This document shows, in pieces, positions 1-63,015 of a DNA stretch of 63,015 bases. Source of the DNA: a bacterium (lineage in GTDB: Bacteria; BMS3Abin14); contig JARGFZ010000002.1 of the NCBI GenBank assembly GCA_029210965.1, forward strand, positions 1-63,015, written 5' to 3'. The notes under the pieces are model-generated. The model ran no database searches, had not been told where the DNA came from, and worked only from the letters and a program-made list of their open reading frames with translations. Made by a program: the position numbers and the translations under genes. How positions within the stretch are numbered: position 1 is the stretch's first letter; each line of letters begins with the position of its first letter.

Positions 1-24
1 TCTAACCAACTGAGCTATGGGCCC
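1..24 (-). tRNA. tRNA, 5' fragment cut by window edge
   Basis: Read on the minus strand the first 24 bases give an acceptor strand GGGCCCA followed by TAGCTCAGTTGGTTAGA, the canonical start of a tRNA with its D-arm. The anticodon lies outside the window, so the identity is open; an Ile- or Met-like tRNA fits this 5' end. It lies downstream of rpoD on the same strand. Confidence 0.8.
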
Positions 25-107
25 GAACATCTCTATGTATCTTGATTCGTGTCATTTGTCAACCTTATATGCATCCCCTTCGACCTGCCACGAATCAGAA
101 TACCCAT

Positions 108-202
108 GTATCGGGGTAAGGGAGTGCCGGCGTATCGGGGTTAAAGCTTTTCACGGTTTTTCTCCGTCACCCCTACACCCCGTTACTCCGACACCTCATT
201 TT
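108..202. repeat. inverted pair of octad arrays
   Basis: Arm 1 (108-147) is five 8-bp units of the form GTATCGGG, GTAAGGGA, GTGCCGGC, GTATCGGG. Arm 2 (163-202) has the same 8-bp period on the other strand (reverse complement units GTGTCGGA, GTAACGGG, GTGTAGGG, GTGACGGA). The arms are separated by 15 bp and can fold back. It lies downstream of the rpoD stop and may also end the transcript, but has no clear T-tract. Confidence 0.6.
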
Positions 203-233
203 GTGAAGATTGTGGCCATAGATTATTTTATTA

Positions 234-2126
234 TCAATCTTCATGAAATGGCTTTAATTTCTTACACCTGCTCGGATGCCGCAACTTCCGTAAGGCTTTC
301 GCCTCGATCTGCCGTATCCTTTCCCTTGTCACGCTGAAGTTCTGGCCAACCTCCTCGAGGGTGTGGTCCGTGCGCTCGTCAATGCCAAAGCGCATTTTCA
401 GCACCTTCTCCTCTCTGGGAGTAAGGGACTCAAGGACGCCCCGCACCTGCTCCTTCAAGCTGGCGTGTACCACAGCGTCTCCGGGAGAGATAACCTTCTT
501 GTCTTCGATGAAATCTCCGAGGTGGCTATCCTCCTCTTCCCCAATGGGGGTTTCCAGGCTGATGGGCTCCTTGGCTATCTTGAGAACTTTGCGCACCTTG
601 TCCAGCGGGAGATCCATCTTCTCTGCGATCTCTTCCGGCATGGGTTCCCGGCCCAACTCCTGCACCAGCTGTCTCGAGGTCCTGATGAGCTTGTTGATTG
701 TTTCTATCATGTGGACCGGAATACGAATGGTCCTCGCCTGATCAGCAATGGCCCTTGTTATAGCCTGACGGATCCACCAGGTCGCATAGGTAGAAAACTT
801 GTAGCCACGGCGGTACTCGAATTTATCCACCGCCTTCATGAGGCCGATGTTGCCTTCCTGAATGAGGTCCAGGAACTGAAGGCCCCTGTTGGTATATTTT
901 TTCGCGATGCTCACGACCAGGCGAAGGTTGGCCTCCACAAGCTCCTGCTTGGCATCCCGGGCTCTGATCTCCGCCAGGCGGATTTTCTCACCATCCACCA
1001 CGATGTTTCCACAAGGCATCGCTGCTTCTTTTTCCACCTCTTTGAGCTTTTTTCGGGAGTCTCGCACTAACTGGCGATAGCTTTCCAACTGAGCGATGGA
1101 CATGCCTGCCTCGCGTGCAGCGGATTTGGCCCCTCCATCCCTGGCTTTTTTTACCAACTGGCCCATACGCCATTCGGTCAGACCGGTCCTTTTGTATATA
1201 CTGTCTATTCGGCCCTGGTAAAGGAGGATTTTCTCCCTCAGCTCTGTCACCCTTGCGGAGAACCTGGCCACCTGGCGCGTATTTAATCCCAGATTCCTTA
1301 TATCCCGGGCGTTGTCCTTCTCTGCCCGCTGGATGCGTTTCTCTAGCTCTTCAACCTTCTTTTTGGAGGCCTTTTCCGCTTCCTTCTTTAGCTGGTCGAT
1401 ACGTTCCATCCTGCGCTCGATCCGCTTGATGGTCTGCAGAACCTCTTTCAGGTTCTCGGCTTCCCTCTCCATCAGGCTCTCGCGGTTGGCTTCGGCTAAC
1501 GCCAGCCTCGTTGCCTCATCCGGTTCTTCTTCGTTTTCTTCGCTTTCGGCGTCATTATCGGACGCTTCGCCCCCATTTTCCACCACAGTGTCTTCCGTAT
1601 CGAAAAGGCTTTCCCGGAGCTTTGCCTCCCCGCGATCCAACCGCCCACCCAGAATGATCAGATCCCGGATGCAGATGGGGTTACAGGCAACGGTCTCCAG
1701 CACCTCCAGTTCGCCTTGCTCTATCCGCTTGGCGATCTCGACCTCACCCTCCCTGGTAAGGAGGTTGATCTGGCCCATTTCCTTGAGATAGAGTCTCACC
1801 GGGTCGTCCGTCCGCCCGGTAAGCGCTCCTGGAGCAACCTTTGCGGCTACTGTCTTGGTTTCCGGGTCCCCATCCTCATCATCCCCGTCGTCATCCTCAT
1901 CTTTTCCGGTCTTGCTTTTGACATCCTTGATATGGATGCGTAGATCCGAGTCGATAATCTCGATGTCCAGGTCCCCGAACATGCCCACCACCTCGTCCAC
2001 CTGCTCCGATGAGGCCAGTTCGTCCGGAAGAGCATCATTTACCTCGTCGTAGGTCAGATAGCCCTGCTTCTTTCCCTTGGTGATAAGTTCCTTCATCTCT
2101 TTCTGGCTTGTTGTGTTATCTTTCAT
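234..2126 (-). CDS. rpoD: RNA polymerase primary sigma factor RpoD (sigma70)
   Basis: 630 aa, close to E. coli sigma70 (613). Region 1.1 is at about 1-65, followed by an acidic linker (75-90). Region 1.2 starts near 107 ([12 protein letters not shown]), then the primary-sigma non-conserved region. Regions 2.1-2.4 are at about 390-480 with [20 protein letters not shown] and the melting segment [15 protein letters not shown]. The region 4.2 helix-turn-helix is at 599-616 ([18 protein letters not shown]). It directs core polymerase to housekeeping promoters. The start ATG overlaps the dnaG stop by 4 bp (ATGA), so the two are translationally coupled. Confidence 0.98.
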
Positions 2127-3916
2127 TCCCCGTCTTCACCTCCGGATGAATTACCTCTCCATGAAACATTATGCAGCCCCCTCCCCGCGACCAGGTCACG
2201 GAGTTCGGCTTGCAGATTCTTCCACTCTTCATTGAGCTTCTTGCTCTCTTGTTTAGCTCCTCGCCGCACTGCTTCCGTCAGCCGATCACGTGTGTGCCGG
2301 ATCTTTTCTTCCAGCCTTTCCCGGGCAAAGTGGAGCAGCAGGTCATCCAGAGCTTTCTCGGTCCCCTCCAATGGGTCTTGCAGAGCCCATCCGGAGAGTT
2401 CGTTCTTCCAACGGTCGTCAACCGTATCCAGAAGAGCTGTAAGGTTAACACCGGAAAAAATTTTTTCAACTATTTCCGCGATCTCGGGGCTTTTTATATC
2501 TCCGGGGCCAACAACCTCCGCCACCCTGGATACGACATCTGGTTCTCTGACCAGGATGTGCAGAAGCAGCTTATCCTTTCTGAGCAGTGGAGGAGGGTCC
2601 TTCTCTTCTAAAAATATTTTCCCTCTCTTTTTCAGACCCGCCAGACGCGCACGAAGGTCGTGTTGTTCAATGCGGAGGGTATCGCCGATTTCCTTGAGAT
2701 AAACGCCCAACTTAACCCTGTCTACTATTTTAGCCAAATATGGGACAATTGCATCAATTACTCGAAAACGATCCCCCATTTTGTCGCCCGAATGTTCCTG
2801 GCGGGCCAATTCCAGAACATACATCACCACATCCGGCGCCTGAGCAACTCTTGCGGTAAGCTCCGTGGCTCCCATTTTGCGCAAAAAACTGTCCGGATCC
2901 TCACCGGGGTCCAGGGGTGCGACACGACACTCCATACCCTCACCCAGGAGGATCATTCCGCTTCTGTGAGCAGCCCTCCGACCAGCTTCATCCGAATCAA
3001 AAAGCAGCACACAGCGTTCAGTCAGCCGGTGGAGCTTTTTCACCTGATCCTCGGTGAGCGCTGTACCGAGGACTCCAACCACGTTCCGTATCCCTCCCTG
3101 GTGGAGGCAAATGACATCCAGGTATCCTTCAACAAGGATCACTTCGCCGGCCTCTCTCACATAAGGAGCCGCCACATCCAGTCCAAAAAGAGAGTCACCC
3201 TTCCTGTACACCGGAGTTTCAGAGGTGTTGATATACTTGGGGAGGTCATCGCCCATGACCCTTCCGCCAAACCCCAGGACTCGCCCGCTAAGATCCTTTA
3301 TTGGGAAAACCACCCGGTCTCTGAAGCGATCGTAAGGAGGCTTGCCCGAATCGCCCTTAATAAGCAGGCCGGCCGAAACAGCCACAGATTCCCCTATGTT
3401 CTCCTCCCCCAGGCGTGAGGACAGGTTCCTCCATCCTTCTGGAGCGTATCCCAGGTCAAAGGTTTTGCTTACATCCGAGTGAATGCCCCTTTGCCCCAGG
3501 TATTCCCTGGCTTTTTTACCCTCCTCAGATTTCATCAAGGCTGTGGAAAAATATTCCGCAGCCACCCTGTTGGCGGTGAACATGAGATCCTTCTGGTCTC
3601 TGCCGACACCACCGGTGGAGGGTCCCTCCGGCAACTCTATGCCTGATTGAAACGCCAGCTTTTTCAGTGAGTCAACAAAGGGAAGCCCCTCGTACAACAT
3701 GACAAAGCGGATAACATCCCCGCCTGTATCACACCCGAAACAGTGAAAGATCTGGCGCGCAGGGTTTACCATAAATGATGGTGTCTTCTCCTGATGGAAG
3801 GGACAAAGAGCCTTGAAAGCGGACCCTGACCGCTTCAGCTCAAGATGGCGGCCGATGACATCGGCGATATCATTGGCCTCCTTGACCCGCTCTATGGTGT
3901 CTTCATCGTAGCGCAT
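2123..3916 (-). CDS. dnaG: DNA primase DnaG
   Basis: 597 aa, normal length. The N-terminal CHC2 zinc finger uses C38, H41, C59 and C62 ([11 protein letters not shown] ... HCFGC). The TOPRIM core has the EGYLD motif and the metal-binding LLFDSDEAG stretch, followed by a helicase-binding C-terminal part. It makes RNA primers at the replication fork. It lies directly upstream of rpoD, the classic macromolecular-synthesis order, although mutS2 and yqeY separate it from rpsU. The upstream gap contains a 7-bp-period repeat rather than an obvious promoter. Confidence 0.97.
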
Positions 3917-3921
3917 AGATT

Positions 3922-4006
3922 CAGAATGCAGAACGCAGAATACAGAACACAGAAGGGGGAGCCCCAGGAGAGCTTTTCTTCTACGTTCTACATTCTACAT
4001 TCCAAT
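3922..4006. repeat. inverted pair of heptad arrays
   Basis: 3922-3956 is five 7-bp units (CAGAATG, CAGAACG, CAGAATA, CAGAACA, CAGAAGG). 3979-4006 carries TTCTACG, TTCTACA, TTCTACA on the top strand, whose complement is the same YAGAA-core family. The arms face each other across 22 bp between dnaG and mutS2. Confidence 0.65.
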
Positions 4007-4070
4007 AATCGCTCCCACATCTAAAAAAACATTTTTACCTATGACCATGTATACTCTGCTCAAAAGCGTC

Positions 4071-6419
4071 CTATTCCCTCAATTCGGCAATTGTTACTCC
4101 CGCGCCGCCCTGGTCCAGGGGAGCCGGTCCGAAATTTGACACCCTCGGGTCGCCCTTAAGAGCCCCATTGATGGCCCTTTTCAGAGCTCCTGTCCCCTTG
4201 CCGTGTACGATCCGCAAAAAGCGGTCGGACCCGAGAAGGGAGTTGTCGAGGGCCTTGTCAAGAGACTGAAGTGCATCGTCAACGGTGGTGCCGATAAGGT
4301 TTATCTCCGAGGGAAAATGACCGCTGCCTTTGAAGGACACATTAGTGCCTTCGCGCCGGTTTTGCCGCTTTTGACCTGGGCTATCAACTGGCGAGAGGTT
4401 CTGTGTGGAGACCCTCATGCGGATCCCTCCTGAAAGGACTTCTGCCTCCCGCCCACCGGCAAGAAGGTCCGTAACCGACCCGAAAACACCCAGCGAAAGG
4501 ACTTCCACCTCTTGTCCTGTAGCAATGGGCCCGTGGCCTTTTCTCGGCGGAGGCAGCGGGATCTTCTCCACGATCTGTTTTTCCATCGCCCGGATGTTAT
4601 TCGTAAGGGAGGATTTCTTCATCCTCCCTCCTTCATCCTTCATATTTTTTATAAGGTTTTTGCCCCTTCTCTCGATATCCCGGAGCAGCGCCTTTGCCTC
4701 TCGGCGGGCAGAATCATTCATTTCCTGTGTCTGCCGAATAAGCTCTTTTTTTACCACACTCAGATCCTGGCGTTCAGCTGCAAGCTTCCGGGTGATCTCC
4801 TCAGCCTTCTCCCGGGCCACAGACTCCCTGTCCACTTCATCGGTGAGCCGGCCCAGAAGGTCGTCCACCTGAACAGCGCCGCTTCCCATCACCTCCCTGG
4901 CCCGGCTGATGACCGAGCGTTCCATACCCAACTGCCCGGCGACCTCCAGGGCATGGCTTCTGCCTGGTGCCCCCATTCTCAAACGGTATGTCGGTTCCAG
5001 AGTCCTGCTGTCGAACACGGTGGATGCATTATTGGCAAAAGGTGCCCGGTAGGCAAACTCTTTGAGAAGGTTGTGATGGGTTGTCACCGCTACACACGCC
5101 CCTTTTTCGTTGAGGGCTTCGAGAAGGGCGATGCTCAAAGCAGATCCCTCCTGGGGATCAGTACCTGCTCCCAGTTCATCCAGGAGCACCAGGGTGGCGC
5201 TGCCGGAAGCGTTCAGGAGTTCAGCTATGATCTTTATGTGCCCGGAAAAGGTACTCAGATTCTGGGACAGGCTCTGTTCGTCACCAATGTCGGCAAAAAC
5301 CCGATCGAAGACCCTGAAACGGCTTTCATCCGAAACCGGGACAGGGATTCCGGATTGCACCATCAAGGTAAGCAGACCCAGTGTCTTCAACGCAACGGTT
5401 TTGCCCCCCGTGTTTGGCCCGGTGATCACCAGGGTGGTGAATTGACCGCCGATCCTGATTTCGATAGGAACACATTCTACACCCGGTTCAAGGACAAGGT
5501 GTGGATGCCTGGCCTGGACGAGCACCGTTTCTTCATTATCCAGGCTGGGGATGAGACCGCCCAGCTTCACCCCCAGGCGGGCCTTCGCCAGCACAAGGTC
5601 CAGCTGGGCCAGATTGCTCAAATTAGCCGCCATCTCATGCCGGTAACCGGCAGCAGCATCGCTCATCCGGGCCAGGGCTCTGCGGACTTCTTCCTCCTCC
5701 TTCGCCCGGGCCATAGCAAAACTGTTGTTTAACCCCACTGCGAAAAGAGGCTCTACGAAAACAGTCTGCCCGCTCTGGCTCGTATCCTGTACCACCGCCT
5801 CGAAGGTGCGATTGTATTCAGGCTTGGCCGGCACTACGAAGCGGCCGTTTCTCAGGGTTACATACTGCTCCTGGATGACCTTGGCCACCGATCTTCCACG
5901 GATGAACTCCTCCAGCTTTCCTGTAGCCGCGCTTCTACAGGACCTGAGCTCTTTTCGCACCTTGGCAAGTTCCGGGCTTGCCGCATCCAGAACCTCGCCT
6001 TTCGTGGAAATAGACTTTTCCACCCACCGTTCCCAATCCGGGATCCCGGCCATACCGTCCACAAGTGCACACAGTTCGGGAAGCTCCCGCTCCCTGTCCC
6101 GAACAGCTGCCTTGGCATAACGCACCGCTACCTGGTTTTGTATAAGCCTGAGCAGCTCCAGCGGCTCCAGGACCGCTCCTGTCACGGTAAGACGCCCAAG
6201 GATGCCGTTGGTGTCGTTGACGTTCCCCAGATCGGGAGGCTTGTCTTCCAGAAGGCACAATGCCTCGGCAGTGATGCCGCATTCACGAACGACATCGTTC
6301 TTGTCCCAATGGGGAATAACGGTTTGGGCGAGGCTTCTGCCCGGCTCAGACTGAGCACATAGCGCCAACCGGGAAAGGGTCTCCCGATACTCAAGGACTG
6401 TAAGGGTATGGTCGTTCAT
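4071..6419 (-). CDS. mutS2: MutS2 family ATPase/endonuclease
   Basis: 782 aa, the normal MutS2 length, without the mismatch-recognition domain of MutS. Clamp/core helices come first, then Walker A GPNTGGKT at about 334-341 and Walker B/signature with DELGAGTDPQEGSALSIALL. A long basic coiled coil (about 515-600) follows, and a C-terminal Smr domain from about 704 with HGKGTG. Family members act on branched DNA and, in some bacteria, on collided ribosomes. Odd: the usual LDLRG at the start of Smr reads INLIG here, so the catalytic Asp is absent. The ATG start is well placed. It lies inside the rpsU-dnaG interval. Confidence 0.95.
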   Translation of the reverse strand: MNDHTLTVLEYRETLSRLALCAQSEPGRSLAQTVIPHWDKNDVVRECGITAEALCLLEDKPPDLGNVNDTNGILGRLTVTGAVLEPLELLRLIQNQVAVRYAKAAVRDRERELPELCALVDGMAGIPDWERWVEKSISTKGEVLDAASPELAKVRKELRSCRSAATGKLEEFIRGRSVAKVIQEQYVTLRNGRFVVPAKPEYNRTFEAVVQDTSQSGQTVFVEPLFAVGLNNSFAMARAKEEEEVRRALARMSDAAAGYRHEMAANLSNLAQLDLVLAKARLGVKLGGLIPSLDNEETVLVQARHPHLVLEPGVECVPIEIRIGGQFTTLVITGPNTGGKTVALKTLGLLTLMVQSGIPVPVSDESRFRVFDRVFADIGDEQSLSQNLSTFSGHIKIIAELLNASGSATLVLLDELGAGTDPQEGSALSIALLEALNEKGACVAVTTHHNLLKEFAYRAPFANNASTVFDSRTLEPTYRLRMGAPGRSHALEVAGQLGMERSVISRAREVMGSGAVQVDDLLGRLTDEVDRESVAREKAEEITRKLAAERQDLSVVKKELIRQTQEMNDSARREAKALLRDIERRGKNLIKNMKDEGGRMKKSSLTNNIRAMEKQIVEKIPLPPPRKGHGPIATGQEVEVLSLGVFGSVTDLLAGGREAEVLSGGIRMRVSTQNLSPVDSPGQKRQNRREGTNVSFKGSGHFPSEINLIGTTVDDALQSLDKALDNSLLGSDRFLRIVHGKGTGALKRAINGALKGDPRVSNFGPAPLDQGGAGVTIAELRE

Positions 6420-6485
6420 TCACCCTGCCGGGTTTGGGATAATAAGGGGGAAACCAACATAAAAAATTCAGGGGGCCGGGCACTT

Positions 6486-6932
6486 TCAGTCGGAAAGGGC
6501 CTCTTTTACGATCTCACCGACCAGCTTTCCGTCTGCCTTGCCGCGCAGCCTTGGCATAAGTTCTTTCATGACTTTCCCGAAATCACTGGCGCCGGTAGCG
6601 CCTACGGCTTGGACCACCTCCTGAACAACGTCTCGCACCTCGTCCGGTGAAAGCTGCTCGGGAAGGTATTCCTGGAGGATGGCCAGTTCCGATTCTTCTT
6701 TTTTCACCAGGTCCATCCTGTCCCCCTCCGCAAATGCTTCCATGCTCTCCCGGCGGCGTTTGGCGGAAGAGGTGATCTCCGCGAGGACTTCGTCATCATC
6801 CAGAGCATCCTTCTTTTCGATCTCCCGGTACTTGATGGAAGACAGAAGGAAGCGAAGGACGGAAACGCGGTTTCCGTCCTTCGCCTTCATGGACTTTTTC
6901 AGATCATCATGTATTTGATCGATAAGTTTCAA
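6486..6932 (-). CDS. yqeY: GatB/YqeY domain protein
   Basis: 148 aa, full-length YqeY family (MKLIDQIHDDLKKSMKAKD start; C-terminal FGKVMKELMPRLRGKADG). The fold matches the tRNA-binding tail domain of GatB, suggesting an amidotransferase-related or tRNA-linked role, but the function of stand-alone YqeY is not settled. The start is TTG at 6930-6932, one base after the rpsU TAG stop, so translation is probably coupled. The neighbourhood rpsU-yqeY-(mutS2)-dnaG-rpoD is common in many phyla. Confidence 0.92.
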   Translation of the reverse strand: MKLIDQIHDDLKKSMKAKDGNRVSVLRFLLSSIKYREIEKKDALDDDEVLAEITSSAKRRRESMEAFAEGDRMDLVKKEESELAILQEYLPEQLSPDEVRDVVQEVVQAVGATGASDFGKVMKELMPRLRGKADGKLVGEIVKEALSD

Positions 6933-6933
6933 G

Positions 6934-7131
6934 CTAGGGCGTCTGTTTCTTGGACATCTTGATCATTTTTTTACGCGCAGCAATCATTTTACGCTTGCGT
7001 TGAATGCTGGGCTTCTCGTAGTACTCCCGTTTCCTGACTTCGGAGAGAATTCCTGACTTCTCACACTGTTTCTTGAAACGGCGAAGGGCACCTTCGAAGC
7101 TTTCATTTTCTCTGACCCTTACACCAGGCAT
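6934..7131 (-). CDS. rpsU: 30S ribosomal protein S21
   Basis: 65 aa, typical S21: N-terminal [19 protein letters not shown] and a strongly basic C-terminal half ([17 protein letters not shown]). It binds 16S rRNA near the anti-Shine-Dalgarno region in the small subunit. A strong ribosome site (GGAAGGAGGGG) lies 5-6 bases before the ATG. First gene of the rpsU-yqeY-mutS2-dnaG-rpoD group. Confidence 0.97.
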
Positions 7132-7171
7132 TTACACCCCTCCTTCCCAACTGGAATTTCTACAAGGCGCC

Positions 7172-7199
7172 ATTCTACCAATAACCTCACATTTTACAA
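7172..7199 (-). promoter_or_regulatory. candidate sigma70 promoter for rpsU group
   Basis: On the minus strand TTGTAA (-35, 7194-7199) and TAGAAT (-10, 7172-7177) are separated by 16 bp, about 40 bp before the rpsU start. The match is 4/6 and 5/6 to consensus. Position and spacing support it; no experimental evidence. Confidence 0.5.
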
Positions 7200-7307
7200 G
7201 TGCCGATCATAACCCGAAACCCTGGGTAGTTTTAAGGTGGTTCTCAGTTGAGGCAGCGTTTTTTGCTCCAGAATCACCATGGCATAATGTTTTACGATTC
7301 TGGGATT

Positions 7308-7649
7308 TCAGGTCAGACACTCCAGTTTGCGGCCCCCCATGAGGTGCATATGAAGGTGGAACACGACCTGCCCCCCATCGGGGTTGCAGTTGATCTGAAC
7401 CCGATATCCGCCCTGGGCCACCCCTTTTTCTTCGGCAAGCTCGGCTGCCTTGAGGGTCAGTCTACCCAACAGCTGCGCCTGCCGGACCCCGGCATCGTTA
7501 AGGGTCGCCATGTGCTGCTTCGGGATCAAAAGAAGATGTACCGGGGCCTTCGGGTTGATGTCCTCGAAGACCAGGATCTCATCGTCCTGGTATACAACGG
7601 TGGCCGGGATCTCCCCGGCTGCTATTTTGCAGAAGATACAGTCGGACAT
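7308..7649 (-). CDS. HIT family (histidine triad) nucleotide hydrolase
   Basis: 113 aa from the chosen ATG. The HIT motif HLHMHLMGG puts the triad at H98, H100, H102, and H46 sits in IPKQHMATL. C4 and C7 (CIFC) form half of the zinc site common in Hint-type proteins. Such enzymes hydrolyse purine nucleoside phosphoramidates or related adducts. The start is set by AGGAGGAGCGC just before ATG. A longer reading would begin with residues encoded by the upstream heptad repeat and is rejected. Last gene of the his string, separated from hisIE by that repeat. Confidence 0.93.
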   Translation of the reverse strand: MSDCIFCKIAAGEIPATVVYQDDEILVFEDINPKAPVHLLLIPKQHMATLNDAGVRQAQLLGRLTLKAAELAEEKGVAQGGYRVQINCNPDGGQVVFHLHMHLMGGRKLECLT

Positions 7650-7668
7650 GCGCTCCTCCTTGTCGCTG

Positions 7669-7736
7669 ATCTCAGATTTCAAATCTCATACAGAGTAATG
7701 CTTTTATTTGAGATCTGGGATGTGAGATATGAGATG
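7669..7736. repeat. inverted pair of TGAGATY heptads
   Basis: Arm 1 7669-7689 (ATCTCAG, ATTTCAA, ATCTCAT) and arm 2 7707-7736 (TTTGAGA, TCTGGGA, TGTGAGA, TATGAGA) are 7-bp-period arrays in opposite orientation with a 17-bp loop. They lie between hisIE and the HIT gene, at the 5' edge of the HIT coding region. Confidence 0.65.
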
Positions 7737-7737
7737 C

Positions 7738-8433
7738 CTATTTCCGGCCCGCCTTTTCCTCCAGGCCAGACTTCCCCGCCCTTCCCGCAAGTTCCTCGCG
7801 GACCTGCTCGGGTGAGACACCTGCCTGAGCCAGCAGCACCCAGGCGTGGTAGATAAGGTCTGCAGCCTCATGGACGACATCCCTCGGCCCCTTATCCTTT
7901 GCCGCCTCTACCAGTTCACCAGCTTCCTCCAGGACCTTGGCACCAATGGCCTCCATCCCTCCTGTAAACAGCTGGCTGGTGTAGGAGTCCTCTGCCGGGT
8001 TCTTTTTCCGGTCCGCTATTACTCCGTAAAGCCTGTCGAAAGCCTCACGGTTGTCTTTGTCGCCGTAAACCTGGCCGGCGTCAAAAACAGATTCCGACAC
8101 CGTTCCTCCCTGGAGGTTACGGTAGAAACAGGATCGGTGTCCGGTGTGGCAGGCGGCCACATTCTGATCGGCCTTCACAAGGAGGCAGTCGGCATCGCAG
8201 TCGAAAAGGACCTCTACCACTGCCTGGACGTGCCCTGATGACTCCCCCTTCTGCCACATCTTCTGTCTGGAGCGGGAGAAGAAGTGGGTGAAGCCCGTCT
8301 GGACCGTTTTTTCTATGGCCTCTGCGTTCATCCAGGCCATCATGAGGACCTCACCGTTGTCGGCATCCTGGACGATGGCGGGGATGAGGCCGTCGGAATC
8401 GAATTTTAATTGGGTAAGATCTAATTTGCTCAT
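7738..8433 (-). CDS. hisIE: HisIE: phosphoribosyl-AMP cyclohydrolase / phosphoribosyl-ATP pyrophosphatase
   Basis: 231 aa fusion performing histidine steps 2 and 3. HisI domain, about 1-125: [28 protein letters not shown], the metal-binding DCDADCLL and C..GHRSCFYR. HisE domain, about 130-220: [12 protein letters not shown] and HEAADLIYH, the acidic MazG-like metal site. Cytoplasmic. Clear ATG start. It is separated from hisF by an inverted heptad array, so expression may differ from the upstream, tightly overlapped his genes. Confidence 0.96.
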
Positions 8434-8452
8434 AGTGTAACTCCCGCAAATT

Positions 8453-8528
8453 GATCTCAGATCTCACATCTCAGATCTCAAAAAATAACAGCGCGCTATA
8501 TGAGATTTGAGATTTGAGATTTGAGATA
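8453..8528. repeat. inverted pair of TGAGATY heptads
   Basis: Arm 1 8453-8480 (GATCTCA twice, CATCTCA, GATCTCA) and arm 2 8499-8528 (TATGAGA then TTTGAGA three times) fold back across 18 bp. Same family as the array between hisIE and the HIT gene. It fills the hisF-hisIE gap. Confidence 0.7.
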
Positions 8529-8530
8529 GT

Positions 8531-9319
8531 CTAGAGCCTCATCGGTACACCACGGCTTTGAAGATATTCCTTCGCCTCACCAACCGTATACTCTTTGAAG
8601 TGAAAAATTGAGGCGGCCAGGACCGCGCTGGCGCCCCCATCCACAAAACCTTTGTACATGTGGTGGAGGGTCCCAACACCTCCGGAGGCAATGACGGGGA
8701 CATTGACCGTGTCGGAGATGGTCCGTGTCAGCTCGATGTCGTACCCGTCCTTGGTGCCGTCCTTGTCCATGCTCGTCAGCATGAACTCCCCCGCCCCGTA
8801 TCCCTCCATCCGGGCTGCCCACTGGACAACATCGATCCCCGTCGGCGTTCTGCCGCCGTGGATATAGACTTCCCATGCAAGAGAACCGTCGGGGCCCGAA
8901 GTGCGCTTGGCGTCGATGGCCACAACGATGCACTGGGAACCGAATCGCTTGCTCGCCTCCGACACAAACTCGGGCCTGTCCACCGCAGCTGTGTTGATGC
9001 TCACCTTGTCGGCCCCGGCCTTCAGGAGATCTCTTATGTTTTCAAGGTTCCGGACCCCCCCTCCCACCGTTAGCGGGATAAAGACCGTTTCGGCGGTTCG
9101 CCGCACCACGTCGAGGATGATCTCTCTCTTGTCGGAGGAGGCTGTGATGTCCAGGAAGGTGACCTCGTCGGCCCCCTGTTCATTATAGGCAGCGGCGACC
9201 TCAACAGGATCACCGGCATCAATGAGGTTGACGAACTGCACGCCCTTCACCACCCGTCCTTCGGTCACATCAAGACAGGGGATGATCCTTCGTGCAAGCT
9301 CATCCTTACCTGGGCTCAC
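8531..9319 (-). CDS. hisF: imidazole glycerol phosphate synthase cyclase subunit HisF
   Basis: 262 aa (beta/alpha)8 barrel. Catalytic Asp pair: D17 in IIPCLDV and the Asp of VVAIDAKR; phosphate loops TVGGGVR and ASGGVG. With HisH it converts PRFAR plus ammonia to IGP and AICAR. GTG 9317-9319 overlaps the hisA stop (GTGA), the coupling style of this operon. An internal TTG at 9298, preceded by AAGGA, would give the usual family N-terminus ([11 protein letters not shown]) and may be the true start. Confidence 0.97.
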
Positions 9320-10056
9320 AGGGCGTCGCTCTCCTTCTGTATCTCTTTCACCGCCCTGGCCAGGTCGATGGTTCCCTCATAGAGGGATTTGCCCAGTATG
9401 ACCCCTTTAACACCTTTATCCTCCAGCTTCGCGGCCGCTTTTATATCTTCATGGCTGTGCATCCCCCCGGATAGAACCACCGGAATGGCTACGGCTTCCG
9501 CCAGCTGGGCGGTAGCACCGAGGTTGGGTCCCGACATGGCACCGTCCCGGGCGATATCGGTATAGATGATATGGCTTGCGCCTGCATCCTCCAGTTCCCT
9601 TGCAAGGTCCATAGCCCGCAGTTCTGTCACCTCCTGCCACCCCTGGACAGCGACGAAGCCGCCCCTGGCGTCTATGCCAACAGCGATGCGGCCCGGAAAT
9701 CGGGCGCAAACACGGCGCAACATATCACGGCTCTGGTATGCGGCGGTGCCCAGGATCACCTTTGAAACGCCAAGCTGAAGGTAGTCCTCCACGATCTTTT
9801 CGCTGCGTATGCCTCCTCCCAGTTCGATGGGTATCTCTATGGCCTGCAGTATCCTGGAGATCGCTCCAAGGTTTCTGGGCTCCCCCGCCATGGCACCGTC
9901 AAGATCCACAACGTGGAGCATCTTCGCTCCGAGGGATTCCCATTTTCTGGCGGTGTCCTCAGGTGAGTCCGAATATATTTTGGCCGTTCCCATTTCTCCC
10001 TGGTAAAGGCGAACACACTTGCCACCCTTCAGATCGATGGCCGGCAATACCAGCAT
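9316..10056 (-). CDS. hisA: ProFAR isomerase HisA
   Basis: 246 aa barrel, normal length. The N-terminus [19 protein letters not shown] holds the first catalytic Asp (D8); the second lies in VGIDARGG. It isomerises ProFAR to PRFAR, histidine step 4. A very good ribosome site (AAGGAGGATTAA) precedes the ATG. It follows hisH by 21 bp and overlaps hisF by 4 bp. Confidence 0.97.
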
Positions 10057-10077
10057 TTAATCCTCCTTTTTGCGAGG

Positions 10078-10728
10078 TTAACTAGCTTCGCTCACGATCC
10101 TTCCAAAATTTTGAAGGACCTTCAGGCCATGATTGTGGCTTTTTTCCGGGTGAAACTGGGTCGCGAAGATGTTGTCCCGTGCAATGGCAGAGCAGAACCT
10201 CTCACCATAATCGGTCCATCCGCAAACGACAGATCCATCCTCAGGGGCTACATAATAAGAGTGGACGAAATAGAAAAATGAACCATCCTCAATTCCCTCA
10301 AACAGCCTGTTATCTCCGGAGTAATGCACCCTGTTCCAACCCATATGGGGGACCTTGAGTCCAGAGTCAGGATCAAAGCGTACAACCCGGCCAGGGATGA
10401 CATCCAGGCCGCGATAAACTCCAAACTCCTCACTGATCGTCATGAGAAGCTGCATACCCAGACAGATCCCCAGGAAAGGCTTCCCCTGCTCGATGGCACC
10501 CATTACAGGAGCCACGAGGCCGGCTTCGGTAAGGTTGGCCATGCAGTCCTGAAAAGCTCCGACACCGGGAAGAACCACGGCGTCAGCAGACTGGACCGCA
10601 GCCGGATCGCTGGTGATAACAGCATTGACCCCGACTTTTTCCAGCCCCTTCTGAGCGCTTCGAAGGTTGCCCATTCCATAATCAACAACGACTACGGGAG
10701 GGCTTTTGGCATGGACAGAAAGGTTCAC
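10078..10728 (-). CDS. hisH: imidazole glycerol phosphate synthase glutaminase subunit HisH
   Basis: 216 aa class I glutamine amidotransferase. Nucleophile C89 in FLGICLGMQLL; His/Glu of the triad in TQFHPEKS. It hands ammonia to HisF. The start is GTG at 10726-10728, overlapping the hisB stop in GTGA. N-terminal residues before VVVVDYGMGNL are a short non-family extension. Confidence 0.96.
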   Translation of the reverse strand: MNLSVHAKSPPVVVVDYGMGNLRSAQKGLEKVGVNAVITSDPAAVQSADAVVLPGVGAFQDCMANLTEAGLVAPVMGAIEQGKPFLGICLGMQLLMTISEEFGVYRGLDVIPGRVVRFDPDSGLKVPHMGWNRVHYSGDNRLFEGIEDGSFFYFVHSYYVAPEDGSVVCGWTDYGERFCSAIARDNIFATQFHPEKSHNHGLKVLQNFGRIVSEAS

Positions 10729-11315
10729 TCGCCGAGCCTGCCTTTGGTGGAAGGTACGCCATGGACCCTGGGATCAACGGTCACTGCCTGGTCAAGTACC
10801 TTGGAGAAGGCCTTGAAAATTGCCTCTGCCATATGATGTCGGTTCCTCCCGGCATCCACACGGATGTGAAGGTTCGCTCCCGCGTTGTTGCAGAAAGCCT
10901 GGAAGAACTCCGGCAGGAGCTCCATGGCGAACCCCCCTATATCTCCGTCCAGGGTGGGGAGGGATACCGCCAGGTAGGGCCGGCCTCCAAGGTCGAGGGC
11001 AACGGTTGCAAGGGCTTCATCCATGGGCAGAACGACCCAGCCATACCTTCTGATGCCCATAGCCGAACCGAGGGCCTCCTTGACCGCAAGTCCGAGGCAG
11101 ATCCCCACATCCTCCACTGTATGGTGGCCATCTACATCGAGATCTCCCTTGCATTGCACTTCAAGGTCGAAGAGTCCGTGCCTGGCAAACAGCTCAAGCA
11201 TGTGGTCGAGAAACCCCACGCCTGTTGAAACGTCAGATGTGCCCTGGCCGTCCAACACCAGGTTCATTGAGATCCGGGTCTCCGAGGTCTCTCGGACCAC
11301 TTCCCCCTTACGCAT
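10725..11315 (-). CDS. hisB: imidazoleglycerol-phosphate dehydratase HisB
   Basis: 196 aa mono-functional IGPD without the phosphatase domain fused in enterobacteria. Metal-binding repeats are visible: GFLDHMLELFARHG, DVDGHHTVEDVG and RHHMAEAIFKAF. Histidine step 6. The start ATG 11313-11315 is chosen because GGAGGGAGG ends 5 bases upstream; an ATG six codons earlier also exists. Its 5' end overlaps the hisC 3' end. Confidence 0.96.
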   Translation of the reverse strand: MRKGEVVRETSETRISMNLVLDGQGTSDVSTGVGFLDHMLELFARHGLFDLEVQCKGDLDVDGHHTVEDVGICLGLAVKEALGSAMGIRRYGWVVLPMDEALATVALDLGGRPYLAVSLPTLDGDIGGFAMELLPEFFQAFCNNAGANLHIRVDAGRNRHHMAEAIFKAFSKVLDQAVTVDPRVHGVPSTKGRLGE

Positions 11316-12408
11316 CCGTGCCTCCCTCCGCAAAAAAATATTTTAACCTGTTTATGAGGAGATCGTTTTCCTCGGGCATGCCCACTGTTATGCGAAGCGC
11401 ATCTCCCGCGACAGGCAAACGGGAAAGAAATTTTACCACAATGCCGCTGTCTTGCAAAAATCGCCATAACGCCTCTTCCCTGCCACCGCACTGCACAAGG
11501 AAAAAGTTTCCCCTGGAGGGAAACACCGCAAAGCCCGCACTTTCAAGTTCCACTGCCAGTCGTTCACGCTCAACGACTATGTCGGCCACCCGGGAAAGTA
11601 CCCGCTGGTAGTTCCTGAGGACGGCCTCACCCGCGATCTGAGTGTACCGGCTGAGGTTAAACGGAAAACGGACCTTGTTGACCTCATCGAGAAGGTCCCT
11701 CCCCGCAACCAGAAAACCGCACCTGATGGCAGCAGCGCCCACCTTGGACAGGGTCCTTAAAACAGCCAGGTTGCTGAAAGAGGCGATCTCTGTGATCCAC
11801 GAATCCTCCCCTGAAAAATCACCGTAGGCCTCGTCTACAACCACAAGTCCCGTGGCGACATCCAGGAGTGAGTGAACCTGCTCCCTTGAATAAAAGGTTC
11901 CTGTAGGGTTGTTCGGGTTGCTGAGGAAAACGATATTGGGGTTTTTCTCCCTGATGGCCCGAAGCATCGCCTCCATGTCCGGTGCAAGGCCAGGTCCCAG
12001 AGGCACCTCGTGCACCTCGTAGCCTGCTGCCTGGGCCGCGACAGAGTACATGGCGAAAGTGGGCGTTGGTACAACGATAACGGGCGGGGCCTGGTCCTGG
12101 CTCCCCCGCAGGGTCCAGAGAAGAAGTCCGATAAGCTCATCGGATCCGTTGCCCGCCATGACATTTTCCAACAGACAGCCGAACTCGGTGGCAAAGGCGC
12201 TTCTCAGATCCCTGGAGGCCGGATCAGGGTAGCGGTGAAGGGGCATATCCTCAAGAGCCGCTCTGATCTCCTCCAGGATAACGGGATCGGGGGGATGGGG
12301 ACATTCATTGGCATCCAGCCGTACCGGGTAGCTCCCCTCAGGAGGGGCATAGGCGGTAAGCCTGACAAGGCCCTCCGGCAAAAGCCTGGGAAGATCCAGT
12401 TCACTCAC
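11308..12408 (-). CDS. hisC: histidinol-phosphate aminotransferase HisC
   Basis: 366 aa fold-type I aminotransferase. The substrate-binding loop LDANECPH, the cofactor motif FLSNPNNPTGT, VVDEAYGDFS and the PLP lysine in TLSKVGAAAIRCGF (near residue 222) are present. It transaminates imidazole-acetol phosphate with glutamate. It overlaps the hisD stop by 4 bp and runs into hisB. Histidinol-phosphate phosphatase is not encoded in this window. Confidence 0.96.
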   Translation of the reverse strand: MSELDLPRLLPEGLVRLTAYAPPEGSYPVRLDANECPHPPDPVILEEIRAALEDMPLHRYPDPASRDLRSAFATEFGCLLENVMAGNGSDELIGLLLWTLRGSQDQAPPVIVVPTPTFAMYSVAAQAAGYEVHEVPLGPGLAPDMEAMLRAIREKNPNIVFLSNPNNPTGTFYSREQVHSLLDVATGLVVVDEAYGDFSGEDSWITEIASFSNLAVLRTLSKVGAAAIRCGFLVAGRDLLDEVNKVRFPFNLSRYTQIAGEAVLRNYQRVLSRVADIVVERERLAVELESAGFAVFPSRGNFFLVQCGGREEALWRFLQDSGIVVKFLSRLPVAGDALRITVGMPEENDLLINRLKYFFAEGGTDA

Positions 12409-13697
12409 TGTTTCCCGACCCTCAGATCCACAGCTCGGGCATGGGCTTCCAGGCCTTCAAGTCGGGCGAACTGCGCGACCATTCCCGCTTTTTCAAGGAA
12501 CGCTTCCCGATCGTACCAGATGATGCTGCTGCGCTTGATAAAATCGTAAACACCAAGGGGAGAGAAGAACCGTGCGGTACCTCCTGTGGGCAGCACGTGG
12601 TTGGGGCCCGCCATATAGTCTCCCAGGGCCTCAGCTGTGTACATTCCGAGGAAAATAGCGCCGGCGTTTTCTATGGAATCCAGGGTCTTTTCAGGATCCG
12701 TAACCATCAACTCCAGGTGCTCTATAGCGACCCGGTTGACCACAGAAATTGCCTGCTCCATATTGCCGGCCAGAAGCAGGTATCCTCTCGAATCGAGGGA
12801 TTGACGCGCAATATCCTGGCGCGGCAAAAGCTCGAGCTGTCTGCGGATTTCCTCAACCGTACGGTTGAGCATGTCCTCGTCATCGGTCACGAAGATAGGA
12901 TAGGCGAGGGGATCATGTTCCGCCTGGGACAGGAGGTCGGCTGCGGCAAGAACAGGATCCGCGGTGGAATCTGCCAGGACCAGGATCTCACTGGGACCGG
13001 CGATCATGTCGATATCTACATCGCCGAACACGACCTTCTTGGCCATGGCAACGTAGATGTTGCCGGGACCCACGATCTTGTCCACCCGGGGTACCGTGCT
13101 GGTCCCGTACGCAAGAGCAGCGACAGCCTGGGCGCCACCGATAGTAAAAACCCTGTCGACACCGCATATCGCAGCTGCTGCGAGAACAGTTTTATTAACT
13201 TCGCCACCAGGGGTCGGCACCACCATGATTACTTCCCGGACCCCGGCAACCTTTGCAGGTATGGCGTTCATCAGGACAGAACTGGGGTATGCCGCGGTTC
13301 CCCCGGGAACATAGATGCCCACCCTAAAGAGGGGTGTGACCTTCTGTCCCAGCGTGATCCCGGGTGAGGGTTCATAGGTCCAGGTGTCTTCGAGCTGTCT
13401 TTCGTGGAACTCCCTGATGGAATCCGCCGCCACCTCAAGGATCTTGCGATCCTGGGCGGGAATCTCTTCCAGGGCCCGTTCAAGTTCATCGAGGCCCAGT
13501 TCCATACCGGATTGTTTAAGGTCGAGATTGTCAAACTTGAGGGTGTACTCAGCCACAGCTTCATCACCCCTGCGGCGAACCTGTCCAACGATCTCAAATA
13601 CCGCCTCCATGACACCTTGGGGTACCGTCTCCCCGCGGGTCTCGAGGGTGGCGATTGTGGATTCGAAATCAGCATCTGTGTGTCGCACGATCTTCAT
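12405..13697 (-). CDS. hisD: histidinol dehydrogenase HisD
   Basis: 430 aa from the ATG at 13695-13697, chosen because AGGAGG (13704-13709) precedes it at good spacing; a longer reading adds eight residues from repeat DNA. Family motifs: VPGGTAAYPSSVLM, GPGNIYV, AGPSEILVLAD, LSQAEHDP and the catalytic Glu-His in IEHLELM. It oxidises histidinol to histidine in two NAD-dependent steps with zinc. First gene after the octad array that separates it from hisG. Confidence 0.97.
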   Translation of the reverse strand: MKIVRHTDADFESTIATLETRGETVPQGVMEAVFEIVGQVRRRGDEAVAEYTLKFDNLDLKQSGMELGLDELERALEEIPAQDRKILEVAADSIREFHERQLEDTWTYEPSPGITLGQKVTPLFRVGIYVPGGTAAYPSSVLMNAIPAKVAGVREVIMVVPTPGGEVNKTVLAAAAICGVDRVFTIGGAQAVAALAYGTSTVPRVDKIVGPGNIYVAMAKKVVFGDVDIDMIAGPSEILVLADSTADPVLAAADLLSQAEHDPLAYPIFVTDDEDMLNRTVEEIRRQLELLPRQDIARQSLDSRGYLLLAGNMEQAISVVNRVAIEHLELMVTDPEKTLDSIENAGAIFLGMYTAEALGDYMAGPNHVLPTGGTARFFSPLGVYDFIKRSSIIWYDREAFLEKAGMVAQFARLEGLEAHARAVDLRVGKQ

Positions 13698-13721
13698 TGA
13701 AAACCTCCTGATGCGACACAC

Positions 13722-13804
13722 GTGCCGGTGTGTCGGCGTGTCGGCGTGTCGGCGTGTCGGCGAAAAGATCTTTCACCGATACCCCGATAATCCCATACCC
13801 CGTT
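13722..13804. repeat. inverted pair of octad arrays (GTGTCGGC)
   Basis: 13722-13769: GTGCCGGT, then GTGTCGGC four times, then a decayed unit. 13773-13804: TCACCGAT, ACCCCGAT, AATCCCAT, ACCCCGTT, the same period on the opposite strand. It sits between hisG and hisD; the arms are 3 bp apart and could form a long imperfect hairpin in the his transcript. Confidence 0.65.
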
Positions 13805-14453
13805 ACGTGTGTTTCAGCGTACCCCTGATCGCCTCTATGATCGGGACTAACCGATCCGCCTTTATTTTCATGCTGGCGCGGTTAACTACCAGGCGCGCTG
13901 TTACCTCCATCACATCCTGAACTTCAACGAGGTTATTCTGCCGCAGGGTCTCCCCTGTGGAAACCAGATCGACGATGCGGTCAGCCAGGCCTACAAGGGG
14001 GGCAAGCTCGATAGAACCGTAAAGAGGTATTATCTCGATCTGCTCTCCCAGAGAAGCAAAATGCCGCTGGGCGATATAGGGGTATTTCGTGGCTACCCGG
14101 GTGTGTCCCCATCCCGGCGTGGCGTCCGGATCAAGTGCAGCTGCCGGCTGGGCCACAACGATGCGGCAGTATCCGAACCCCAGGTCGAGAGGTTCTAAAA
14201 TGTTCACTTTGGATTCCATCAGAACATCCTTGCCGACGATCCCCATATCGGCCGCTCCGGAATCGACATAGGTAGGAAGATCCTTGTCCCGTATGATCAG
14301 GAACCTGGCAGAGCCCTCCTCGGAAGGGACAAGAAGCCTGCGCGTTGTGGACAGGTCTTCCTCAGCTCTTAATCCCACCTCGGACAGAATTCTAACACAA
14401 TCCGGCATCAGCCGGCCTTTGGGTAGAGCTATCGTGATAGCGTTCTTATCCAC
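13803..14453 (-). CDS. hisG: ATP phosphoribosyltransferase, short form HisG
   Basis: 216 aa from GTG 14451-14453 (GGAGG four bases upstream). Motifs: ITIALPKGRLMPDC, RLLVPSEEG, DMGIVGKDVL and the PRPP loop DLVSTGETLR. It catalyses the first step of histidine synthesis. The protein lacks the C-terminal ACT-like regulatory domain of the ~300-aa form, and short forms normally need HisZ, which is not in this window. The start overlaps the murA stop. A longer ATG reading inside murA gives non-family N-terminal residues. Confidence 0.95.
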   Translation of the reverse strand: MDKNAITIALPKGRLMPDCVRILSEVGLRAEEDLSTTRRLLVPSEEGSARFLIIRDKDLPTYVDSGAADMGIVGKDVLMESKVNILEPLDLGFGYCRIVVAQPAAALDPDATPGWGHTRVATKYPYIAQRHFASLGEQIEIIPLYGSIELAPLVGLADRIVDLVSTGETLRQNNLVEVQDVMEVTARLVVNRASMKIKADRLVPIIEAIRGTLKHT

Positions 14454-15705
14454 CGGTCCTCCAGATGCGGCCGCCAAGGGAGGCCAGCTTCTCATCGAGT
14501 TTCTCATAGCCCCTTTCCAGATGGTAGATCCGCGAGATCTCGGTCACGCCCTCTGAAGCCCCAAGGCCTGCCAGAACAAGCGAGGCGCTGGCGCGCAGAT
14601 CCGTAGCCATGACCGGCGCGCCCGACAATCCTTTCACACCCCGTATCACGGCCCTGCGCTCGGACAGGGTGACATCCGCGCCCATGCGGCACAGCTCCGG
14701 AACGTGCATGAACCTGTGCTCAAAAATGGTCTCCATAACCGTTGAGATCCCATCGGAGAGTGTCATGAGAGCCATGAACTGAGCCTGCATGTCGGTTGGG
14801 AACCCGGGATATGGGTCCGTGATAATATCCACGGCATTGGTTCGCCCTTCACCGGCGGCGCGGATCCAGTCCTTCCCCTTGTCAATAACAATGCCCGCCT
14901 TTTCCATCCTTTCGATCACTGCCTTAAGGTGGGCAGGAACGCACTTCAAAATGGTGACATCTCCGCCAGTTATGCCTGCAGCAGCAATGTAGGTTCCGAC
15001 CTCAATGCGATCAGGCATCACGCTGTAGGTCGCAGGTTTAAGGGAGGTGACACCTGTTACCCGGATCTCCCTGGTGCCCGCCCCCTCGATCACAGCTCCC
15101 ATGGAGTTTAGGGCATCGGCAAGGTCGACTATCTCAGGCTCCATGGCAGCGTTGATCATGGTCGTTTCCCCATCTGCCAGAACAGCTGCCATCATTATGT
15201 TTTCAGTCCCGGTTACAGTGGAGGCTTCGAACAGGATCTCGGCACCCTTCAAGCGATCGGCCTGAGCCACCACATAGCCGTGCTCAAGCCAGACGTTAGC
15301 ACCCATGGCCTCGAGAGCTTCTATATGGCGATTGATAGGCCTGGCGCCGATGGCGCATCCTCCCGGCTGGGAAACCCTGGCTCGGCCGAAGCGGGCCACA
15401 AGGGGGCCCAGGACGAGGACAGATGCCCTCATCGTCTTTACCAGATCGTAAGGAGCATCCCACATATCCGCCGAGGATGCGTCAAGGGAAAGGGTGCCGT
15501 TCCCCCCCTGGCAGCGAACCCCCAGGTGTTCTAAAAGGCGCCGCATGGTCGTCACATCTCTCAGCCCTGGAACGTTCTCAAGGATCAGCTCACCAGACAG
15601 GAGAAGTGATGCGGCCATCAACGGCAGAGCAGCGTTTTTCGCACCGCTTGCGATAACCTCACCCCTGAGAGGAACTCCACCCTCAATGATAACGCGCTCA
15701 GGCAT
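14446..15705 (-). CDS. murA: UDP-N-acetylglucosamine enolpyruvyl transferase MurA
   Basis: 419 aa, normal length. K23 in GAKNAALP and the nucleophile C117 in GGCAIGARPI are present; Cys rather than Asp implies ordinary fosfomycin sensitivity. It makes the first committed peptidoglycan precursor from PEP and UDP-GlcNAc. It overlaps prmC by 8 bp and hisG at its 3' end, so murA is embedded between the prfA-prmC pair and the his genes in one transcription run. Confidence 0.97.
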   Translation of the reverse strand: MPERVIIEGGVPLRGEVIASGAKNAALPLMAASLLLSGELILENVPGLRDVTTMRRLLEHLGVRCQGGNGTLSLDASSADMWDAPYDLVKTMRASVLVLGPLVARFGRARVSQPGGCAIGARPINRHIEALEAMGANVWLEHGYVVAQADRLKGAEILFEASTVTGTENIMMAAVLADGETTMINAAMEPEIVDLADALNSMGAVIEGAGTREIRVTGVTSLKPATYSVMPDRIEVGTYIAAAGITGGDVTILKCVPAHLKAVIERMEKAGIVIDKGKDWIRAAGEGRTNAVDIITDPYPGFPTDMQAQFMALMTLSDGISTVMETIFEHRFMHVPELCRMGADVTLSERRAVIRGVKGLSGAPVMATDLRASASLVLAGLGASEGVTEISRIYHLERGYEKLDEKLASLGGRIWRTGG

Positions 15706-16573
15706 TTATCTTTTTCCCCTTCACCACCCTGCCTGTTCCGGCAAGATCATTTATAATCTCCACATCCCCATACCCCGCGTGATGGAAGATCCCGGCCACA
15801 ATTTCGGCCTGTCGGGCGCCTACTTCCACCATCAGGCTCCCACCAGGGCAGAGAAGCTCCCAGGAGCGGTGGGCAAGGGGAGGATAGTACTCTGTGCCGT
15901 CAGGGCCAGCTACCAGCGACACGATCGGATCGCCCTGGCGCACCTCTTCCTGAAGGCTATCGAACTGGGCATGGGGTATGTAAGGCGGGTTGGAGAGAAT
16001 GACCTGGAAATTTCCCTCCCCCCTGATTCCATCAAGGAGGTCGGCCTGAATGAAGTTCACCCTTTCCAGAACCAAATGACACCCTGCGTTTCGCCTGGCA
16101 ACAGCCAGCGCAGCCATACTGATATCTGTAGCTGTGACTCTGGATCGAGGAATCTCGGCGGCCACAGTAATGGCCATAGCCCCGGAACCGGTTCCGATGT
16201 CCAGCACGGCGGGGCTCCCCTCCAGATTCTCCAGACAGCTGATCGCCTGTTCTACCAGGACCTCGGTTTCAGGCCTTGGATCCAGCACTGCGCTGGTGAT
16301 ATGAAAACTCCTGGAATAGAACTCCCTGGCTCCTACAAGCCGACTGACAGCTACCCGGCTGCACCGCTTCTGGACCAGGGCGCTGTACAGCTGGGTTTCG
16401 GAGGGCTTCAGAGTGGACCCTCTGTCCAGCAGTACCGTGGCTGGCGGTTCCCCGGTGACATATCCGAGGAGGACAGCGGCGTCAAGAGCAGGGCTCTCGA
16501 TGCCAGCGGCCTTCAGGATCGCCACCCCGTCCCTGAAGGCCGCGCCCCTCTGGACATCGGGCGCAGGGCCCAT
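15698..16573 (-). CDS. prmC: release factor glutamine methyltransferase PrmC
   Basis: 291 aa from ATG 16571-16573, one base after the prfA TGA and preceded by GGAGG inside the prfA end. SAM-binding LDIGTGSGAMAI and the catalytic NPPY (ILSNPPYIPHAQ) are visible. The N-terminal helical domain ends in SRSFHITSAVLDPRPETE. It methylates the Gln of the GGQ motif of PrfA, its neighbour. An upstream in-frame start inside prfA is rejected because its extra residues are not family-like. Confidence 0.95.
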   Translation of the reverse strand: MGPAPDVQRGAAFRDGVAILKAAGIESPALDAAVLLGYVTGEPPATVLLDRGSTLKPSETQLYSALVQKRCSRVAVSRLVGAREFYSRSFHITSAVLDPRPETEVLVEQAISCLENLEGSPAVLDIGTGSGAMAITVAAEIPRSRVTATDISMAALAVARRNAGCHLVLERVNFIQADLLDGIRGEGNFQVILSNPPYIPHAQFDSLQEEVRQGDPIVSLVAGPDGTEYYPPLAHRSWELLCPGGSLMVEVGARQAEIVAGIFHHAGYGDVEIINDLAGTGRVVKGKKINA

Positions 16574-16574
16574 C

Positions 16575-17657
16575 TCAAGCCACCTCCATGGATTTGAGCT
16601 GCTCGGCCTGGTCCGAGGCCATGAGGGCCTCGGTGATCTCATCCAGGTCACCATCCATTACCGCTTCAAGTTTGTATAAGGTGAGATTGATCCGGTGGTC
16701 TGAAACCCGACCTTGCGGGAAATTATAGGTCCGGATGCGCTCACTCCTGTCCCCGGAACCAACCATGCTGCGGCGCATACCGTCCAGCTTGGTTTGGCTT
16801 TCCTCCTCCTTCTTCTGCAAAAGCCTGGCATAGAGGACTTTCAGCGCTTTGGCCTTGTTCTTGTACTGTGACTTCTCATCCTGGCACGAGACGACAAGAC
16901 CCGTGGGGATGTGGGTTACGCGGATCGCAGAATCTGTGGTGTTCACGTGCTGACCGCCGCTTCCGGTAGCCCTGAAGGTGTCTATGCGCAGATCCTCGGC
17001 CTTTACCTGCACCTCCACCTCGTCCGCCTCGGGCATGACCACGACGCTCACCGCGGAGGTGTGAATGCGGCCCGAAGACTCTGTTTCGGGAACCCGCTGG
17101 ACCCGGTGTATCCCCCCGTCGAACTTGAGGTAACGGTACACCTTTTCACCTTTGATGAGCAGGGTCGCTTCCTTGTAGCCGCCCAGCTCCGTCGGACTGG
17201 TGCTTAAAAACTCCCATTTCCACCCTTTGCGCTCTGCGTAACGCGAATACATCCGTACCAGGTCGCCCACGAAGAGAGAGGCTTCATCGCCCCCTGTGCC
17301 AGCGCGCACTTCAAGGATTGTATTCTTGTTGTCCATGGGGTCCTGGGGCAGCAACAAAGCTTGCAGCTCTTCTTCCAGGCTTGCCATCCTGGATTGAAGG
17401 GTGTCCTTTTCCTCCAGGATCATGCTCAGAACCTCGTCGTCCTTTTCCTCCCGGAGCATGGCCTCCACTTCAGCGAGTTGGGATTCCAGGTCTCTGTGTT
17501 TCCGATATGCCTTTACGATGGGGGTCAGATCCGAGTGCTCTTTGGCGAATTGCCGCACCTTGTCCTGCTTGCTGACGACTTCGGGATCGCTCAGCAGTCT
17601 TCCCAGCTCTTCGTACCTTCCCTCCACCTGGCTGAGCCGGCTCATCCACCAACTCAT
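16575..17657 (-). CDS. prfA: peptide chain release factor 1 PrfA
   Basis: 360 aa, normal length. N-terminal coiled domain, domain 2 with AGTGGDEASLFVGDL and SGRIHTSAVSVVVMPE, and the GGQ peptidyl-hydrolysis loop TGSGGQHVNTTDSAIR. It releases chains at UAA and UAG. The ATG overlaps the end of the DUF1385 gene (ATGA), and the gene is followed immediately by prmC. Confidence 0.98.
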   Translation of the reverse strand: MSWWMSRLSQVEGRYEELGRLLSDPEVVSKQDKVRQFAKEHSDLTPIVKAYRKHRDLESQLAEVEAMLREEKDDEVLSMILEEKDTLQSRMASLEEELQALLLPQDPMDNKNTILEVRAGTGGDEASLFVGDLVRMYSRYAERKGWKWEFLSTSPTELGGYKEATLLIKGEKVYRYLKFDGGIHRVQRVPETESSGRIHTSAVSVVVMPEADEVEVQVKAEDLRIDTFRATGSGGQHVNTTDSAIRVTHIPTGLVVSCQDEKSQYKNKAKALKVLYARLLQKKEEESQTKLDGMRRSMVGSGDRSERIRTYNFPQGRVSDHRINLTLYKLEAVMDGDLDEITEALMASDQAEQLKSMEVA

Positions 17658-18553
17658 GATCCCTCTTCCTCCTCAGCTGCCAGGGCTTCCCTTAGTGCCA
17701 CCAGGGCAACCTCTATCTGGTCATCGGTAGGCTTGCGCGTCGTAAGTCTCTGCATCGCCAGGCCTGGGATCAGGATAAGCTTAAAAACGGAAACATGCCG
17801 ATAGCGATCCCCTAATTTCAGCATCTCGTAGGAAAGGCCTGCGATCAGCGGTATCAGTACCACTCGTGCCAGCGCTTTGGCCCACAAGGGCCAGATCTGG
17901 GGGATCTGTGCGAAAACAACGATGGAAAGTACCATGACGATGAGCAGGAAGCTGGTCCCGCACCTGGGATGCATGGGGCTGTGCTTTTTCGCATTTTCCA
18001 CAGTCAGCTCTTCCCCGGCCTCCATGGCGTAGATACTCATGTGTTCAGCACCATGATACTGGAAAACCCTTCGGATATCCCTGGCCATGGTAATTGCTCC
18101 CAGGTACAGGAAGAACACCACCAGCCTCAGGATCCCGTCTACCGTGTTGAAGGCCCACTGCCCCGCAACCCAGTGAAAATAGGTTTCCATCAAACGTGTA
18201 GCCCAGAGGGGGAGGAGGAGGAAAAGGGAAATTGCCAGAGCAAAGGCTGCTGCAATGGTGCCGGCCATAGCCCACGGTCCAATTTCGCCTTCATCCTCTT
18301 CCAGAGCTTCCTGGGCACTGTAGTTTAGAGCCCTGATCCCTAACAGGAGCGTTCCAAAAAGGGATACGGTACCCCTTAAAACAGGCCACTTGAGGAAGGC
18401 CCAATGGTCAGAAAGGAGGTTCAGTGTCTCCTTCATTACGGAGATCTCTCCGGTGGGCTTTCTCACGGCAACCGTCATGGTTCTGGGGGCTCTCATCATA
18501 ACCCCCTCGATCACGGCCTGGCCGCCTATTTTATGCTCGTGTTGTTTCGACAA
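17654..18553 (-). CDS. DUF1385 membrane protein (YqhQ-like)
   Basis: 299 aa. The N-terminus KIGGQAVIEGVMMRAP is the hallmark of the DUF1385/YqhQ family. There are about four hydrophobic segments (around 80-130, 150-170, 205-250), and the conserved YHGAEHM and HPRCGTSFLL stretches lie between them. The biochemical role is unknown; it commonly sits next to prfA-prmC and rpmE, as here. TTG start at 18551-18553 with only a weak GAGG site upstream. Confidence 0.9.
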   Translation of the reverse strand: MSKQHEHKIGGQAVIEGVMMRAPRTMTVAVRKPTGEISVMKETLNLLSDHWAFLKWPVLRGTVSLFGTLLLGIRALNYSAQEALEEDEGEIGPWAMAGTIAAAFALAISLFLLLPLWATRLMETYFHWVAGQWAFNTVDGILRLVVFFLYLGAITMARDIRRVFQYHGAEHMSIYAMEAGEELTVENAKKHSPMHPRCGTSFLLIVMVLSIVVFAQIPQIWPLWAKALARVVLIPLIAGLSYEMLKLGDRYRHVSVFKLILIPGLAMQRLTTRKPTDDQIEVALVALREALAAEEEEGS

Positions 18554-18570
18554 TTACAAATCCCTCATTG

Positions 18571-18843
18571 TCACTCGCATTGCCTTGACACGGGGACGGA
18601 GAGACACGGGGACACGGAGTAAATCTTACACCGCGTCACCCCTTCCCCGCGTCGCCGCGTCAGATGACCTTTTCCGAATAATGGACACACCATCCCCTTG
18701 ACAGAGATTAGGTTTGGATCGCTCTGGTAAAGGTGCTGCCGAAAGTCTTCTATGGCGGGGGGAACAAACTGGTATTTCGCCGCTCGGGTGATCACCCCTA
18801 CCGGATCTTGACAGAAGGCAGGATGCTGTACCTGAGCGCCCAC
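18571..18843 (-). CDS. doubtful small ORF between rpmE and DUF1385 gene
   Basis: 90 codons from GTG. The first 60 residues (QHPAFCQDPVGVITRAAKY ... VKGMVCPLFGKGHL) look protein-like, but the last 30 are read through an octad repeat (18587-18661), and there is no convincing ribosome site. I do not recognise it. It could be a remnant of a decayed gene or chance. Confidence 0.2.
   Translation of the reverse strand: MGAQVQHPAFCQDPVGVITRAAKYQFVPPAIEDFRQHLYQSDPNLISVKGMVCPLFGKGHLTRRRGEGVTRCKIYSVSPCLSVPVSRQCE
18587..18661. repeat. inverted pair of octad arrays
   Basis: Arm 1 18587-18618: GACACGGG, GACGGAGA, GACACGGG, GACACGGA. Arm 2 18630-18661: ACCGCGTC, ACCCCTTC, CCCGCGTC, GCCGCGTC (complement GACGCGGN). 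They face each other across 11 bp upstream of the DUF1385 gene. Confidence 0.65.
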
Positions 18844-18849
18844 AGAATA

Positions 18850-19050
18850 TTATTTCTGCTCGTATCGCCTCTTGAACTTCTCGACCCGTCCAGCCGCATC
18901 CAATATCTTCTGTTTGCCGGTATAGAACGGATGGCAATTAGAACAGATATCTACGGTCTTGCTGTCAATGGTGGAGCCAGTCTCGTAGGAAGCGCCACAG
19001 GCACATTTAAAAGTAGCCTCTTTGTATTCGGGGTGCAGATCTTTTTTCAT
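18850..19050 (-). CDS. rpmE: 50S ribosomal protein L31, zinc-binding form
   Basis: 66 aa. Zinc ligands C16, C18, C36 and C39 (CAC ... CSNC) mark the C+ form. MKKDLHPEY start; [18 protein letters not shown] is typical. It bridges the two ribosomal subunits. Good ribosome site AAGGAG upstream of the ATG. It follows rho on the same strand after an array-rich gap. Confidence 0.96.
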
Positions 19051-19200
19051 CAGTACTACTCCTTGGTCTTAAAATTCTTAAAAAGAACAAAAATTAATAA
19101 CACAGAAGCATGCTTATGGCAAATTCGAATGACGGCTTCTGTGATGTTTCCAGGGCGCCGAGAAGGGTTCAGATGCAAAGCCAGAGTCTGCTTTTTTAAA

Positions 19201-19235
19201 ACTTGGAACTTGGAACTCGGAACCTGGAACTGTGA
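19201..19235. repeat. heptad array ACTTGGA
   Basis: Five 7-bp units in register: ACTTGGA, ACTTGGA, ACTCGGA, ACCTGGA, ACTGTGA, between rho and rpmE, running directly into the rho 3' palindrome. No clear opposite arm was found. Confidence 0.6.
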
Positions 19236-19260
19236 ATAACGGCCCATGGCCGTTATTCAC
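19232..19260 (-). terminator. perfect 13-bp palindrome overlapping the rho stop
   Basis: GTGAATAACGGCC and GGCCGTTATTCAC are perfectly complementary with a 3-nt loop. The stem begins within the last two codons and stop of rho (Ser-Glu-TAA). No T-tract follows, so it is a stable 3' hairpin rather than a proven intrinsic terminator. Confidence 0.5.
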
Positions 19261-20506
19261 TCATCATGTCAAAGAATTCCTGGTTATTCTTGGTCCCATT
19301 GAGCTTATCCAGCAGGAATTCAAGGCTGTCCACAACGCTCATGGAAGCGAGAACCTTGTGCAGGATCCAGATGCGGTTGAGCTCTTCTTCAGAAACAATA
19401 TGCTCCTCTTTCCGGGTTCCGGATTTGCTGACGTCGATGGCGGGATATATCCGCTTTTCCACCGGCCTGCGGTCCAGGTGAAGCTCCATGTTCCCGGTTC
19501 CCTTGAACTCCTCAAAGATCACCTCGTCCATTCGGCTCCCCGTGTCAACAAGTGCCGTTGCGATGATCGTCAGGCTGCCCCCTTCTTCTATGTTCCTTGC
19601 AGCTCCGAAGAACCGCTTGGGCCGATGCAGGGCGTTGGAATCCACGCCGCCTGAAAGGACCTTTCCGCTGGGAGGCTGAACTGTGTTATAGGCTCGGGCG
19701 AGGCGGGTTATGCTGTCCAGGAGTACAACAACGTCCTTTCCATGCTCTACCAGGCGCTTGGCCTTTTCTATGACCATCTCCGAAACCTGCACATGGCGCG
19801 TGGCCGGTTCGTCAAAGGTGGAGGAGACCACTTCACCGTTCACCGATCTGAGCATATCGGTAACCTCCTCCGGCCGCTCATCGATGAGAAGAACGATCAG
19901 GAAGATTTCAGGATGGTTCTCGCTGATGCTGTTGGCGATGCTCTGCAGGAGCATCGTTTTGCCGGTCCTGGGCGGGGCAACGATGAGACCGCGCTGTCCC
20001 TTGCCTATAGGCGTTATGAGATCCATGATGCGCATGGAAAAATTTCTCGGATCCTTGGGCTCCAGGTGGATCCTCTCGTCAGGATGAAGAGGTGTCAGGT
20101 TGTCGAACAGGATCTTGTCTTTGGCTGCCTCGGGGGACTCAAAGTTGAGACCCTCCACCTTGAGGAGAGCAAAATACCGCTCGCCCTCTTTGGGCGGACG
20201 TATCTCGCCAGTAACAGTATCCCCCGTGCGCATGACGAAACGCCTGATCTGGGATGGTGAGACGTAGATATCGTCCGGTCCGGGCAGGTAGTTGGAGTCC
20301 GGTGACCGCAAAAATCCGAATCCGTCCGGGAGGATCTCCAGGACCCCGCTTCCGTAGATCGATTTGTTCTTCTCGGCCTGGGCCTGCAGCATGGCGAAGA
20401 TCAGATCCTGCTTGCGCATACCGCTGACACCCTCGATCTTGAACTCCTTGGTAGCCAGTTTGGTCAGCTCACCGATGGACATTTCCTTTAGTTCAGTCAG
20501 ATCCAT
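19253..20506 (-). CDS. rho: transcription termination factor Rho
   Basis: 417 aa, standard length. Rho_N helical domain (1-45), RNA-binding cold-shock-like domain with [18 protein letters not shown] (about 60-125), then the RecA-like ATPase with Walker A PPRTGKT, Walker B VVLLDSI and the Q/R loops through [16 protein letters not shown]. It unwinds RNA from stalled elongation complexes. Clear ATG start. The upstream gap of over 350 bp is long enough for the leader-based autoregulation known for rho in other bacteria; that is inference. Confidence 0.98.
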
Positions 20507-20872
20507 ATTATCCTTAGCTCCTTGTGCTCCCTGTTTGTTACGGCCTCTCCCAAAGCCGATAAAAAATCAAGCATCCACCGGATTATTTACGGTGTTGTTC
20601 GGGCAGGTAAATGCTTTGGTATTTCCGGGTGATTAACATGAGGGCTATTTCCAGGTTTTTCCAGGGCAACCGTTTCAGGACGGGATATCGCAGATAACCT
20701 CGGGAATTTTACGGAATACCTTTCATTGGCCGGGTGTTGGCCGCAGGTTCCTTTGCGGCAGATGATTATATGTACTTAACGTCAAGGGCTAGCGTTGTCA
20801 ACCCCTTATTGCGGCTTAAACAGCTTGCGATATTACTATATTCACACTGCGATGGGAACATCTCCCCGCCGA
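20507..20872. other. gene-free gap between the GGDEF gene and rho
   Basis: 366 bp with no supported gene. On the minus strand a TATAAT (about 20765-20770) lies downstream of TTGACA (20795-20800), but the 24-bp spacing is too long for a standard sigma70 promoter. A second TTGACG is too close. Any promoter for rho should lie here, but I cannot fix it. Confidence 0.4.
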
Positions 20873-21853
20873 TTATCTGATTTGACAGGAGTTGGCGCCC
20901 ATCCTTCGTGCCTCCAGCAAGGCACCCTCCACTCTCTCAATAAGCGTTTTTTCCTCCTCCCCTGCACGATAAACGGAAAGACCGATGCTCAGGTTGAGGT
21001 CCGAACTTCCCCCTGATGACAGGATTCCGAAAGACTTGATGATCCGCTCTGCCAGGCTTTTCGCGGCTTGCTCATCATCACCGACCAGGAGAACATACCA
21101 CTTGGCCCCCACTCGGCAGGGGACATCCAGCTTGCCCAACTGGCTGTTGATGGCCTCGGAAACCTCCACCAGGAGATCATCCCCCTTGACGTGTCCGTAC
21201 ATGGTATTGAACTCTTTGAACCGGTTGAGGTTTATCATCATCATGGCAACGCAGGATTTCAGTTTTTCGGCGCGCATGATCTCCCTGTGGAGCTCCTCAT
21301 GCCAGAACTTGAAACTGAACAGTCCTGTAAGGGGGTCGATGTTGGTCATGGAAAAGACCTTGTCGTCCAGGCTTCCGTGATCCAGGATCAAGGTGCAAAG
21401 CCTGGCCATGTCGGTCAGCCTCTTACGCAATTCTTCATCGACCACGACCTCTTCACCCCAGGAAAGATAGAAAAGGCCCGCCGGCTTGCCCCTGATAGAA
21501 AGGGGAAGCGCTAAAAGAGTATTGAAGTCATGCTGAAAGATATATCCGTCCGTGTTTTTTCTGCTGTCATTTCTTGCAATCAGGATAGGTTCCCAGTGGG
21601 TCGCCATTTCCTTCACCAGGCCCTGGAAGGGGCTGGTATGGAATTTTTTCAGAAATTCGTAACCCCACCCCCTTGCCGTCACAACTTTGAAGGACTCGGC
21701 CCGGGCGTCCACCAGGATGATGGCAGCTGCCAGACATTTAAATGAGTCCTGAATCCCCTGGAGTGCGAAACCCAGGGTCTTCTCGCTGTTGGAGGTGGTG
21801 TTCACCTTTTCGAGGATAGCCCGGATCAGGTCCAGTTCGCTTTGTGAATCCAC
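20873..21853 (-). CDS. GAF-like sensor with degenerate GGDEF domain
   Basis: 326 aa. Residues ~15-170 look like a GAF sensor (LALPLSIRGKPAGLFYLSW). A GGDEF fold follows, with DPLTGLFSFKFWHEEL and YGHVKGDDLL. The active-site motif reads GAKWY at 249-253 instead of GGDEF, so diguanylate cyclase activity is unlikely; it may bind GTP or act as a scaffold. No signal peptide or membrane segment. GTG start 21851-21853 with AAGGAGG seven bases upstream. Downstream it is separated from rho by 366 bp. Confidence 0.85.
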   Translation of the reverse strand: MDSQSELDLIRAILEKVNTTSNSEKTLGFALQGIQDSFKCLAAAIILVDARAESFKVVTARGWGYEFLKKFHTSPFQGLVKEMATHWEPILIARNDSRKNTDGYIFQHDFNTLLALPLSIRGKPAGLFYLSWGEEVVVDEELRKRLTDMARLCTLILDHGSLDDKVFSMTNIDPLTGLFSFKFWHEELHREIMRAEKLKSCVAMMMINLNRFKEFNTMYGHVKGDDLLVEVSEAINSQLGKLDVPCRVGAKWYVLLVGDDEQAAKSLAERIIKSFGILSSGGSSDLNLSIGLSVYRAGEEEKTLIERVEGALLEARRMGANSCQIR

Positions 21854-21963
21854 GGCCCGCCTCCTTTCCCGAATATGAGAAAGTTCGCCGGAAGCCAGGT
21901 GGGCGTCTCCGGCAAGTCCAAGTCCCTGAACTCAATTATACCAGAAACAGGTGACACGAGGTT

Positions 21964-22563
21964 CTATTTGCCCGTTATTGCCTTGTAGATCTTCCTTACC
22001 TGCCCGGCGGTGAGATCCCGCTCCCCTGCATTATTTACGATCCAGGTGGCTATATTTTCCCTGGCCGCATGGCCAGCCTGGCTGGCCATGCGGGATACCG
22101 CCTCATCACTGCTGTATCTGCCGGAATCAACGAGCCTTGAAATTCGCACCTGATCCGGCGCAGTGACCAGCACAACTCCACTGTAGTCCCTGGAGCGCCC
22201 CCCCTCTGCAAGAAGGGGGATCTCCACCACCACCACAGCTTCCGCATTTTGGCGGCAAATACGATCAACAAGTTCTTTTTCGGCAGCCCTGATCAAAGGG
22301 TGGAGGATCGCCTCCAGGGTGGATCGTGCCTGGGGGTCGTCAAAGACTTTCTGCGCCATCTGCCTGCGGCGAAGACGGCCTTCACTGTCAAAAAACTCTG
22401 AACCGAACTCCTCTTCCAGAAGCCGTGCTCCCTCGGACCCCGGCGTGACAACTTGCCTGGCAAGTTCGTCAGCATCGATGCCAAAGGCCCCCATCTCCTC
22501 GAACATCTGCCGGACCGTCGACTTGCCGGAACCGATACCGCCTGTGATCGCGATCACGGGCAT
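21964..22563 (-). CDS. coaE: dephospho-CoA kinase CoaE
   Basis: 199 aa. P-loop AITGGIGSGKST at 5-16, then FGIDADELARQVV and LEAILHPLIR, the CoA-binding family signature. It phosphorylates dephospho-CoA, the last step of CoA synthesis. ATG start; divergent from bioY, with the 185-bp gap filled by heptads. Confidence 0.96.
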   Translation of the reverse strand: MPVIAITGGIGSGKSTVRQMFEEMGAFGIDADELARQVVTPGSEGARLLEEEFGSEFFDSEGRLRRRQMAQKVFDDPQARSTLEAILHPLIRAAEKELVDRICRQNAEAVVVVEIPLLAEGGRSRDYSGVVLVTAPDQVRISRLVDSGRYSSDEAVSRMASQAGHAARENIATWIVNNAGERDLTAGQVRKIYKAITGK

Positions 22564-22587
22564 TGAAAAGCCTTTGGCCCGTCAGAA

Positions 22588-22669
22588 TGGGGAAGGAGGA
22601 AGGAGGAAGGGGGAGGCAAGGCCTCAGAAGAACCTTTCCAATTTCCACTTTCAGCTTTCCACTTCACAA
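22588..22669. repeat. heptad arrays between coaE and bioY
   Basis: 22588-22615 reads GGGGAAG, GAGGAAG, GAGGAAG, GGGGAGG. 22635-22669 reads TTTCCAA, TTTCCAC, TTTCAGC, TTTCCAC, TTCACAA. Both have period 7 and are complementary in character (GGAAR/YTTCC). Confidence 0.55.
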
Positions 22670-22748
22670 TATTTTTCCTTCTGGACTCCATGACATATCT
22701 ATACTAGATTACCAGACCACCTCTTTGCAATCTTATCAGGGGAATCGG

Positions 22749-23315
22749 ATGCACCAGTCCAGAACAAGGAACATCGTGCTTATTTCTTTAACTGTGGCCC
22801 TGACCACGGCCGGGGCGTATCTGAGAATTCCTGTGGGTCCGGTACCCATAAGCCTTCAGACCCTCTTTGTTTTCCTTTCAGGAGCCCTGCTGGGACCCTG
22901 GCTCGGGGCTGTCGCCATGGGTTCCTACATCATACTCGGGCTCATCGGGCTGCCGCTTTTCACAGGGGGAGGAGGGCCGCAATACATTTTCTCCCCCACC
23001 TTCGGGTTTCTGCTTTCCTTTCCTGTAAGCGCCATGGCCGTTGGGTTGATCCTCAAGGCCCCGGAGGGTGTTCAAAGCCGGAGTATGGGCCGAAAGCTGC
23101 TTGCCGTAACCATTGGAGCCGGGGTTGTCTATCTGGTGGGGGTTCCCTGGCTGGGACTGAACCTGTACCTGGTACAAGGGAAAAAGGTCAGCGCCCAGGC
23201 CCTTCTTATGATGGGAATGGTTCCTTTTTTGCCAGGGGACATTCTCAAGATATTCCTTTCCGCGTGGTTCATCGGACCTGTTGGAAGAACCCTCAACCAG
23301 ATCCGGAACCGATAA
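22749..23315 (+). CDS. bioY: biotin transporter BioY (ECF substrate-binding component)
   Basis: 188 aa, five to six hydrophobic helices. Family motifs: ALTTAGAYLRIPVGPVPISL, QTLFVFLSGALLG, and GLIGLPLFTGGGGPQYIFSP ahead of TFGFLLSFP. It binds biotin in the inner membrane; the energising BioM/BioN or EcfAT partners are not in this window. The start ATG 22749 follows AGGGGAAT; an in-frame reading to 22563 would be mostly repeat DNA. The 3' end overlaps the converging PNP gene by about 23 bp. Confidence 0.93.
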   Translation: MHQSRTRNIVLISLTVALTTAGAYLRIPVGPVPISLQTLFVFLSGALLGPWLGAVAMGSYIILGLIGLPLFTGGGGPQYIFSPTFGFLLSFPVSAMAVGLILKAPEGVQSRSMGRKLLAVTIGAGVVYLVGVPWLGLNLYLVQGKKVSAQALLMMGMVPFLPGDILKIFLSAWFIGPVGRTLNQIRNR

Positions 23316-24069
23316 GGGCTGAAACAGGCTGCCAGAAACTTTCCACCGCTCCCCCAATCACTTCAAGCACCTCGTCGTGGGTCGTCCCCTGCCTCCCTGC
23401 CCGGTTAGCCACCACTGCCACACCAACACACCGCACTTTGGTGCCAGCCAGGGCAAGGGCCTCTAATACGGTCGACATGCATACGATATCTGCTCCCATG
23501 GTTTCCAGAACCCTCACCTCTGCGGGAGTTTCATAGGAAGGTCCCTTCACACCGGCCAGAACCCCCTGCTTGAAACCCCGTTCCCTCAGAAACCTTAAAT
23601 GTTGGCGATCGTACAGGCCGGACACATCCGGGAACCGTCCAGCCCCCCTGTGTGGATCCTCTCCTGTGAGGTTGAGCTGGTCCTTGACCACAACCCCGTC
23701 CCCGGGTGCAAGGTCCTGATACACAGACCCCACGGCGGTCGTCAGCACCATGCCGGTGATTCCCATTGATTCCATTATGCGTACCGGTTCCACTGTCTGT
23801 ATCGCCGAAAACCCCTCGTAGAGATGCAGGCGCCCAACAGCTACCACAACAGGTTTTCCACCCACCCGGCCAGCCGTAAAGTAACCGGTGTGGCCTGGAG
23901 CTGTTGCCGGGGGCACACCGTCAACATCCCCGAAGGGCACCTTTTCCCCTGGTGACAGGTGATCCACCCAGACATCGAAACCGCTTCCCAGTACCATCCC
24001 CCACTCAGGCCCGGGATCACCCCCCGCGCCGGCGCCAAAAAGCAGTTCTTTCAACTCTTCCCTGTTCAC
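23293..24069 (-). CDS. purine nucleoside phosphorylase (trimeric PNP family)
   Basis: 258 aa. Phosphate-site MVLGSGFD, GRLHLYEG, TTAVGSV, the ribose/base-site GPSYETPAEVR, MSTVLEALAL and the base-binding Asn in NRAGRQGTTHDEV. It phosphorolyses inosine/guanosine (or a relative such as MTA) in purine salvage. The Pro usual in MSTVPE is Leu here. Start GTG overlaps the preceding small gene's stop (GTGA). Substrate preference cannot be read from sequence. Confidence 0.92.
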   Translation of the reverse strand: MNREELKELLFGAGAGGDPGPEWGMVLGSGFDVWVDHLSPGEKVPFGDVDGVPPATAPGHTGYFTAGRVGGKPVVVAVGRLHLYEGFSAIQTVEPVRIMESMGITGMVLTTAVGSVYQDLAPGDGVVVKDQLNLTGEDPHRGAGRFPDVSGLYDRQHLRFLRERGFKQGVLAGVKGPSYETPAEVRVLETMGADIVCMSTVLEALALAGTKVRCVGVAVVANRAGRQGTTHDEVLEVIGGAVESFWQPVSALIGSGSG

Positions 24070-24329
24070 AACCGCGGTCTCCTCGTATAGGCTCCGTCAA
24101 AAAAGGTGTCATCGAAGAAATGATAGATCTCGGCGAGAAATCCCGTGTAGTAGTTCACGAGTATGAGAAAAATCAATGATACCACAATAGCGCAATAGAA
24201 GATGACGATGGCCTCCCCCCGGCTGGCCTCAATGCGCGGGGCCAGGAAGCGGGTGATGAAGAACCATACCAGCGTCCCGAGGAAGACGAGGTATCCTATA
24301 AAGAACCCGAAGGTCATGAAATACAGCAT
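24066..24329 (-). CDS. small two-helix membrane protein, unknown function
   Basis: 87 aa. Two hydrophobic segments (about 3-28 and 41-62: YLVFLGTLVWFFITRFL and IVIFYCAIVVSLIFLILVN) separated by a short charged loop (PRIEASRGEA), and an aromatic/acidic tail. Not recognised. It overlaps the PNP start by 4 bp, so it is co-translated with it; that supports a real gene. Confidence 0.7.
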   Translation of the reverse strand: MLYFMTFGFFIGYLVFLGTLVWFFITRFLAPRIEASRGEAIVIFYCAIVVSLIFLILVNYYTGFLAEIYHFFDDTFFDGAYTRRPRL

Positions 24330-24360
24330 GGCTTAAGAGCTTATTCTCCCTGTCAAAAGT

Positions 24361-24510
24361 TGATGACTTCGCAAAAAGTCATCAACGCGCCCCGAGGGGG
24401 GCGCCCGGATCAATGACTGTCGATATAAGCCATTGATCCGTGAGGAAAGTGAAAACCGCGCTTTTCACTTTCCGAGGAGCAAAAAGCCGATAACGGACTT
24501 TTTGCGACCC
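24361..24510 (-). repeat. copy 1 (inverted, diverged) of the ~160-bp structured repeat
   Basis: Opposite orientation to the other three copies. Keeps the outer stem pair (CGCAAAAAGTC near 24370; GACTTTTTGCG near 24497). Also the GC hairpin GCGCCCC/GGGGCGC, the stem GGATCAATG/CATTGATCC and the stem GGAAAGTGAAAA/TTTTCACTTTCC. The last two differ from the other copies by paired changes that preserve base pairing. Confidence 0.8.
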
Positions 24511-24606
24511 TGCCAAAGTTGTTCACAAGTGAATGGGTTTTCAACTTGTCAGGATATGAGAATAGGGAGAGGGAAGCAAGTGCGGAAGTAATGAGTGAAG
24601 TGCTGA

Positions 24607-24669
24607 AGTACCCAGTACCCAGTACCCAGTACCCAGGAGCCAGGAGTCAGCACACAGCACGCAGAATGG
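24607..24669. repeat. heptad array AGTACCC
   Basis: Nine 7-bp units in one register: AGTACCC four times, AGGAGCC, AGGAGTC, AGCACAC, AGCACGC, AGAATGG, in the gap before tRNA-Pro. The rest of 24511-24761 contains no gene I can support. Confidence 0.7.
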
Positions 24670-24761
24670 AAGGCGAAGTTTGTCTAAAAGCGGGAATAAT
24701 CAACTTATCGCAGCGCAATCGGCTGAAGGCTGTTACACGGGTTGACGTTTTTTGATTTTCC

Positions 24762-24859
24762 CAGACACTAGACCCTAGACACCGGACACTGTGTTTTAGA
24801 TTCCCTCTCTACACCCTGCACTCTACACTCTGGACTTTGGACTTTGGACTTTGGACCAG
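24762..24859. repeat. 14-unit heptad array
   Basis: Fourteen consecutive 7-bp units without a slip of register, drifting in sequence: CAGACAC, TAGACCC, TAGACAC, CGGACAC, ... GCACTCT, ACACTCT, GGACTTT three times. Downstream side of tRNA-Pro; a related array (TCTAGAC/ACTAGAC) lies on its upstream side at 25094-25128. Confidence 0.7.
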
Positions 24860-24866
24860 AAAACAT

Positions 24867-24892
24867 AAAAAAAGTCCGGCAGTAAGCCGGAC
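24867..24892 (-). terminator. intrinsic terminator of tRNA-Pro
   Basis: On the minus strand GTCCGGC-TTACT-GCCGGAC is followed directly by seven T residues, 12 bp after the tRNA CCA end. Textbook Rho-independent terminator. Confidence 0.85.
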
Positions 24893-24903
24893 CCTTTGTT
24901 TTC

Positions 24904-24980
24904 TGGTCGGGATGGCGAGATTTGAACTCGCGGCCTCATGGTCCCGAACCATGCGCGCTACCAAGCTGCGCCACATCCCG
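24904..24980 (-). tRNA. tRNA-Pro (anticodon CGG)
   Basis: 77 nt including an encoded CCA. Acceptor CGGGATG pairs with CATCCCG. The anticodon stem CATGG/CCATG encloses loop TTCGGGA, giving anticodon CGG (reads CCG). The T-arm GAGTTCAAATCTC is canonical. Promoter and terminator flank it closely, so it is a single-gene unit. Confidence 0.96.
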
Positions 24981-24986
24981 GAAGTT

Positions 24987-25042
24987 GCGTATTATAAACA
25001 CCAAACTATAAAAGTCAAAAATTTCCGGTGTTTATAATACGC
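24987..25042. promoter_or_regulatory. tRNA-Pro promoter inside a perfect 16-bp inverted repeat
   Basis: Minus-strand promoter: -35 TTGACT (25013-25018), 16-bp spacer, -10 TATAAT (24991-24996), about 10 bp before the tRNA. GCGTATTATAAACACC at 24987-25002 is repeated as its exact reverse complement at 25027-25042, so the -10 hexamer is also present facing the other way. The -35 sits in the 24-bp loop. Confidence 0.75.
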
Positions 25043-25043
25043 T

Positions 25044-25128
25044 GTGTCTGGATTCTGTTGTCTGGTGTCTGGCGCTACAAGCCCTTTGCTTTTTCTAGAC
25101 TCTAGAAGCTAGACACTAGACACTTTTC
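25044..25128. repeat. two heptad arrays upstream of tRNA-Pro
   Basis: 25044-25078: GTGTCTG, GATTCTG, TTGTCTG, GTGTCTG. 25094-25128: TCTAGAC, TCTAGAA, GCTAGAC, ACTAGAC. The units are partly complementary (GTCTNG versus CTAGAC). Confidence 0.6.
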
Positions 25129-25145
25129 AAGTTGCCCTTCATGAG

Positions 25146-25168
25146 GACGCCCCGCTTAACGGGGCGCC
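25146..25168 (-). terminator. GC-rich hairpin after atpC
   Basis: Minus-strand GGCGCCCCG-TTAA-GCGGGGCG hairpin about 30 bp beyond the atpC stop, without a strong T-tract (TCCTC follows). Likely 3' end of the atp operon. A partial heptad array (25175-25195) lies between. Confidence 0.5.
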
Positions 25169-25195
25169 TTATCATTTGAGATCTGGGATCTGCGA

Positions 25196-25612
25196 TTATT
25201 TTTTCCCTGCAACTTGAACACGTATTATCGCCTTCTCCAGTCTCACCTTGGCCTCCTCGTACTCAGTGTCTTCCTTGCCTGAGGTGAGGATCTTCTCGGC
25301 TGCCTCCCGGGCGGTCTGGGCCCGGCTCAGGTCGATCTCGGTGGCCTTTTCAGCTGTTTCGGCCAGGACCTTGACGTTATCACTTGTAACTTCGACATAT
25401 CCCCACGAAACGGCCAGATGCTCTTCGGCATTGCCTTTTTTATAGGTGAGCACCCCCACCTTCAGGGCCGTGAGAAAGGGAATGTGGCCGTGCAGGACAC
25501 CGAACTCGCCCTCTATCCCGGGCAGTACCACCTCGTCCACCTCTTCGGAAACAACGATCCTTTCAGGTGTGACGATCTCCAGTCTTATTTTATCTGTGCT
25601 TACATCTGCCAT
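25196..25612 (-). CDS. atpC: ATP synthase F1 epsilon subunit
   Basis: 138 aa. N-terminal beta-sandwich (IRLEIVTPERIVVSEEVDEV ..., PGIEGEFGVLHGHIPFLTAL) and a C-terminal two-helix domain (about 90-135). It links gamma to the c-ring and can inhibit ATP hydrolysis. Last gene of the operon, 13 bp after atpD. Confidence 0.96.
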   Translation of the reverse strand: MADVSTDKIRLEIVTPERIVVSEEVDEVVLPGIEGEFGVLHGHIPFLTALKVGVLTYKKGNAEEHLAVSWGYVEVTSDNVKVLAETAEKATEIDLSRAQTAREAAEKILTSGKEDTEYEEAKVRLEKAIIRVQVAGKK

Positions 25613-25625
25613 AGTTTATTTCCGA

Positions 25626-27041
<1,416 letters not shown>

Positions 27042-27120
27042 TTAACTGTCCCCCTTGATGAGGTATTTAGTAGTTTGCCCTATAGATTCCGCGCTTCGAA
27101 ACCCTTTCGCTCCGAACCGT

Positions 27121-27978
27121 CTACTTCATCGCTTCCTTGCCGCTGACAACCTCGATGAGCTCTGTCGTGATTGCGGCCTGCCTGGTCCTGTTGTATATGA
27201 GGGTGAGCTTTTCGATCATTTCCCCGGCGTTCCTGGAGGCCGACTCCATGGCGGTCATCCGGGCGCCGTGCTCACTGGCCACAGATTCGAGGAAGACACG
27301 GTAGACCTGCACGTTGATGTGCCTCGGCAGCAGCTGTTCCAGAAGTACGTCCTCGGAAGGCTCGAAAGTGTACTCCACCGGGTAGTAATCCTCGGAAATT
27401 TCCATGGGCTTTATGGGCAGGAGCTGTTCCACGATCACTGTCTGCTGCATAGCTGATTTAAACTCGTTGTACACCATGTAGGCCTGATCGAGCTCCCCGG
27501 AAAGGTAGTGTTCCACCACATCGTCTCCCACAGCAATGGCGTGGGGGAAGGATATATCGGAAAGGATGTTCAGGGACACCTTCCGGATGTTGTAATCCCG
27601 TCGTTTGAAGTAATCGTTGGCTTTTCGTCCCACCAGGTGGAGGGTGAACTCCCAGTCCGGGTGCTGCCGCATGAACCGCTCGGCCTGCCTGATGATGTTG
27701 GAGTTAAAAGCTCCGCACAGGCCCCTGTCGGAGGTCACCACGATGAGGTCCACCTTTTCAGGCTCCCTGGTATGGAGCAACGGGTGGGCCTGAGGGTTCG
27801 TCCTCAGTGCGAGGCTCGACAACACCTCAAGCATCTTGTGAGCGTAGGGGCGGTTCGCGAGGATGGCAGCCTGGGCCCTGCGCAGTCTCGAAGTCGCGAC
27901 CATTTTCATGGCTTTGGTGATCTGCTCGGTGTTCTGCACCGAGGTGATGCGTCGTTTAATCTCCCGTAAGGTGCCCAT
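27121..27978 (-). CDS. atpG: ATP synthase F1 gamma subunit
   Basis: 285 aa. Terminal coiled-coil helices (REIKRRITSVQNTEQITKAM at the start; LIYNRTRQAAITTELIEVVSG at the end) and a central Rossmann-like domain with TSDRGLCGAFN. It is the rotor shaft connecting F1 to the c-ring. The operon order alpha-gamma-beta-epsilon is standard. Confidence 0.97.
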   Translation of the reverse strand: MGTLREIKRRITSVQNTEQITKAMKMVATSRLRRAQAAILANRPYAHKMLEVLSSLALRTNPQAHPLLHTREPEKVDLIVVTSDRGLCGAFNSNIIRQAERFMRQHPDWEFTLHLVGRKANDYFKRRDYNIRKVSLNILSDISFPHAIAVGDDVVEHYLSGELDQAYMVYNEFKSAMQQTVIVEQLLPIKPMEISEDYYPVEYTFEPSEDVLLEQLLPRHINVQVYRVFLESVASEHGARMTAMESASRNAGEMIEKLTLIYNRTRQAAITTELIEVVSGKEAMK

Positions 27979-28040
27979 AAAAGGTCTCTGCTCTCCTTAA
28001 AGTCCCTTAAATCCCCCTTCGGTCCGAGGGCCAGGAAGGC

Positions 28041-29558
28041 TTATTCGTAAACGAACTCCGATTTGAAAGCTGCCAGAGCGTCCTCGAGGCTGGCTTTGAT
28101 CTCATCGGTAATTTCCTTCTTTTCGGCCAGGTCCTTTACGAGATCCGAGAACCTGTTGTCCATGAAGTGGTAGATCTCTTCTTCGTATTTGCCGAGGGCC
28201 GCCACCGGATAGTCGTCGAGGTGTCCGTTTGTGGCCGCGTAGATAAGAATGGCCTGCTTCTCCACCGGCAGGGGCACGAACTGGCCCTGCTTGAGGATCT
28301 CAACCAGCCTCTCACCTCTGGACAGCTGCATCTGGGTAGCCTTGTCCAGGTCCGATCCGAACTGGGCGAAAGCTGCCATCTCCCGAAACTGGGCGAGCTC
28401 GAGGCGCAGTCTTCCCGCAACCTGTCGCATAGCCCTGACCTGGGCGGACCCACCGACCCTGGAAACCGAAATGCCTACGTTGATGGCGGGCCGTATACCT
28501 GAATAAAACAGATCCGACTCCAGAAAGATCTGCCCGTCGGTGATGGAGATCACGTTGGTGGGGATATAGGCCGAGACGTCGCCTGCCTGGGTTTCGATGA
28601 TAGGCAGGGCCGTCAGGGAACCACCCCCCTCGGCGTCACTCAACTTGGCGGCGCGCTCGAGAAGCCTCGAATGAAGATAGAAAACGTCTCCAGGATAAGC
28701 TTCGCGTCCCGGTGGGCGCCTGAGGAGAAGGGAAAGCTGCCTGTAAGCTGCAGCGTGCTTTGAAAGGTCATCGTAAACCACCAGGGCGTGCTGGCCGTTG
28801 TCCCGGAAGTGCTCGCCCATGGCGCACCCTGCGAAAGGCGCAAGGAAGAGCAGGGGAGCCGGGTTGCTGGCGGATGCGCTGACAACGATGGTGTATTCCA
28901 TGGCCCCGTTTTCCTCGAGGTCCCTGACCACCCTGGCAACAGTAGACTCCTTCTGCCCCACAGCGACGTAGATACAGATAACGGGATCGTCTGCGTGCTG
29001 CTGGTTGATGATCGTGTCGATAGCCACAGCCGTTTTCCCGGTCTGGCGGTCGCCGATGATAAGCTCCCGCTGACCGCGGCCAATGGGTATCATGGAGTCC
29101 ACAGATTTAAGTCCCGTCTGAAGGGGCTCCTTAACAGGCTGTCTCTTCACGATGCCGGGAGCGATGACCTCCACCAGGCGGGTACCTTCCGACTCGATGG
29201 GGCCCTTCCCGTCAATGGGCTGGCCCAGAGCGTTAACCACCCGGCCAAGCAGCCCTTTGCCCACGGGCACCTCAACGATGCGCCCGGTGCGCTTGACGAT
29301 ATCCCCTTCCTTGATGAGCTGGTACTCACCCAGAAGAACGATACCCACATTGTCCTCTTCGAGGTTGAGGATCATTCCGAAAACCTCGCCCGGCAGCTCC
29401 ACAAGCTCTCCGGCCATGGCGTTCTCAAGACCGTGAACACGGGCGATACCATCGCCTGTGGACAACACAATGCCCGTTTCCTTGACATCAATGGTCTTTT
29501 CGAAACCCTCTATCTGTTTTTTAATTATCTCGGTGATCTCTTCAGCTCTAATCTGCAT
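28041..29558 (-). CDS. atpA: ATP synthase F1 alpha subunit
   Basis: 505 aa, normal length. P-loop [11 protein letters not shown], arginine-finger region [16 protein letters not shown]. The N-terminus begins [20 protein letters not shown]. It carries the non-catalytic nucleotide sites and completes the catalytic interface. It overlaps no neighbour and begins 7 bp after the atpH stop. Confidence 0.98.
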
Positions 29559-29564
29559 CGCGAC

Positions 29565-30110
29565 CTATCTCCCCTTGCTGAGATTGTCCTTTAATTGCGT
29601 TAACTGGTTTTTGATGCTGCCGTCATAGACCTGGCTGCCCATATAGGCAACAACACCCCCGAGGAGGCTTTCGTCTACCTCGACCTCAAGAACCACGTCC
29701 TTTCCCGAGATCTTTGACAGTGCATCTTTCATTCTGCTCTTCTCATTGTCGTCCAAGCGGGCAGCGGTAACGACCCGAGCCCGAATTCTGTTTTCCAGAT
29801 GGTCCGAAAGGTCCCTGTAGGAACGGGCGATCTCGCCCACACCCAGGATCCTGCCTTTCTGGAGAACAACGTGGATGAACTTCATGGTCAGTTCCTGAAC
29901 GCCGCCCTTTTTCAGCACCTCGGACAGGACCTTCTCCTTGGCCCCGGATGCGATTGTCGGGTCAGCAAAAACATTGACCAGTTCATGGCTCTCAGCGAAC
30001 AGGCCGGCTATCCGGTCCAGATCCTGACCTACTTCCTTCAGGATGCCGGCCTCCTGGGCCAGGTCGATGACCGCCTTGGCGTAGCGTCTTGCCAGGACTA
30101 TTCCTATCAC
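29565..30110 (-). CDS. atpH: ATP synthase F1 delta subunit
   Basis: 181 aa. RRYAKAVIDLAQEAG start and the conserved C-terminal VEVDESLLGGVVAYMGSQVYDGSIK. It joins the peripheral stalk (b/b') to the top of F1. It overlaps the atpF 3' end by 4 bp. Confidence 0.96.
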   Translation of the reverse strand: MIGIVLARRYAKAVIDLAQEAGILKEVGQDLDRIAGLFAESHELVNVFADPTIASGAKEKVLSEVLKKGGVQELTMKFIHVVLQKGRILGVGEIARSYRDLSDHLENRIRARVVTAARLDDNEKSRMKDALSKISGKDVVLEVEVDESLLGGVVAYMGSQVYDGSIKNQLTQLKDNLSKGR

Positions 30111-30712
30111 TGGTTAGCCTCCAGTTTTTCGAGATATTCGGTGACGAACCTGGCCTGATCCTCGGGAGTGATGTTCCTGCTGATCATCTCCCGGGCCAGG
30201 GCAACGGCAGCATCTGCCGCCTCTCGCCTGAGGACGTCCTGGGCTTTTTTAAGCTCTTGCTCAATAGCAATGACAGCCTCACCTTTGAGCTTGTCAAGGG
30301 CATTGGACGCCTCGGACAGGATCCGTTCCCGTTCCACCTCGCCCTCCCTGCGTGCGGCTGACAGAAGATCGCTGATCTCCTTATCCACACCAGCCAACTT
30401 GTCGTCAGCCTCTTTCATACGGGCCTCGGAGGCCTTGCGGGACTCCTCTGCCTCTTTCAACAGGGTCCTGACCGATTCGATGCTGTTCCTTATGGCGCTT
30501 ACGATAGGTTTGCGAGCGAAATAAAACAGGACTCCCACGAGAACCGCGAAGTTGATAATGCGCAGCGCCAGGTCCCACAAGGCGCGGCCGGAACCGGCCT
30601 CGCCGCCCTCTGATCCCGAGGCCAGCGCGATGGCAGGGAGGATCAGCAGGGGTATAATGCGGATGAGGTTTCCGGTTAAGGTCCCGATGACAGATCTCAT
30701 GGATACCTTCAC
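30107..30712 (-). CDS. atpF: ATP synthase Fo subunit b (with N-terminal signal-like segment)
   Basis: 201 aa. An extra hydrophobic stretch at about 14-32 (LIRIIPLLILPAIALASG) resembles a signal peptide ahead of the usual b-type membrane helix (about 47-65, LRIINFAVLVGVLFYFA). A long charged coiled coil (70-195) follows. Such N-terminal extensions occur in several Deltaproteobacteria. It pairs with the shorter b' encoded just upstream (4-bp overlap) to make a heterodimeric peripheral stalk. Confidence 0.93.
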   Translation of the reverse strand: MKVSMRSVIGTLTGNLIRIIPLLILPAIALASGSEGGEAGSGRALWDLALRIINFAVLVGVLFYFARKPIVSAIRNSIESVRTLLKEAEESRKASEARMKEADDKLAGVDKEISDLLSAARREGEVERERILSEASNALDKLKGEAVIAIEQELKKAQDVLRREAADAAVALAREMISRNITPEDQARFVTEYLEKLEANQ

Positions 30713-31134
30713 AGCTTCCTCCCCACCAGGTTGGCCGCAATATCAGCGGCAAGAAGCTTCGCGTCAGCCATGAGGGTTACCCGGGAGCTTTCCGCCTGGG
30801 CTGCAAGCTCTCCCCGGGCTGCCTCCAGCTTCTCGGCCCCTGTCAACTTGGTCTCCTGGATCGCCTTTCGAAAGGCCACCATGGCCTCAGTGCGCTCCTT
30901 GGCCCTGATTGCCATGGCCTCCTGTTTGGCAGACAGCAGTTTTCCCTCGTATTCCCCAATGCTCTCTTCAGAGAGCTTTCCAAACTTCGCCTTCAATTCC
31001 GTGGACTCCCTGACGATTTTCTCCCTTTCGTCAAGGATCCGCAGGACCGGCTTGAACAGCAGAAAATTAAGAATAACCAACAAAATCAGGAAGTTGGCAA
31101 GTTGTACCAGTAAAGTAAAGTTGACAGATATCAA
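30709..31134 (-). CDS. atpF': ATP synthase Fo subunit b'
   Basis: 141 aa. A single N-terminal membrane helix (LVQLANFLILLVILNFLLF) followed by the typical KPVLRILDEREKIVRES and a coiled coil to the end. TTG start at 31132-31134. With the longer b it forms the stator; two b-type genes in tandem is the arrangement of photosynthetic bacteria and many Deltaproteobacteria. Confidence 0.93.
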   Translation of the reverse strand: MISVNFTLLVQLANFLILLVILNFLLFKPVLRILDEREKIVRESTELKAKFGKLSEESIGEYEGKLLSAKQEAMAIRAKERTEAMVAFRKAIQETKLTGAEKLEAARGELAAQAESSRVTLMADAKLLAADIAANLVGRKL

Positions 31135-31257
31135 GTTGGCCTCCGCCTCCTTGTTTCCAAAGTGTTTTCAAGCGGCTCTTTTGGCAAAGCGCCACTCAAA
31201 TTAATAAAACGGTTCTTTTGTGTCAACAGTTTTCCCCGGCTGCCCCTTAGTAAAGGA

Positions 31258-31518
<261 letters not shown>

Positions 31519-31531
31519 TTACCTCCTTATG

Positions 31532-31757
31532 TTAATTCGAATTTCAGATTCCAAAGTCCAAACCATAAACTTGATAAAGTCGCAAAAAGTCCAATCCGGG
31601 ACTTTTCGCTCCACGGAAAGGGAAAAGCGTCGTTTTCCCTTTCCTTACAAATCACTGACTTACAGTGAGAGTCATTGATTTGGGCGCCCCGCGCGGGGCG
31701 CATTGATGACTTTTTGCGAGTCCATCAAACTTCAAACACCAAACCTCAAACTCCGAT
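31532..31757. repeat. heptad arrays flanking repeat copy 2
   Basis: 31532-31566 (AATTTCA, GATTCCA, AAGTCCA, AACCATA, AACTTGA) and 31727-31754 (AAACTTC, AAACACC, AAACCTC, AAACTCC) have period 7 and bracket the 160-bp element between the two c-subunit genes. Confidence 0.55.
31571..31727 (+). repeat. copy 2 of the ~160-bp structured repeat, inside the atp operon
   Basis: Outer stem CGCAAAAAGTC ... GACTTTTTGCG. Internal stems GGAAAGGGAAAA/TTTTCCCTTTCC (12 bp perfect), AAATCA-TGACT/AGTCA-TGATTT and GCGCCCCG/CGGGGCGC. It separates the triple-c gene from atpE, so it must be transcribed (antisense orientation) with the operon and could act as a processing or attenuation site. Confidence 0.85.
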
Positions 31758-31758
31758 C

Positions 31759-32505
31759 TTAAACCAACATCAACAGCACCAGCGCGATAACCAGGGCGTA
31801 AATACTTGTGGACTGGGCCACAGCCTGCCCCAGCAGCATGACGCGGGTCAGCAGGCCCACAGCCTGCTCAGGTGCGCGATGATATCTGATGCCCAGAATA
31901 GCTGACTCTCCTGCCATGCCCGACCCCACAGACGGGCCCATGGCACCGAAACCCATACAGATGCCCGCCGACAGAACCGTCATATAATCCACCAATCCGG
32001 CGTCCGGGTTCGGGGATACCGAGAATATGAGCATGAAGGATACAAGAAGGGCGAAGATCAGGGGTGTCTGGCTTATCGCCTGGCCGATGAGCATAAGGGT
32101 CGTAAAGGGCCTGCGGAGGTGGGGCTGCCTGGCGATAGCCTCACAGGCCTGAGCAGCCGGGAGGGCGCTGCCGATACCGGAGGCAAAGGATGCCGCACCG
32201 ATAGAGATCCCGGCGCCAAGGCCGGCAAAGCCCTGAATCAGAGCTGTTCCCTCCCCGGTACCGAAAATCAGCAATATTGCCACGACGAGAGCGAAAGTCG
32301 GCGGTGTGGAGGTGGCGCCCTGACCAATGAGCATGATCCTGAAAAGATCCGAAGAGGTGCCCGGCTGTCTGCCCATGCCCTCCACAGCCGATGCCGCGCC
32401 CATGCCCATCCCGATCCCGGGGCCTACGGCACCGAACCCGACGGCAAAGGCCGCACCCAGGGCGTACATGGCTTTAACGATCAGGGAAACGGCAACTGGA
32501 TCCAA
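31759..32505 (-). CDS. triple-hairpin F-type ATP synthase c subunit lacking ion-binding carboxylates
   Basis: 248 aa, six predicted helices: three fused c hairpins (1-80, 90-160, 173-245) with polar loops R46-Q47-P48, R126-Q127-P128 and an altered third loop R207-Y-H-R-A-P212. All keep the glycine-rich helix 1 (GFGAVGPGIG; GAASFASGIG; GFGAMGPSVG) and the GQ of helix 2. The position of the ion-binding Glu is S66, Q146 and Q231, and the helix-1 partner is M33, S113 and S195. No hairpin should bind an ion by itself. TTG start with AGGAG upstream, 10 bp after atpB. Probably a rotor component mixed with atpE; an assembly role cannot be excluded. Confidence 0.93.
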   Translation of the reverse strand: MDPVAVSLIVKAMYALGAAFAVGFGAVGPGIGMGMGAASAVEGMGRQPGTSSDLFRIMLIGQGATSTPPTFALVVAILLIFGTGEGTALIQGFAGLGAGISIGAASFASGIGSALPAAQACEAIARQPHLRRPFTTLMLIGQAISQTPLIFALLVSFMLIFSVSPNPDAGLVDYMTVLSAGICMGFGAMGPSVGSGMAGESAILGIRYHRAPEQAVGLLTRVMLLGQAVAQSTSIYALVIALVLLMLV

Positions 32506-32515
32506 TCCAACGCTC

Positions 32516-33187
32516 CTAATTGGTGGCCACTGCGATATAGGTAATCGTCAGCATAGTAAAAACGAAAGCCTGCACAGTACCCACGAACAGACCGAAGAAG
32601 ACGTAAAGGAACGGCGGTAAAGCTATGCTGTATACCAGATAGGAGACAACCGAAATGATGATGGCCCCTCCCATGATGTTCCCGAAAAGACGGAAGGAGA
32701 TGGAAACAACCTTTGCCAGCTCCCCGATCATGTTCAGGGGCGCCATAAAAATGAACGGCTCACCGTATTCCTTGAGATAGGGTCCGATCCCTTTTGCCCT
32801 TATAGCTGCCGTATGGGTGAGGAAAAACCCCATTATCCCAAGACTGAGGGGCGTATTCAGATCTTTCGTTGGCTCATCAAACCCCGGGATGATGCCCCAC
32901 CAGTTGCAAAGGATGAGGAAAATGAACATGGTGGCGACAAGGGGGAAATAGGCCCTGCTTGTCGTCTCCAGGGTTTCCTTGGTCATATTATCCATGGCTG
33001 AAATATAAAGCTCGGTGACACGCTGCAGGGGTCCCGGCGTTTCAGTGAGCCTGCTTCTGACCAGGAGGGCCAGGAAAATGAGGACCCCCATGATGATCCA
33101 CGTATTGAATACAGTGACATAGTTGACCGTGAACATCGTTCCCAACAGCTCAAAAGAATAGGTCGGTATGGTGGTCATGTCTCCCAT
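32516..33187 (-). CDS. atpB: ATP synthase Fo subunit a
   Basis: 223 aa, five to six helices. The essential stator Arg lies in SISFRLFGNIMGG, and the C-terminal helix has GTVQAFVFTMLTITYIAVA. The N-terminal YSFELLGTMFTVNYVTVFNT matches the family. It provides the two ion half-channels facing the c-ring. It starts 1 bp after the atpI stop. Confidence 0.96.
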   Translation of the reverse strand: MGDMTTIPTYSFELLGTMFTVNYVTVFNTWIIMGVLIFLALLVRSRLTETPGPLQRVTELYISAMDNMTKETLETTSRAYFPLVATMFIFLILCNWWGIIPGFDEPTKDLNTPLSLGIMGFFLTHTAAIRAKGIGPYLKEYGEPFIFMAPLNMIGELAKVVSISFRLFGNIMGGAIIISVVSYLVYSIALPPFLYVFFGLFVGTVQAFVFTMLTITYIAVATN

Positions 33188-33188
33188 G

Positions 33189-33566
33189 TTACGTTGTTCC
33201 CTGCTCTCTGCCTGCCAGCAACTCCCCGCAGGTCATGGCAAACTGCGATGCGAAGAGGGCTGGAATTGTAGCCCAAAGGGCAATGTTTTCATTTGTGGCC
33301 GAATAAATGAGGACCCCCGCCAGGAGCGACATTCTCAAGGCATATCGCCCGTAGGCTGATCGAAAGCTCTTGCTTTCTATCACAACCCCCTGCTTGCGTA
33401 CATCACCTGCCATAATGACAAGGTTCACCAGGCTGGCCGCTCCGCCCAGAACCACTCCCCGGGCCCACGGCATTCGTTCCACAAAAAGGAAGATGCCTGC
33501 AAATAGGAGGATCAGGGACAGGGTGCCAAAGAAAACCCGGCGCACATATTTGTCAAATGAACTCAC
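33189..33566 (-). CDS. atpI: ATP synthase subunit I (AtpI-like)
   Basis: 125 aa with four hydrophobic segments (about 12-28, 37-52, 78-88, 93-110). Position directly before atpB and the ending ATIPALFASQFAMTCGELL fit the AtpI/ATP_synt_I family. Family members help assemble the c-ring or bind magnesium. GTG start 33564-33566. Sequence conservation in this family is weak, so the call leans on position. Confidence 0.8.
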   Translation of the reverse strand: MSSFDKYVRRVFFGTLSLILLFAGIFLFVERMPWARGVVLGGAASLVNLVIMAGDVRKQGVVIESKSFRSAYGRYALRMSLLAGVLIYSATNENIALWATIPALFASQFAMTCGELLAGREQGTT

Positions 33567-33623
33567 CGGTTCACCTGGTCAGCCGGAAACGGGTTTGGAA
33601 TATACTGCAATCCGAAGAATTCA

Positions 33624-34067
33624 TCAATCGGTTTTTGCCGCAGCTTTTCTATCTTCCGCTTCCTGCCCTTCCGCGTCATGCTGAACAACGATTGGCGAGA
33701 CCTTTTTCTCTCCAGAAGCGTCGTAGGCCATGGCGCAGTTGCCTTCGAAAATAACCCCCTCTTCAATGAAAAGGCTGGGGGTTTTCACATTACCAAACAG
33801 CTTACCAGGGCGGTGCACCTCGATCTTCCCTGTCGCGTTGATATTGCCCCTGACGATGCCCGATATGACAATGGTATGGACATTGATCTCAGCGGCTACA
33901 ACAGCGCTCTCGCCAACAATGAGAGTATCCTTGGTATAGACCTCTCCTTCCAGCTGGCCATCGACGCGCACGGTGCCCTCAAAGGTGAGGATGCCTTTGA
34001 AATCTGTTCCCTCACCTAAAAATGCCTTTATCTCACCGCGCGCGACCGTCGGTTCTTTCTTAATCAT
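33624..34067 (-). CDS. bactofilin
   Basis: 147 aa. Central bactofilin (DUF583) beta-helix from about 14 to 115: AFLGEGTDFKGILTFEGTVRVDGQLEGEV, with the usual G-x-I/V-x-G repeats (ISGIVRGNINATGKIEVH). It polymerises into cytoskeletal filaments without nucleotide. The charged tail after 120 is non-conserved. It lies between parB and the atp operon, as in Desulfuromonadales; bactofilins next to ParAB can help position the chromosome-segregation machinery. Confidence 0.93.
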   Translation of the reverse strand: MIKKEPTVARGEIKAFLGEGTDFKGILTFEGTVRVDGQLEGEVYTKDTLIVGESAVVAAEINVHTIVISGIVRGNINATGKIEVHRPGKLFGNVKTPSLFIEEGVIFEGNCAMAYDASGEKKVSPIVVQHDAEGQEAEDRKAAAKTD

Positions 34068-34179
34068 GGTAACAACCTCCGGCTTCAGGTTTCTGTTAAT
34101 CAGCTATCTGCTGATAGCTTTCCGTTTTGGGTTTTGATAGCCCCCCCACAACGCCTCTTTGAGCCATTATGGGAGCCTA

Positions 34180-35046
34180 TCAGCTGTCGCTTTTCAGTAT
34201 TTTATCAGCAACAGCGTTAAGTTCGTTAAGGTCAGTATATCTGATTTCAAGGCGGCCGCCTTTGCCAGAGCTGTGAATCCGGACGCGGCACCCAAGTTTT
34301 CTGGTCAAACGGTTCTCAAGATCCTTTGACTCGGGGGTATCCCGGCCTGCGATAGTCTTGCGCTCCCTGGTGCCTGAGATCAGCTTCGCCACGCCGCGCT
34401 CAACCTCTCTGACGGACAACCCTTCCCCCAGAATACGGGCCAGTATGGGCCTCATTGCCTTTTCGTCCTTGAGGGGCATGAGAGCCCGGGCGTGACCGGC
34501 GGAAATCCTGTTTGCTGCTAATTCATTTTTCACAAAATCGGGCAGGTTGAGCAACCTGATGGAGTTTGCCACCGTAGCCCTGTCCTTCCCAACCCGGCGG
34601 GCGATCTCCTCCTGCGTGTATTTATTGATGGACTGAAGTTCCCGGTATGCCTGTGCCTCCTCAATGGGGTTCAGATTTTCCCTTTGAATATTCTCAATGA
34701 GGGCCAGCTCCAGCTTCCGGTCATCCTCGATCCGGCGGCACAGGACAGGGATCCTCTCCAGGCCGGCTATGCGTGAGGCTCTCAGTCTTCTCTCTCCGGC
34801 GATCAACTCATAACCACCCGGCACCCTTCTGACCAGAAGAGGCTGAAGCACTCCCTGCTCCCTGATGGAGGCAGCCAGTTCCTGAAGAGCGGTCTCCTCA
34901 AACCGGACCCTTGGCTGTTCAGGGTTGGGAAATACTTCCTGGGTAGCAACCAGGAGAAGCTCTCCCTGAAGTGGGGCCTCACCACCCCCGGGGATAAGAG
35001 CGCCTAAACCCTTTCCGAGAGCCTGTCGTTTACGTTCAGTGGCCAT
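34180..35046 (-). CDS. parB: chromosome-partitioning protein ParB
   Basis: 288 aa. GLGALIPGG near the N-terminus; the CTP-binding ParB/Srx domain with ELIAGERRLRASRIAGL; the HTH with TQEEIARRVGKDRATVANSIRLLNLP; C-terminal dimerisation helix. It binds parS, two copies of which lie nearby. ATG 35044-35046 is chosen with AGGAG seven bases upstream; the TTG immediately before it is also in frame. Confidence 0.97.
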   Translation of the reverse strand: MATERKRQALGKGLGALIPGGGEAPLQGELLLVATQEVFPNPEQPRVRFEETALQELAASIREQGVLQPLLVRRVPGGYELIAGERRLRASRIAGLERIPVLCRRIEDDRKLELALIENIQRENLNPIEEAQAYRELQSINKYTQEEIARRVGKDRATVANSIRLLNLPDFVKNELAANRISAGHARALMPLKDEKAMRPILARILGEGLSVREVERGVAKLISGTRERKTIAGRDTPESKDLENRLTRKLGCRVRIHSSGKGGRLEIRYTDLNELNAVADKILKSDS

Positions 35047-35062
35047 CAATGATCTCCTGGTT

Positions 35063-35150
35063 ATCTCAGATCTCAGGTCTCAGATCTCAAATCTCAGAGC
35101 CCAGGTACCGGAGAAGTTGTCGGTAGTGGTCAATTTTGAGATTTGAGATC
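35063..35150. repeat. inverted pair of TGAGATY heptads between parA and parB
   Basis: Arm 1 35063-35097 (ATCTCAG, ATCTCAG, GTCTCAG, ATCTCAA, ATCTCAG); arm 2 35135-35150 (TTTGAGA, TTTGAGA). Same family as the hisF/hisIE arrays. Confidence 0.65.
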
Positions 35151-35916
35151 AATTTCTTTTTCCGTTCAACATCTCCTGAGCCAGGGCCAGATAGCTCTGC
35201 GAACCCGGGGAATTGATATCGTAAAGGATCGCTGGCTTCCCGTAACTTGGAGCTTCGCTCAGTTTGACGTTTCTGGGAATCGCGGTGTTAAATACCTTTC
35301 CAGGAAAATAATTCCTGGCCTCTTTTGCCACCTGGTGGGAAAGGTTGTTCCGGGGATCGAACATGGTCAGAAGGATCCCCTCCAACTCCAGCTGTGGGTT
35401 CAACGCCCCTCTTACGAGCTTGATCGTGGCCAAAAGGCTTGAGAGACCCTCCAGAGCATAATACTCACACTGGAGGGGCACCAGCACACTGTCAGCAGCA
35501 GTAAGGGCGTTCAGGGTCAAAAGTCCCAGGGATGGCGGACAGTCGATAAGAATGTATTCGTAAGGCTCCTTTAACGCTCCCAGCGCCCTTGTCAGGATCG
35601 TTTCTCTGGAAAGGGTGGAAACCAGTTCAATTTCCGCCCCGATGAGGCTCACGTGAGAAGGCACTAAGTCCAAAAATTCCATCCCGGTTGTTCTGATGAC
35701 CTCTTTTATGGGCACGTTGGAGATCAGCACCTGGTAGATGGAGTCCTCGAGATCCCCAGCTCTGACACCCAACCCACTGGAAGAGTTAGCCTGGGGATCA
35801 AGATCCACCAAGAGGGTCTTTCTTTCAGCAGCCGCCAGAGAAGCCGCAAGGTTCACCGCTGTTGTGGTTTTCCCTACGCCGCCCTTCTGGTTCGCAACGG
35901 TGATGATTTTAGCCAA
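35149..35916 (-). CDS. parA: chromosome-partitioning ATPase ParA (Soj)
   Basis: 255 aa. Deviant Walker A NQKGGVGKTTTAVNLA at about 9-24, LLVDLDPQANSSSG, and Walker B ILIDCPPSLGLLT. The short form without an N-terminal HTH is typical of chromosomal ParA. It moves ParB-parS complexes. TTG start 35914-35916. Confidence 0.96.
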   Translation of the reverse strand: MAKIITVANQKGGVGKTTTAVNLAASLAAAERKTLLVDLDPQANSSSGLGVRAGDLEDSIYQVLISNVPIKEVIRTTGMEFLDLVPSHVSLIGAEIELVSTLSRETILTRALGALKEPYEYILIDCPPSLGLLTLNALTAADSVLVPLQCEYYALEGLSSLLATIKLVRGALNPQLELEGILLTMFDPRNNLSHQVAKEARNYFPGKVFNTAIPRNVKLSEAPSYGKPAILYDINSPGSQSYLALAQEMLNGKRN

Positions 35917-35927
35917 GGGAGCATCCC

Positions 35928-35967
35928 GTGATTGCGTGTGTGCGTGAATGCGTGTGTGCGTAGATCA
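35928..35967. repeat. octad array GTGATTGC/GTGTGTGC
   Basis: GTGATTGC, GTGTGTGC, GTGAATGC, GTGTGTGC, GTAGATCA: five 8-bp units upstream of parA. A weak opposite arm (GCACGCCTTACGGACG) follows at about 36004-36020. Confidence 0.6.
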
Positions 35968-36010
35968 TCAAAGAAATGCCCTTCGAGATTTATTCTTACG
36001 GATGCACGCC

Positions 36011-36124
36011 TTACGGACGTACGTGCCGCCTTATTAATCGTTTCCCTTCCAGACGAGTGAAAAATACGGCCAGAAGGAGGAGTTTGGTTAGCAAATAGAT
36101 GGCGACAAGGGTTTTTGTGCTCAT
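36011..36124 (-). CDS. possible 37-aa single-helix membrane peptide
   Basis: ATG 36122-36124 preceded by AAGGAT at 5-6 bases. The product has one hydrophobic segment (LVAIYLLTKLLLLAVFF) and a basic tail (RLEGKRLIRRHVR). It lies in the parA-rsmG gap, same strand. Not recognised; supported only by the ribosome site and the membrane-like composition. Confidence 0.35.
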   Translation of the reverse strand: MSTKTLVAIYLLTKLLLLAVFFTRLEGKRLIRRHVRP

Positions 36125-36321
36125 TATATCCTTATATATCAAGGTTTTACGATAATTTATCTGGTCTCGGAAGTTTTTTCGGTTGTCCTTAGCCCTGTTG
36201 TGGCTCCCATCGTCAGATCGTGAACTGAAAACTAATATAGACTGAAGGAAAAGTCCAGAGTCCAGAGAAAAATCATCCCAAAAGACTGAAACTCGGAACC
36301 TTAGGTCACGAAGTGGGCGAA

Positions 36322-36337
36322 TGTTTCACGTGAAACG
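36322..36337. promoter_or_regulatory. parS site 1
   Basis: TGTTTCACGTGAAACG, 15 of 16 bases of the ParB consensus TGTTTCACGTGAAACA. It lies between rsmG and parA, a usual location close to the origin. Confidence 0.93.
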
Positions 36338-36357
36338 TTCGCCCCCTTTGTGGGCTC

Positions 36358-36490
36358 AGGTCCAAAGACCAAGGTCCAAAGGCCAAAGAATTGCCTGATA
36401 AAAACCTTTTCCAGTGCTTCGGTTTCTTTAAGCCTTAAGCCTTAAGCCTTAAGTTTTTGGGCTTTGGGCTTTGGGCTTTGGGCTTTGGGC
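36358..36490. repeat. inverted heptad arrays reaching into rsmG
   Basis: 36358-36392: AGGTCCA, AAGACCA, AGGTCCA, AAGGCCA, AAGAATT. 36428-36490: TTAAGCC three times, TTAAGTT, then TTTGGGC five times, nine units in perfect register. The CCAAAG core of arm 1 is complementary to CTTTGGG of arm 2. Positions 36442-36490 are also the last codons of rsmG. Confidence 0.7.
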
Positions 36491-37110
36491 TGGATTGTAA
36501 TTTCCCAAATTACTGATGGCACTTTTGATCCCGGTACCTGATATGGGTGTATCCTTCCCAGCCCCTCATCCGCCAACGCTTCGGTTGTGTATACCAGCAG
36601 GCGTCCACCGGGGGCAAGGAAAGGACGGGCAAGGTCCAGCATCTTCCAGGGCTTGGCCGCTGCCCTGCTGACGGCCGTGTCGAAATATCCAGCCCACCCA
36701 CTATTAATCAACTCCTCAAAGCGCCCCTCCAGCACCTGCGCCTCGCTGACATCCAGCGCTCTTATAAGATGCTTTAACCAGGTACACTTCTTACCGGAAG
36801 CTTCCGCCATGCACAGGGAAATACTTTCCCGTGCGATTTTAAGGGGCACCCCCGGGAACCCTGCTCCGGCCCCCAGGTCCACCACCCGGCCACCCTTCCC
36901 CAGCAAACCGAGGGCCAGAGGTGCCAGGGAATCCAGGAAATGTATGCTGATCCAGTCGTGGGGGCGGCGAGATACCAGGTTGACCTTGCGGTTCCAACGC
37001 TCCAGCTCGGTGTAGAAGACAAACAACCTGACGAGGGCCTCATCTGATACTTGAATGCCCATAGCAGTCACACCGTTGCTCATCTGGGATATGAAGGAGG
37101 CCTTATCCAT
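36442..37110 (-). CDS. rsmG: 16S rRNA m7G527 methyltransferase RsmG (GidB)
   Basis: 222 aa. SAM site VVDLGAGAGFPGVPLKI at about 73-90, then ALDVSEAQVLEGRFEEL and TAVSRAAAKPWKMLDLARPF. It methylates G527 of 16S rRNA. The C-terminal tail (AQSPKPKAQKLKA) is read from a heptad repeat and is not part of the family fold. It follows mnmG with repeat copy 3 between. Confidence 0.94.
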   Translation of the reverse strand: MDKASFISQMSNGVTAMGIQVSDEALVRLFVFYTELERWNRKVNLVSRRPHDWISIHFLDSLAPLALGLLGKGGRVVDLGAGAGFPGVPLKIARESISLCMAEASGKKCTWLKHLIRALDVSEAQVLEGRFEELINSGWAGYFDTAVSRAAAKPWKMLDLARPFLAPGGRLLVYTTEALADEGLGRIHPYQVPGSKVPSVIWEITIQPKAQSPKPKAQKLKA

Positions 37111-37211
37111 CGGTTGTTTGTCTACCTCGTGATTGCGTAGAGCGTGAATGCGTGAAGATTATATTTGCGCGTGGAGCGTGATTGTGTAAATGAATTCCAT
37201 GTTTTTAACTA

Positions 37212-37371
37212 TTGATAGAGTCGCAAAAAGTCCAATCCGGGACTTTTCGCTCCACGGAAAGGAAAAAGCGTCGTTTTTCCTTTCCTTACAAATCAATAAC
37301 TTACAGTGCGAGTCATTGATTTGGGCGCCCCGCGCGGGGGCGCATTGATGGACTTTTTGCGAGTCCATCAA
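37212..37371 (+). repeat. copy 3 of the ~160-bp structured repeat
   Basis: Begins 4 bp after the mnmG stop. Outer stem CGCAAAAAGTC/GACTTTTTGCG; stem GGAAAGGAAAAA/TTTTTCCTTTCC (12 bp; paired G-to-A and C-to-T change relative to copy 2); AAATCAAT-ACT/AGT-ATTGATTT; GC hairpin CGCCCCG/CGGGGGCG. Confidence 0.85.
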
Positions 37372-37374
37372 CTA

Positions 37375-39306
37375 TTAGCCTGCAGGTTTTTCCTTTCCTT
37401 CCTGCGTGCTGCGTGCTGCGTCCTGCGTCCTGCCATTGATATAGATCATTAACGCCGACACAGCCGCCGGGGTGATCCCCGGTATCCGGGAGGCCTGTCC
37501 GAGGCTGACTGGGCGAACATCCTCAAAGCGGTCGCGCACCTCCCTTGAGAGAGAGCGCAGAGATGCATAGTCAAGATCTTCCGGTATGGCCATGGATTCC
37601 AGTCGCGCCATTTTCCCCACCATGGCCGTCTGCCTGGCAATGTATCCTTCGTACTTGATCTGAATCTCCACCTGTCTTGCAGCCTTTTCTTCGCGTATGG
37701 GGGAAAACCCCAGGTCAAGGCTTTCAAGGTCCTCGTAGGAGATCTCAGGCTGCTTCAGGACCTGGGTGAGGGAGGTTCCTTTTGGCGGTCCTCCTGCCAG
37801 GCTTACAGTAACCCTGTGGTTTCTGACCGCCTCAAGGCCACTCTCTATCACTCTAACCTTCTCTCGAAGCTGCCCGATCTCCTCCTCGGTAATGAGACCG
37901 GCCATGTATCCCTTTTCCATGAGCCTAAGGTCTGCGTTGTCTTCACGGAGGATAAGTCGGTATTCAGCCCGTGAGGTGAACAGCCTGTAAGGTTCAGTGA
38001 CACCCTTCGTTATCAGGTCATCCACAAGGACTCCCATGTAGGCCTCATCCCTGCCGAGGGTGAGGGACGGCTCTCCCTTCACCTTGAGGGCTGCGTTAAT
38101 GCCCGCAAGCAGGCCCTGTGCCGCTGCTTCCTCGTAGCCTGAAGTGCCGTTGATCTGTCCGGCCAGGTAAAGTCCATGGACCGCCTTGACCATGAGGTCC
38201 GGCCCCAGCTGTGTCGGGTTGACAAAGTCGTACTCTATAGCATAGCCCGGCCGCATGATCTGGACCTCTTCAAGACCCTGGATCGTGCGCAGCATCTTGA
38301 CTTGAACGTCAATGGGCAGGCTTGTGGAAACACCGTTAGGGTAATATTCCCTGGTTTGAAGCCCTTCGGGCTCGAGAAAGACCTGGTGTCCTGTCTTGTC
38401 GGGGAAACGAACGATCTTGTCCTCAATGCTGGGGCAGTACCTGGGCCCCACCCCTTTGATGACACCTTTGTAAAGAGGAGACCTGTCGAGCCCGCCCCGG
38501 ATGGCATCGTGAGTGGCCTGGTTTGTCCTTGTGATCCAGCACGGGACCTGGGGGCGATGGATCCCTCTGGTTTTGAAGGAAAAGGGTTGGGGAACTTCAT
38601 CACCGTACTGCGCCTGGCAGCGGTCAAAGTCTATGGTTTTTGCGTCTAACCTTGGAGTCGTGCCTGTTTTGAGCCTTCCCATCTTGAGATCCAGAGCCCC
38701 GAGAGCGCTGGACAGGTCGGTGGAGGGAAACTCCCCTGCCCTCCCGGCCGGATATTGCGTCATGCCAATATGGATCAGGCCGTTAAGAAAAGTGCCCGAT
38801 GCCACCACCACCGTGCTGGATAGAAACTCCTCACCGGCATGGGTGTAGACACCTCCGATCCGGCGTACACCCTTCCCCTCTTCCATCAGGAAACCTTCCA
38901 CCATGCCCTGTTTAATATGCAGCCCCTCCTGAGCTTCAAGGCGCTCCCGGACCCAGGTTTTATACCCGTACATATCGGCCTGGGCTCTGGAGGATCTAAC
39001 TGCCGGGCCCTTTTTCGTATTGAGTATCCTGTATTGAATACCGGTGGCATCGATGGCCATGGCCATGAGGCCCCCAAGGGCGTCGATCTCTCGAACCAGG
39101 TGTCCCTTTGCCAGCCCGCCAACAGCCGGGTTGCAGGACATGTGGGCTATCTGGTCAATGGAGATGGTGAGCAGCAGGGTTGTCATGCCCATACGGGCAC
39201 TTGCCCACGCCGCTTCACACCCTGCGTGACCAGCTCCTATCACGATGACATCGTAACGGGTGGAGTCCTGGTAACGGGGGGGATCAGGTATAATCTCAGA
39301 TTTCAT
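37375..39306 (-). CDS. mnmG: tRNA uridine 5-carboxymethylaminomethyl modification enzyme MnmG (GidA)
   Basis: 643 aa. FAD-binding IVIGAGHAGCEAAWASARMG at about 25-44, SCNPAVGGLAKGHLVREIDALGG, the QINGTSGYEEAAAQGLLAG signature and the C-terminal IPGITPAAVSALMIYI tRNA-binding domain. With MnmE it modifies U34 of several tRNAs. The first ~15 residues and the last ~18 (RTQDAARSTQ) are encoded by heptad repeats, so the true ends may be shorter. Confidence 0.96.
   Translation of the reverse strand: MKSEIIPDPPRYQDSTRYDVIVIGAGHAGCEAAWASARMGMTTLLLTISIDQIAHMSCNPAVGGLAKGHLVREIDALGGLMAMAIDATGIQYRILNTKKGPAVRSSRAQADMYGYKTWVRERLEAQEGLHIKQGMVEGFLMEEGKGVRRIGGVYTHAGEEFLSSTVVVASGTFLNGLIHIGMTQYPAGRAGEFPSTDLSSALGALDLKMGRLKTGTTPRLDAKTIDFDRCQAQYGDEVPQPFSFKTRGIHRPQVPCWITRTNQATHDAIRGGLDRSPLYKGVIKGVGPRYCPSIEDKIVRFPDKTGHQVFLEPEGLQTREYYPNGVSTSLPIDVQVKMLRTIQGLEEVQIMRPGYAIEYDFVNPTQLGPDLMVKAVHGLYLAGQINGTSGYEEAAAQGLLAGINAALKVKGEPSLTLGRDEAYMGVLVDDLITKGVTEPYRLFTSRAEYRLILREDNADLRLMEKGYMAGLITEEEIGQLREKVRVIESGLEAVRNHRVTVSLAGGPPKGTSLTQVLKQPEISYEDLESLDLGFSPIREEKAARQVEIQIKYEGYIARQTAMVGKMARLESMAIPEDLDYASLRSLSREVRDRFEDVRPVSLGQASRIPGITPAAVSALMIYINGRTQDAARSTQEGKEKPAG
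37404..37431. repeat. heptad array inside the mnmG 3' end
   Basis: GCGTGCT, GCGTGCT, GCGTCCT, GCGTCCT: four units that encode part of the MnmG C-terminal tail. Confidence 0.6.
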
Positions 39307-39544
39307 ATCTCAAATCTCAAAGGGACATTGGATTTTTGCTTATAAAATGCTGTCTGACCCTGTATATCACAACATTTCTTCATTTCAGCCTCAGTAATCC
39401 ACCTTGCTTTCGAATAATGTTCCACGTGAAACATTCGCTGAACACCATGCGGAGCGTTCTATTTAATGTTTCTTCACCTGAATATCAATGGATTTTGAAG
39501 TTCTTTATGTTTTTTCTGAGATTTGAGATCTGAGATCTGAGATT
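39292..39544. repeat. inverted TGAGATY heptad arrays flanking parS 2
   Basis: Arm 1 39292-39319 (AATCTCA, GATTTCA, TATCTCA, AATCTCA) and arm 2 39515-39544 (TCTGAGA, TTTGAGA, TCTGAGA, TCTGAGA) face each other across about 195 bp that contain the second parS site. No gene lies in this gap. Confidence 0.65.
39418..39433. promoter_or_regulatory. parS site 2
   Basis: TGTTCCACGTGAAACA, one mismatch to the ParB consensus, in the mnmE-mnmG gap about 3.1 kb from the first site. Confidence 0.88.
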
Positions 39545-39548
39545 CGCT

Positions 39549-40961
39549 TTACTTCCCAATACAGAATCGGGAAAAAATCTCATCCAGCACCTCATCCACC
39601 GTGAGCTCCCCCGTCAGTTCGCCCACTCCAAGGAGCGCCTCCTGTAGGTCCACGGCAAGCAGTTCCGGTTCCCGGGACTCTCTGATCCCCTCCATGAGGC
39701 GGCTACACCCTTCACGGACCTTCTTCAGGGCTTCTGCCTGCCGAAGGGAGGTGACCACGCCATCCACTTCATTGAGGGCCTGTCCGCCGCCGGTGCAGGT
39801 ATCGTGGATCGCCTCTTTCAGCGCATCGATACCCTCGCCAGTGACAGCTGAGATATTTACGGCTCCCTGAGGTTCTTCAAGCTCCGGGTGACGGGAAAGA
39901 TCGCATTTATTCACAGCAACCACCCTGCGGGTGTGGGTCGTCTCCTGGAGAAGCTGCTGTTCGTCGGAGCTCATTGGTCTGGACCCGTCTATGACCACAA
40001 GGAGCAGATCTGCCCCTTTCATCAGGTTTTTTGTTCTGGTGATGCCTTCCCTTTCCAGGAGGTCCGCCTCACCCCTGATCCCGGCTGTGTCCACCACGAC
40101 CATTGGAATTCCTTTGACGCTGACACGTCCTTCGATGAAATCCCTCGTGGTCCCGGCCGCCTCATGAACTATTGCCCTGTCCTGCTGAAGGAGTGCGTTT
40201 AATAGACTGGACTTGCCTACATTGGGAGCTCCTGCAATTACTACCTTGAGCCCCTCGGCCATGGCTATACCCTCCCTGGCGGTATCCAGAAGCCCTTCTA
40301 CCCTTTCCATGATGACATTGATGGGAGGGACAAGGATACCGGGCTGGATGTCATCTACATCCTCCGGAAAATCGATGGCCGATTCCAGCAGGACCTTTAC
40401 TTCCAGGAGGCCTTCCCGCAACTGCTGGGCCTCCTTTCCCATGGCACCGGCCACCTGTCGCTGCATAACCCGGAGTGCCTCTTCGGTAGACGCAAAGATG
40501 AGGGAAGCTACCGCCTCGGCCTGGGAAAGGTCGATGCGACCGTTGTAAAACGCTCTCCTGGTAAATTCGCCAGGCTCAGCAAGCCGCGCACCGGCCAGTG
40601 TTGCCGCCTCCAGAAGGTTCCCCATGATAAGGGGGCCTCCGTGGGCTGTGATCTCTACAGTATCTTCACCGGTAAAGGAGTTGGGGCCTTTAAAGAATAA
40701 CCACACTGCCTGGTCGATAGGTTCTTCGGGAAAGCCGGGGTAGTGAACGTGGCCAACAACGGCCTTTTTTGGTTCGGGGTCCAGAGGGGAGCCAGCACCC
40801 GGATGAGTGAAGATCCTCCTCCCCACCCCTATGGCATCCGGACCGGTGATACGCACCATGCCGATACCACCAGGACCGGGAGGGGTGGAGATGGCAGTCA
40901 CGGTATCATGAACGTCATGAGCCGATGATGTGATCTCTTTTATTCCCGGATCATCTTTCAT
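39549..40961 (-). CDS. mnmE: tRNA modification GTPase MnmE (TrmE)
   Basis: 470 aa from ATG 40959-40961 (GGAGGAA upstream). N-terminal formyl-THF domain (DTVTAISTPPGPGGIGMVRITG), helical domain, and an inserted G domain with GAPNVGKSSLLNALL, TTRDFIEG, DTAGIR and NKCDLS. Ends in FCIGK, the conserved C-terminal Cys motif. It works with MnmG. A longer in-frame start would read through an octad repeat and is rejected. Confidence 0.96.
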   Translation of the reverse strand: MKDDPGIKEITSSAHDVHDTVTAISTPPGPGGIGMVRITGPDAIGVGRRIFTHPGAGSPLDPEPKKAVVGHVHYPGFPEEPIDQAVWLFFKGPNSFTGEDTVEITAHGGPLIMGNLLEAATLAGARLAEPGEFTRRAFYNGRIDLSQAEAVASLIFASTEEALRVMQRQVAGAMGKEAQQLREGLLEVKVLLESAIDFPEDVDDIQPGILVPPINVIMERVEGLLDTAREGIAMAEGLKVVIAGAPNVGKSSLLNALLQQDRAIVHEAAGTTRDFIEGRVSVKGIPMVVVDTAGIRGEADLLEREGITRTKNLMKGADLLLVVIDGSRPMSSDEQQLLQETTHTRRVVAVNKCDLSRHPELEEPQGAVNISAVTGEGIDALKEAIHDTCTGGGQALNEVDGVVTSLRQAEALKKVREGCSRLMEGIRESREPELLAVDLQEALLGVGELTGELTVDEVLDEIFSRFCIGK

Positions 40962-40990
40962 CGGCTCATTCCTCCGTGGCTGACATCCGC

Positions 40991-41062
40991 GTGAATGCGT
41001 TCGTGCGTTTGTGAGTAAATGCGATCGTTCGCACTTACGCTCCACGCAAACACGCACCCACG
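40991..41062. repeat. inverted octad arrays between mnmE and yidC
   Basis: Arm 1: GTGAATGC, GTTCGTGC, GTTTGTGA, GTAAATGC (40991-41022). Arm 2: GCACTTAC, GCTCCACG, CAAACACG, CACCCACG (41031-41062). Strict period 8 on both sides. Confidence 0.6.
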
Positions 41063-41071
41063 AGACGGTTC

Positions 41072-42775
41072 TTACTTTTTCTTCTTCCCCTTCCCCTTCT
41101 TGGGCTCTTCGAGCTCTGCCACTGCTATCACAGCGGCCTCTTCCAGCTTCATGCTCCTGTTCATCCAGTACTGGTGGGCGATGGTGAGGACGTTGTTGAC
41201 GGTCCAGTAAACGACCAGGCCGGCGGGAAAGCTCAGGAACAGAGCGGTGAACACGACAGGCATGAACATCATGAGCTTGGCCTGCCTCGGATCTCCTGTT
41301 ACAGGTGTCATCCTCTGCTGGAGAACCATGGTGGCGCCCATGAAGATGGGGGTGATGTAAAGAGGGTCTTTAGCCGAAAGGTCGGCGATCCAGAAGAAAA
41401 AGGGAGTATGCCTCAGCTCAATGGCCCCCAGGAGGGCACGATACAGGGCAAAGAAAACAGGGATCTGCACCACGATAGGCAGGCACCCGCTGGCCGGGTT
41501 TACCTTGTTCTCCTGGTAGAGCTTCATGATCTCCTGGTTGAGCTTGTCCTTGTCCTTCTTGTACTTGTCTTTAAGGGCATTGATCTTGGGCTGAAGCCCG
41601 GACATCTTCTTCATGGAGCGGTGGCTGATGGTGGAAAAAGGAATGAAAACAATCTTGATCAAAGCACTCAGGATAATAATAGAAAAGCCATAATTCCCCA
41701 CATATTTATGAAAGAAATTGAGGCCGTCCAGAAGGGGCTTTGCTATAAATCCGAATATGCCCAGCTCGATCGTTTTGATGAGGGATTCAGATACGGTCCG
41801 AAGGGATTTCATCTCCTTAGGTCCGATGTAAGCCGCTGCATTCATGGTAGATGCCGAGCCTGGAGGCAATTGAACCTGCTCAAAAAGCCCGATCTCGACC
41901 CTGTCGCCAGCCCCTTTTCGCGCAAGGGCACCCATGGCCTCATTGGCAGGCATGAGCGCTGCCACAAAATACATGTCCTCCGAAGCGATCCAGGTGAAGG
42001 GCCCTTCAATGTTCTTTTGCCCCTCCAGGCTTTTCCCCTTTATCTTGTCAGGCCTGCCACTCCCCTCATAGTACAGCGCGCCCTGATAACCGTAACGCGA
42101 GGCGCTGAACATGGAACTCTTTTCGCCTCCCACAGGCGGTTCCAGGCCCGGTGCCCACATGAGTGTCGTCCGTCCCCTCAAGGTCTGCTCGGAGCGGTTG
42201 TGCAGTGTCACAGCGCACTCGACATCATACGTATCTGCGTAAAAGGTCAGAGTTTTGACCATCTCCAGCCCTTCCGCTGTTCGATATCTGAAGATAATCC
42301 TATCGCTTTGACCGGCCGACAGGTTCAGGTCTGCTCCTTCAACCTGGAAAAGGGCCTGTGAAAACCCAAGGGGACCTCCAGCGGCTACGAACTCAGCGGC
42401 CATGGGCTGAAGACCACCCTCTTGAACAACGCGCACCATCTCGACAAAGGTGTCCGGGTCGTTAATGTCCTGCCTGTAACGAACAAGCTTGAAGCTGCTT
42501 ATCGCCCCGCCCCTGTTGGTGAGGCGGGCCAGGTACAGGGGTGTCGATATGTTAATGATTTTTTCGTTCGTCGCGACAATAGGCTGAAGTGGTTCGTAAG
42601 GACCGGCCTCGCCAGCCGGAACCGGAGCTATTTTTTCAATAGAGGCAGGTGCCGCTTGTCGGGTCGCTTCCTCCACCGCTATTGGTGCGGGTGGAACTAT
42701 GTAGCGCTGATATACAAACAGGAAGGCGAAAGAGATTGCCAGTGCGAGAATGAGTCTTTTTCCCTGATCATCCAT
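41072..42775 (-). CDS. yidC: membrane protein insertase YidC
   Basis: 567 aa, Gram-negative type: N-terminal helix (RLILALAISFAFLFVYQRY), a large periplasmic beta-domain (about 60-350) and the conserved C-terminal five-helix insertase core (NYGFSIIILSALIKIVFIPF ... GCLPIVVQIPVFFALYRALLGAIELRHTPFFFWIADLS). It inserts inner-membrane proteins, including Fo subunit c. Basic tail KKGKGKKKK. ATG overlaps the yidD stop (TAATG). The jag/khpB gene often found next is absent. Confidence 0.97.
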   Translation of the reverse strand: MDDQGKRLILALAISFAFLFVYQRYIVPPAPIAVEEATRQAAPASIEKIAPVPAGEAGPYEPLQPIVATNEKIINISTPLYLARLTNRGGAISSFKLVRYRQDINDPDTFVEMVRVVQEGGLQPMAAEFVAAGGPLGFSQALFQVEGADLNLSAGQSDRIIFRYRTAEGLEMVKTLTFYADTYDVECAVTLHNRSEQTLRGRTTLMWAPGLEPPVGGEKSSMFSASRYGYQGALYYEGSGRPDKIKGKSLEGQKNIEGPFTWIASEDMYFVAALMPANEAMGALARKGAGDRVEIGLFEQVQLPPGSASTMNAAAYIGPKEMKSLRTVSESLIKTIELGIFGFIAKPLLDGLNFFHKYVGNYGFSIIILSALIKIVFIPFSTISHRSMKKMSGLQPKINALKDKYKKDKDKLNQEIMKLYQENKVNPASGCLPIVVQIPVFFALYRALLGAIELRHTPFFFWIADLSAKDPLYITPIFMGATMVLQQRMTPVTGDPRQAKLMMFMPVVFTALFLSFPAGLVVYWTVNNVLTIAHQYWMNRSMKLEEAAVIAVAELEEPKKGKGKKKK

Positions 42776-43089
42776 TACAATTGTTCCTCTGTATTTAATT
42801 CCATATTCCGCATTCCGGATTCCGAATCAGACCCGGTTATTTTGGAATTTGTAATTTGAAATGTGAGATTTTCTTTTCGTTCCGGTACCGGATCAACCCC
42901 ACCGGGATGAAACGGGTGACATTTCAACAGGCGTTCAGCTGTCAGGAGGGTTCCCTTCCAGGCGCCGTGTCGTTCAAGGGCCAGTTGGGCAAATGCGGAG
43001 CAGGTGGGAACAAATCTGCACGAACCGGGCAGCACAGGAGAGATCCAGCTACGGTAAAACCTGACTGCCGCAAGCATGATAGTTTTCAT
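42775..43089 (-). CDS. yidD: membrane protein insertion efficiency factor YidD
   Basis: 104 aa. Core of about 70 residues with VRFYRSWISPVLPGSCRFVPTCSAFAQLALERHG and LLKCHPFHPGG typical of YidD. It supports YidC-dependent insertion at the inner membrane. Residues from about 72 on (LTFQITNSKITGSDSESGMRN) are read from two heptad arrays and are not family-like. ATG overlaps the rnpA stop (ATGA). Confidence 0.94.
   Translation of the reverse strand: MKTIMLAAVRFYRSWISPVLPGSCRFVPTCSAFAQLALERHGAWKGTLLTAERLLKCHPFHPGGVDPVPERKENLTFQITNSKITGSDSESGMRNMELNTEEQL
42801..42871. repeat. heptad arrays inside the yidD 3' end
   Basis: 42801-42828: CCATATT, CCGCATT, CCGGATT, CCGAATC. 42844-42871: GGAATTT, GTAATTT, GAAATGT, GAGATTT. 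Both have period 7, are roughly complementary, and are translated as the YidD tail. Confidence 0.6.
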
Positions 43090-43463
43090 TGATCCGATGA
43101 CCCTCTGCTCAGGCCCGCCCTCTTAATAAGGTCTATATACTCCATCTTCATTCTCTCGAAAGTTGCCTCAGAGGCTTTCCGGGTCGCTATGACCACGATA
43201 TCCTTACCGGGAACAACGCTGTCGCGATTGAACCTTTGAAGCTCCCTGATGCGCCTTTTGATCCGGTTGCGGGTTACAGCGTTCCCTGTTTTCCGTGACA
43301 CCGTTATCCCGAAACGGGAAGCTGGCAGCTCATTGTCCATAGAAAGAAGGACGAGATAGCGCCCCCCCATTTTCTGCCCTGAGCGCTGTATCTTCAGATA
43401 GTTTGTACGTGAACGAACACGTAAGGAGCGGGGAAAGGTGAAATCCAGGGGTTTCAGGATCAA
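43086..43463 (-). CDS. rnpA: ribonuclease P protein component RnpA
   Basis: 125 aa. [44 protein letters not shown] (the RNR signature) and [13 protein letters not shown]. It assists the RNase P RNA in cutting tRNA 5' leaders. TTG start 43461-43463 overlaps the rpmH stop (TTGA), a tight form of the usual rpmH-rnpA coupling. Confidence 0.95.
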
Positions 43464-43594
43464 ACGGTCAGCCGTTTTCTTCCCTTGGCGCGCCTTCTTT
43501 TCAGGATCAACCGTCCGCCCTTGGTCTTCATGCGGAGCCTGAACCCGTGGGTCCTCTTTCTGGAAATATTGCTTGGTTGATAGGTTCTCTTCAA
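43460..43594 (-). CDS. rpmH: 50S ribosomal protein L34
   Basis: 44 aa read directly from the DNA: begins [17 protein letters not shown] after a TTG start, ends [12 protein letters not shown], the complete L34 sequence pattern. AGGAGG at 43602-43607 lies 7 bases upstream of TTG. First gene of the rpmH-rnpA-yidD-yidC group and divergent from dnaA, as around many bacterial origins. Confidence 0.95.
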
Positions 43595-43843
43595 AGCTGT
43601 TCCTCCTGGTCCAAATCCCCTTATTACGATACCGGGGGAAAAATTTCTTACTTCATTGGTTTATCTTAATCTCACTGCCCCATCGACCAGGACCGCGAAC
43701 ACCAACACGCCGGCCAGCAAGGGTCTAGAGCCCATGGGTCTTTTAGGCGCAAAAAAAGTGTGGAACGTGCCTATATAACAAAGAACGTACAACAGTACAA
43801 GGGAATAGCTTTTTATTTACTTCAATGGCCACAGTTCCTGGAT

Positions 43844-43937
43844 TCAGAACCCAGAACCCAGAACCTAGAACGTAGAATGTAGCACGCAGAATATGCTGAT
43901 TTCGGATCACGGATCACGGATAACGGATAACGATTCT
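43844..43937. repeat. two heptad arrays in the rpmH-dnaA gap
   Basis: 43844-43892: TCAGAAC, CCAGAAC, CCAGAAC, CTAGAAC, GTAGAAT, GTAGCAC, GCAGAAT. 43903-43937: CGGATCA, CGGATCA, CGGATAA, CGGATAA, CGATTCT. The remainder of 43608-43843 and 43938-44130 holds no gene I can support. Confidence 0.65.
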
Positions 43938-44138
43938 CGGTTCACCGCTCCTTTTCCCTTGCCTCCCAACGCAGCCTTCTGATATATCACAAGCTTGTCT
44001 TTCCGGGGGGAAAACAGTCTGATCAAAAACGCCAACACAAAGACAACATGCGGAAGCATATGGGGCTATTCAAAAAGCAGCCTCTCCACGCCAGAAAGAG
44101 CCAGTTAAGTTTTTGTTAAGATGACATTTTTCTGATCT

Positions 44139-44258
44139 GTTTCCACAAATCTACAGCGTTGGCAAATCGAGGCTAAAATACTGGTAAATAACGATGTAAG
44201 CCCATGTTTTTAAACAACTTATAGGCTTTTCCACACCTGTGGAATAGGCTGTGAGTAA
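44139..44258. promoter_or_regulatory. DnaA-box-like cluster upstream of dnaA
   Basis: Near-consensus boxes: GTTTCCACA (44139-44147), TTTTCCACA (44227-44235), TGTGGAATA (44238-44246, reverse of TATTCCACA) and TGTGAGTAA (44250-44258, reverse of TTACTCACA). The middle pair is an inverted couple two bases apart. Likely for dnaA autoregulation and/or one half of a bipartite origin. Confidence 0.6.
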
Positions 44259-44315
44259 ATAGCTGCCGCGGGGCCATCCACAATGGTGCCCCAAGGTCTC
44301 GGAAATTAAGGTAAA

Positions 44316-45701
44316 ATGAAAGCTCAGCAACTCTGGAACAGAATTCTTGCCGTCCTCAAGGAAGAGGTTAACCCACAGATATTCAACTCCTGGTTCGGGA
44401 ACCTGATCCCTGCTGACCTGGATGAAACTGGCCTCCTTCTCGAAGCCCCCCACAGCTTTATAAAAGACTGGGTCGAGGAAAACTACATCTCCACCCTGAC
44501 CAAAATAGCTCAAACGATCACCGGGGAAAACATTTCGGTTCGTATTCAGGTTAATGAAGCACTGGCCCCGCTTTCTGAGGGCACCCAGCAAACACCTGAC
44601 CCCACCGTCGTCGAACCTCCACCACAACCAGCGGCCCCCGCTCCAACGGCGCCCCAGGTAAACAACCACTCTGCTCTTAACCCAAAATACACCTTCGATA
44701 CATTTGTTGTCGGAAGCAGCAACCAGTTTGCCCACGCAGCGACTCTGGCCGTGGCAGAGCATCCCGCTCGTTCCTACAACCCCCTGTTCATCTATGGCGG
44801 GGTTGGTCTGGGCAAAACACACCTCATGCACGCCATAGGCCACCTTGCTAAAGAGCGGGACCCGAAAGTACATCTATGCTATCTCTCTTCGGAACAGTTT
44901 ATGAACGAGCTGATCAACAGCCTGCGGTTCGACCGTATGCCGCAATTCCGGGAGAAATTCAGAAACATGGATATCCTTCTCGTAGATGATATCCAGTTTA
45001 TTGCGGGAAAGGAAAGAACCCAGGAAGAGTTTTTTCACACATTCAACTCTCTTTTTGATTCCCACAAACAGATCGTAGTCTCTTCCGACAAGTTTCCACG
45101 GGAGATGCCGGACCTCGAAGAACGCCTGCGCTCCCGCTTTGAATGGGGGCTTATCGCGGACATCCAGGCTCCGGACCTTGAAACCAAGATCGCCATACTT
45201 GAGAAAAAAGCAGATATCTCCGGCATCACCCTGCCCCAGGGTGTTGCTCTCTTTCTTGCCGAAAATACAGGATCGAACATCCGGGAACTGGAGGGCTATC
45301 TCCAGCGAGTGACAGCGTTTGCGGCATTCGCAAAGACCAAGACCATAAGTATGGATCTGGTTCAGGAGGCCCTCAAAAACCTTCTTGAGCAGAAGAAAAA
45401 GGTTATCACTGTTGAGGAGATACAGAAGAACATCGCTGCCTTTTTCAGTACTAAAGTTTCAGACATGAAATCAAAAAAGAAGAACAAGGCGTTCATCAAA
45501 CCCCGCCACACAGCGATGTTTCTTACACGTCAACTGACAAACCTTTCTCTTCCGGAGATCGGTCGTCATTTCGGAGGCAGGGATCATTCCACGGTTCTTC
45601 ACGCCATCCAGAAAGTTGATAACATAGCCAAGAACAACCAGGACTTTCAAGATACCCTTGACCGTCTTATCAAGGAACTGGAGGGGAATAACCACGGTTA
45701 A
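44316..45701 (+). CDS. dnaA: chromosomal replication initiator DnaA
   Basis: 461 aa. Domain I (1-85), a Pro/Ala-rich linker (about 100-120), AAA+ domain with Walker A GGVGLGKTH near 165, DILLVDDIQFIAGKE, and arginine-rich ERLRSRFEWGL. Domain IV has the DnaA-box helix GRDHSTVLHAIQKV near 425. ATG start after AAGG. It opens the origin; the adjoining gaps contain its likely binding sites. Confidence 0.98.
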   Translation: MKAQQLWNRILAVLKEEVNPQIFNSWFGNLIPADLDETGLLLEAPHSFIKDWVEENYISTLTKIAQTITGENISVRIQVNEALAPLSEGTQQTPDPTVVEPPPQPAAPAPTAPQVNNHSALNPKYTFDTFVVGSSNQFAHAATLAVAEHPARSYNPLFIYGGVGLGKTHLMHAIGHLAKERDPKVHLCYLSSEQFMNELINSLRFDRMPQFREKFRNMDILLVDDIQFIAGKERTQEEFFHTFNSLFDSHKQIVVSSDKFPREMPDLEERLRSRFEWGLIADIQAPDLETKIAILEKKADISGITLPQGVALFLAENTGSNIRELEGYLQRVTAFAAFAKTKTISMDLVQEALKNLLEQKKKVITVEEIQKNIAAFFSTKVSDMKSKKKNKAFIKPRHTAMFLTRQLTNLSLPEIGRHFGGRDHSTVLHAIQKVDNIAKNNQDFQDTLDRLIKELEGNNHG

Positions 45702-45705
45702 TCAC

Positions 45706-45787
45706 GTGCCTGGGTGGGTGCGCAATTGCGTAAGTGAGACAATAACAACAATATCTCGCACGCACGTTTTACTCACGCACGAACTCA
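45706..45787. repeat. inverted octad arrays after dnaA
   Basis: Arm 1 45706-45737: GTGCCTGG, GTGGGTGC, GCAATTGC, GTAAGTGA. Arm 2 45756-45787: TCGCACGC, ACGTTTTA, CTCACGCA, CGAACTCA. Period 8 on both arms, within the presumed origin. Confidence 0.55.
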
Positions 45788-46100
45788 CATGTTATCCCCG
45801 CACCCTGTTCTCAACCCTGTTTACAAACCTGTGCATTTCTCTTCCTCCATTTTAAGTTGTGGAACAACCCCACCTTTCCCCGAATAACCCCACAACACAA
45901 GCCCTTTACTTTTTATAAATTAATCAAAGCCTTTCGAAGCTTTCCACACAATCCCCAGGGCCTACTACTCCTGCTACTGTTTTTCTTTATAAATAAAATT
46001 ATAAATATAATTAAAGTGTTAAGTGTTGCTTTACGGTACACCGTTCGTGTAAAATGAGAAGGAATCTATCCTATTTTCACATTTTCAGGCCAGAAAAAAG
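45788..46100. other. candidate replication origin (oriC) between dnaA and dnaN
   Basis: Gene-free. DnaA-box-like sites: TTATCCCCG (45792-45800), TTGTGGAAC (45857-45865) and TTTCCACA (45941-45948). A strongly AT-rich tract follows at 45980-46016 (TTTATAAATAAAATTATAAA core), a plausible unwinding element. Position between dnaA and dnaN and nearby parS sites support it. The boxes are individually imperfect, so a bipartite origin with the cluster before dnaA is possible. Confidence 0.6.
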
Positions 46101-46261
46101 CCAGAAAACCAGTACAGGTGTGTCTTTTCAGACAACCATAGTGACCAACAATGAAAATTGATGGACTCTAAAAAGCTCATCAGTCAATTTTGCCGTCGGC
46201 GGGACGGGGTTGGGGACCAAGCCAAATATGTGGGGCGAATTCACTTCCCCCTGCGCGGGAG

Positions 46262-46293
46262 TCTTGCATTTGGCGTGACCGCCCAATGCAAGA
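46262..46293. promoter_or_regulatory. hairpin upstream of dnaN
   Basis: TCTTGCATT and AATGCAAGA are perfectly complementary (9 bp), with an inner GGCG/CGCC stem and loop TGAC. It is followed by GAAAAAAG. A TATAAT at 46347-46352 lies downstream and may be the dnaN -10; no good -35 is seen. Role unknown. Confidence 0.45.
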
Positions 46294-46396
46294 TGAAAAA
46301 AGAGATTTTTGGCGAGGTTTTCAAGAGAGAATACTTTCAGAATCACTATAATATTTGTCCCAAACGGGCTGCTGCCCGAGAACAGGAGGGTTGAAG

Positions 46397-47518
46397 GTGC
46401 TGACCTTTTCAGTCAACAGGGAGGATTTCCTTCAAGGGTTGTCCCGCGTTCAGAATATCGTTGAACGGAAAAACACAGTTCCCATTTTGAGTAACGTCCT
46501 CATCGATGGAACAGATGACAAACTCAAAATACTTGCTACCGATATGGAAGTAGGTATCAGTGGTTATGTGGATGCATCTATCAAGAGTCAGGGATCTATA
46601 ACCCTTTCAGCCAGAAAACTTTTCGAGATTATCAAGGAACTTCCTGCTGAAGCGGTCCTGACTGTCCAGGTAAAAGAGGACAACCGTACAGAGATCACCT
46701 GCGGGAGTTCCTCTTTTGAGCTGAAAGGCCTTTCTGCACAGGACTATCCAAACCTTCCCACCTACGAAGAGGGTAATTTTCTTACACTTAATGCCGGTAA
46801 TTTCAAGGAAATGATCAAGAAAACCATCTATGCTGCCTCCACTGATGAGACACGCTATAACCTGACAGGGATCCTCTTCGAAATGGAGGAGAAAAACGGC
46901 AGCGGAGTTTTACGACTTGTGGCCACAGACGGTCATCGGCTGGCTCTTGTGGAAAAAGCAGCTGAAGGAAACATCCGACCTGGTGAAAGCGTTGTTATTC
47001 CGAGAAAATCTCTCAACGAAGTACGGAAGCTTCTTGAGGAGGGAGAGAACGAAACGGTGGAGGTGGATTTCCAGAAGCAGCATGGAGTTTTCAGAAAAGA
47101 CTCCATTGTTCTGACCACCCGCCTTATTGATATGTCTTTTCCAAATTATCACCAGGTGGTTCCCGAAGACAGAACCCACGTAGCGGAGATCGACAGGGAA
47201 GCCATGATACATGCCATACGACGCGTTTCTCTGCTGTCCTCGGAACGCTCCCGGGCGATAAAGTTCAACTTCGGGGGAGGCAATGTAACTATTCACATTA
47301 ATAACCCGGATCTGGGGACAGCCACCGAGGCAGTTCCTATTGACTACTCCGGCGATGATATCGAAGTCACCTTTAACGCGCGATATATGCTCGACACCCT
47401 TACGTCAATGGATTCAGAGCTTATTGAGTTCGGATTGAAGGACGAACTCAGCCCCTGTGTTGTTTCCCAGAAGGGGGATGAGGATTATTTAGCGGTCATC
47501 ATGCCTATGCGCATCTGA
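46397..47518 (+). CDS. dnaN: DNA polymerase III sliding clamp (beta subunit) DnaN
   Basis: 373 aa from GTG 46397, chosen because AGGAGGG lies six bases upstream and the next residues (LTFSVNREDFLQGLSRVQNIV) match the family start. Three clamp domains; C-terminal DYLAVIMPMRI is the conserved end. It tethers polymerase to DNA. An in-frame ATG 42 bases earlier is not family-like. recF follows with a 2-bp gap. Confidence 0.96.
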   Translation: MLTFSVNREDFLQGLSRVQNIVERKNTVPILSNVLIDGTDDKLKILATDMEVGISGYVDASIKSQGSITLSARKLFEIIKELPAEAVLTVQVKEDNRTEITCGSSSFELKGLSAQDYPNLPTYEEGNFLTLNAGNFKEMIKKTIYAASTDETRYNLTGILFEMEEKNGSGVLRLVATDGHRLALVEKAAEGNIRPGESVVIPRKSLNEVRKLLEEGENETVEVDFQKQHGVFRKDSIVLTTRLIDMSFPNYHQVVPEDRTHVAEIDREAMIHAIRRVSLLSSERSRAIKFNFGGGNVTIHINNPDLGTATEAVPIDYSGDDIEVTFNARYMLDTLTSMDSELIEFGLKDELSPCVVSQKGDEDYLAVIMPMRI

Positions 47519-47520
47519 TC

Positions 47521-48738
47521 ATGAGGTTGCAGTGGGTGGACCTGGACCGCTTTCGAAACATGGAGCGGCAGAAAGTACAGCTGCATCCCCGCTACAACCT
47601 GCTCCTCGGTCGGAATGGACAAGGGAAGACAAATTTCCTTGAAGCGGTGGGGCACCTTGGGAGTTTGCGCTCCTTCCGGGCGGCGGGCAGAAACGAAATG
47701 ATAAGGCACGGCGAAAGCATGTGCCGTGTTTCGGGAAGCGTTGCTTCAGAAGGGATGGAGAGAACGCTTGCCTTTGCCCTGACACGCAAGGGGCGCACCC
47801 AGCTCCTGGATGAAAAAAAAATAAACTCTCCGGAAGAATACCTGCAGGCCCTGAAGATCGTTCACTTCATTCCTGAAGATGTAGGTCTTGTGGGTGGTTC
47901 TCCCGCGTGGCGACGCAGAGTGGTTGATCGTGCGGTTTTCGAGGTCACACCCCACTATGTAACCGAATACAGGAGATATCTCCTGGTATTGCGCCAGAGA
48001 AACGCCCTGCTCAGAAAGGGCGGGGCATCGCCAGCGGAGTTGACAAGCTGGAACCACGCACTTGCTTCTACCGGTGCGGTACTGGTGGAGCGGCGACAAC
48101 GGCTTATAGAGGATCTACGCCCGGTAATGGAAGAGCTTGGCGAGCGGCTCGGGCTGGGCAAGGGGCTTGGCCTGACCTACATCGCCTCCCACAGGGGAGC
48201 CGATACAGGAGGTGAGAACCAGGGGGATTATGCCGCGGGGAAAGAGGATCCGATCACAGGACCGGAACTGGGCCACAAGTCCGGCAAGTCCATAGAGGGC
48301 AGCATCCTCAAAAGCCTGTCTGACCTGGCTGAGAGGGAGGCCAGAAGCGGGCATACACTGGCGGGACCTCATCGGGATAACATCATTTTTACCCTGGGAA
48401 AAAAGAACCCTGACACAGACCTTGCCCGTTACGGCTCTCAGGGACAAAAAAGAAGTGCAGTCCTGGCGTTCAAGTTGGCCCTGGCCGTCATTTTTCACAG
48501 GACGATGGGTACATGGCCGCTGATCCTGCTCGACGACGTGGCATCGGAGCTGGATGAAACGAAGAGGAAGGCCCTTGGGAGCATTATACGAGAAACCCAG
48601 GCCCAGTGCTTCATCTCCACCACCGGCGAGGAGTATATGTTTCTGCCGGCTGCAGAGGGAAAAGTATTTCAGGTAACCAATGGACGACTGGAACTCTTCG
48701 AGGTTCCCCACCTGCCGAATAGTAAAGTAGACCGCTGA
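47521..48738 (+). CDS. recF: DNA replication and repair protein RecF
   Basis: 405 aa; most RecF are 350-370. Walker A GRNGQGKTNFLEA at 30-42, the SMC-like signature GSQGQKRSAVLAFKLALA, and Walker B with LILLDDVASELDE. It loads RecA on gapped DNA. The extra length is a Gly/Glu/Lys-rich segment at about 225-260 (GENQGDYAAGKEDPITGPEL), absent from typical members. It is coupled to dnaN (TGATCATG). Confidence 0.95.
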   Translation: MRLQWVDLDRFRNMERQKVQLHPRYNLLLGRNGQGKTNFLEAVGHLGSLRSFRAAGRNEMIRHGESMCRVSGSVASEGMERTLAFALTRKGRTQLLDEKKINSPEEYLQALKIVHFIPEDVGLVGGSPAWRRRVVDRAVFEVTPHYVTEYRRYLLVLRQRNALLRKGGASPAELTSWNHALASTGAVLVERRQRLIEDLRPVMEELGERLGLGKGLGLTYIASHRGADTGGENQGDYAAGKEDPITGPELGHKSGKSIEGSILKSLSDLAEREARSGHTLAGPHRDNIIFTLGKKNPDTDLARYGSQGQKRSAVLAFKLALAVIFHRTMGTWPLILLDDVASELDETKRKALGSIIRETQAQCFISTTGEEYMFLPAAEGKVFQVTNGRLELFEVPHLPNSKVDR

Positions 48739-48763
48739 TCCTGCTTCCGGCAGGACAAATAGC

Positions 48764-48922
48764 TTGATAGAATCGCAAAAAGTCCAATCCGGGACTTTTC
48801 GCTCCACGGAAAGGGAAAAGCGTGGTTTTCCTTTTCCTTACAAATCAATGACTTACGGAGTAAGTCATTGATTTGGGCGCCCCGCGCGGGGCGCATTGAT
48901 GACTTTTTGCGAAGTCATCAAT
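48764..48922 (+). repeat. copy 4 of the ~160-bp structured repeat
   Basis: Between recF and gyrB. Outer stem CGCAAAAAGTC/GACTTTTTGCG; stem GGAAAGGGAAAA/TTTTCCTTTTCC (one G-T pair); AAATCAATGACTTA/TAAGTCATTGATTT (14 bp perfect); GCGCCCCG/CGGGGCGC. It ends about 25 bp before the gyrB start. Confidence 0.85.
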
Positions 48923-48929
48923 AGCTTAA

Positions 48930-51566
<2,637 letters not shown>

Positions 51567-51567
51567 A

Positions 51568-51646
51568 ATTCAGAATTCAGAATTCAGAATTCAGAATTCA
51601 GAAAAGCTTCATTCTGGCTCCTGGATTCTGGCTCCTGGATTCCTGG
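51568..51646. repeat. inverted heptad arrays between gyrB and gyrA
   Basis: 51568-51602: AATTCAG five times. 51611-51646: ATTCTGG, CTCCTGG, ATTCTGG, CTCCTGG, ATTCCTGG. The second is the reverse complement type (CCAGAAT) of the first (TCAGAAT). It ends just before the gyrA ribosome site. Confidence 0.7.
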
Positions 51647-51653
51647 AGAACTA

Positions 51654-54098
51654 ATGAGCGACCTGATCAACACCACCAAAGCACCCATAGAGAACATTAA
51701 CATCGAAGACGAGATGAGGACTTCCTATCTCGATTACGCCATGAGCGTTATCGTAGGGCGGGCTCTTCCCGATGTGCGTGATGGACTAAAGCCGGTTCAC
51801 CGCCGCATATTGTACGCCATGCAGGACCTTGGAAACGTTTACAACAAGGCCCATAAAAAATCGGCTCGTATCGTCGGTGATGTTATCGGAAAATACCATC
51901 CCCACGGGGACCAGGCTGCCTACGACACCATTGTCCGCATGGCCCAGGACTTTTCCCTTCGCTATCCCCTGATAGACGGCCAGGGCAACTTCGGATCGGT
52001 TGATGGGGATTCGGCTGCGGCTATGCGGTATACAGAGATCCGCATGAAGAGGCTGGCCAGTGAACTCATGGAGGACCTGGAAAAAGATACAGTGGAGTAC
52101 GGGGCCAACTATGACGACACCCTCACAGAGCCCCTTGTGCTGCCCGCAGGGTTTCCCAACCTTCTCGTAAACGGCTCTTCCGGGATCGCAGTGGGAATGG
52201 CCACCAATATCCCGCCCCACAACCTTGTTGAAGTCATCAACGCCTGCTTCCTGCTCATCGAAAAGCCGGACGTGTCGGTGGAGGAGCTCATGACGGTTCT
52301 ACCGGCGCCGGACTTCCCCACGGGGGGGTTCATTTACGGGATTCAGGGCGTTCGGGATGCCTACAGTAAGGGGCGGGGCTCGATACAGATACGTGCCCGT
52401 ACTGTTATCGAGCGCCACAAAAAGGGCAAATCAGCCATCGTGGTCACAGAGCTGCCCTACCAGGTGAACAAGGCCAGACTCATCGAGAAGATCGCTGAGT
52501 TAGTCAAAGAGAAAAAGATCGAGGGGATCTCGGACCTCAGGGACGAATCGGATCGGGATGGGATGCGCATCGTCATCGAACTCAAGCAGGAAGAGGGCGC
52601 TGAGATCCTCCTGAACCAGCTTTACAGCCAGACTCAGATGAAGACCACTTTCGGTGTTCAGCTGCTGGCCATCCACCGCAACCAGCCGGTGACCTTCACT
52701 TTAAAGCAGGTCCTGGGCCACTTTATCGATTTCAGGGTGGAGGTCGTCACCCGAAGAACCCGCTTCCTGCTCACCAGGGCTGAACAGCGTGCCCATATTC
52801 TTGAAGGCTTGAAGATAGCCCTGGACAACATCGATGCGGTGGTCGAATTGATCAGGAAATCCAGGGATGTGCCCACCGCCCGGGAAGGCCTCATGGGCCG
52901 TTTCGGGCTCACCGAACTCCAGGCTAACGCTATTCTGGAAATGCGGCTGTCCCGCCTCACCGGCCTGGAGCGGGAGAAAATAGAGCTGGAGCTCAAAGAC
53001 GTCCTGGCCGAGATCAGCCGGCTAAAGGGAATTCTCTCAGACGAGAAAAAACTGTACGCGGTTATTGTCGAGGAACTCAGGGAAATCAGGGAAAGGTACG
53101 GGGACGACAGGCGCACCGAGATCATTCTGGACACCCATGAAATGTCTTTGGAGGATCTCATCGTGGACGAGGAGGTGCTGGTTACCGTTTCCCATGCAGG
53201 CTATGTCAAGCGCACCTCCCTTTCCCTTTACCGGTCTCAGCATCGGGGGGGTAAGGGGCTGGCCGGCATGTCCATGAGGGCAGAGGATTTCGCGGAGCAT
53301 ATATTCGTGGCTTCGACACACAGCTATATTCTGTATTTCACCGACCGAGGTCGTGTCCACTGGATGAAGGTGCACGAACTTCCCCAGATGGGCAGGGCTG
53401 CCAGGGGCAAAGCCATTATTAACCTTCTCAACCTGGGCGGCGGCGAGGAGGTGACCGCTTTCCTGCCGGTGCGCGAGTTCACTGAGGACCACTTCATCGT
53501 CATGGGTACCGAGAAGGGTGTGATCAAGAAGACGGCGCTTAAATCCTATTCCCACCCGAGGGCAGGAGGCATCATTGCGTTGGGATTGGACGAAGGGGAT
53601 CGACTCATCGCTTCGGCTCTGACTGATGGCAGTCGTCATCTCTTGCTTACCTCAAACCATGGACAAGGAATTCGCTTCAAGGAAACGGACGCTAGACCTA
53701 TGGGCAGGAGCGCCAGGGGTGTCAGGGGCATTAACCTTGGTAAGGGGGACAAAGTGGTGGGCATGGAGGTAGTCAATGATGCTGCCTATTTGCTCACTGT
53801 TACGGAACGCGGTTATGGCAAAAGAACCCCAATGAAGGAGTACAACCCTATCGGCCGTGGAGGGAAGGGTGTCAGGGCGGTCAAGGTGTCGGACAAGATC
53901 GGCAACCTGGTTGGGACCCTGCAGGTAGGCAGCGAGGAAGAGATCATGGTTATCACCAACAAGGGGCGGCTTATACGTATCCCGGTGGCGGGGATTTCGG
54001 TCTATTCCCGATCCAGCCAGGGAGTCAAGCTGATCGATATGTCCGATGCCCAAGAAAAGGTTGTTTCCGTCGCGCTTATCCAGGAAGGTGAGGATTGA
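51654..54098 (+). CDS. gyrA: DNA gyrase subunit A
   Basis: 814 aa. Catalytic Tyr Y126 in [10 protein letters not shown]. The quinolone-determining region [22 protein letters not shown] carries Asp where E. coli has Ser83-Asp87 neighbours (G-D-Q-A-A-Y-D). The GyrA box QHRGGKG near 529 and the six-bladed C-terminal pinwheel identify gyrase rather than topoisomerase IV. It cleaves and rejoins DNA with GyrB. ATG after GGAG. Confidence 0.98.
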
Positions 54099-54258
54099 AA
54101 GAGTAATACTCGGCGCAGTAACGGGGCGACGAGGCGACCAGGTGAAAAGACGGAACAGTATCGACTGCCCCTTGATGACGATCAGTAGGTGCGTAGAGCG
54201 TATCTAAGCACCCAAGCACATTGACACGTAGACAAATCTTTACCAGGGGAGATGCAGA

Positions 54259-54597
54259 ATGGAGGAGAAACGGAGACACAACAGATATCCTGCTTCAGAA
54301 ATGACCTTTGTGGTTGGCTTCCATGGTCCGGCGCAGGTTATCGATGTAAGCGATAGCGGCATTGGAGTCAGGTATAAGGGATCAGAAGAGCTGCCGGAGG
54401 AGATGGTCGTAGACCTTCTGAACGCCACTAAAAGCATCATTATAGACCAAATCCGATGCAAGAAAGTAAGGGATGAGACGGTGGGCAGAGTTGCCGTTTT
54501 CAGTTATATTTCGGAACGCAGGCTCGGCCTGGAGTTCCTGGATCCCACCTCGGAGCAGCTGAGCGCCCTGAAGCTGTTTAAAGGTATTGAGAATTGA
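54259..54597 (+). CDS. PilZ domain protein 1
   Basis: 112 aa, a lone PilZ domain. The c-di-GMP motif RxxxR is R5-R9 (KRRHNRYPA) and D/NxSxxG is D29-x-S31-x-x-G34 (DVSDSGIG). Likely a small c-di-GMP receptor or adaptor; partner unknown. Start ATG after GGGGAGA. The last codons (GIEN) and stop come from a heptad array. It is followed by a second PilZ gene. Confidence 0.88.
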   Translation: MEEKRRHNRYPASEMTFVVGFHGPAQVIDVSDSGIGVRYKGSEELPEEMVVDLLNATKSIIIDQIRCKKVRDETVGRVAVFSYISERRLGLEFLDPTSEQLSALKLFKGIEN

Positions 54598-54673
54598 GAA
54601 TGGAGGGTTCAGGATTGAGCATTATGATCTACCAGAATCCAGAATCCAGAATCCAGAATGCTCAATGCTGAAA
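54586..54673. repeat. inverted heptad arrays between the PilZ genes
   Basis: 54586-54627: ATTGAGA, ATTGAGA, ATGGAGG, GTTCAGG, ATTGAGC. 54632-54673: CCAGAAT four times, then GCTCAAT, GCTGAAA. ATTGAGC and GCTCAAT are exact complements, so the two arrays fold back. Confidence 0.65.
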
Positions 54674-54674
54674 A

Positions 54675-55016
54675 ATGAATTGGGACGAAAAAAGAAAATA
54701 CCCGCGTTTCAAAGCATCCGACAGCGCCCTGGCTGCAAGCGGAGATGACCCGTACACTCTCATAGACCTGAGTACGGGGGGAGTGGGGATCAGGTTCTGC
54801 GGAGATCAGCCAGTGCCAGACGAGATCCCTCTGGACCTTTTTTTCCTCGACAGGGAGCTGGCACTCACCGGTCTTCGGTGTAAAAAAATTTTCGAATCGA
54901 GAGTTGACTCAGGCAGGGCCGGCCAGGTGCCGGAGTGGCACGTGGGACTCCAGTTTGAGGACATCGGACCGGAAAAGTTAAAAATACTGAGGTATTTCAG
55001 GTGGACTGAGGATTGA
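54675..55016 (+). CDS. PilZ domain protein 2
   Basis: 113 aa. RxxxR is R7-R11 (EKRKYPRFKAS), D/NxSxxG is D31-x-S33-x-x-G36 (DLSTGGVG). The conserved WHVGLQFEDI strand is near the end. Same size as its neighbour but only about a quarter identical by eye, so a paralogous pair rather than a recent duplication. c-di-GMP binding is likely; output unknown. Confidence 0.86.
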   Translation: MNWDEKRKYPRFKASDSALAASGDDPYTLIDLSTGGVGIRFCGDQPVPDEIPLDLFFLDRELALTGLRCKKIFESRVDSGRAGQVPEWHVGLQFEDIGPEKLKILRYFRWTED

Positions 55017-55047
55017 TCCCACCTGTCTCCATGGATCAATCCCCAGT

Positions 55048-55087
55048 GTTTGCGTACGTGAGTAAATGAGTGATTGCGTAATTTCCG
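55048..55087. repeat. octad array upstream of TPR gene
   Basis: GTTTGCGT, ACGTGAGT, AAATGAGT, GATTGCGT, AATTTCCG: period 8. No other feature in the 55017-55172 gap. Confidence 0.5.
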
Positions 55088-55172
55088 AACGAAACTCATG
55101 ATCATCCAGAATAAGGTATAAGTGATGATCTAAAGTCGGCAAGGAAAATGTTGATCTGCAAAGACCCCTATC

Positions 55173-55979
55173 GTGAGAAAATTTTTCCTTATATCCCTTG
55201 TGACTGTTACCGCCATCAGCCTGCTGGCCGTCGGCGTTTTTAATCGCCGCTCACGGGAACAGGTTCTCTACGAGCAGGCCCTGGCGGCATTGGATGAGAA
55301 CCTTTCCGGTGCCGCCGTGGAGTATCTCACCACGTTCCTGGTCAGGTATCCTGAAAGCGAACTGTACCCTGACGCACTTCATCAGCGAGCCACCATATTT
55401 CACCTGTACCAATCAAGATATCTGGAGGCCATTTCCGACCTGAGAGAGCTATTGAACAAGTATCCCTCCAACGAACACGCATTCGAGGCCCGGTGGATAA
55501 TAGCGGACATTCTGGAGTCGAAAGTTCGGGATTGCCGTCGAGCCATCGTGGAATACCAGCGCCTCATTGACGACTACGATACCGTTGTGGATGATGATCT
55601 GTTCCAGTATCATATTGCATCATGTTTCTATGAGATCCTGAACTTTGAGCAGTCGAAACTGGAGTTCTACAAGCTCATTAACAACTATCCGTCCAGCGAA
55701 CACGTAGATGATTCCTACTATCAGATTGCCAATATCCTTCAGACCCAGGGTGCTCTGGAAGATGCGCGAAATGCTTATCAATTGTACCTTGCACGATATC
55801 CGGAAGGGGACTTTTCAGTGGATGCCAAGTTCAACCTTGCCGCAACACTTGAGGAAATGGAGGAGCTTGAGGAGGCCCTCAGAATGTACCAGGAAGTGTT
55901 CGAGGAGTACCCCAACAAGGAAGCGGTGAGCTGGAGAATTGAGAAGGTTGCGGACAGGATCCAGAAGCGGGGCAGGTGA
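55173..55979 (+). CDS. membrane-anchored TPR protein
   Basis: 268 aa. An N-terminal membrane segment at 4-23 (FFLISLVTVTAISLLAVGVF) without lipobox or clear cleavage site. Then about six TPR-like repeats of the BamD/YbgF style (FLVRYPESELYPDALHQRA; LLNKYPSNEHAFEARWI; LINNYPSSEHVDDSYYQIA; YLARYPEGDFSVDAKFNLA). Probably periplasmic and protein-binding. GTG start; no strong ribosome site. Specific partner not recognisable. Confidence 0.8.
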   Translation: MRKFFLISLVTVTAISLLAVGVFNRRSREQVLYEQALAALDENLSGAAVEYLTTFLVRYPESELYPDALHQRATIFHLYQSRYLEAISDLRELLNKYPSNEHAFEARWIIADILESKVRDCRRAIVEYQRLIDDYDTVVDDDLFQYHIASCFYEILNFEQSKLEFYKLINNYPSSEHVDDSYYQIANILQTQGALEDARNAYQLYLARYPEGDFSVDAKFNLAATLEEMEELEEALRMYQEVFEEYPNKEAVSWRIEKVADRIQKRGR

Positions 55980-56021
55980 AATGGCGTTTGGCGACAGAGT
56001 CTTGTGTATGGATCAGGGCAC

Positions 56022-56132
56022 ACTACCCACTACCCAGTACCCGGGAGCCAGGAGAAAAACCGTGGCTGCTGATAACCTTTTACTCAACCCTTCTGAATCT
56101 GAAAATATTCTCCTGAATCCTGAATCCTGAAA
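56022..56132. repeat. heptad arrays between the TPR genes
   Basis: 56022-56056: ACTACCC, ACTACCC, AGTACCC, GGGAGCC, AGGAGAA. 56091-56132: TTCTGAA, TCTGAAA, ATATTCT, CCTGAAT, CCTGAAT, CCTGAAA. Period 7 in both. Confidence 0.6.
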
Positions 56133-56176
56133 TAACCCGGCCACACATTGGACCGGTAGCGAGAGGCCGGCGGCCA

Positions 56177-57670
56177 ATGCAGTTAAAGGAAGAAACCTCA
56201 CGAAAATTCGGCACACTTCTTTATTTCGGACCCCTCCTTTTTTGTCTCTTTCTCCTGGCCATGGTCTGTGTTTTGCCCACCCGTGCTCACGCCTATTCCA
56301 GCGACGTAACACAGGAACTCATTGAACTCATTGGCCAAAAGGATTTTGAAGGAGCACGCGAAAGAATAGAAAAATACCTGGCAAAAGATCCCGATCATAT
56401 AGACGCCCTCATGATGAAGGGCAACGTCATCCTCAACGAATATGTGCAATCGCTGGCTGACGTGAGTGTGGTTTCTAACAGCAGCGAATCGATCTACGAT
56501 AACAGTATCGGGATGATGGCCTATCCACGGGAGAAGATGGTTCTTCCAGAAGGCATCACCAGGAAGGTGGCCGAACTTTGGCTCAGATGCCTGGTCCTGG
56601 ACGGTACCAGGGAGGATATTCACAAGGGTCTGTGCACCATATATGCGAGAGCACTGATGTTGGACGACCTCATCGGGCACATCTCGGTCATGAAGGCCGC
56701 CCTTGCGGAAAAAAATCTCATGTACACCATGGGGAGCTACGCTCGCCAGGTAAATGAGCGTGGAGGCTTCGGCCCGGCGACGAAGGTCTATCAGGCGATC
56801 CAGGACCTTTATCCGGGTCATGCAGGCGTTATCAGCGATCGGGCAGCAATGCATTTCAGGTTCGGTGATGTTGAAACGGGTGCCCGCCTCATAAGAGCGG
56901 CCCTCGTGCAAGGCGCTGGGGATGAGATGATACTTGGCAACGGTGTAAGCATGCTCACCATCGTTGAGGACTATGAAGGGGCTCTGGGTGCGTTCCGGGA
57001 GTTGGAAAAAGTAACCGGGGACAACAGGGAGTGGCTCTTATATCGATCCCTGTACAGACAATATATGGGTGAAAAGAGCTGGAAGGATGATCTTGACCAG
57101 TTCAAAAACGCAAGGCAGGAAGCAGGTTCGAGTTCCCTGGAACAGTACATGGTGTCCATCGGACAGTTGGAAAAATTTGAACAGTTCGAGGAGGCGATGG
57201 AAAAACCGGGACAGACCTGGTCGACCCTATTACTGCATCGCATTGCCATGAAAAAATTTCCCGACAGGTATGAACCGGTTCTATCCTATGCCAACTTCCT
57301 GAGCTATCATCGTAATTATCCAAGAGCGATCGAACTTTACAGGAGTTTATTCGAAGGAGCGCTGCAAGGTAAACTCAGCAAAGAGGAAACTGAAAGTGCC
57401 GAATTCATCTACGCATGGGCTCTTTACGACAATGGACTTCAAAAAGAAGCAGATCAGCATTGGCAAATGCTGCTGGGAAGCGAACTGTTTTACATCAAAA
57501 GCGCAGCAGCCTACTTTCATGGGAAGTACCTCCGTTCCATTGGGAACCTTAAGGAGGCTTATCGGGTCTTCAACCTGGTATCTGCCCGTGCCAGTGAATC
57601 CAAATATGCAGCATTGTGTTTAAACGCCGTCACCTCCATGGACGCCGGGAAAAACCGCTTGACACGGTGA
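56177..57670 (+). CDS. secreted TPR protein, unknown function
   Basis: 497 aa. Signal peptide about 1-40: hydrophobic FGPLLFCLFLLAMVCVL then a likely signal-peptidase site AHA-YSS. The rest is helical with degenerate TPR repeats (EKYLAKDPDHIDALMMKGNVI at about 55-75; further pairs at 195-215, 265-300, 395-480). No enzyme motif. Periplasmic scaffold is the safest reading. It lies after another TPR gene and may act with it. Confidence 0.72.
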   Translation: MQLKEETSRKFGTLLYFGPLLFCLFLLAMVCVLPTRAHAYSSDVTQELIELIGQKDFEGARERIEKYLAKDPDHIDALMMKGNVILNEYVQSLADVSVVSNSSESIYDNSIGMMAYPREKMVLPEGITRKVAELWLRCLVLDGTREDIHKGLCTIYARALMLDDLIGHISVMKAALAEKNLMYTMGSYARQVNERGGFGPATKVYQAIQDLYPGHAGVISDRAAMHFRFGDVETGARLIRAALVQGAGDEMILGNGVSMLTIVEDYEGALGAFRELEKVTGDNREWLLYRSLYRQYMGEKSWKDDLDQFKNARQEAGSSSLEQYMVSIGQLEKFEQFEEAMEKPGQTWSTLLLHRIAMKKFPDRYEPVLSYANFLSYHRNYPRAIELYRSLFEGALQGKLSKEETESAEFIYAWALYDNGLQKEADQHWQMLLGSELFYIKSAAAYFHGKYLRSIGNLKEAYRVFNLVSARASESKYAALCLNAVTSMDAGKNRLTR

Positions 57671-57756
57671 CGCGGTGAAACGGGGAAAGAGCGAAGGACG
57701 AGTTCAGATCTTGGCGTTTGAGGTTTGAAGTGAAACCCTGAACCCGAAACCCCGAT
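57661..57756. repeat. octad array followed by heptad array
   Basis: 57661-57692: GACACGGT, GACGCGGT, GAAACGGG, GAAAGAGC (period 8, overlapping the TPR gene stop). 57715-57756: CGTTTGA, GGTTTGA, AGTGAAA, CCCTGAA, CCCGAAA, CCCCGAT (period 7, with opposite arms TTTGA/TGAAA). Confidence 0.6.
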
Positions 57757-57874
57757 CGAAGAACGGCGTGATTTTCCGGAATATAGTGGTATGCTTGTAA
57801 AGTGCGATCAAAGCTCAAACGAAAAGGCGGCTGTAAAAATTGACCACAAAGTTTAGCGGGGAAAGTCGCGCGCC

Positions 57875-58840
57875 ATGATCCTGGATTTACTGAAAGGTCG
57901 GGAAAAGGAGAAAAAGATCGGCCTGGCTCTTGGCAGCGGCGCAGCGAGAGGGTGGGCTCACATTGGGGTACTCCGGTATCTCAATGAAACGGGTATCAAG
58001 GTGGATTACATCGCAGGCACCAGCATGGGTGCTCTCGTGGGAGCTTCCTTCTCCCTCGGAAAATTGGACGCCCTGGAGCAGTTCGCCCTTCACCTGGACT
58101 GGCGACAGATCCTCTCTTTCCTTGACGTCACCTTTCCAGTGTCCGGTCTCATCGAAGGAAAAAAGATCTCGGAGTTTGTCCGGGAACACCATGAGGAAAC
58201 AGTAACTTTGGAGAGGATGCCCATACCCTTTTGCGCAGTTGCCACCGAACTGAACAGCGGCACTGAGGTCTGCCTGAATACCGGTGACCTCCTGGAGGCC
58301 ATCAGGGCCAGCATTTCCATTCCCGGAATATTTACTCCCGTAAAAAGTGAAGGCAACCTTCTTGTGGACGGAGGCCTGGTAAACCCGGTCCCGGTAAGCG
58401 TCGTACGTCAGATGGGTGCAGATTTTGTCGTTGCGGTGGATCTGAGTCATTATTTTCCCAAAATCGATGATGGGGGCCATCACCTTGCTCCAGAGGAAGA
58501 AACCCCAGGGCCTGAAGAGATCGACACCGACCAGAGCGACCGCACGGGCGTGCTTGGGCTGGTGAACGACCTCAAGGAGAGAGCCTCTCTTTTCAAGGCC
58601 CAATCCCTGTTGCGGAACTGGACGAAAAAAGAGCCCACACTCAACATATTCGAGGTGACTCTCAGCTCCCTTAACGTTATGCAGGCACAAATAGCCAGGG
58701 CCTCGTTGGCTCTTGATCGGCCGGACGTGCTCATACAGCCCAAATTGAACCACATAGGCTTCATGGAGTTCAACCGGTCTCGGGAAACCATAGCAGAGGG
58801 ATACTTGCAGGCGCGGATTCAACTAAAAGGACAAGGATAA
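57875..58840 (+). CDS. patatin-like phospholipase (RssA/YlbK type)
   Basis: 321 aa. Oxyanion-hole motif GSGAARGWAHIGVL, nucleophile S50 in GTSMG, and the dyad Asp near 166 in VDGGLVNPVPVSVV: a Ser-Asp lipase. No signal peptide, so cytoplasmic or peripheral. The last 100 residues after the catalytic core are acidic then helical and not recognised. It ends one base before glpD starts, suggesting co-translation. Confidence 0.92.
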   Translation: MILDLLKGREKEKKIGLALGSGAARGWAHIGVLRYLNETGIKVDYIAGTSMGALVGASFSLGKLDALEQFALHLDWRQILSFLDVTFPVSGLIEGKKISEFVREHHEETVTLERMPIPFCAVATELNSGTEVCLNTGDLLEAIRASISIPGIFTPVKSEGNLLVDGGLVNPVPVSVVRQMGADFVVAVDLSHYFPKIDDGGHHLAPEEETPGPEEIDTDQSDRTGVLGLVNDLKERASLFKAQSLLRNWTKKEPTLNIFEVTLSSLNVMQAQIARASLALDRPDVLIQPKLNHIGFMEFNRSRETIAEGYLQARIQLKGQG

Positions 58841-58841
58841 A

Positions 58842-60461
58842 GTGAAAACTCATCGCTCTCACATGCTTGAGAAGCTGAAAAAAGGAACAATTTTCGACTT
58901 GCTGGTTGTAGGAGGAGGAGCCACCGGATGCGGTGTCGCCCTTGATGCCGCAAGCCGGGGATTGACCGTGGCCCTGGTGGAAAAGAACGATCTCGCCGAG
59001 GGGACCAGCGGGAGAAGTACCAAGCTGCTTCACGGTGGTGTGCGGTATCTTGAGTCAGCGGTAAAACATCTGGACCCGGTTCAATACCACCTGGTGAGGG
59101 ATGCCCTTAAGGAAAGGGGGGTCCTGCTGCGCCTGGCACCCCACCTGTGTCACTGCCTGCCTCTGATAACGCCCCTCTATAAATGGATGGAGGTCCCCTA
59201 CATACTGGCGGGCCTCAAACTCTACGACCTTCTGGCAGGATCCGCAGGGATCGGTAACAGCCGTCTCCTGGGTCGTTCCAGGGCCCTGGAACGGTTCCCC
59301 ATGCTTCACGCCAAGGGTCTCAAGGCCGGAGTGCTCTATTATGATGGCCAGTTCAACGATGCCAGAATGTCTGTGAGCATCGCACTGGCTGCCTCACAGC
59401 ACGGTGCCACGATAGCCAACCATTTGGGGGTGGAAGGGCTTAACAAGGAAAATGGCAAAATCACTGGCGTGGTGGTCAAGGATGGCATCAGCGGTGAATC
59501 GTGGGACATAGGCGCCCGTGTTGTGATCAATGCCACAGGTCCCTTTGCAGACAGCGTGCGGCGCATGGACGATGCGGGCTCCCGGCCCATGCTCAAAGCC
59601 TCCTCCGGTACTCACATTGTCCTCGACAAGCGTTTTGCTCCACCGGACACCGGGTTGCTTATCCCCAAAACAGAGGATGGGAGGGTCTTGTTCGTCCTCC
59701 CGTGGGAAGGGCACGCCCTGGTGGGCACTACAGACGAGCCAGCCGAGGTGTCAGAACACCCAAGACCAATGGAGGAGGAGATAGACTACCTCATCCACTA
59801 TATCTGCAAGTATTTTGATCTTCAGTTCTCCCGAAGCGACATTAAGTCAGCGTGGTCAGGGCTCCGGCCCCTGGTCTCCGATCCCCGAAAATCGGACACG
59901 GCGAAGTTGTCCCGGGATCACGTGCTCGAGGAAAGTCCCGCCGGACTTCTCACCATCGCCGGAGGAAAGTGGACAACCTACCGTAAAATGGCCTGCGACA
60001 CGGTGGACCATGCGGTGAAAAAGTTCAATCTTCGCCAGGTAAATGGCTGCAGGACCGACAGCATACCCTTAAATGGCGGGGCTGATTTCCACGCGGATGG
60101 GGGAGTGCAGCTGGCTGAGGCCTACGGGATAGACCCCGCCATAGCTGAGCACCTGAACAGGGCATACGGGGACCAGGCACGATCGGTCGTCGAGGTCGGT
60201 GAAGAGGGTTTAGGGGGCACCCTTGCAGAAGGGCATCCATATCTTGAAGCGGAAGTGTTGTGGGCCGTGAGACATGAGATGGCCTGCCGGGCCATGGATG
60301 TACTGGCAAGACGCACACCCCTGGCCCTTCTCGATAAGGCAGCGGCAGCATCAGCTGCCGGCTGTACCATCGATATCATGGCCAAAGAGTTAAACTGGGA
60401 CTCCGACCGATGCCGGGAGGAGAAGCAGCTGGTTCAGGAGCGACTGACGTCGGCAATCTGA
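58842..60461 (+). CDS. glpD: aerobic-type glycerol-3-phosphate dehydrogenase GlpD
   Basis: 539 aa. FAD-binding LLVVGGGATGCGVALDAASRG at about 20-40, then AEGTSGRSTKLLHGGVRYLE. FVLPWEGHALVGTTDEPAEV and GGKWTTYRKMACDTVDHAV are typical of GlpD. It oxidises glycerol-3-phosphate to DHAP at the membrane and passes electrons to quinone. GTG start with AAGGA upstream, immediately after the patatin stop. An FGGY kinase begins 2.4 kb downstream. Confidence 0.95.
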   Translation: MKTHRSHMLEKLKKGTIFDLLVVGGGATGCGVALDAASRGLTVALVEKNDLAEGTSGRSTKLLHGGVRYLESAVKHLDPVQYHLVRDALKERGVLLRLAPHLCHCLPLITPLYKWMEVPYILAGLKLYDLLAGSAGIGNSRLLGRSRALERFPMLHAKGLKAGVLYYDGQFNDARMSVSIALAASQHGATIANHLGVEGLNKENGKITGVVVKDGISGESWDIGARVVINATGPFADSVRRMDDAGSRPMLKASSGTHIVLDKRFAPPDTGLLIPKTEDGRVLFVLPWEGHALVGTTDEPAEVSEHPRPMEEEIDYLIHYICKYFDLQFSRSDIKSAWSGLRPLVSDPRKSDTAKLSRDHVLEESPAGLLTIAGGKWTTYRKMACDTVDHAVKKFNLRQVNGCRTDSIPLNGGADFHADGGVQLAEAYGIDPAIAEHLNRAYGDQARSVVEVGEEGLGGTLAEGHPYLEAEVLWAVRHEMACRAMDVLARRTPLALLDKAAAASAAGCTIDIMAKELNWDSDRCREEKQLVQERLTSAI

Positions 60462-60519
60462 GCAGTTGTTGTCTGTCATTTTTTCTTTGTTTAATTTGGC
60501 AGATGTGTTAAAAAGACTA

Positions 60520-60784
60520 GCCCGCTAGGCCTGACCGGGAAGGAAGAAGCCTTACCGGCAGGCCGCTCGGATGAGTCATCCTGCGGAACTAAAACACCTC
60601 AAGGCACCCGAAGCACACCGGCCTACCGGTTCCCTGAAGTTTTCCCCTGACGATTTCCTCCGACGAGCTCGACACGATAGCCTCGCAAAAGGAATCCGGC
60701 CCACGCCCCAGGCGTGGCCCCCACCCCAGTCCCACCAATAGCGGAACGGATTGGTGAATTTTACGAGTCCATCAAAACAGGTCC
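60520..60784. other. hairpin-rich gap before the DEAD-box helicase
   Basis: No gene. Successive top-strand hairpins: 60528-60564 (GGCCTG-a-CCGG-g-AAGG, loop AAGAAG, CCTT-a-CCGG-CAGGCC); 60569-60581 (GGATG-AGT-CATCC); 60617-60630 (ACCGG-CCTA-CCGGT); 60701-60717 (CCACGCC-CCA-GGCGTGG). It ends with TTACGAGTCCATCAA near 60755, which resembles the edge of the 160-bp repeat. Could be a structured 5' leader, an ncRNA or a decayed repeat. Confidence 0.5.
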
Positions 60785-60844
60785 TTGAATTTGCTCAACG
60801 CTTTGCGACGAGACAGGTGCGCATGGACCATGAAAAGGATAGTT

Positions 60845-62200
60845 ATGAACAGTAAAACCTTTGAACAGCTTGGCCTTATTGAACCTCTTCTACGCGCGGT
60901 GCGCGAAGAGGGCTATACAAACCCCACCCCTATTCAGGAAGCAGCCATCCCGGAGCTTATCGCCGGGCGGGACCTCCTGGGTGGCGCCCAGACAGGCACG
61001 GGTAAGACGGCGGCTTTCGCTCTTCCCATTATTCAGAAGCTTGTCGGCCAGAGAAAAAGCCCATCGCCTCGCAGTGTGCGAGCCCTCATTCTCACCCCCA
61101 CGCGGGAGCTGGCTGCCCAGATCGGCGACAGCTTTAAAGCGTACAGCCGCCACGTCAGGCTGAGCCGAACCGTCGTTTTCGGCGGGGTCGGCCAGATGCC
61201 CCAGGTAAGAGCGCTGTCCAGAGGGGTTGACGTGCTGGTGGCTACCCCGGGAAGGCTTCTGGATCTCATGGGACAAAGGCACATACGCCTCGATTCCCTC
61301 GAGGTCTTTGTGCTGGACGAAGCCGACCGGATGCTGGATATGGGCTTCATCCACGATGTGAAACGTGTGATCGCCACACTGCCGCAGCAAAGACAAACTC
61401 TTTTCTTCTCGGCGACCATGCCGCCTGAGATCGTTCGGTTGGCGGACAGCATGCTGAAAGACCCGGTGAAGGTTGCGGTGGATCCACAGGCCTCAACGGT
61501 GGAACTTATTGACCAGAGCATCATGTTCGTGGCTCGCGGCGACAAGAAAGACCTCCTGGCACACGTCCTCTCTGACTCCTCGGTGACGAGGGCTCTTGTT
61601 TTTACGCGAACGAAGCACGGCGCTGACAAGGTGGTGCGGCAGCTGGAACGCGATAAGGTGAAAGCAGAGGCGATCCATGGTAACAAGTCCCAGACCAACC
61701 GCACCCGGGCTATGGATAATTTCCGACGGGGAAATACACGGGTCCTGGTGGCTACAGATATCGCGGCCAGAGGCATCGATGTTGATGGCATCAGCCACGT
61801 TGTCAACTACGACCTGCCCAACATCCCTGAAAGCTATGTCCACCGCATCGGTCGGACTGCCAGGGCCGGAAAGGAAGGAGTGGCCGTATCGTTCTGTGAC
61901 ATGGAAGAGCGCTCATTCCTTAAGGACATAGAGAGGCTCATCGGACAGCAGGTACCGGTGGAAGAAGGACACCCCTGGCACGTGCAGGGGATGCCTGCCA
62001 GAAAGTCTATTGAAGTGAACTCCAAAGGGGAACGGGTCGTCAACGGAAGAAACGGCAAAGGGAACAGACGCAATCCGGCATCATCCGGAAAGGGGAGCAG
62101 GCGCAACCCGGCACCATCCGGACACAGGGGAAGCCAGTCAAACCGCTTTTCAGGAAAATCAGAGTCCGAAAGTGCCGCTCACCTGAGATCCCGCTCATAG
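60845..62200 (+). CDS. DEAD-box RNA helicase, RhlE type
   Basis: 451 aa from ATG 60845 (AAGGAT upstream). Q motif (KTFEQLGL ... [14 protein letters not shown]), motif I AQTGTGKT, Ia [35 protein letters not shown] and [12 protein letters not shown]. The basic, low-complexity C-terminal tail from about 385 ([26 protein letters not shown]) suits RNA binding. Probably for ribosome assembly or RNA turnover in the cold. An earlier in-frame start reads through the structured gap. Confidence 0.94.
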
Positions 62201-62227
62201 CTCTGCTCACTGACATACCAGTATCAT

Positions 62228-62254
62228 AAGCCGCCGAAAGGCGGCTTTTGTTTT
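62228..62254 (+). terminator. intrinsic terminator of the helicase gene
   Basis: AAGCCGCC-GAAA-GGCGGCTT followed by TTTTGTTTT, 28 bp after the helicase stop. Strong Rho-independent terminator. Confidence 0.9.
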
Positions 62255-62278
62255 GGGCGTTAACTAAAAAAGCGAAAC

Positions 62279-62296
62279 TTTTACCACAGGGTAAAA
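62279..62296. promoter_or_regulatory. palindrome TTTTACC-(4)-GGTAAAA
   Basis: Perfect 7+7 bp inverted repeat with a 4-bp centre, shaped like a dimeric repressor operator. It stands alone in the gap between the helicase terminator and the two-CW pseudogene; 62297-62510 shows nothing else I can support. Confidence 0.3.
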
Positions 62297-62527
62297 CCGT
62301 TGATCTTGGGGAAGCACCGTTTCTATAAAAGCGATGTTTTCTCTCGCGCTTTCGCAGGCTCAGGACAGGCATCCAGAAGGCGGAGGAAGGTCTTAACTTA
62401 GAGAAAGCATGATAAAAAATGGGCGGTATTTTTGTACAGAATCAACCTTTACATTCCACTAGCAGAACAGTAGGGTACATTATTGTAATTTATCTCGAAA
62501 GTCTTTTGGATGAAGGAGTGACAATTT

Positions 62528-62840
62528 ACGCAAATTAACTGCTGGGAATTCAAAAAGTGCGGACGGAGAAAAAATCCCGGAATTGGGGGTATGCCTTGCG
62601 GCGACGACAACAGCTCTCCATGGAGTTCACGGTGGGAAGAACGGGGGCCGGACCTGTTGGGCTGTTTGCGGAACGCTTTGCGGGGGCGAGGTGCAGGGAA
62701 CCTTTGCCGACAAGATCGGTAACTGCATGATCTGTGATTTGTTACAGGCTTTCTCACATTTGCGGGAAGCCACCGTTGCTATAGAGGGATGTTTTCAGCA
62801 GTGTGTTGAGATTTTCAGACACGGTGCTGGTATTGTGTAA
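62528..62840 (+). pseudogene. two-CW-domain protein, start codon and frame disrupted
   Basis: The first CW half reads QINCWEFKKCGR in one frame (62531-62566). The second half, ELGVCLAATTTALHGVHGG ... GRTCWAVCGTLCGG ... GNCMICDLL, continues in another frame from about 62568 to 62840. The junction is beside a run of six A. Where the family has ATG before QINCW there is ACG (62528-62530), nine bases after AAGGAG. Two-CW proteins are small Cys/Trp-rich proteins, probably metal-binding, common in Deltaproteobacteria. Decay is likely; a sequencing error could explain the frame but not also the ACG. Confidence 0.75.
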
Positions 62841-62871
62841 GAGGGTGGGTTGTGTCAAGGAGGCCAGGCAG

Positions 62872-63015
62872 TTGGTAGATCAGCTGAGCAAGAAAACCTT
62901 TCTTATCATCGACCAGGGGGGCCACGCCAGCAGAGCCGTGGTCATGGATGAGTCCGGAAGACCTCTGGCCGGGGCAGAGCGTGCCCTGGAAACATCCCGG
63001 ACCGAAGGCGGCTTC
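62872..63015 (+). CDS. FGGY-family carbohydrate/glycerol kinase, N-terminal fragment
   Basis: 48 codons, cut by the window end. FLIIDQGGHASRAVVMDESGRPL is the first phosphate loop of FGGY kinases (GlpK: DQGTTSSRAI). TTG 62872 is chosen because AAGGAGG (62857-62863) lies eight bases upstream; a GTG at 62845 is also in frame. The Gly-His-Ala in place of Thr-Thr-Ser suggests a subfamily other than classical GlpK. Proximity to glpD suggests glycerol or polyol use. Confidence 0.75.
   Translation, partial: MVDQLSKKTFLIIDQGGHASRAVVMDESGRPLAGAERALETSRTEGGF

Follow-up and report, generated by a model that had tools for sequence, protein, structure and literature searches.

A bacterial tRNA-Pro(CGG) promoter carries its -10 region a second time, exactly inverted, upstream of the -35

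The tRNA-Pro(CGG) promoter of a BMS3Abin14 bacterium is built into a perfect 16-bp inverted repeat, in which one arm holds the -10 region and the other arm, upstream of the -35, is its exact inverted copy. The repeat was studied within the window, the whole stretch of 63,015 nucleotides from contig JARGFZ010000002.1 (assembly GCA_029210965.1). This promoter anatomy is real, locally conserved and unusual. The explanation that is tentatively favoured here, with somewhat less than even confidence, is that of an ordinary strong sigma70-type promoter in which template switching during replication produced the upstream arm as a copy of the -10 region; the arm was then retained, perhaps as an UP element.

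Anatomy of the Promoter and Its Repeat

The promoter is of the sigma70 type and is read on the minus strand, with TTGACT and TATAAT separated by a 16-nt spacer and a match to 11 of the 12 consensus positions. The inverted repeat overlaps the -10 of this strong promoter, and its arms (24987-25002 and 25027-25042) are complementary at 16/16 positions around a loop of 24 nt. The -35 is located in the loop, as TTGACT occupies 25018-25013 of the minus strand, between the two arms. An earlier note, made from the letters of the sequence, had described a 16-bp sequence containing TATAAT, repeated exactly in inverted form with the -35 in the loop, and this description was borne out at every pair. The features of the region are given in Table 1, together with three other repeats in tRNA promoters of the genus. 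The gene upstream of the tRNA, on the same strand, is presumably ATP synthase epsilon-like (atpC), as both its translation and its location within an ATP synthase gene cluster suggest.

Table 1. Features around the tRNA-Pro(CGG) promoter (positions in the window) and comparable repeats at other tRNA promoters
Feature	Position	Strand	Details
Intrinsic terminator-like hairpin 3' of tRNA-Pro(CGG)	24869..24897	-	
tRNA-Pro, anticodon CGG	24904..24980	-	Rfam tRNA, 67.5 bits
Downstream arm	24987..25002	-	holds the -10 region of the tRNA promoter
-10 hexamer of the tRNA-Pro promoter	24991..24996	-	TATAAT
Loop separating the arms	25003..25026	.	24 nt, holds the -35
-35 hexamer of the tRNA-Pro promoter	25013..25018	-	TTGACT
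Upstream arm	25027..25042	+	inverts the -10 arm exactly; occupies the UP-element position, -44 to -59
Mirror TATAAT	25033..25038	+	without a -35
Terminator-like hairpin separating atpC from the tRNA promoter	25148..25166	.	
ATP synthase epsilon-like gene (atpC, presumed)	25196..25612	-	upstream of tRNA-Pro(CGG), same strand
tRNA-His repeat (L053, L106)			14 bp, loop 64 in G000; 22/23, loop 38 in G002
tRNA-Ala(CGC) repeat (L048, L111)			12 bp in G000; 11/12 in G002; loop 16 in both
tRNA-Met(CAT) repeat (L089, L114)			14 bp, loop 36 in G002; 12/13, loop 46 in G001

The length of the repeat exceeds chance. Arms of at least 16 with a loop of 12-70 were absent from 60 dinucleotide shuffles of the window, where the longest arm was 15, and the longest arm in 2000 shuffles of the local 350 bp was 12. 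When the 56 nt are folded as single-stranded DNA, the z-score is -7.7 and none of the shuffles (0/200) folds as well.

Two further repeats are found close by. A 12-bp perfect repeat (24854-24865 and 24897-24908) flanks the terminator of the tRNA-Pro gene, one of its arms including the 3' end of the tRNA, and a similar repeat occurs in another genome, G006 (L004). On the other side, a 10-bp inverted copy of the atpC 3' end flanks the hairpin that follows atpC (window 25126-25135 and 25209-25218); its counterpart in the congener G001 is 14 bp long (L011, 1340-1434).

Conservation in Relatives

The genome of the window (G000) was compared with two congeners (G001 and G002), with a sister genus (G004) and with further members of the class, for which 12 genomes were examined, 10 of them matching the tRNA query. 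In G002 the site of the repeat falls in an N gap, located after the start of atpC, so that G001 is the sole informative congener besides the window. The G001 locus consists of GGTATTATAAGCACC, 25 nt and GGTGCTTATAATACC, which together form a 15-bp perfect repeat. Between G000 and G001, 13 pairs are unchanged and two have changed on both sides (C-G/G-C and A-T/G-C), while the outermost of the 16 pairs is unmatched in G001. Over the same comparison, the loop is identical at 12/24 positions and the stretch from atpC to the repeat at 90/152. Since G001 keeps the mirror with matched changes, the symmetry points to copying in replication or to selection, and not to chance.

In the sister genus the repeat is imperfect, with 10/16 pairs. 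The unmatched pairs are 1, 3, 4, 6 and 7, in the outer half, and 12; one G004 pair is G-T, and C-A mismatches lie in the same arm. The difference is mainly in the outer part of the upstream arm, and it is not proven that the G004 state is ancestral rather than decayed. The repeat is absent in G003, G005, G006, G007 and G009, though these have a TTGAC...TATAAT promoter, and no such promoter was recognised before tRNA-Pro in G008 and G010. The earlier note had looked to relatives for conservation of the second arm: the congener has it, compensated changes included, but it is imperfect in the sister genus and missing from five family members. Sliding the partner arm by one to three columns lowers the pairing from 90% to 27-46%. 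A shuffle control of the pair count, which is weak with three sequences only, gave 70/500 shuffles as high.

A TTGACTTTT...TATAAT promoter is kept upstream of tRNA-Pro across the family (L003, L004, L006, L007, L009, L010), at a distance from the tRNA that varies from about 10 to more than 100 nt.

Re-matching of arms was also followed in 8 further long-loop repeats whose loops are at most 0.75 identical in G000/G001 alignments. In 6/8, between 1 and 5 pairs are broken, and the remaining two have 5 and 10 gapped pairs, so that re-matching is not general, and the proposal that all repeats are re-matched is not supported in G000/G001. In the alignment used for this test, one outer tRNA-Pro pair counts as broken and one or two as gapped, a discrepancy that is resolved by the end-anchored comparison. 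The tRNA-Pro repeat stands out as unusually well kept, and this exceptional preservation fits locus-specific selection at least as well as template switching.

Other Inverted Repeats in the Genus

Perfect repeats with an arm of at least 10 and a loop of 12-70 were counted in non-coding DNA, defined as all DNA outside ORFs of at least 100 aa and tRNAs. The counts were 22 in 31.4 kb (G000), 18 in 13.2 kb (G001) and 15 in 11.9 kb (G002) for the genus, and 1 in 6.8 kb (G004), 4 in 12.0 kb (G003) and 6 in 19.5 kb (G058) for the comparison genomes. Long-loop repeats are thus 2- to 9-fold denser in the non-coding DNA of the genus than in the three comparison genomes. Upstream regions of tRNAs contain a long-loop repeat with a score of at least 10 in 10/90 cases in the three congeners vs 1/82 in G004, G003 and G058, a count that took 30/36 (G003) and 30/45 (G058) tRNA matches as loci, dropped regions shorter than 60 nt or containing over 5 N, and included the contig-cut tRNA-Pro of G001 by hand.

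An excess specific to promoters, over other non-coding DNA, is not clear in G000, G001 and G002. Upstream of tRNAs there are 5 repeats in 3.8 kb, 0 in 2.2 kb and 5 in 1.9 kb, respectively, and other non-coding DNA has 0.60, 1.75 and 1.45 per kb; in G001 the tRNA-Pro gene is cut by a contig end and was not called by ARAGORN, which places its repeat under other non-coding DNA. Inverted repeats are described as abundant around tRNA regions in bacteria generally (PMC10434271).

Three other tRNA promoters of the genus have repeats of this kind (Table 1). In tRNA-His, one arm lies before or at the -35 and the other in the leader, where G002 has an extra tract matching the -35-side arm and G000 is without this tract. 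The arms of tRNA-Ala(CGC) are located in the spacer and the leader, the G001 version being more mismatched, and one arm of tRNA-Met(CAT) lies in the spacer between the -35 and the -10. Matched changes between species are seen in part of these His, Ala(CGC) and Met(CAT) repeats. As the tRNA-promoter repeats differ in both sequence and register, a repeat-making process is favoured over a single regulator. It could be that, throughout the genus, template switching writes inverted copies of the core promoter into the UP or leader regions of tRNAs and keeps re-matching them, with tRNA-Pro(CGG), -His, -Ala(CGC) and -Met(CAT) as independent instances, although a process of such breadth is considered decidedly unlikely.

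The intergenic DNA contains further repeated elements. Adjacent hairpins form arrays, such as GGAAAGTGAAAA-CCGCGC-TTTTCACTTTCC, that recur between genes in several genera of the family. These REP-like arrays are found at window 24410-24560 and in L059, L118, L147 and L149, and their arms vary between copies yet remain complementary. Degenerate short repeats of the type TAGACACTAGACAC, GGACTTTGGACTTT and CCCAGTACCCAGTACC fill the intergenic DNA at window 24600-24860 and 25044-25125, and other members of the family have similar ones upstream of their tRNAs.

Role of the Upstream Arm

The distal site of an UP element is placed at -58 to -45 in PMC2613000. Numbered from the -35, the upstream arm extends from -44 to -59 and covers this position. 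The A+T fraction there is 0.67 in G000, 0.61 in G001 and 0.11-0.67 in six other relatives with a promoter call. If the upstream arm acts at all, it would most likely do so as an A+T-rich UP element for the C-terminal domain of the RNA polymerase alpha subunit; it is the position and the A+T content that suggest this putative role.

A second role had been proposed in the earlier note, whereby the promoter of a lone tRNA-Pro(CGG) gene would be hidden or exposed and the decoding of CCG codons limited. The gene is the only one of its kind in the window, but not in the genome, where tRNA-Pro(TGG) and tRNA-Pro(GGG) are also present and tRNA-Pro(CGG) is one of three. The tRNA-Pro(TGG) normally reads CCG as well. 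This codon is used freely, accounting for 203/729 proline codons in 46 long non-overlapping ORFs of the window, and is not rare. The proposed limit on decoding is therefore weak: with two other tRNA-Pro genes present, a decoding brake is unlikely, and no sign was seen of control of translation by the repeat.

Proposed Origin and Alternative Explanations

Template switching is presented as an established means of perfecting quasipalindromes in E. coli in PMC7202029, and two further papers indicate that it can create compensatory pairs (PMC8794818; PMC8604942). In the proposed course of events, a short complementarity (about TAAGCACC / GGTGYTTA) would already have spanned the -35. Replication template switching, in the form of quasipalindrome correction, would next have used the -10 arm, which is under selection, as its template and transferred the outer half of it to the upstream arm, where constraint is lower. 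The arms would have been re-matched at least once since, between G000 and G001, and the copied arm may help the promoter as a putative UP element. Support for copying comes from the clustering of the G004 mismatches in the outer half, while 16 pairs in G000 and 15 in G001 are matched.

The main rival is that the symmetry itself is selected, with a dimeric protein or a cruciform using both arms to regulate the tRNA promoter. The two compensated changes, which kept the arms while the loop and flank diverged, are what such selection would leave, and of the long-loop repeats examined, the one at tRNA-Pro is the best preserved. Regulation of this kind, which the earlier note had suggested, gained no positive support when the 12 genomes of the class were searched for the motif of the arms: one tRNA-Pro site was found each in G000 and G001, none elsewhere, and a second site in no genome. 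As the motif occurs once per genome, in 2/12 genomes, an operator shared across the genus by a dimeric regulator is unlikely. The absence of the repeat from five other family members that have the promoter also speaks against selected symmetry, as does the place of tRNA-Pro(CGG) among three tRNA-Pro genes. Loops of 24-25 nt are generally poor for cruciform extrusion, which is expected to be slow with a 24-nt loop. Selected symmetry, though the main rival, is rather unlikely. Chance, or a plain neutral remnant without a continuing process or function, would accord with the many inverted repeats in the non-coding DNA of the genus, but it is quite improbable, given arms of a length unreached in the 60 window shuffles and the matched changes in G001.

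The remaining explanations assign the arms to RNA or to a second promoter. Transcripts reading through from the ATP synthase genes could fold the arms before the tRNA and so affect its maturation or stability. Such a hairpin is possible because the strand folds well: the minus strand, tRNA included, folds with the arms paired; atpC is located upstream on the same strand, and one G004 pair is G-T. This is nevertheless improbable, since a terminator-like hairpin separates the repeat from atpC, the RNA from the tRNA's own promoter is without the upstream arm and most of the downstream arm, and C-A mismatches occur in the same arm of G004. The earlier note had also described two opposed -10 boxes, and a second, perfect TATAAT does exist on the plus strand, from which a transcript towards atpC could start as part of a divergent pair. 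This mirror box has no -35-like hexamer at 16-18 nt, no promoter was called on the plus strand, and there is no fitting gene. In the bidirectional promoters tested in PMC12825309, start sites are 10-23 bp apart, within or on either side of a shared -10, whereas the -10 hexamers here are separated by 36 bp. The upstream arm is not a second promoter, and a divergent promoter pair is extremely improbable.

Relation to Known Systems and Significance

The favoured origin by template switching has its closest parallel in quasipalindrome correction of the E. coli thyA hotspot type, which it resembles in the perfect arms, the matched changes and the clustering of differences against the imperfect version of a relative. 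It differs from the thyA type in its loop of 24-25 nt, in having the -10 of a live promoter as one arm, and in that no pedigree has captured an event. The A+T-rich block at -44 to -59 is similar to the UP elements of rRNA and tRNA promoters, lying where the alpha C-terminal domains of E. coli bind, but in this case it repeats the -10 region exactly, in inverted form. Two opposed TATAAT boxes are also a property of the E. coli bidirectional promoters with a shared symmetric -10, unlike which the boxes here are unshared. The hairpin promoters of the phage N4 virion RNA polymerase likewise contain an inverted repeat; these are small hairpins read by a phage polymerase, and nothing of the kind was seen here. 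Among the matches listed in searches of open-licence papers, none describes -10 boxes mirrored in front of tRNA genes.

When two arms change in step, this is usually taken to prove a functional hairpin. As the RNA of this promoter does not hold both arms, the case helps to separate selection for pairing from copying in replication. It would also show, provided that the copied arm serves as an UP element, how a single mutation can give a promoter an upstream activating site. Should the genus-wide process also be true, the arms of tRNA promoters would evolve in concert, and promoters would have a way of generating their own upstream activating elements by mutation.

What the first reader, a model, noticed from the sequence alone, without database searches (positions are those of the whole stretch)
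31759..32505. Three-hairpin ATP synthase c subunit with no ion-binding carboxylate in any hairpin
Three c hairpins are fused in one 248-aa protein. The Glu that binds the coupling ion is Ser66, Gln146 and Gln231, while surrounding rotor features (GQ motif, glycine-rich helix 1, loops, S-T-x-x-Y in hairpin 3) are kept. A normal c gene (E66) lies in the same operon. Known multi-hairpin c subunits (Acetobacterium c1, eukaryotic V-type c, methanogen fusions) usually keep at least one carboxylate per polypeptide. A mixed ring would have fewer ion sites per turn, lowering the ion/ATP ratio toward a pump-like gearing; alternatively the protein is a structural or assembly factor. I know of no described F-type case like this, but could not search.
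Basis: partly seen in the sequence, partly recalled or inferred. Interest (0 to 1): 0.93.

Follow-up and report, generated by a model that had tools for sequence, protein, structure and literature searches.

The report
ATP synthase rotor with blank subunits
Next to its normal ion-carrying rotor gene, this bacterium's sodium-type ATP synthase operon encodes a fused triple rotor subunit in which all three ion-binding acids are gone; the gene is kept intact across its whole lineage and similar acid-free rotor subunits arose several times elsewhere, so some bacteria apparently build rotors with blank positions and a changed ion cost per ATP.

Summary
Window 32505-31759 encodes a 248-aa, three-hairpin c subunit (PF00137 three times) with Ser66, Gln146 and Gln231 at the ion-carboxylate position. 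It sits between atpB and a normal, Na+-type atpE inside a complete F-ATPase operon. It is no decayed allele: all 12 held genomes of the phylum carry it, it is under purifying selection, and S66 is kept through synonymous change. A sister genus has E/Q/Q, so the window state is one further loss. The wider family is large: Desulfobacterota and other lineages carry 2-6-hairpin c1 proteins (E/Q to E/Q/Q/Q/Q/Q), just upstream of a normal c in 60 of 60 loci. Carboxylate-free forms (S/Q/Q, G/Q/Q/Q, G/Q, A/Q, single S) arose at least 4-5 times. The nearest characterised relative is Acetobacterium woodii c1 (E/Q; PDB 4bem_J), also the top fold match. Best explanation: a minor, non-ion-carrying arc of a mixed c-ring, made in few copies (weaker ribosome site in 38 of 45 pairs), lowering Na+ per ATP. 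Ring incorporation and gearing are inferred, not shown. New variant of a known kind.

The parts
31759..32505 (-). three-hairpin, carboxylate-free c subunit (c1-like); S66 / Q146 / Q231 at the ion-site positions, M33 at the helix-1 ligand position
   Evidence: translation, PF00137 x3, hairpin-HMM readout, AlphaFold pLDDT 94, pTM 0.89, helical hairpins throughout, Foldseek best hit 4bem_J
31258..31515 (-). atpE, normal single-hairpin c subunit with Na+-type two-carboxylate site (E33, E66, S67, T68, Y71)
32516..33187 (-). atpB (subunit a) with the stator Arg in SFRLFGN
   Evidence: PF00119 162 bits; motif
33189..33566 (-). AtpI-like protein (assembly factor family)
   Evidence: PF03899
30709..31134 (-). 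atpF' (subunit b/b')
   Evidence: PF00430
30107..30712 (-). atpF (subunit b)
   Evidence: PF00430
29565..30110 (-). atpH (delta)
   Evidence: PF00213
28041..29558 (-). atpA (alpha), Walker A GDRQTGKT intact
   Evidence: translation
27121..27978 (-). atpG (gamma), the only F-type gamma found in this genome
   Evidence: PF00231
25626..27041 (-). atpD (beta), Walker A GGAGVGKT intact
   Evidence: translation
25196..25612 (-). atpC (epsilon), assigned by position and look of the sequence
   Evidence: translation; not run against a profile
32506..32519 (-). weak ribosome-binding stretch of the triple-c (taggagcgttgga before TTG; duplex -7.6 kcal/mol) overlapping the atpB stop
31516..31535 (-). strong ribosome-binding stretch of atpE (ataaggaggtaacaa before ATG; duplex -12.5 kcal/mol)
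31571..31728 (.). inserted MITE/REP-like repeat between triple-c and atpE, inverted ends, strongly folding as RNA
   Evidence: second copy 37212-37371

Best explanation
The gene encodes a minor rotor subunit that occupies three adjacent positions of a mixed c-ring in a Na+-type F1Fo ATP synthase and carries no ion there. Shown: gene, predicted fold, operon place, intactness, conservation and recurrence. Inferred: (i) few copies of the triple subunit, probably one, join normal AtpE in the ring, as A. woodii c1 does; (ii) the neutral Ser/Gln positions pass the stator Arg without loading an ion; (iii) each turn moves three fewer ions for three ATP. If the ring has 11 hairpins like the known Na+ F-type rings, one triple-c gives 8 ions per 3 ATP (2.67) instead of 3.67. 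That spends fewer ions per ATP but needs a higher ion-motive force, or a lower phosphorylation potential, and favours ATP-driven pumping against a steep gradient. The Ser66 state most simply arose once in this lineage from an E/Q/Q ancestor that still carried one ion in hairpin 1.
For: Intact in 12/12 genomes of the phylum. Low dN (about 0.06-0.40 between genera) against near-saturated dS in all three hairpins, S66 written TCC/TCT/TCG, Q231 CAG/CAA. Sister genus E/Q/Q. High-confidence fold (pLDDT 94) with 4bem_J, the c1 chain of the crystallised A. woodii mixed ring, as best sequence and fold match. Same arrangement, c1 upstream of normal c, in 60 of 60 loci examined. c1 has the weaker Shine-Dalgarno pairing in 38 of 45 pairs, mean 3.5 kcal/mol, p = 5.5e-6, not corrected for relatedness, as expected of a minor subunit. 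Companion c keeps the full Na+ motif and subunit a its Arg. Rnf A-E genes present in this genome. A. woodii c1 precedent: Q..ET / Q..QT and n = 3.3 ions per ATP (PMC7911925, PMC5662883).
Against: No protein evidence that it is in the ring. In Bacillus PS3 one E56Q hairpin in a c10 ring stopped ATP synthesis (Mitome 2004, quoted in PMC8809890), and three blank neighbours span about a quarter of an 11-hairpin ring, roughly what faces subunit a. Ring size here is unknown; an N-type ring has 17 (PMC5376962), so 2.67 is illustrative. Shine-Dalgarno pairing is a weak proxy for copy number.
Confidence: 0.66

Rival explanations
1. Brake or valve: the triple subunit is put into the ring only under some conditions and stops or one-way-gates the motor, because three blank positions in a row cannot load ions at the a/c interface; it would protect the ion gradient or ATP during starvation.
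For: A single E56Q hairpin abolishes synthesis in PS3 (PMC8809890). The phylum's genomes carry a second, H+-type a/c module, so the Na+ motor need not run all the time.
Against: It is in the operon itself with no separate control seen, except a repeat downstream of it in this genome. A. woodii-type rings with a blank hairpin work. E/Q5 hexa-hairpin proteins in Desulfobacterota would be brakes in a main operon.
Confidence: 0.12
2. Structural or assembly role: the fused hairpins seed or close the ring, fix its size or its docking to gamma/epsilon; loss of ion sites is tolerated rather than selected.
For: Hairpin 3 has a longer loop with conserved Arg207, His209 and Pro212, unlike the loop of AtpE; an AtpI-like gene lies in the operon.
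Against: Ion sites were lost repeatedly and stayed lost; Q146 is at least 90% conserved across 39 proteins, and the number of blanks varies from 1 to 5, which a pure seeding role does not need. Not mutually exclusive with the main reading.
Confidence: 0.14
3. Not a rotor part at all: a stand-alone membrane protein (pore, lipid-binding or other) derived from c.
For: No carboxylate; no direct evidence of assembly.
Against: Always next to atpE in the ATPase operon (60/60 loci); keeps glycine-rich helix 1 and GQ motifs; fold matches a c-ring chain.
Confidence: 0.06
4. Decaying paralogue: the gene has lost function and is on the way out.
For: Ion-site residues lost; TTG/GTG starts in several members.
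Against: Intact in 12/12 genomes across 8 genera with near-saturated synonymous divergence and low dN.
Confidence: 0.02

Closest known systems
Subunit c1 of Acetobacterium woodii / Clostridium aceticum Na+ F1Fo ATP synthase (F/V-hybrid rotor; PDB 4BEM chain J)
   Same: Fused c hairpins in an F-type operon next to a normal Na+ c; Gln instead of Glu in the later hairpin; best sequence (5e-18) and fold match (3e-7, TMt 0.81).
   Different: c1 has two hairpins and keeps one carboxylate in hairpin 1; the window protein has three hairpins and none, and its companion c has Glu, not Gln, at the helix-1 ligand.
V-type c / K subunits (Enterococcus hirae NtpK, eukaryotic V-ATPase c)
   Same: Hairpin fusion with loss of carboxylates and lower ion/ATP; next fold matches.
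   Different: One carboxylate per four helices is kept; all ring positions are of the fused type; V-type operon.
Methanogen A-type K subunits (Methanocaldococcus triplication, Methanopyrus 13-hairpin)
   Same: Three or more fused hairpins.
   Different: Archaeal A-type; Methanopyrus keeps all Na+ ligands in all 13 hairpins (PMC2359735); no separate normal c in the ring as far as I know (memory).
Fusobacterium nucleatum two-carboxylate Na+ c-ring
   Same: The companion AtpE has the same kind of site, two Glu plus Ser/Thr/Tyr (PMC3692424).
   Different: Homo-oligomeric c11, no fused subunit.
Multi-hairpin c1 of Desulfobacterota (E/Q/Q to E/Q5) found here
   Same: Same operon place, same Gln substitutions, 38-47% identity.
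   Different: Hairpin 1 keeps both Glu residues of the site, so one ion site stays. I found no description of these in the library searched.

Membership tests
F-type ATP synthase c subunit (PF00137) | two-helix hairpin with glycine-rich helix 1, matched by the profile | tested here: met
   three domains, 113 bits, cut-off 24; predicted helical hairpins
F-type ATP synthase c subunit (PF00137) | acidic residue (Asp/Glu) in helix 2 that binds the coupling ion | tested here: not met
   S66, Q146, Q231
A. woodii-type c1 (hybrid-rotor subunit) | fused hairpins encoded beside a normal Na+ c in an F-type operon | tested here: met
A. woodii-type c1 (hybrid-rotor subunit) | carboxylate replaced by Gln in the later hairpin(s) | tested here: met
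   Q146, Q231; 4bem_J shows E then Q
A. woodii-type c1 (hybrid-rotor subunit) | one carboxylate kept in hairpin 1 | tested here: not met
   S66 here and in 10 of 12 genomes of the phylum; kept (E) in genus g4
A. woodii-type c1 (hybrid-rotor subunit) | protein is part of the assembled c-ring | not testable with these tools
   needs purified enzyme
V-type c/K subunit | encoded with V/A-type ATPase genes | tested here: not met
   lies in an F-type operon; a V/A-type c gene of this genome is elsewhere, G000:C2:132499
Na+-coupled F-ATP synthase (the complex) | Na+ ligand set in the main c subunit (Gln/Glu32, Glu65, Ser/Thr66, Tyr70) | tested here: met
   E33, E66, S67, T68, Y71 in AtpE
Na+-coupled F-ATP synthase (the complex) | Na+-dependent activity | not testable with these tools
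   biochemistry needed; an N-type ring with two carboxylates is H+-specific (PMC5376962)

The most novel reading that the evidence does not exclude
One F1 head is shared by two exchangeable membrane motors: a H+-type Fo (a2/c2 beside cytochrome and complex I genes) and a Na+-type Fo whose ring holds a blank three-position arc. The cell would have two gears and two coupling ions for one F1, and the blank arc would be passed on stored elastic energy alone.
Probability: 0.2. Interest if true: 0.92.

Novelty: new variant of a known kind. Interest (0 to 1): 0.77.

Why it matters
The ion carboxylate of c is treated as indispensable, and one Glu-to-Gln hairpin stops ATP synthesis in Bacillus PS3. Here whole lineages keep rotor subunits with one to five blank positions, and several, this one included, keep subunits with no ion site at all. 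Such natural rings would test how far a rotor can turn without ions at the stator, and whether ion/ATP gearing evolves by adding blanks instead of changing ring size. They also add many candidates beyond A. woodii-type c1 for the open question of how anaerobes near the energy limit tune ATP synthesis.

Tried and rejected
AlphaFold with 9 near relatives gave pLDDT 40 and was discarded; a 39-row alignment gave 94. Matthies 2014 (PMC4228694) is not in the library; its n = 3.3 is taken from PMC5662883. Literature searches for multi-hairpin c in Desulfobacterota or for carboxylate-free c gave no description. L120 looked like a c with Arg at the site but its frame is broken and the score weak; dropped. 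L009/L038 have a run of N in hairpin 3 and L017/L018/L042 run off contigs; their third hairpin was not counted. Pseudogene reading rejected.

Full report
WHAT IS THERE. The finding's coordinates hold an open frame on the minus strand, 32505 to 31759, 248 aa from a TTG start. Pfam finds three ATP-synt_C domains, 113 bits in total. At the column of the ion-binding carboxylate the three hairpins have Ser66, Gln146 and Gln231. The helix-1 partner ligand (Gln32 or Glu32 in Na+ rotors) is M33 in hairpin 1 and Ser in hairpins 2 and 3, so the sites lack both main ligands. Hairpin 3 is the most like the neighbouring atpE product (55% identity; H1 47%, H2 45%), which fits origin by tandem duplication of a c gene (inference).

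SURROUNDINGS. Reading along the minus strand: bactofilin, atpI-like, atpB, triple-c, atpE, atpF', atpF, atpH, atpA, atpG, atpD, atpC. Subunit a keeps the stator Arg (SFRLFGN). The normal AtpE has E33, E66, S67, T68 and Y71, the two-carboxylate Na+-type site described for Fusobacterium nucleatum (PMC3692424). The genome has genes for RnfA, B, C, D and E in two places, a V/A-type ATPase and a second F-type a/c pair.

IS IT REAL AND KEPT? All 12 genomes held for the phylum (one family, 8 genera) have the gene, some on single-contig chromosomes. Hairpin 2 is Gln in all 12, hairpin 3 is Gln in the 9 with a readable third hairpin. Hairpin 1 is Ser in 10 and Glu in the 2 genomes of genus g4. dN between genera is about 0.06-0.40 with dS around 1-2 or saturated for each hairpin; Ser66 is written TCC, TCT or TCG and Gln231 CAG or CAA. 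This is purifying selection on an acid-free protein. In the AtpB tree the E/Q/Q genus is sister to all S/Q/Q members (support of the S branch 86/52 and 95/75), so one loss of the last carboxylate is the simplest reading, accompanied by loss of the helix-1 Glu and a conserved S-T-P-P-T-F stretch.

THE WIDER FAMILY. Profile and protein searches of 395 genomes of the Desulfobacterota-type phylum of G041, 98 of a syntrophic Clostridia-type class, 193 Omnitrophota-type genomes and 386 genomes, mostly spread across the domain, gave 75 distinct multi-hairpin or blank c proteins. Patterns include E/Q (11), E/Q/Q (10), E/Q/Q/Q (7), E/Q/Q/E (7), E/Q/Q/Q/Q/Q (3) and E/E/E (3). About sixteen have no carboxylate in any readable hairpin: the window phylum (S/Q/Q), a four-hairpin G/Q/Q/Q (L191), G/Q in three genomes (L140, L199, and L201 at a contig end), A/Q in a Syntrophomonadaceae MAG (L046), and single-hairpin Ser forms in two genomes (L135, L175). 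In these the helix-1 ligand of hairpin 1 is M, I, L or A, never Gln or Glu. The AtpB tree needs 5 changes, at least 4 forced by well-supported branches; long branches make the exact number unsure, and L191 and L135 are not in that tree. In the 60 loci where both genes could be placed, the multi-hairpin gene lies upstream of a normal c, mostly within 125 nt. Gene context was read for L135, L174, L175, L191, L199 and L201: each lies among atp genes.

STRUCTURE. With 39 homologues AlphaFold2 gives pLDDT 94 and pTM 0.89, helical hairpins throughout; a first run with 9 rows failed. Foldseek ranks first 4bem_J, the c1 chain of the A. woodii mixed ring, then V-type c/K subunits. phmmer against PDB sequences gives the same first hit.

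HOW IT PROBABLY WORKS. In A. woodii and C. aceticum, c1 has one hairpin with Q..ET and one with Q..QT (PMC7911925), and the A. woodii enzyme is taken to have n = 3.3 ions per ATP (PMC5662883). The window protein is that design taken further. I infer a mixed ring with few triple-c and many AtpE. The ribosome-binding pairing of c1 is weaker than that of the following c in 38 of 45 pairs, by 3.5 kcal/mol on average (pairs are related, so the p-value is too small). With 11 hairpins, as in all Na+ F-type rings characterised by 2013 (PMC3692424), one S/Q/Q subunit gives 8/3 = 2.67 ions per ATP, needing about 155 mV for 40 kJ/mol against 113 mV for an all-AtpE ring (arithmetic). The ring size is not known here, and an N-type ring has 17 (PMC5376962).

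THE HARD POINT. In Bacillus PS3, one E56Q hairpin abolished ATP synthesis, and four of ten c subunits face subunit a in yeast (PMC8809890). Three neighbouring blanks would leave almost the whole interface without an ion at one stage of each turn. Either this rotor crosses the gap on stored elastic energy, or the ring is larger, or the protein acts as a brake. The data here do not decide; I give the gearing reading 0.66, a structural role 0.14, a brake 0.12.

ONE F1, TWO FO. Ten of 12 genomes have an F-type gamma match, nine of them exactly one (G001 has a second, divergent one), including complete ones, while most have two F-type a subunits with two kinds of c. In the window genome the second pair lies on contig 33 between cytochrome genes and complex I genes. 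A shared F1 is therefore possible; alpha, beta and b copies were not counted.

NOVELTY. Member of the c1 kind by sequence, fold and operon place; it fails the defining 'one carboxylate in hairpin 1'. So: a new variant. The wider set (3-6 hairpins, up to five blanks; independent carboxylate-free cases) appears undescribed in the papers I could search. From memory, Brandt and Mueller (2015) listed about twelve anaerobes with one F- and one V-type c gene in one operon; I could not read that paper, so part of the wider set may be in it.

Noticed in passing
window 31571-31728 and 37212-37371: About 160-nt repeat, 95% alike in its 128-nt core, with 21-23 nt inverted ends (MITE/REP-like); one copy lies between triple-c and atpE, where relatives have only about 41-123 nt, and folds strongly as RNA (z = -5.35). 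It may change the triple-c : AtpE ratio in this strain.
   Followed up: partly
G000 contig C33:9.7-11.3 kb (L133) versus window operon: Second F-type atpI-atpB-atpE set of H+ type next to cytochrome and complex I genes, while only one F-type gamma gene is found in most genomes of the phylum: one F1, two Fo modules.
   Followed up: partly
L095, L098, L107 (Desulfobacterota-type genomes): Six-hairpin c proteins with one Glu and five Gln (E/Q/Q/Q/Q/Q) beside a normal atpE: a possible half-blank rotor.
   Followed up: partly
L138, L139, L141 (Omnitrophota-type genomes): Three-hairpin c proteins with Glu in all three hairpins beside a normal atpE.
   Followed up: partly
L135 (G037) and L175 (G675): Single-hairpin c paralogue with Ser at the carboxylate position, encoded between atpI and atpB, besides a normal atpE downstream of atpB.
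   Followed up: partly
L131 and L132 (G000 C1 and C44): Rnf genes are split: C, D, E on one contig and A, B on another; in a complete relative (G003) the two Rnf-Nqr family genes are 707 kb apart.
   Followed up: partly
L019 and L203 (G013, G988; 1.2-1.3 Mb genomes): Divergent four-hairpin c-like protein with E/Q/E/D pattern.
   Followed up: no
window 34180-39306 and L135: parA/parB-like and mnmG (gidA)-like genes lie beside the atp operon in the window and also in the distant genome G037.
   Followed up: no
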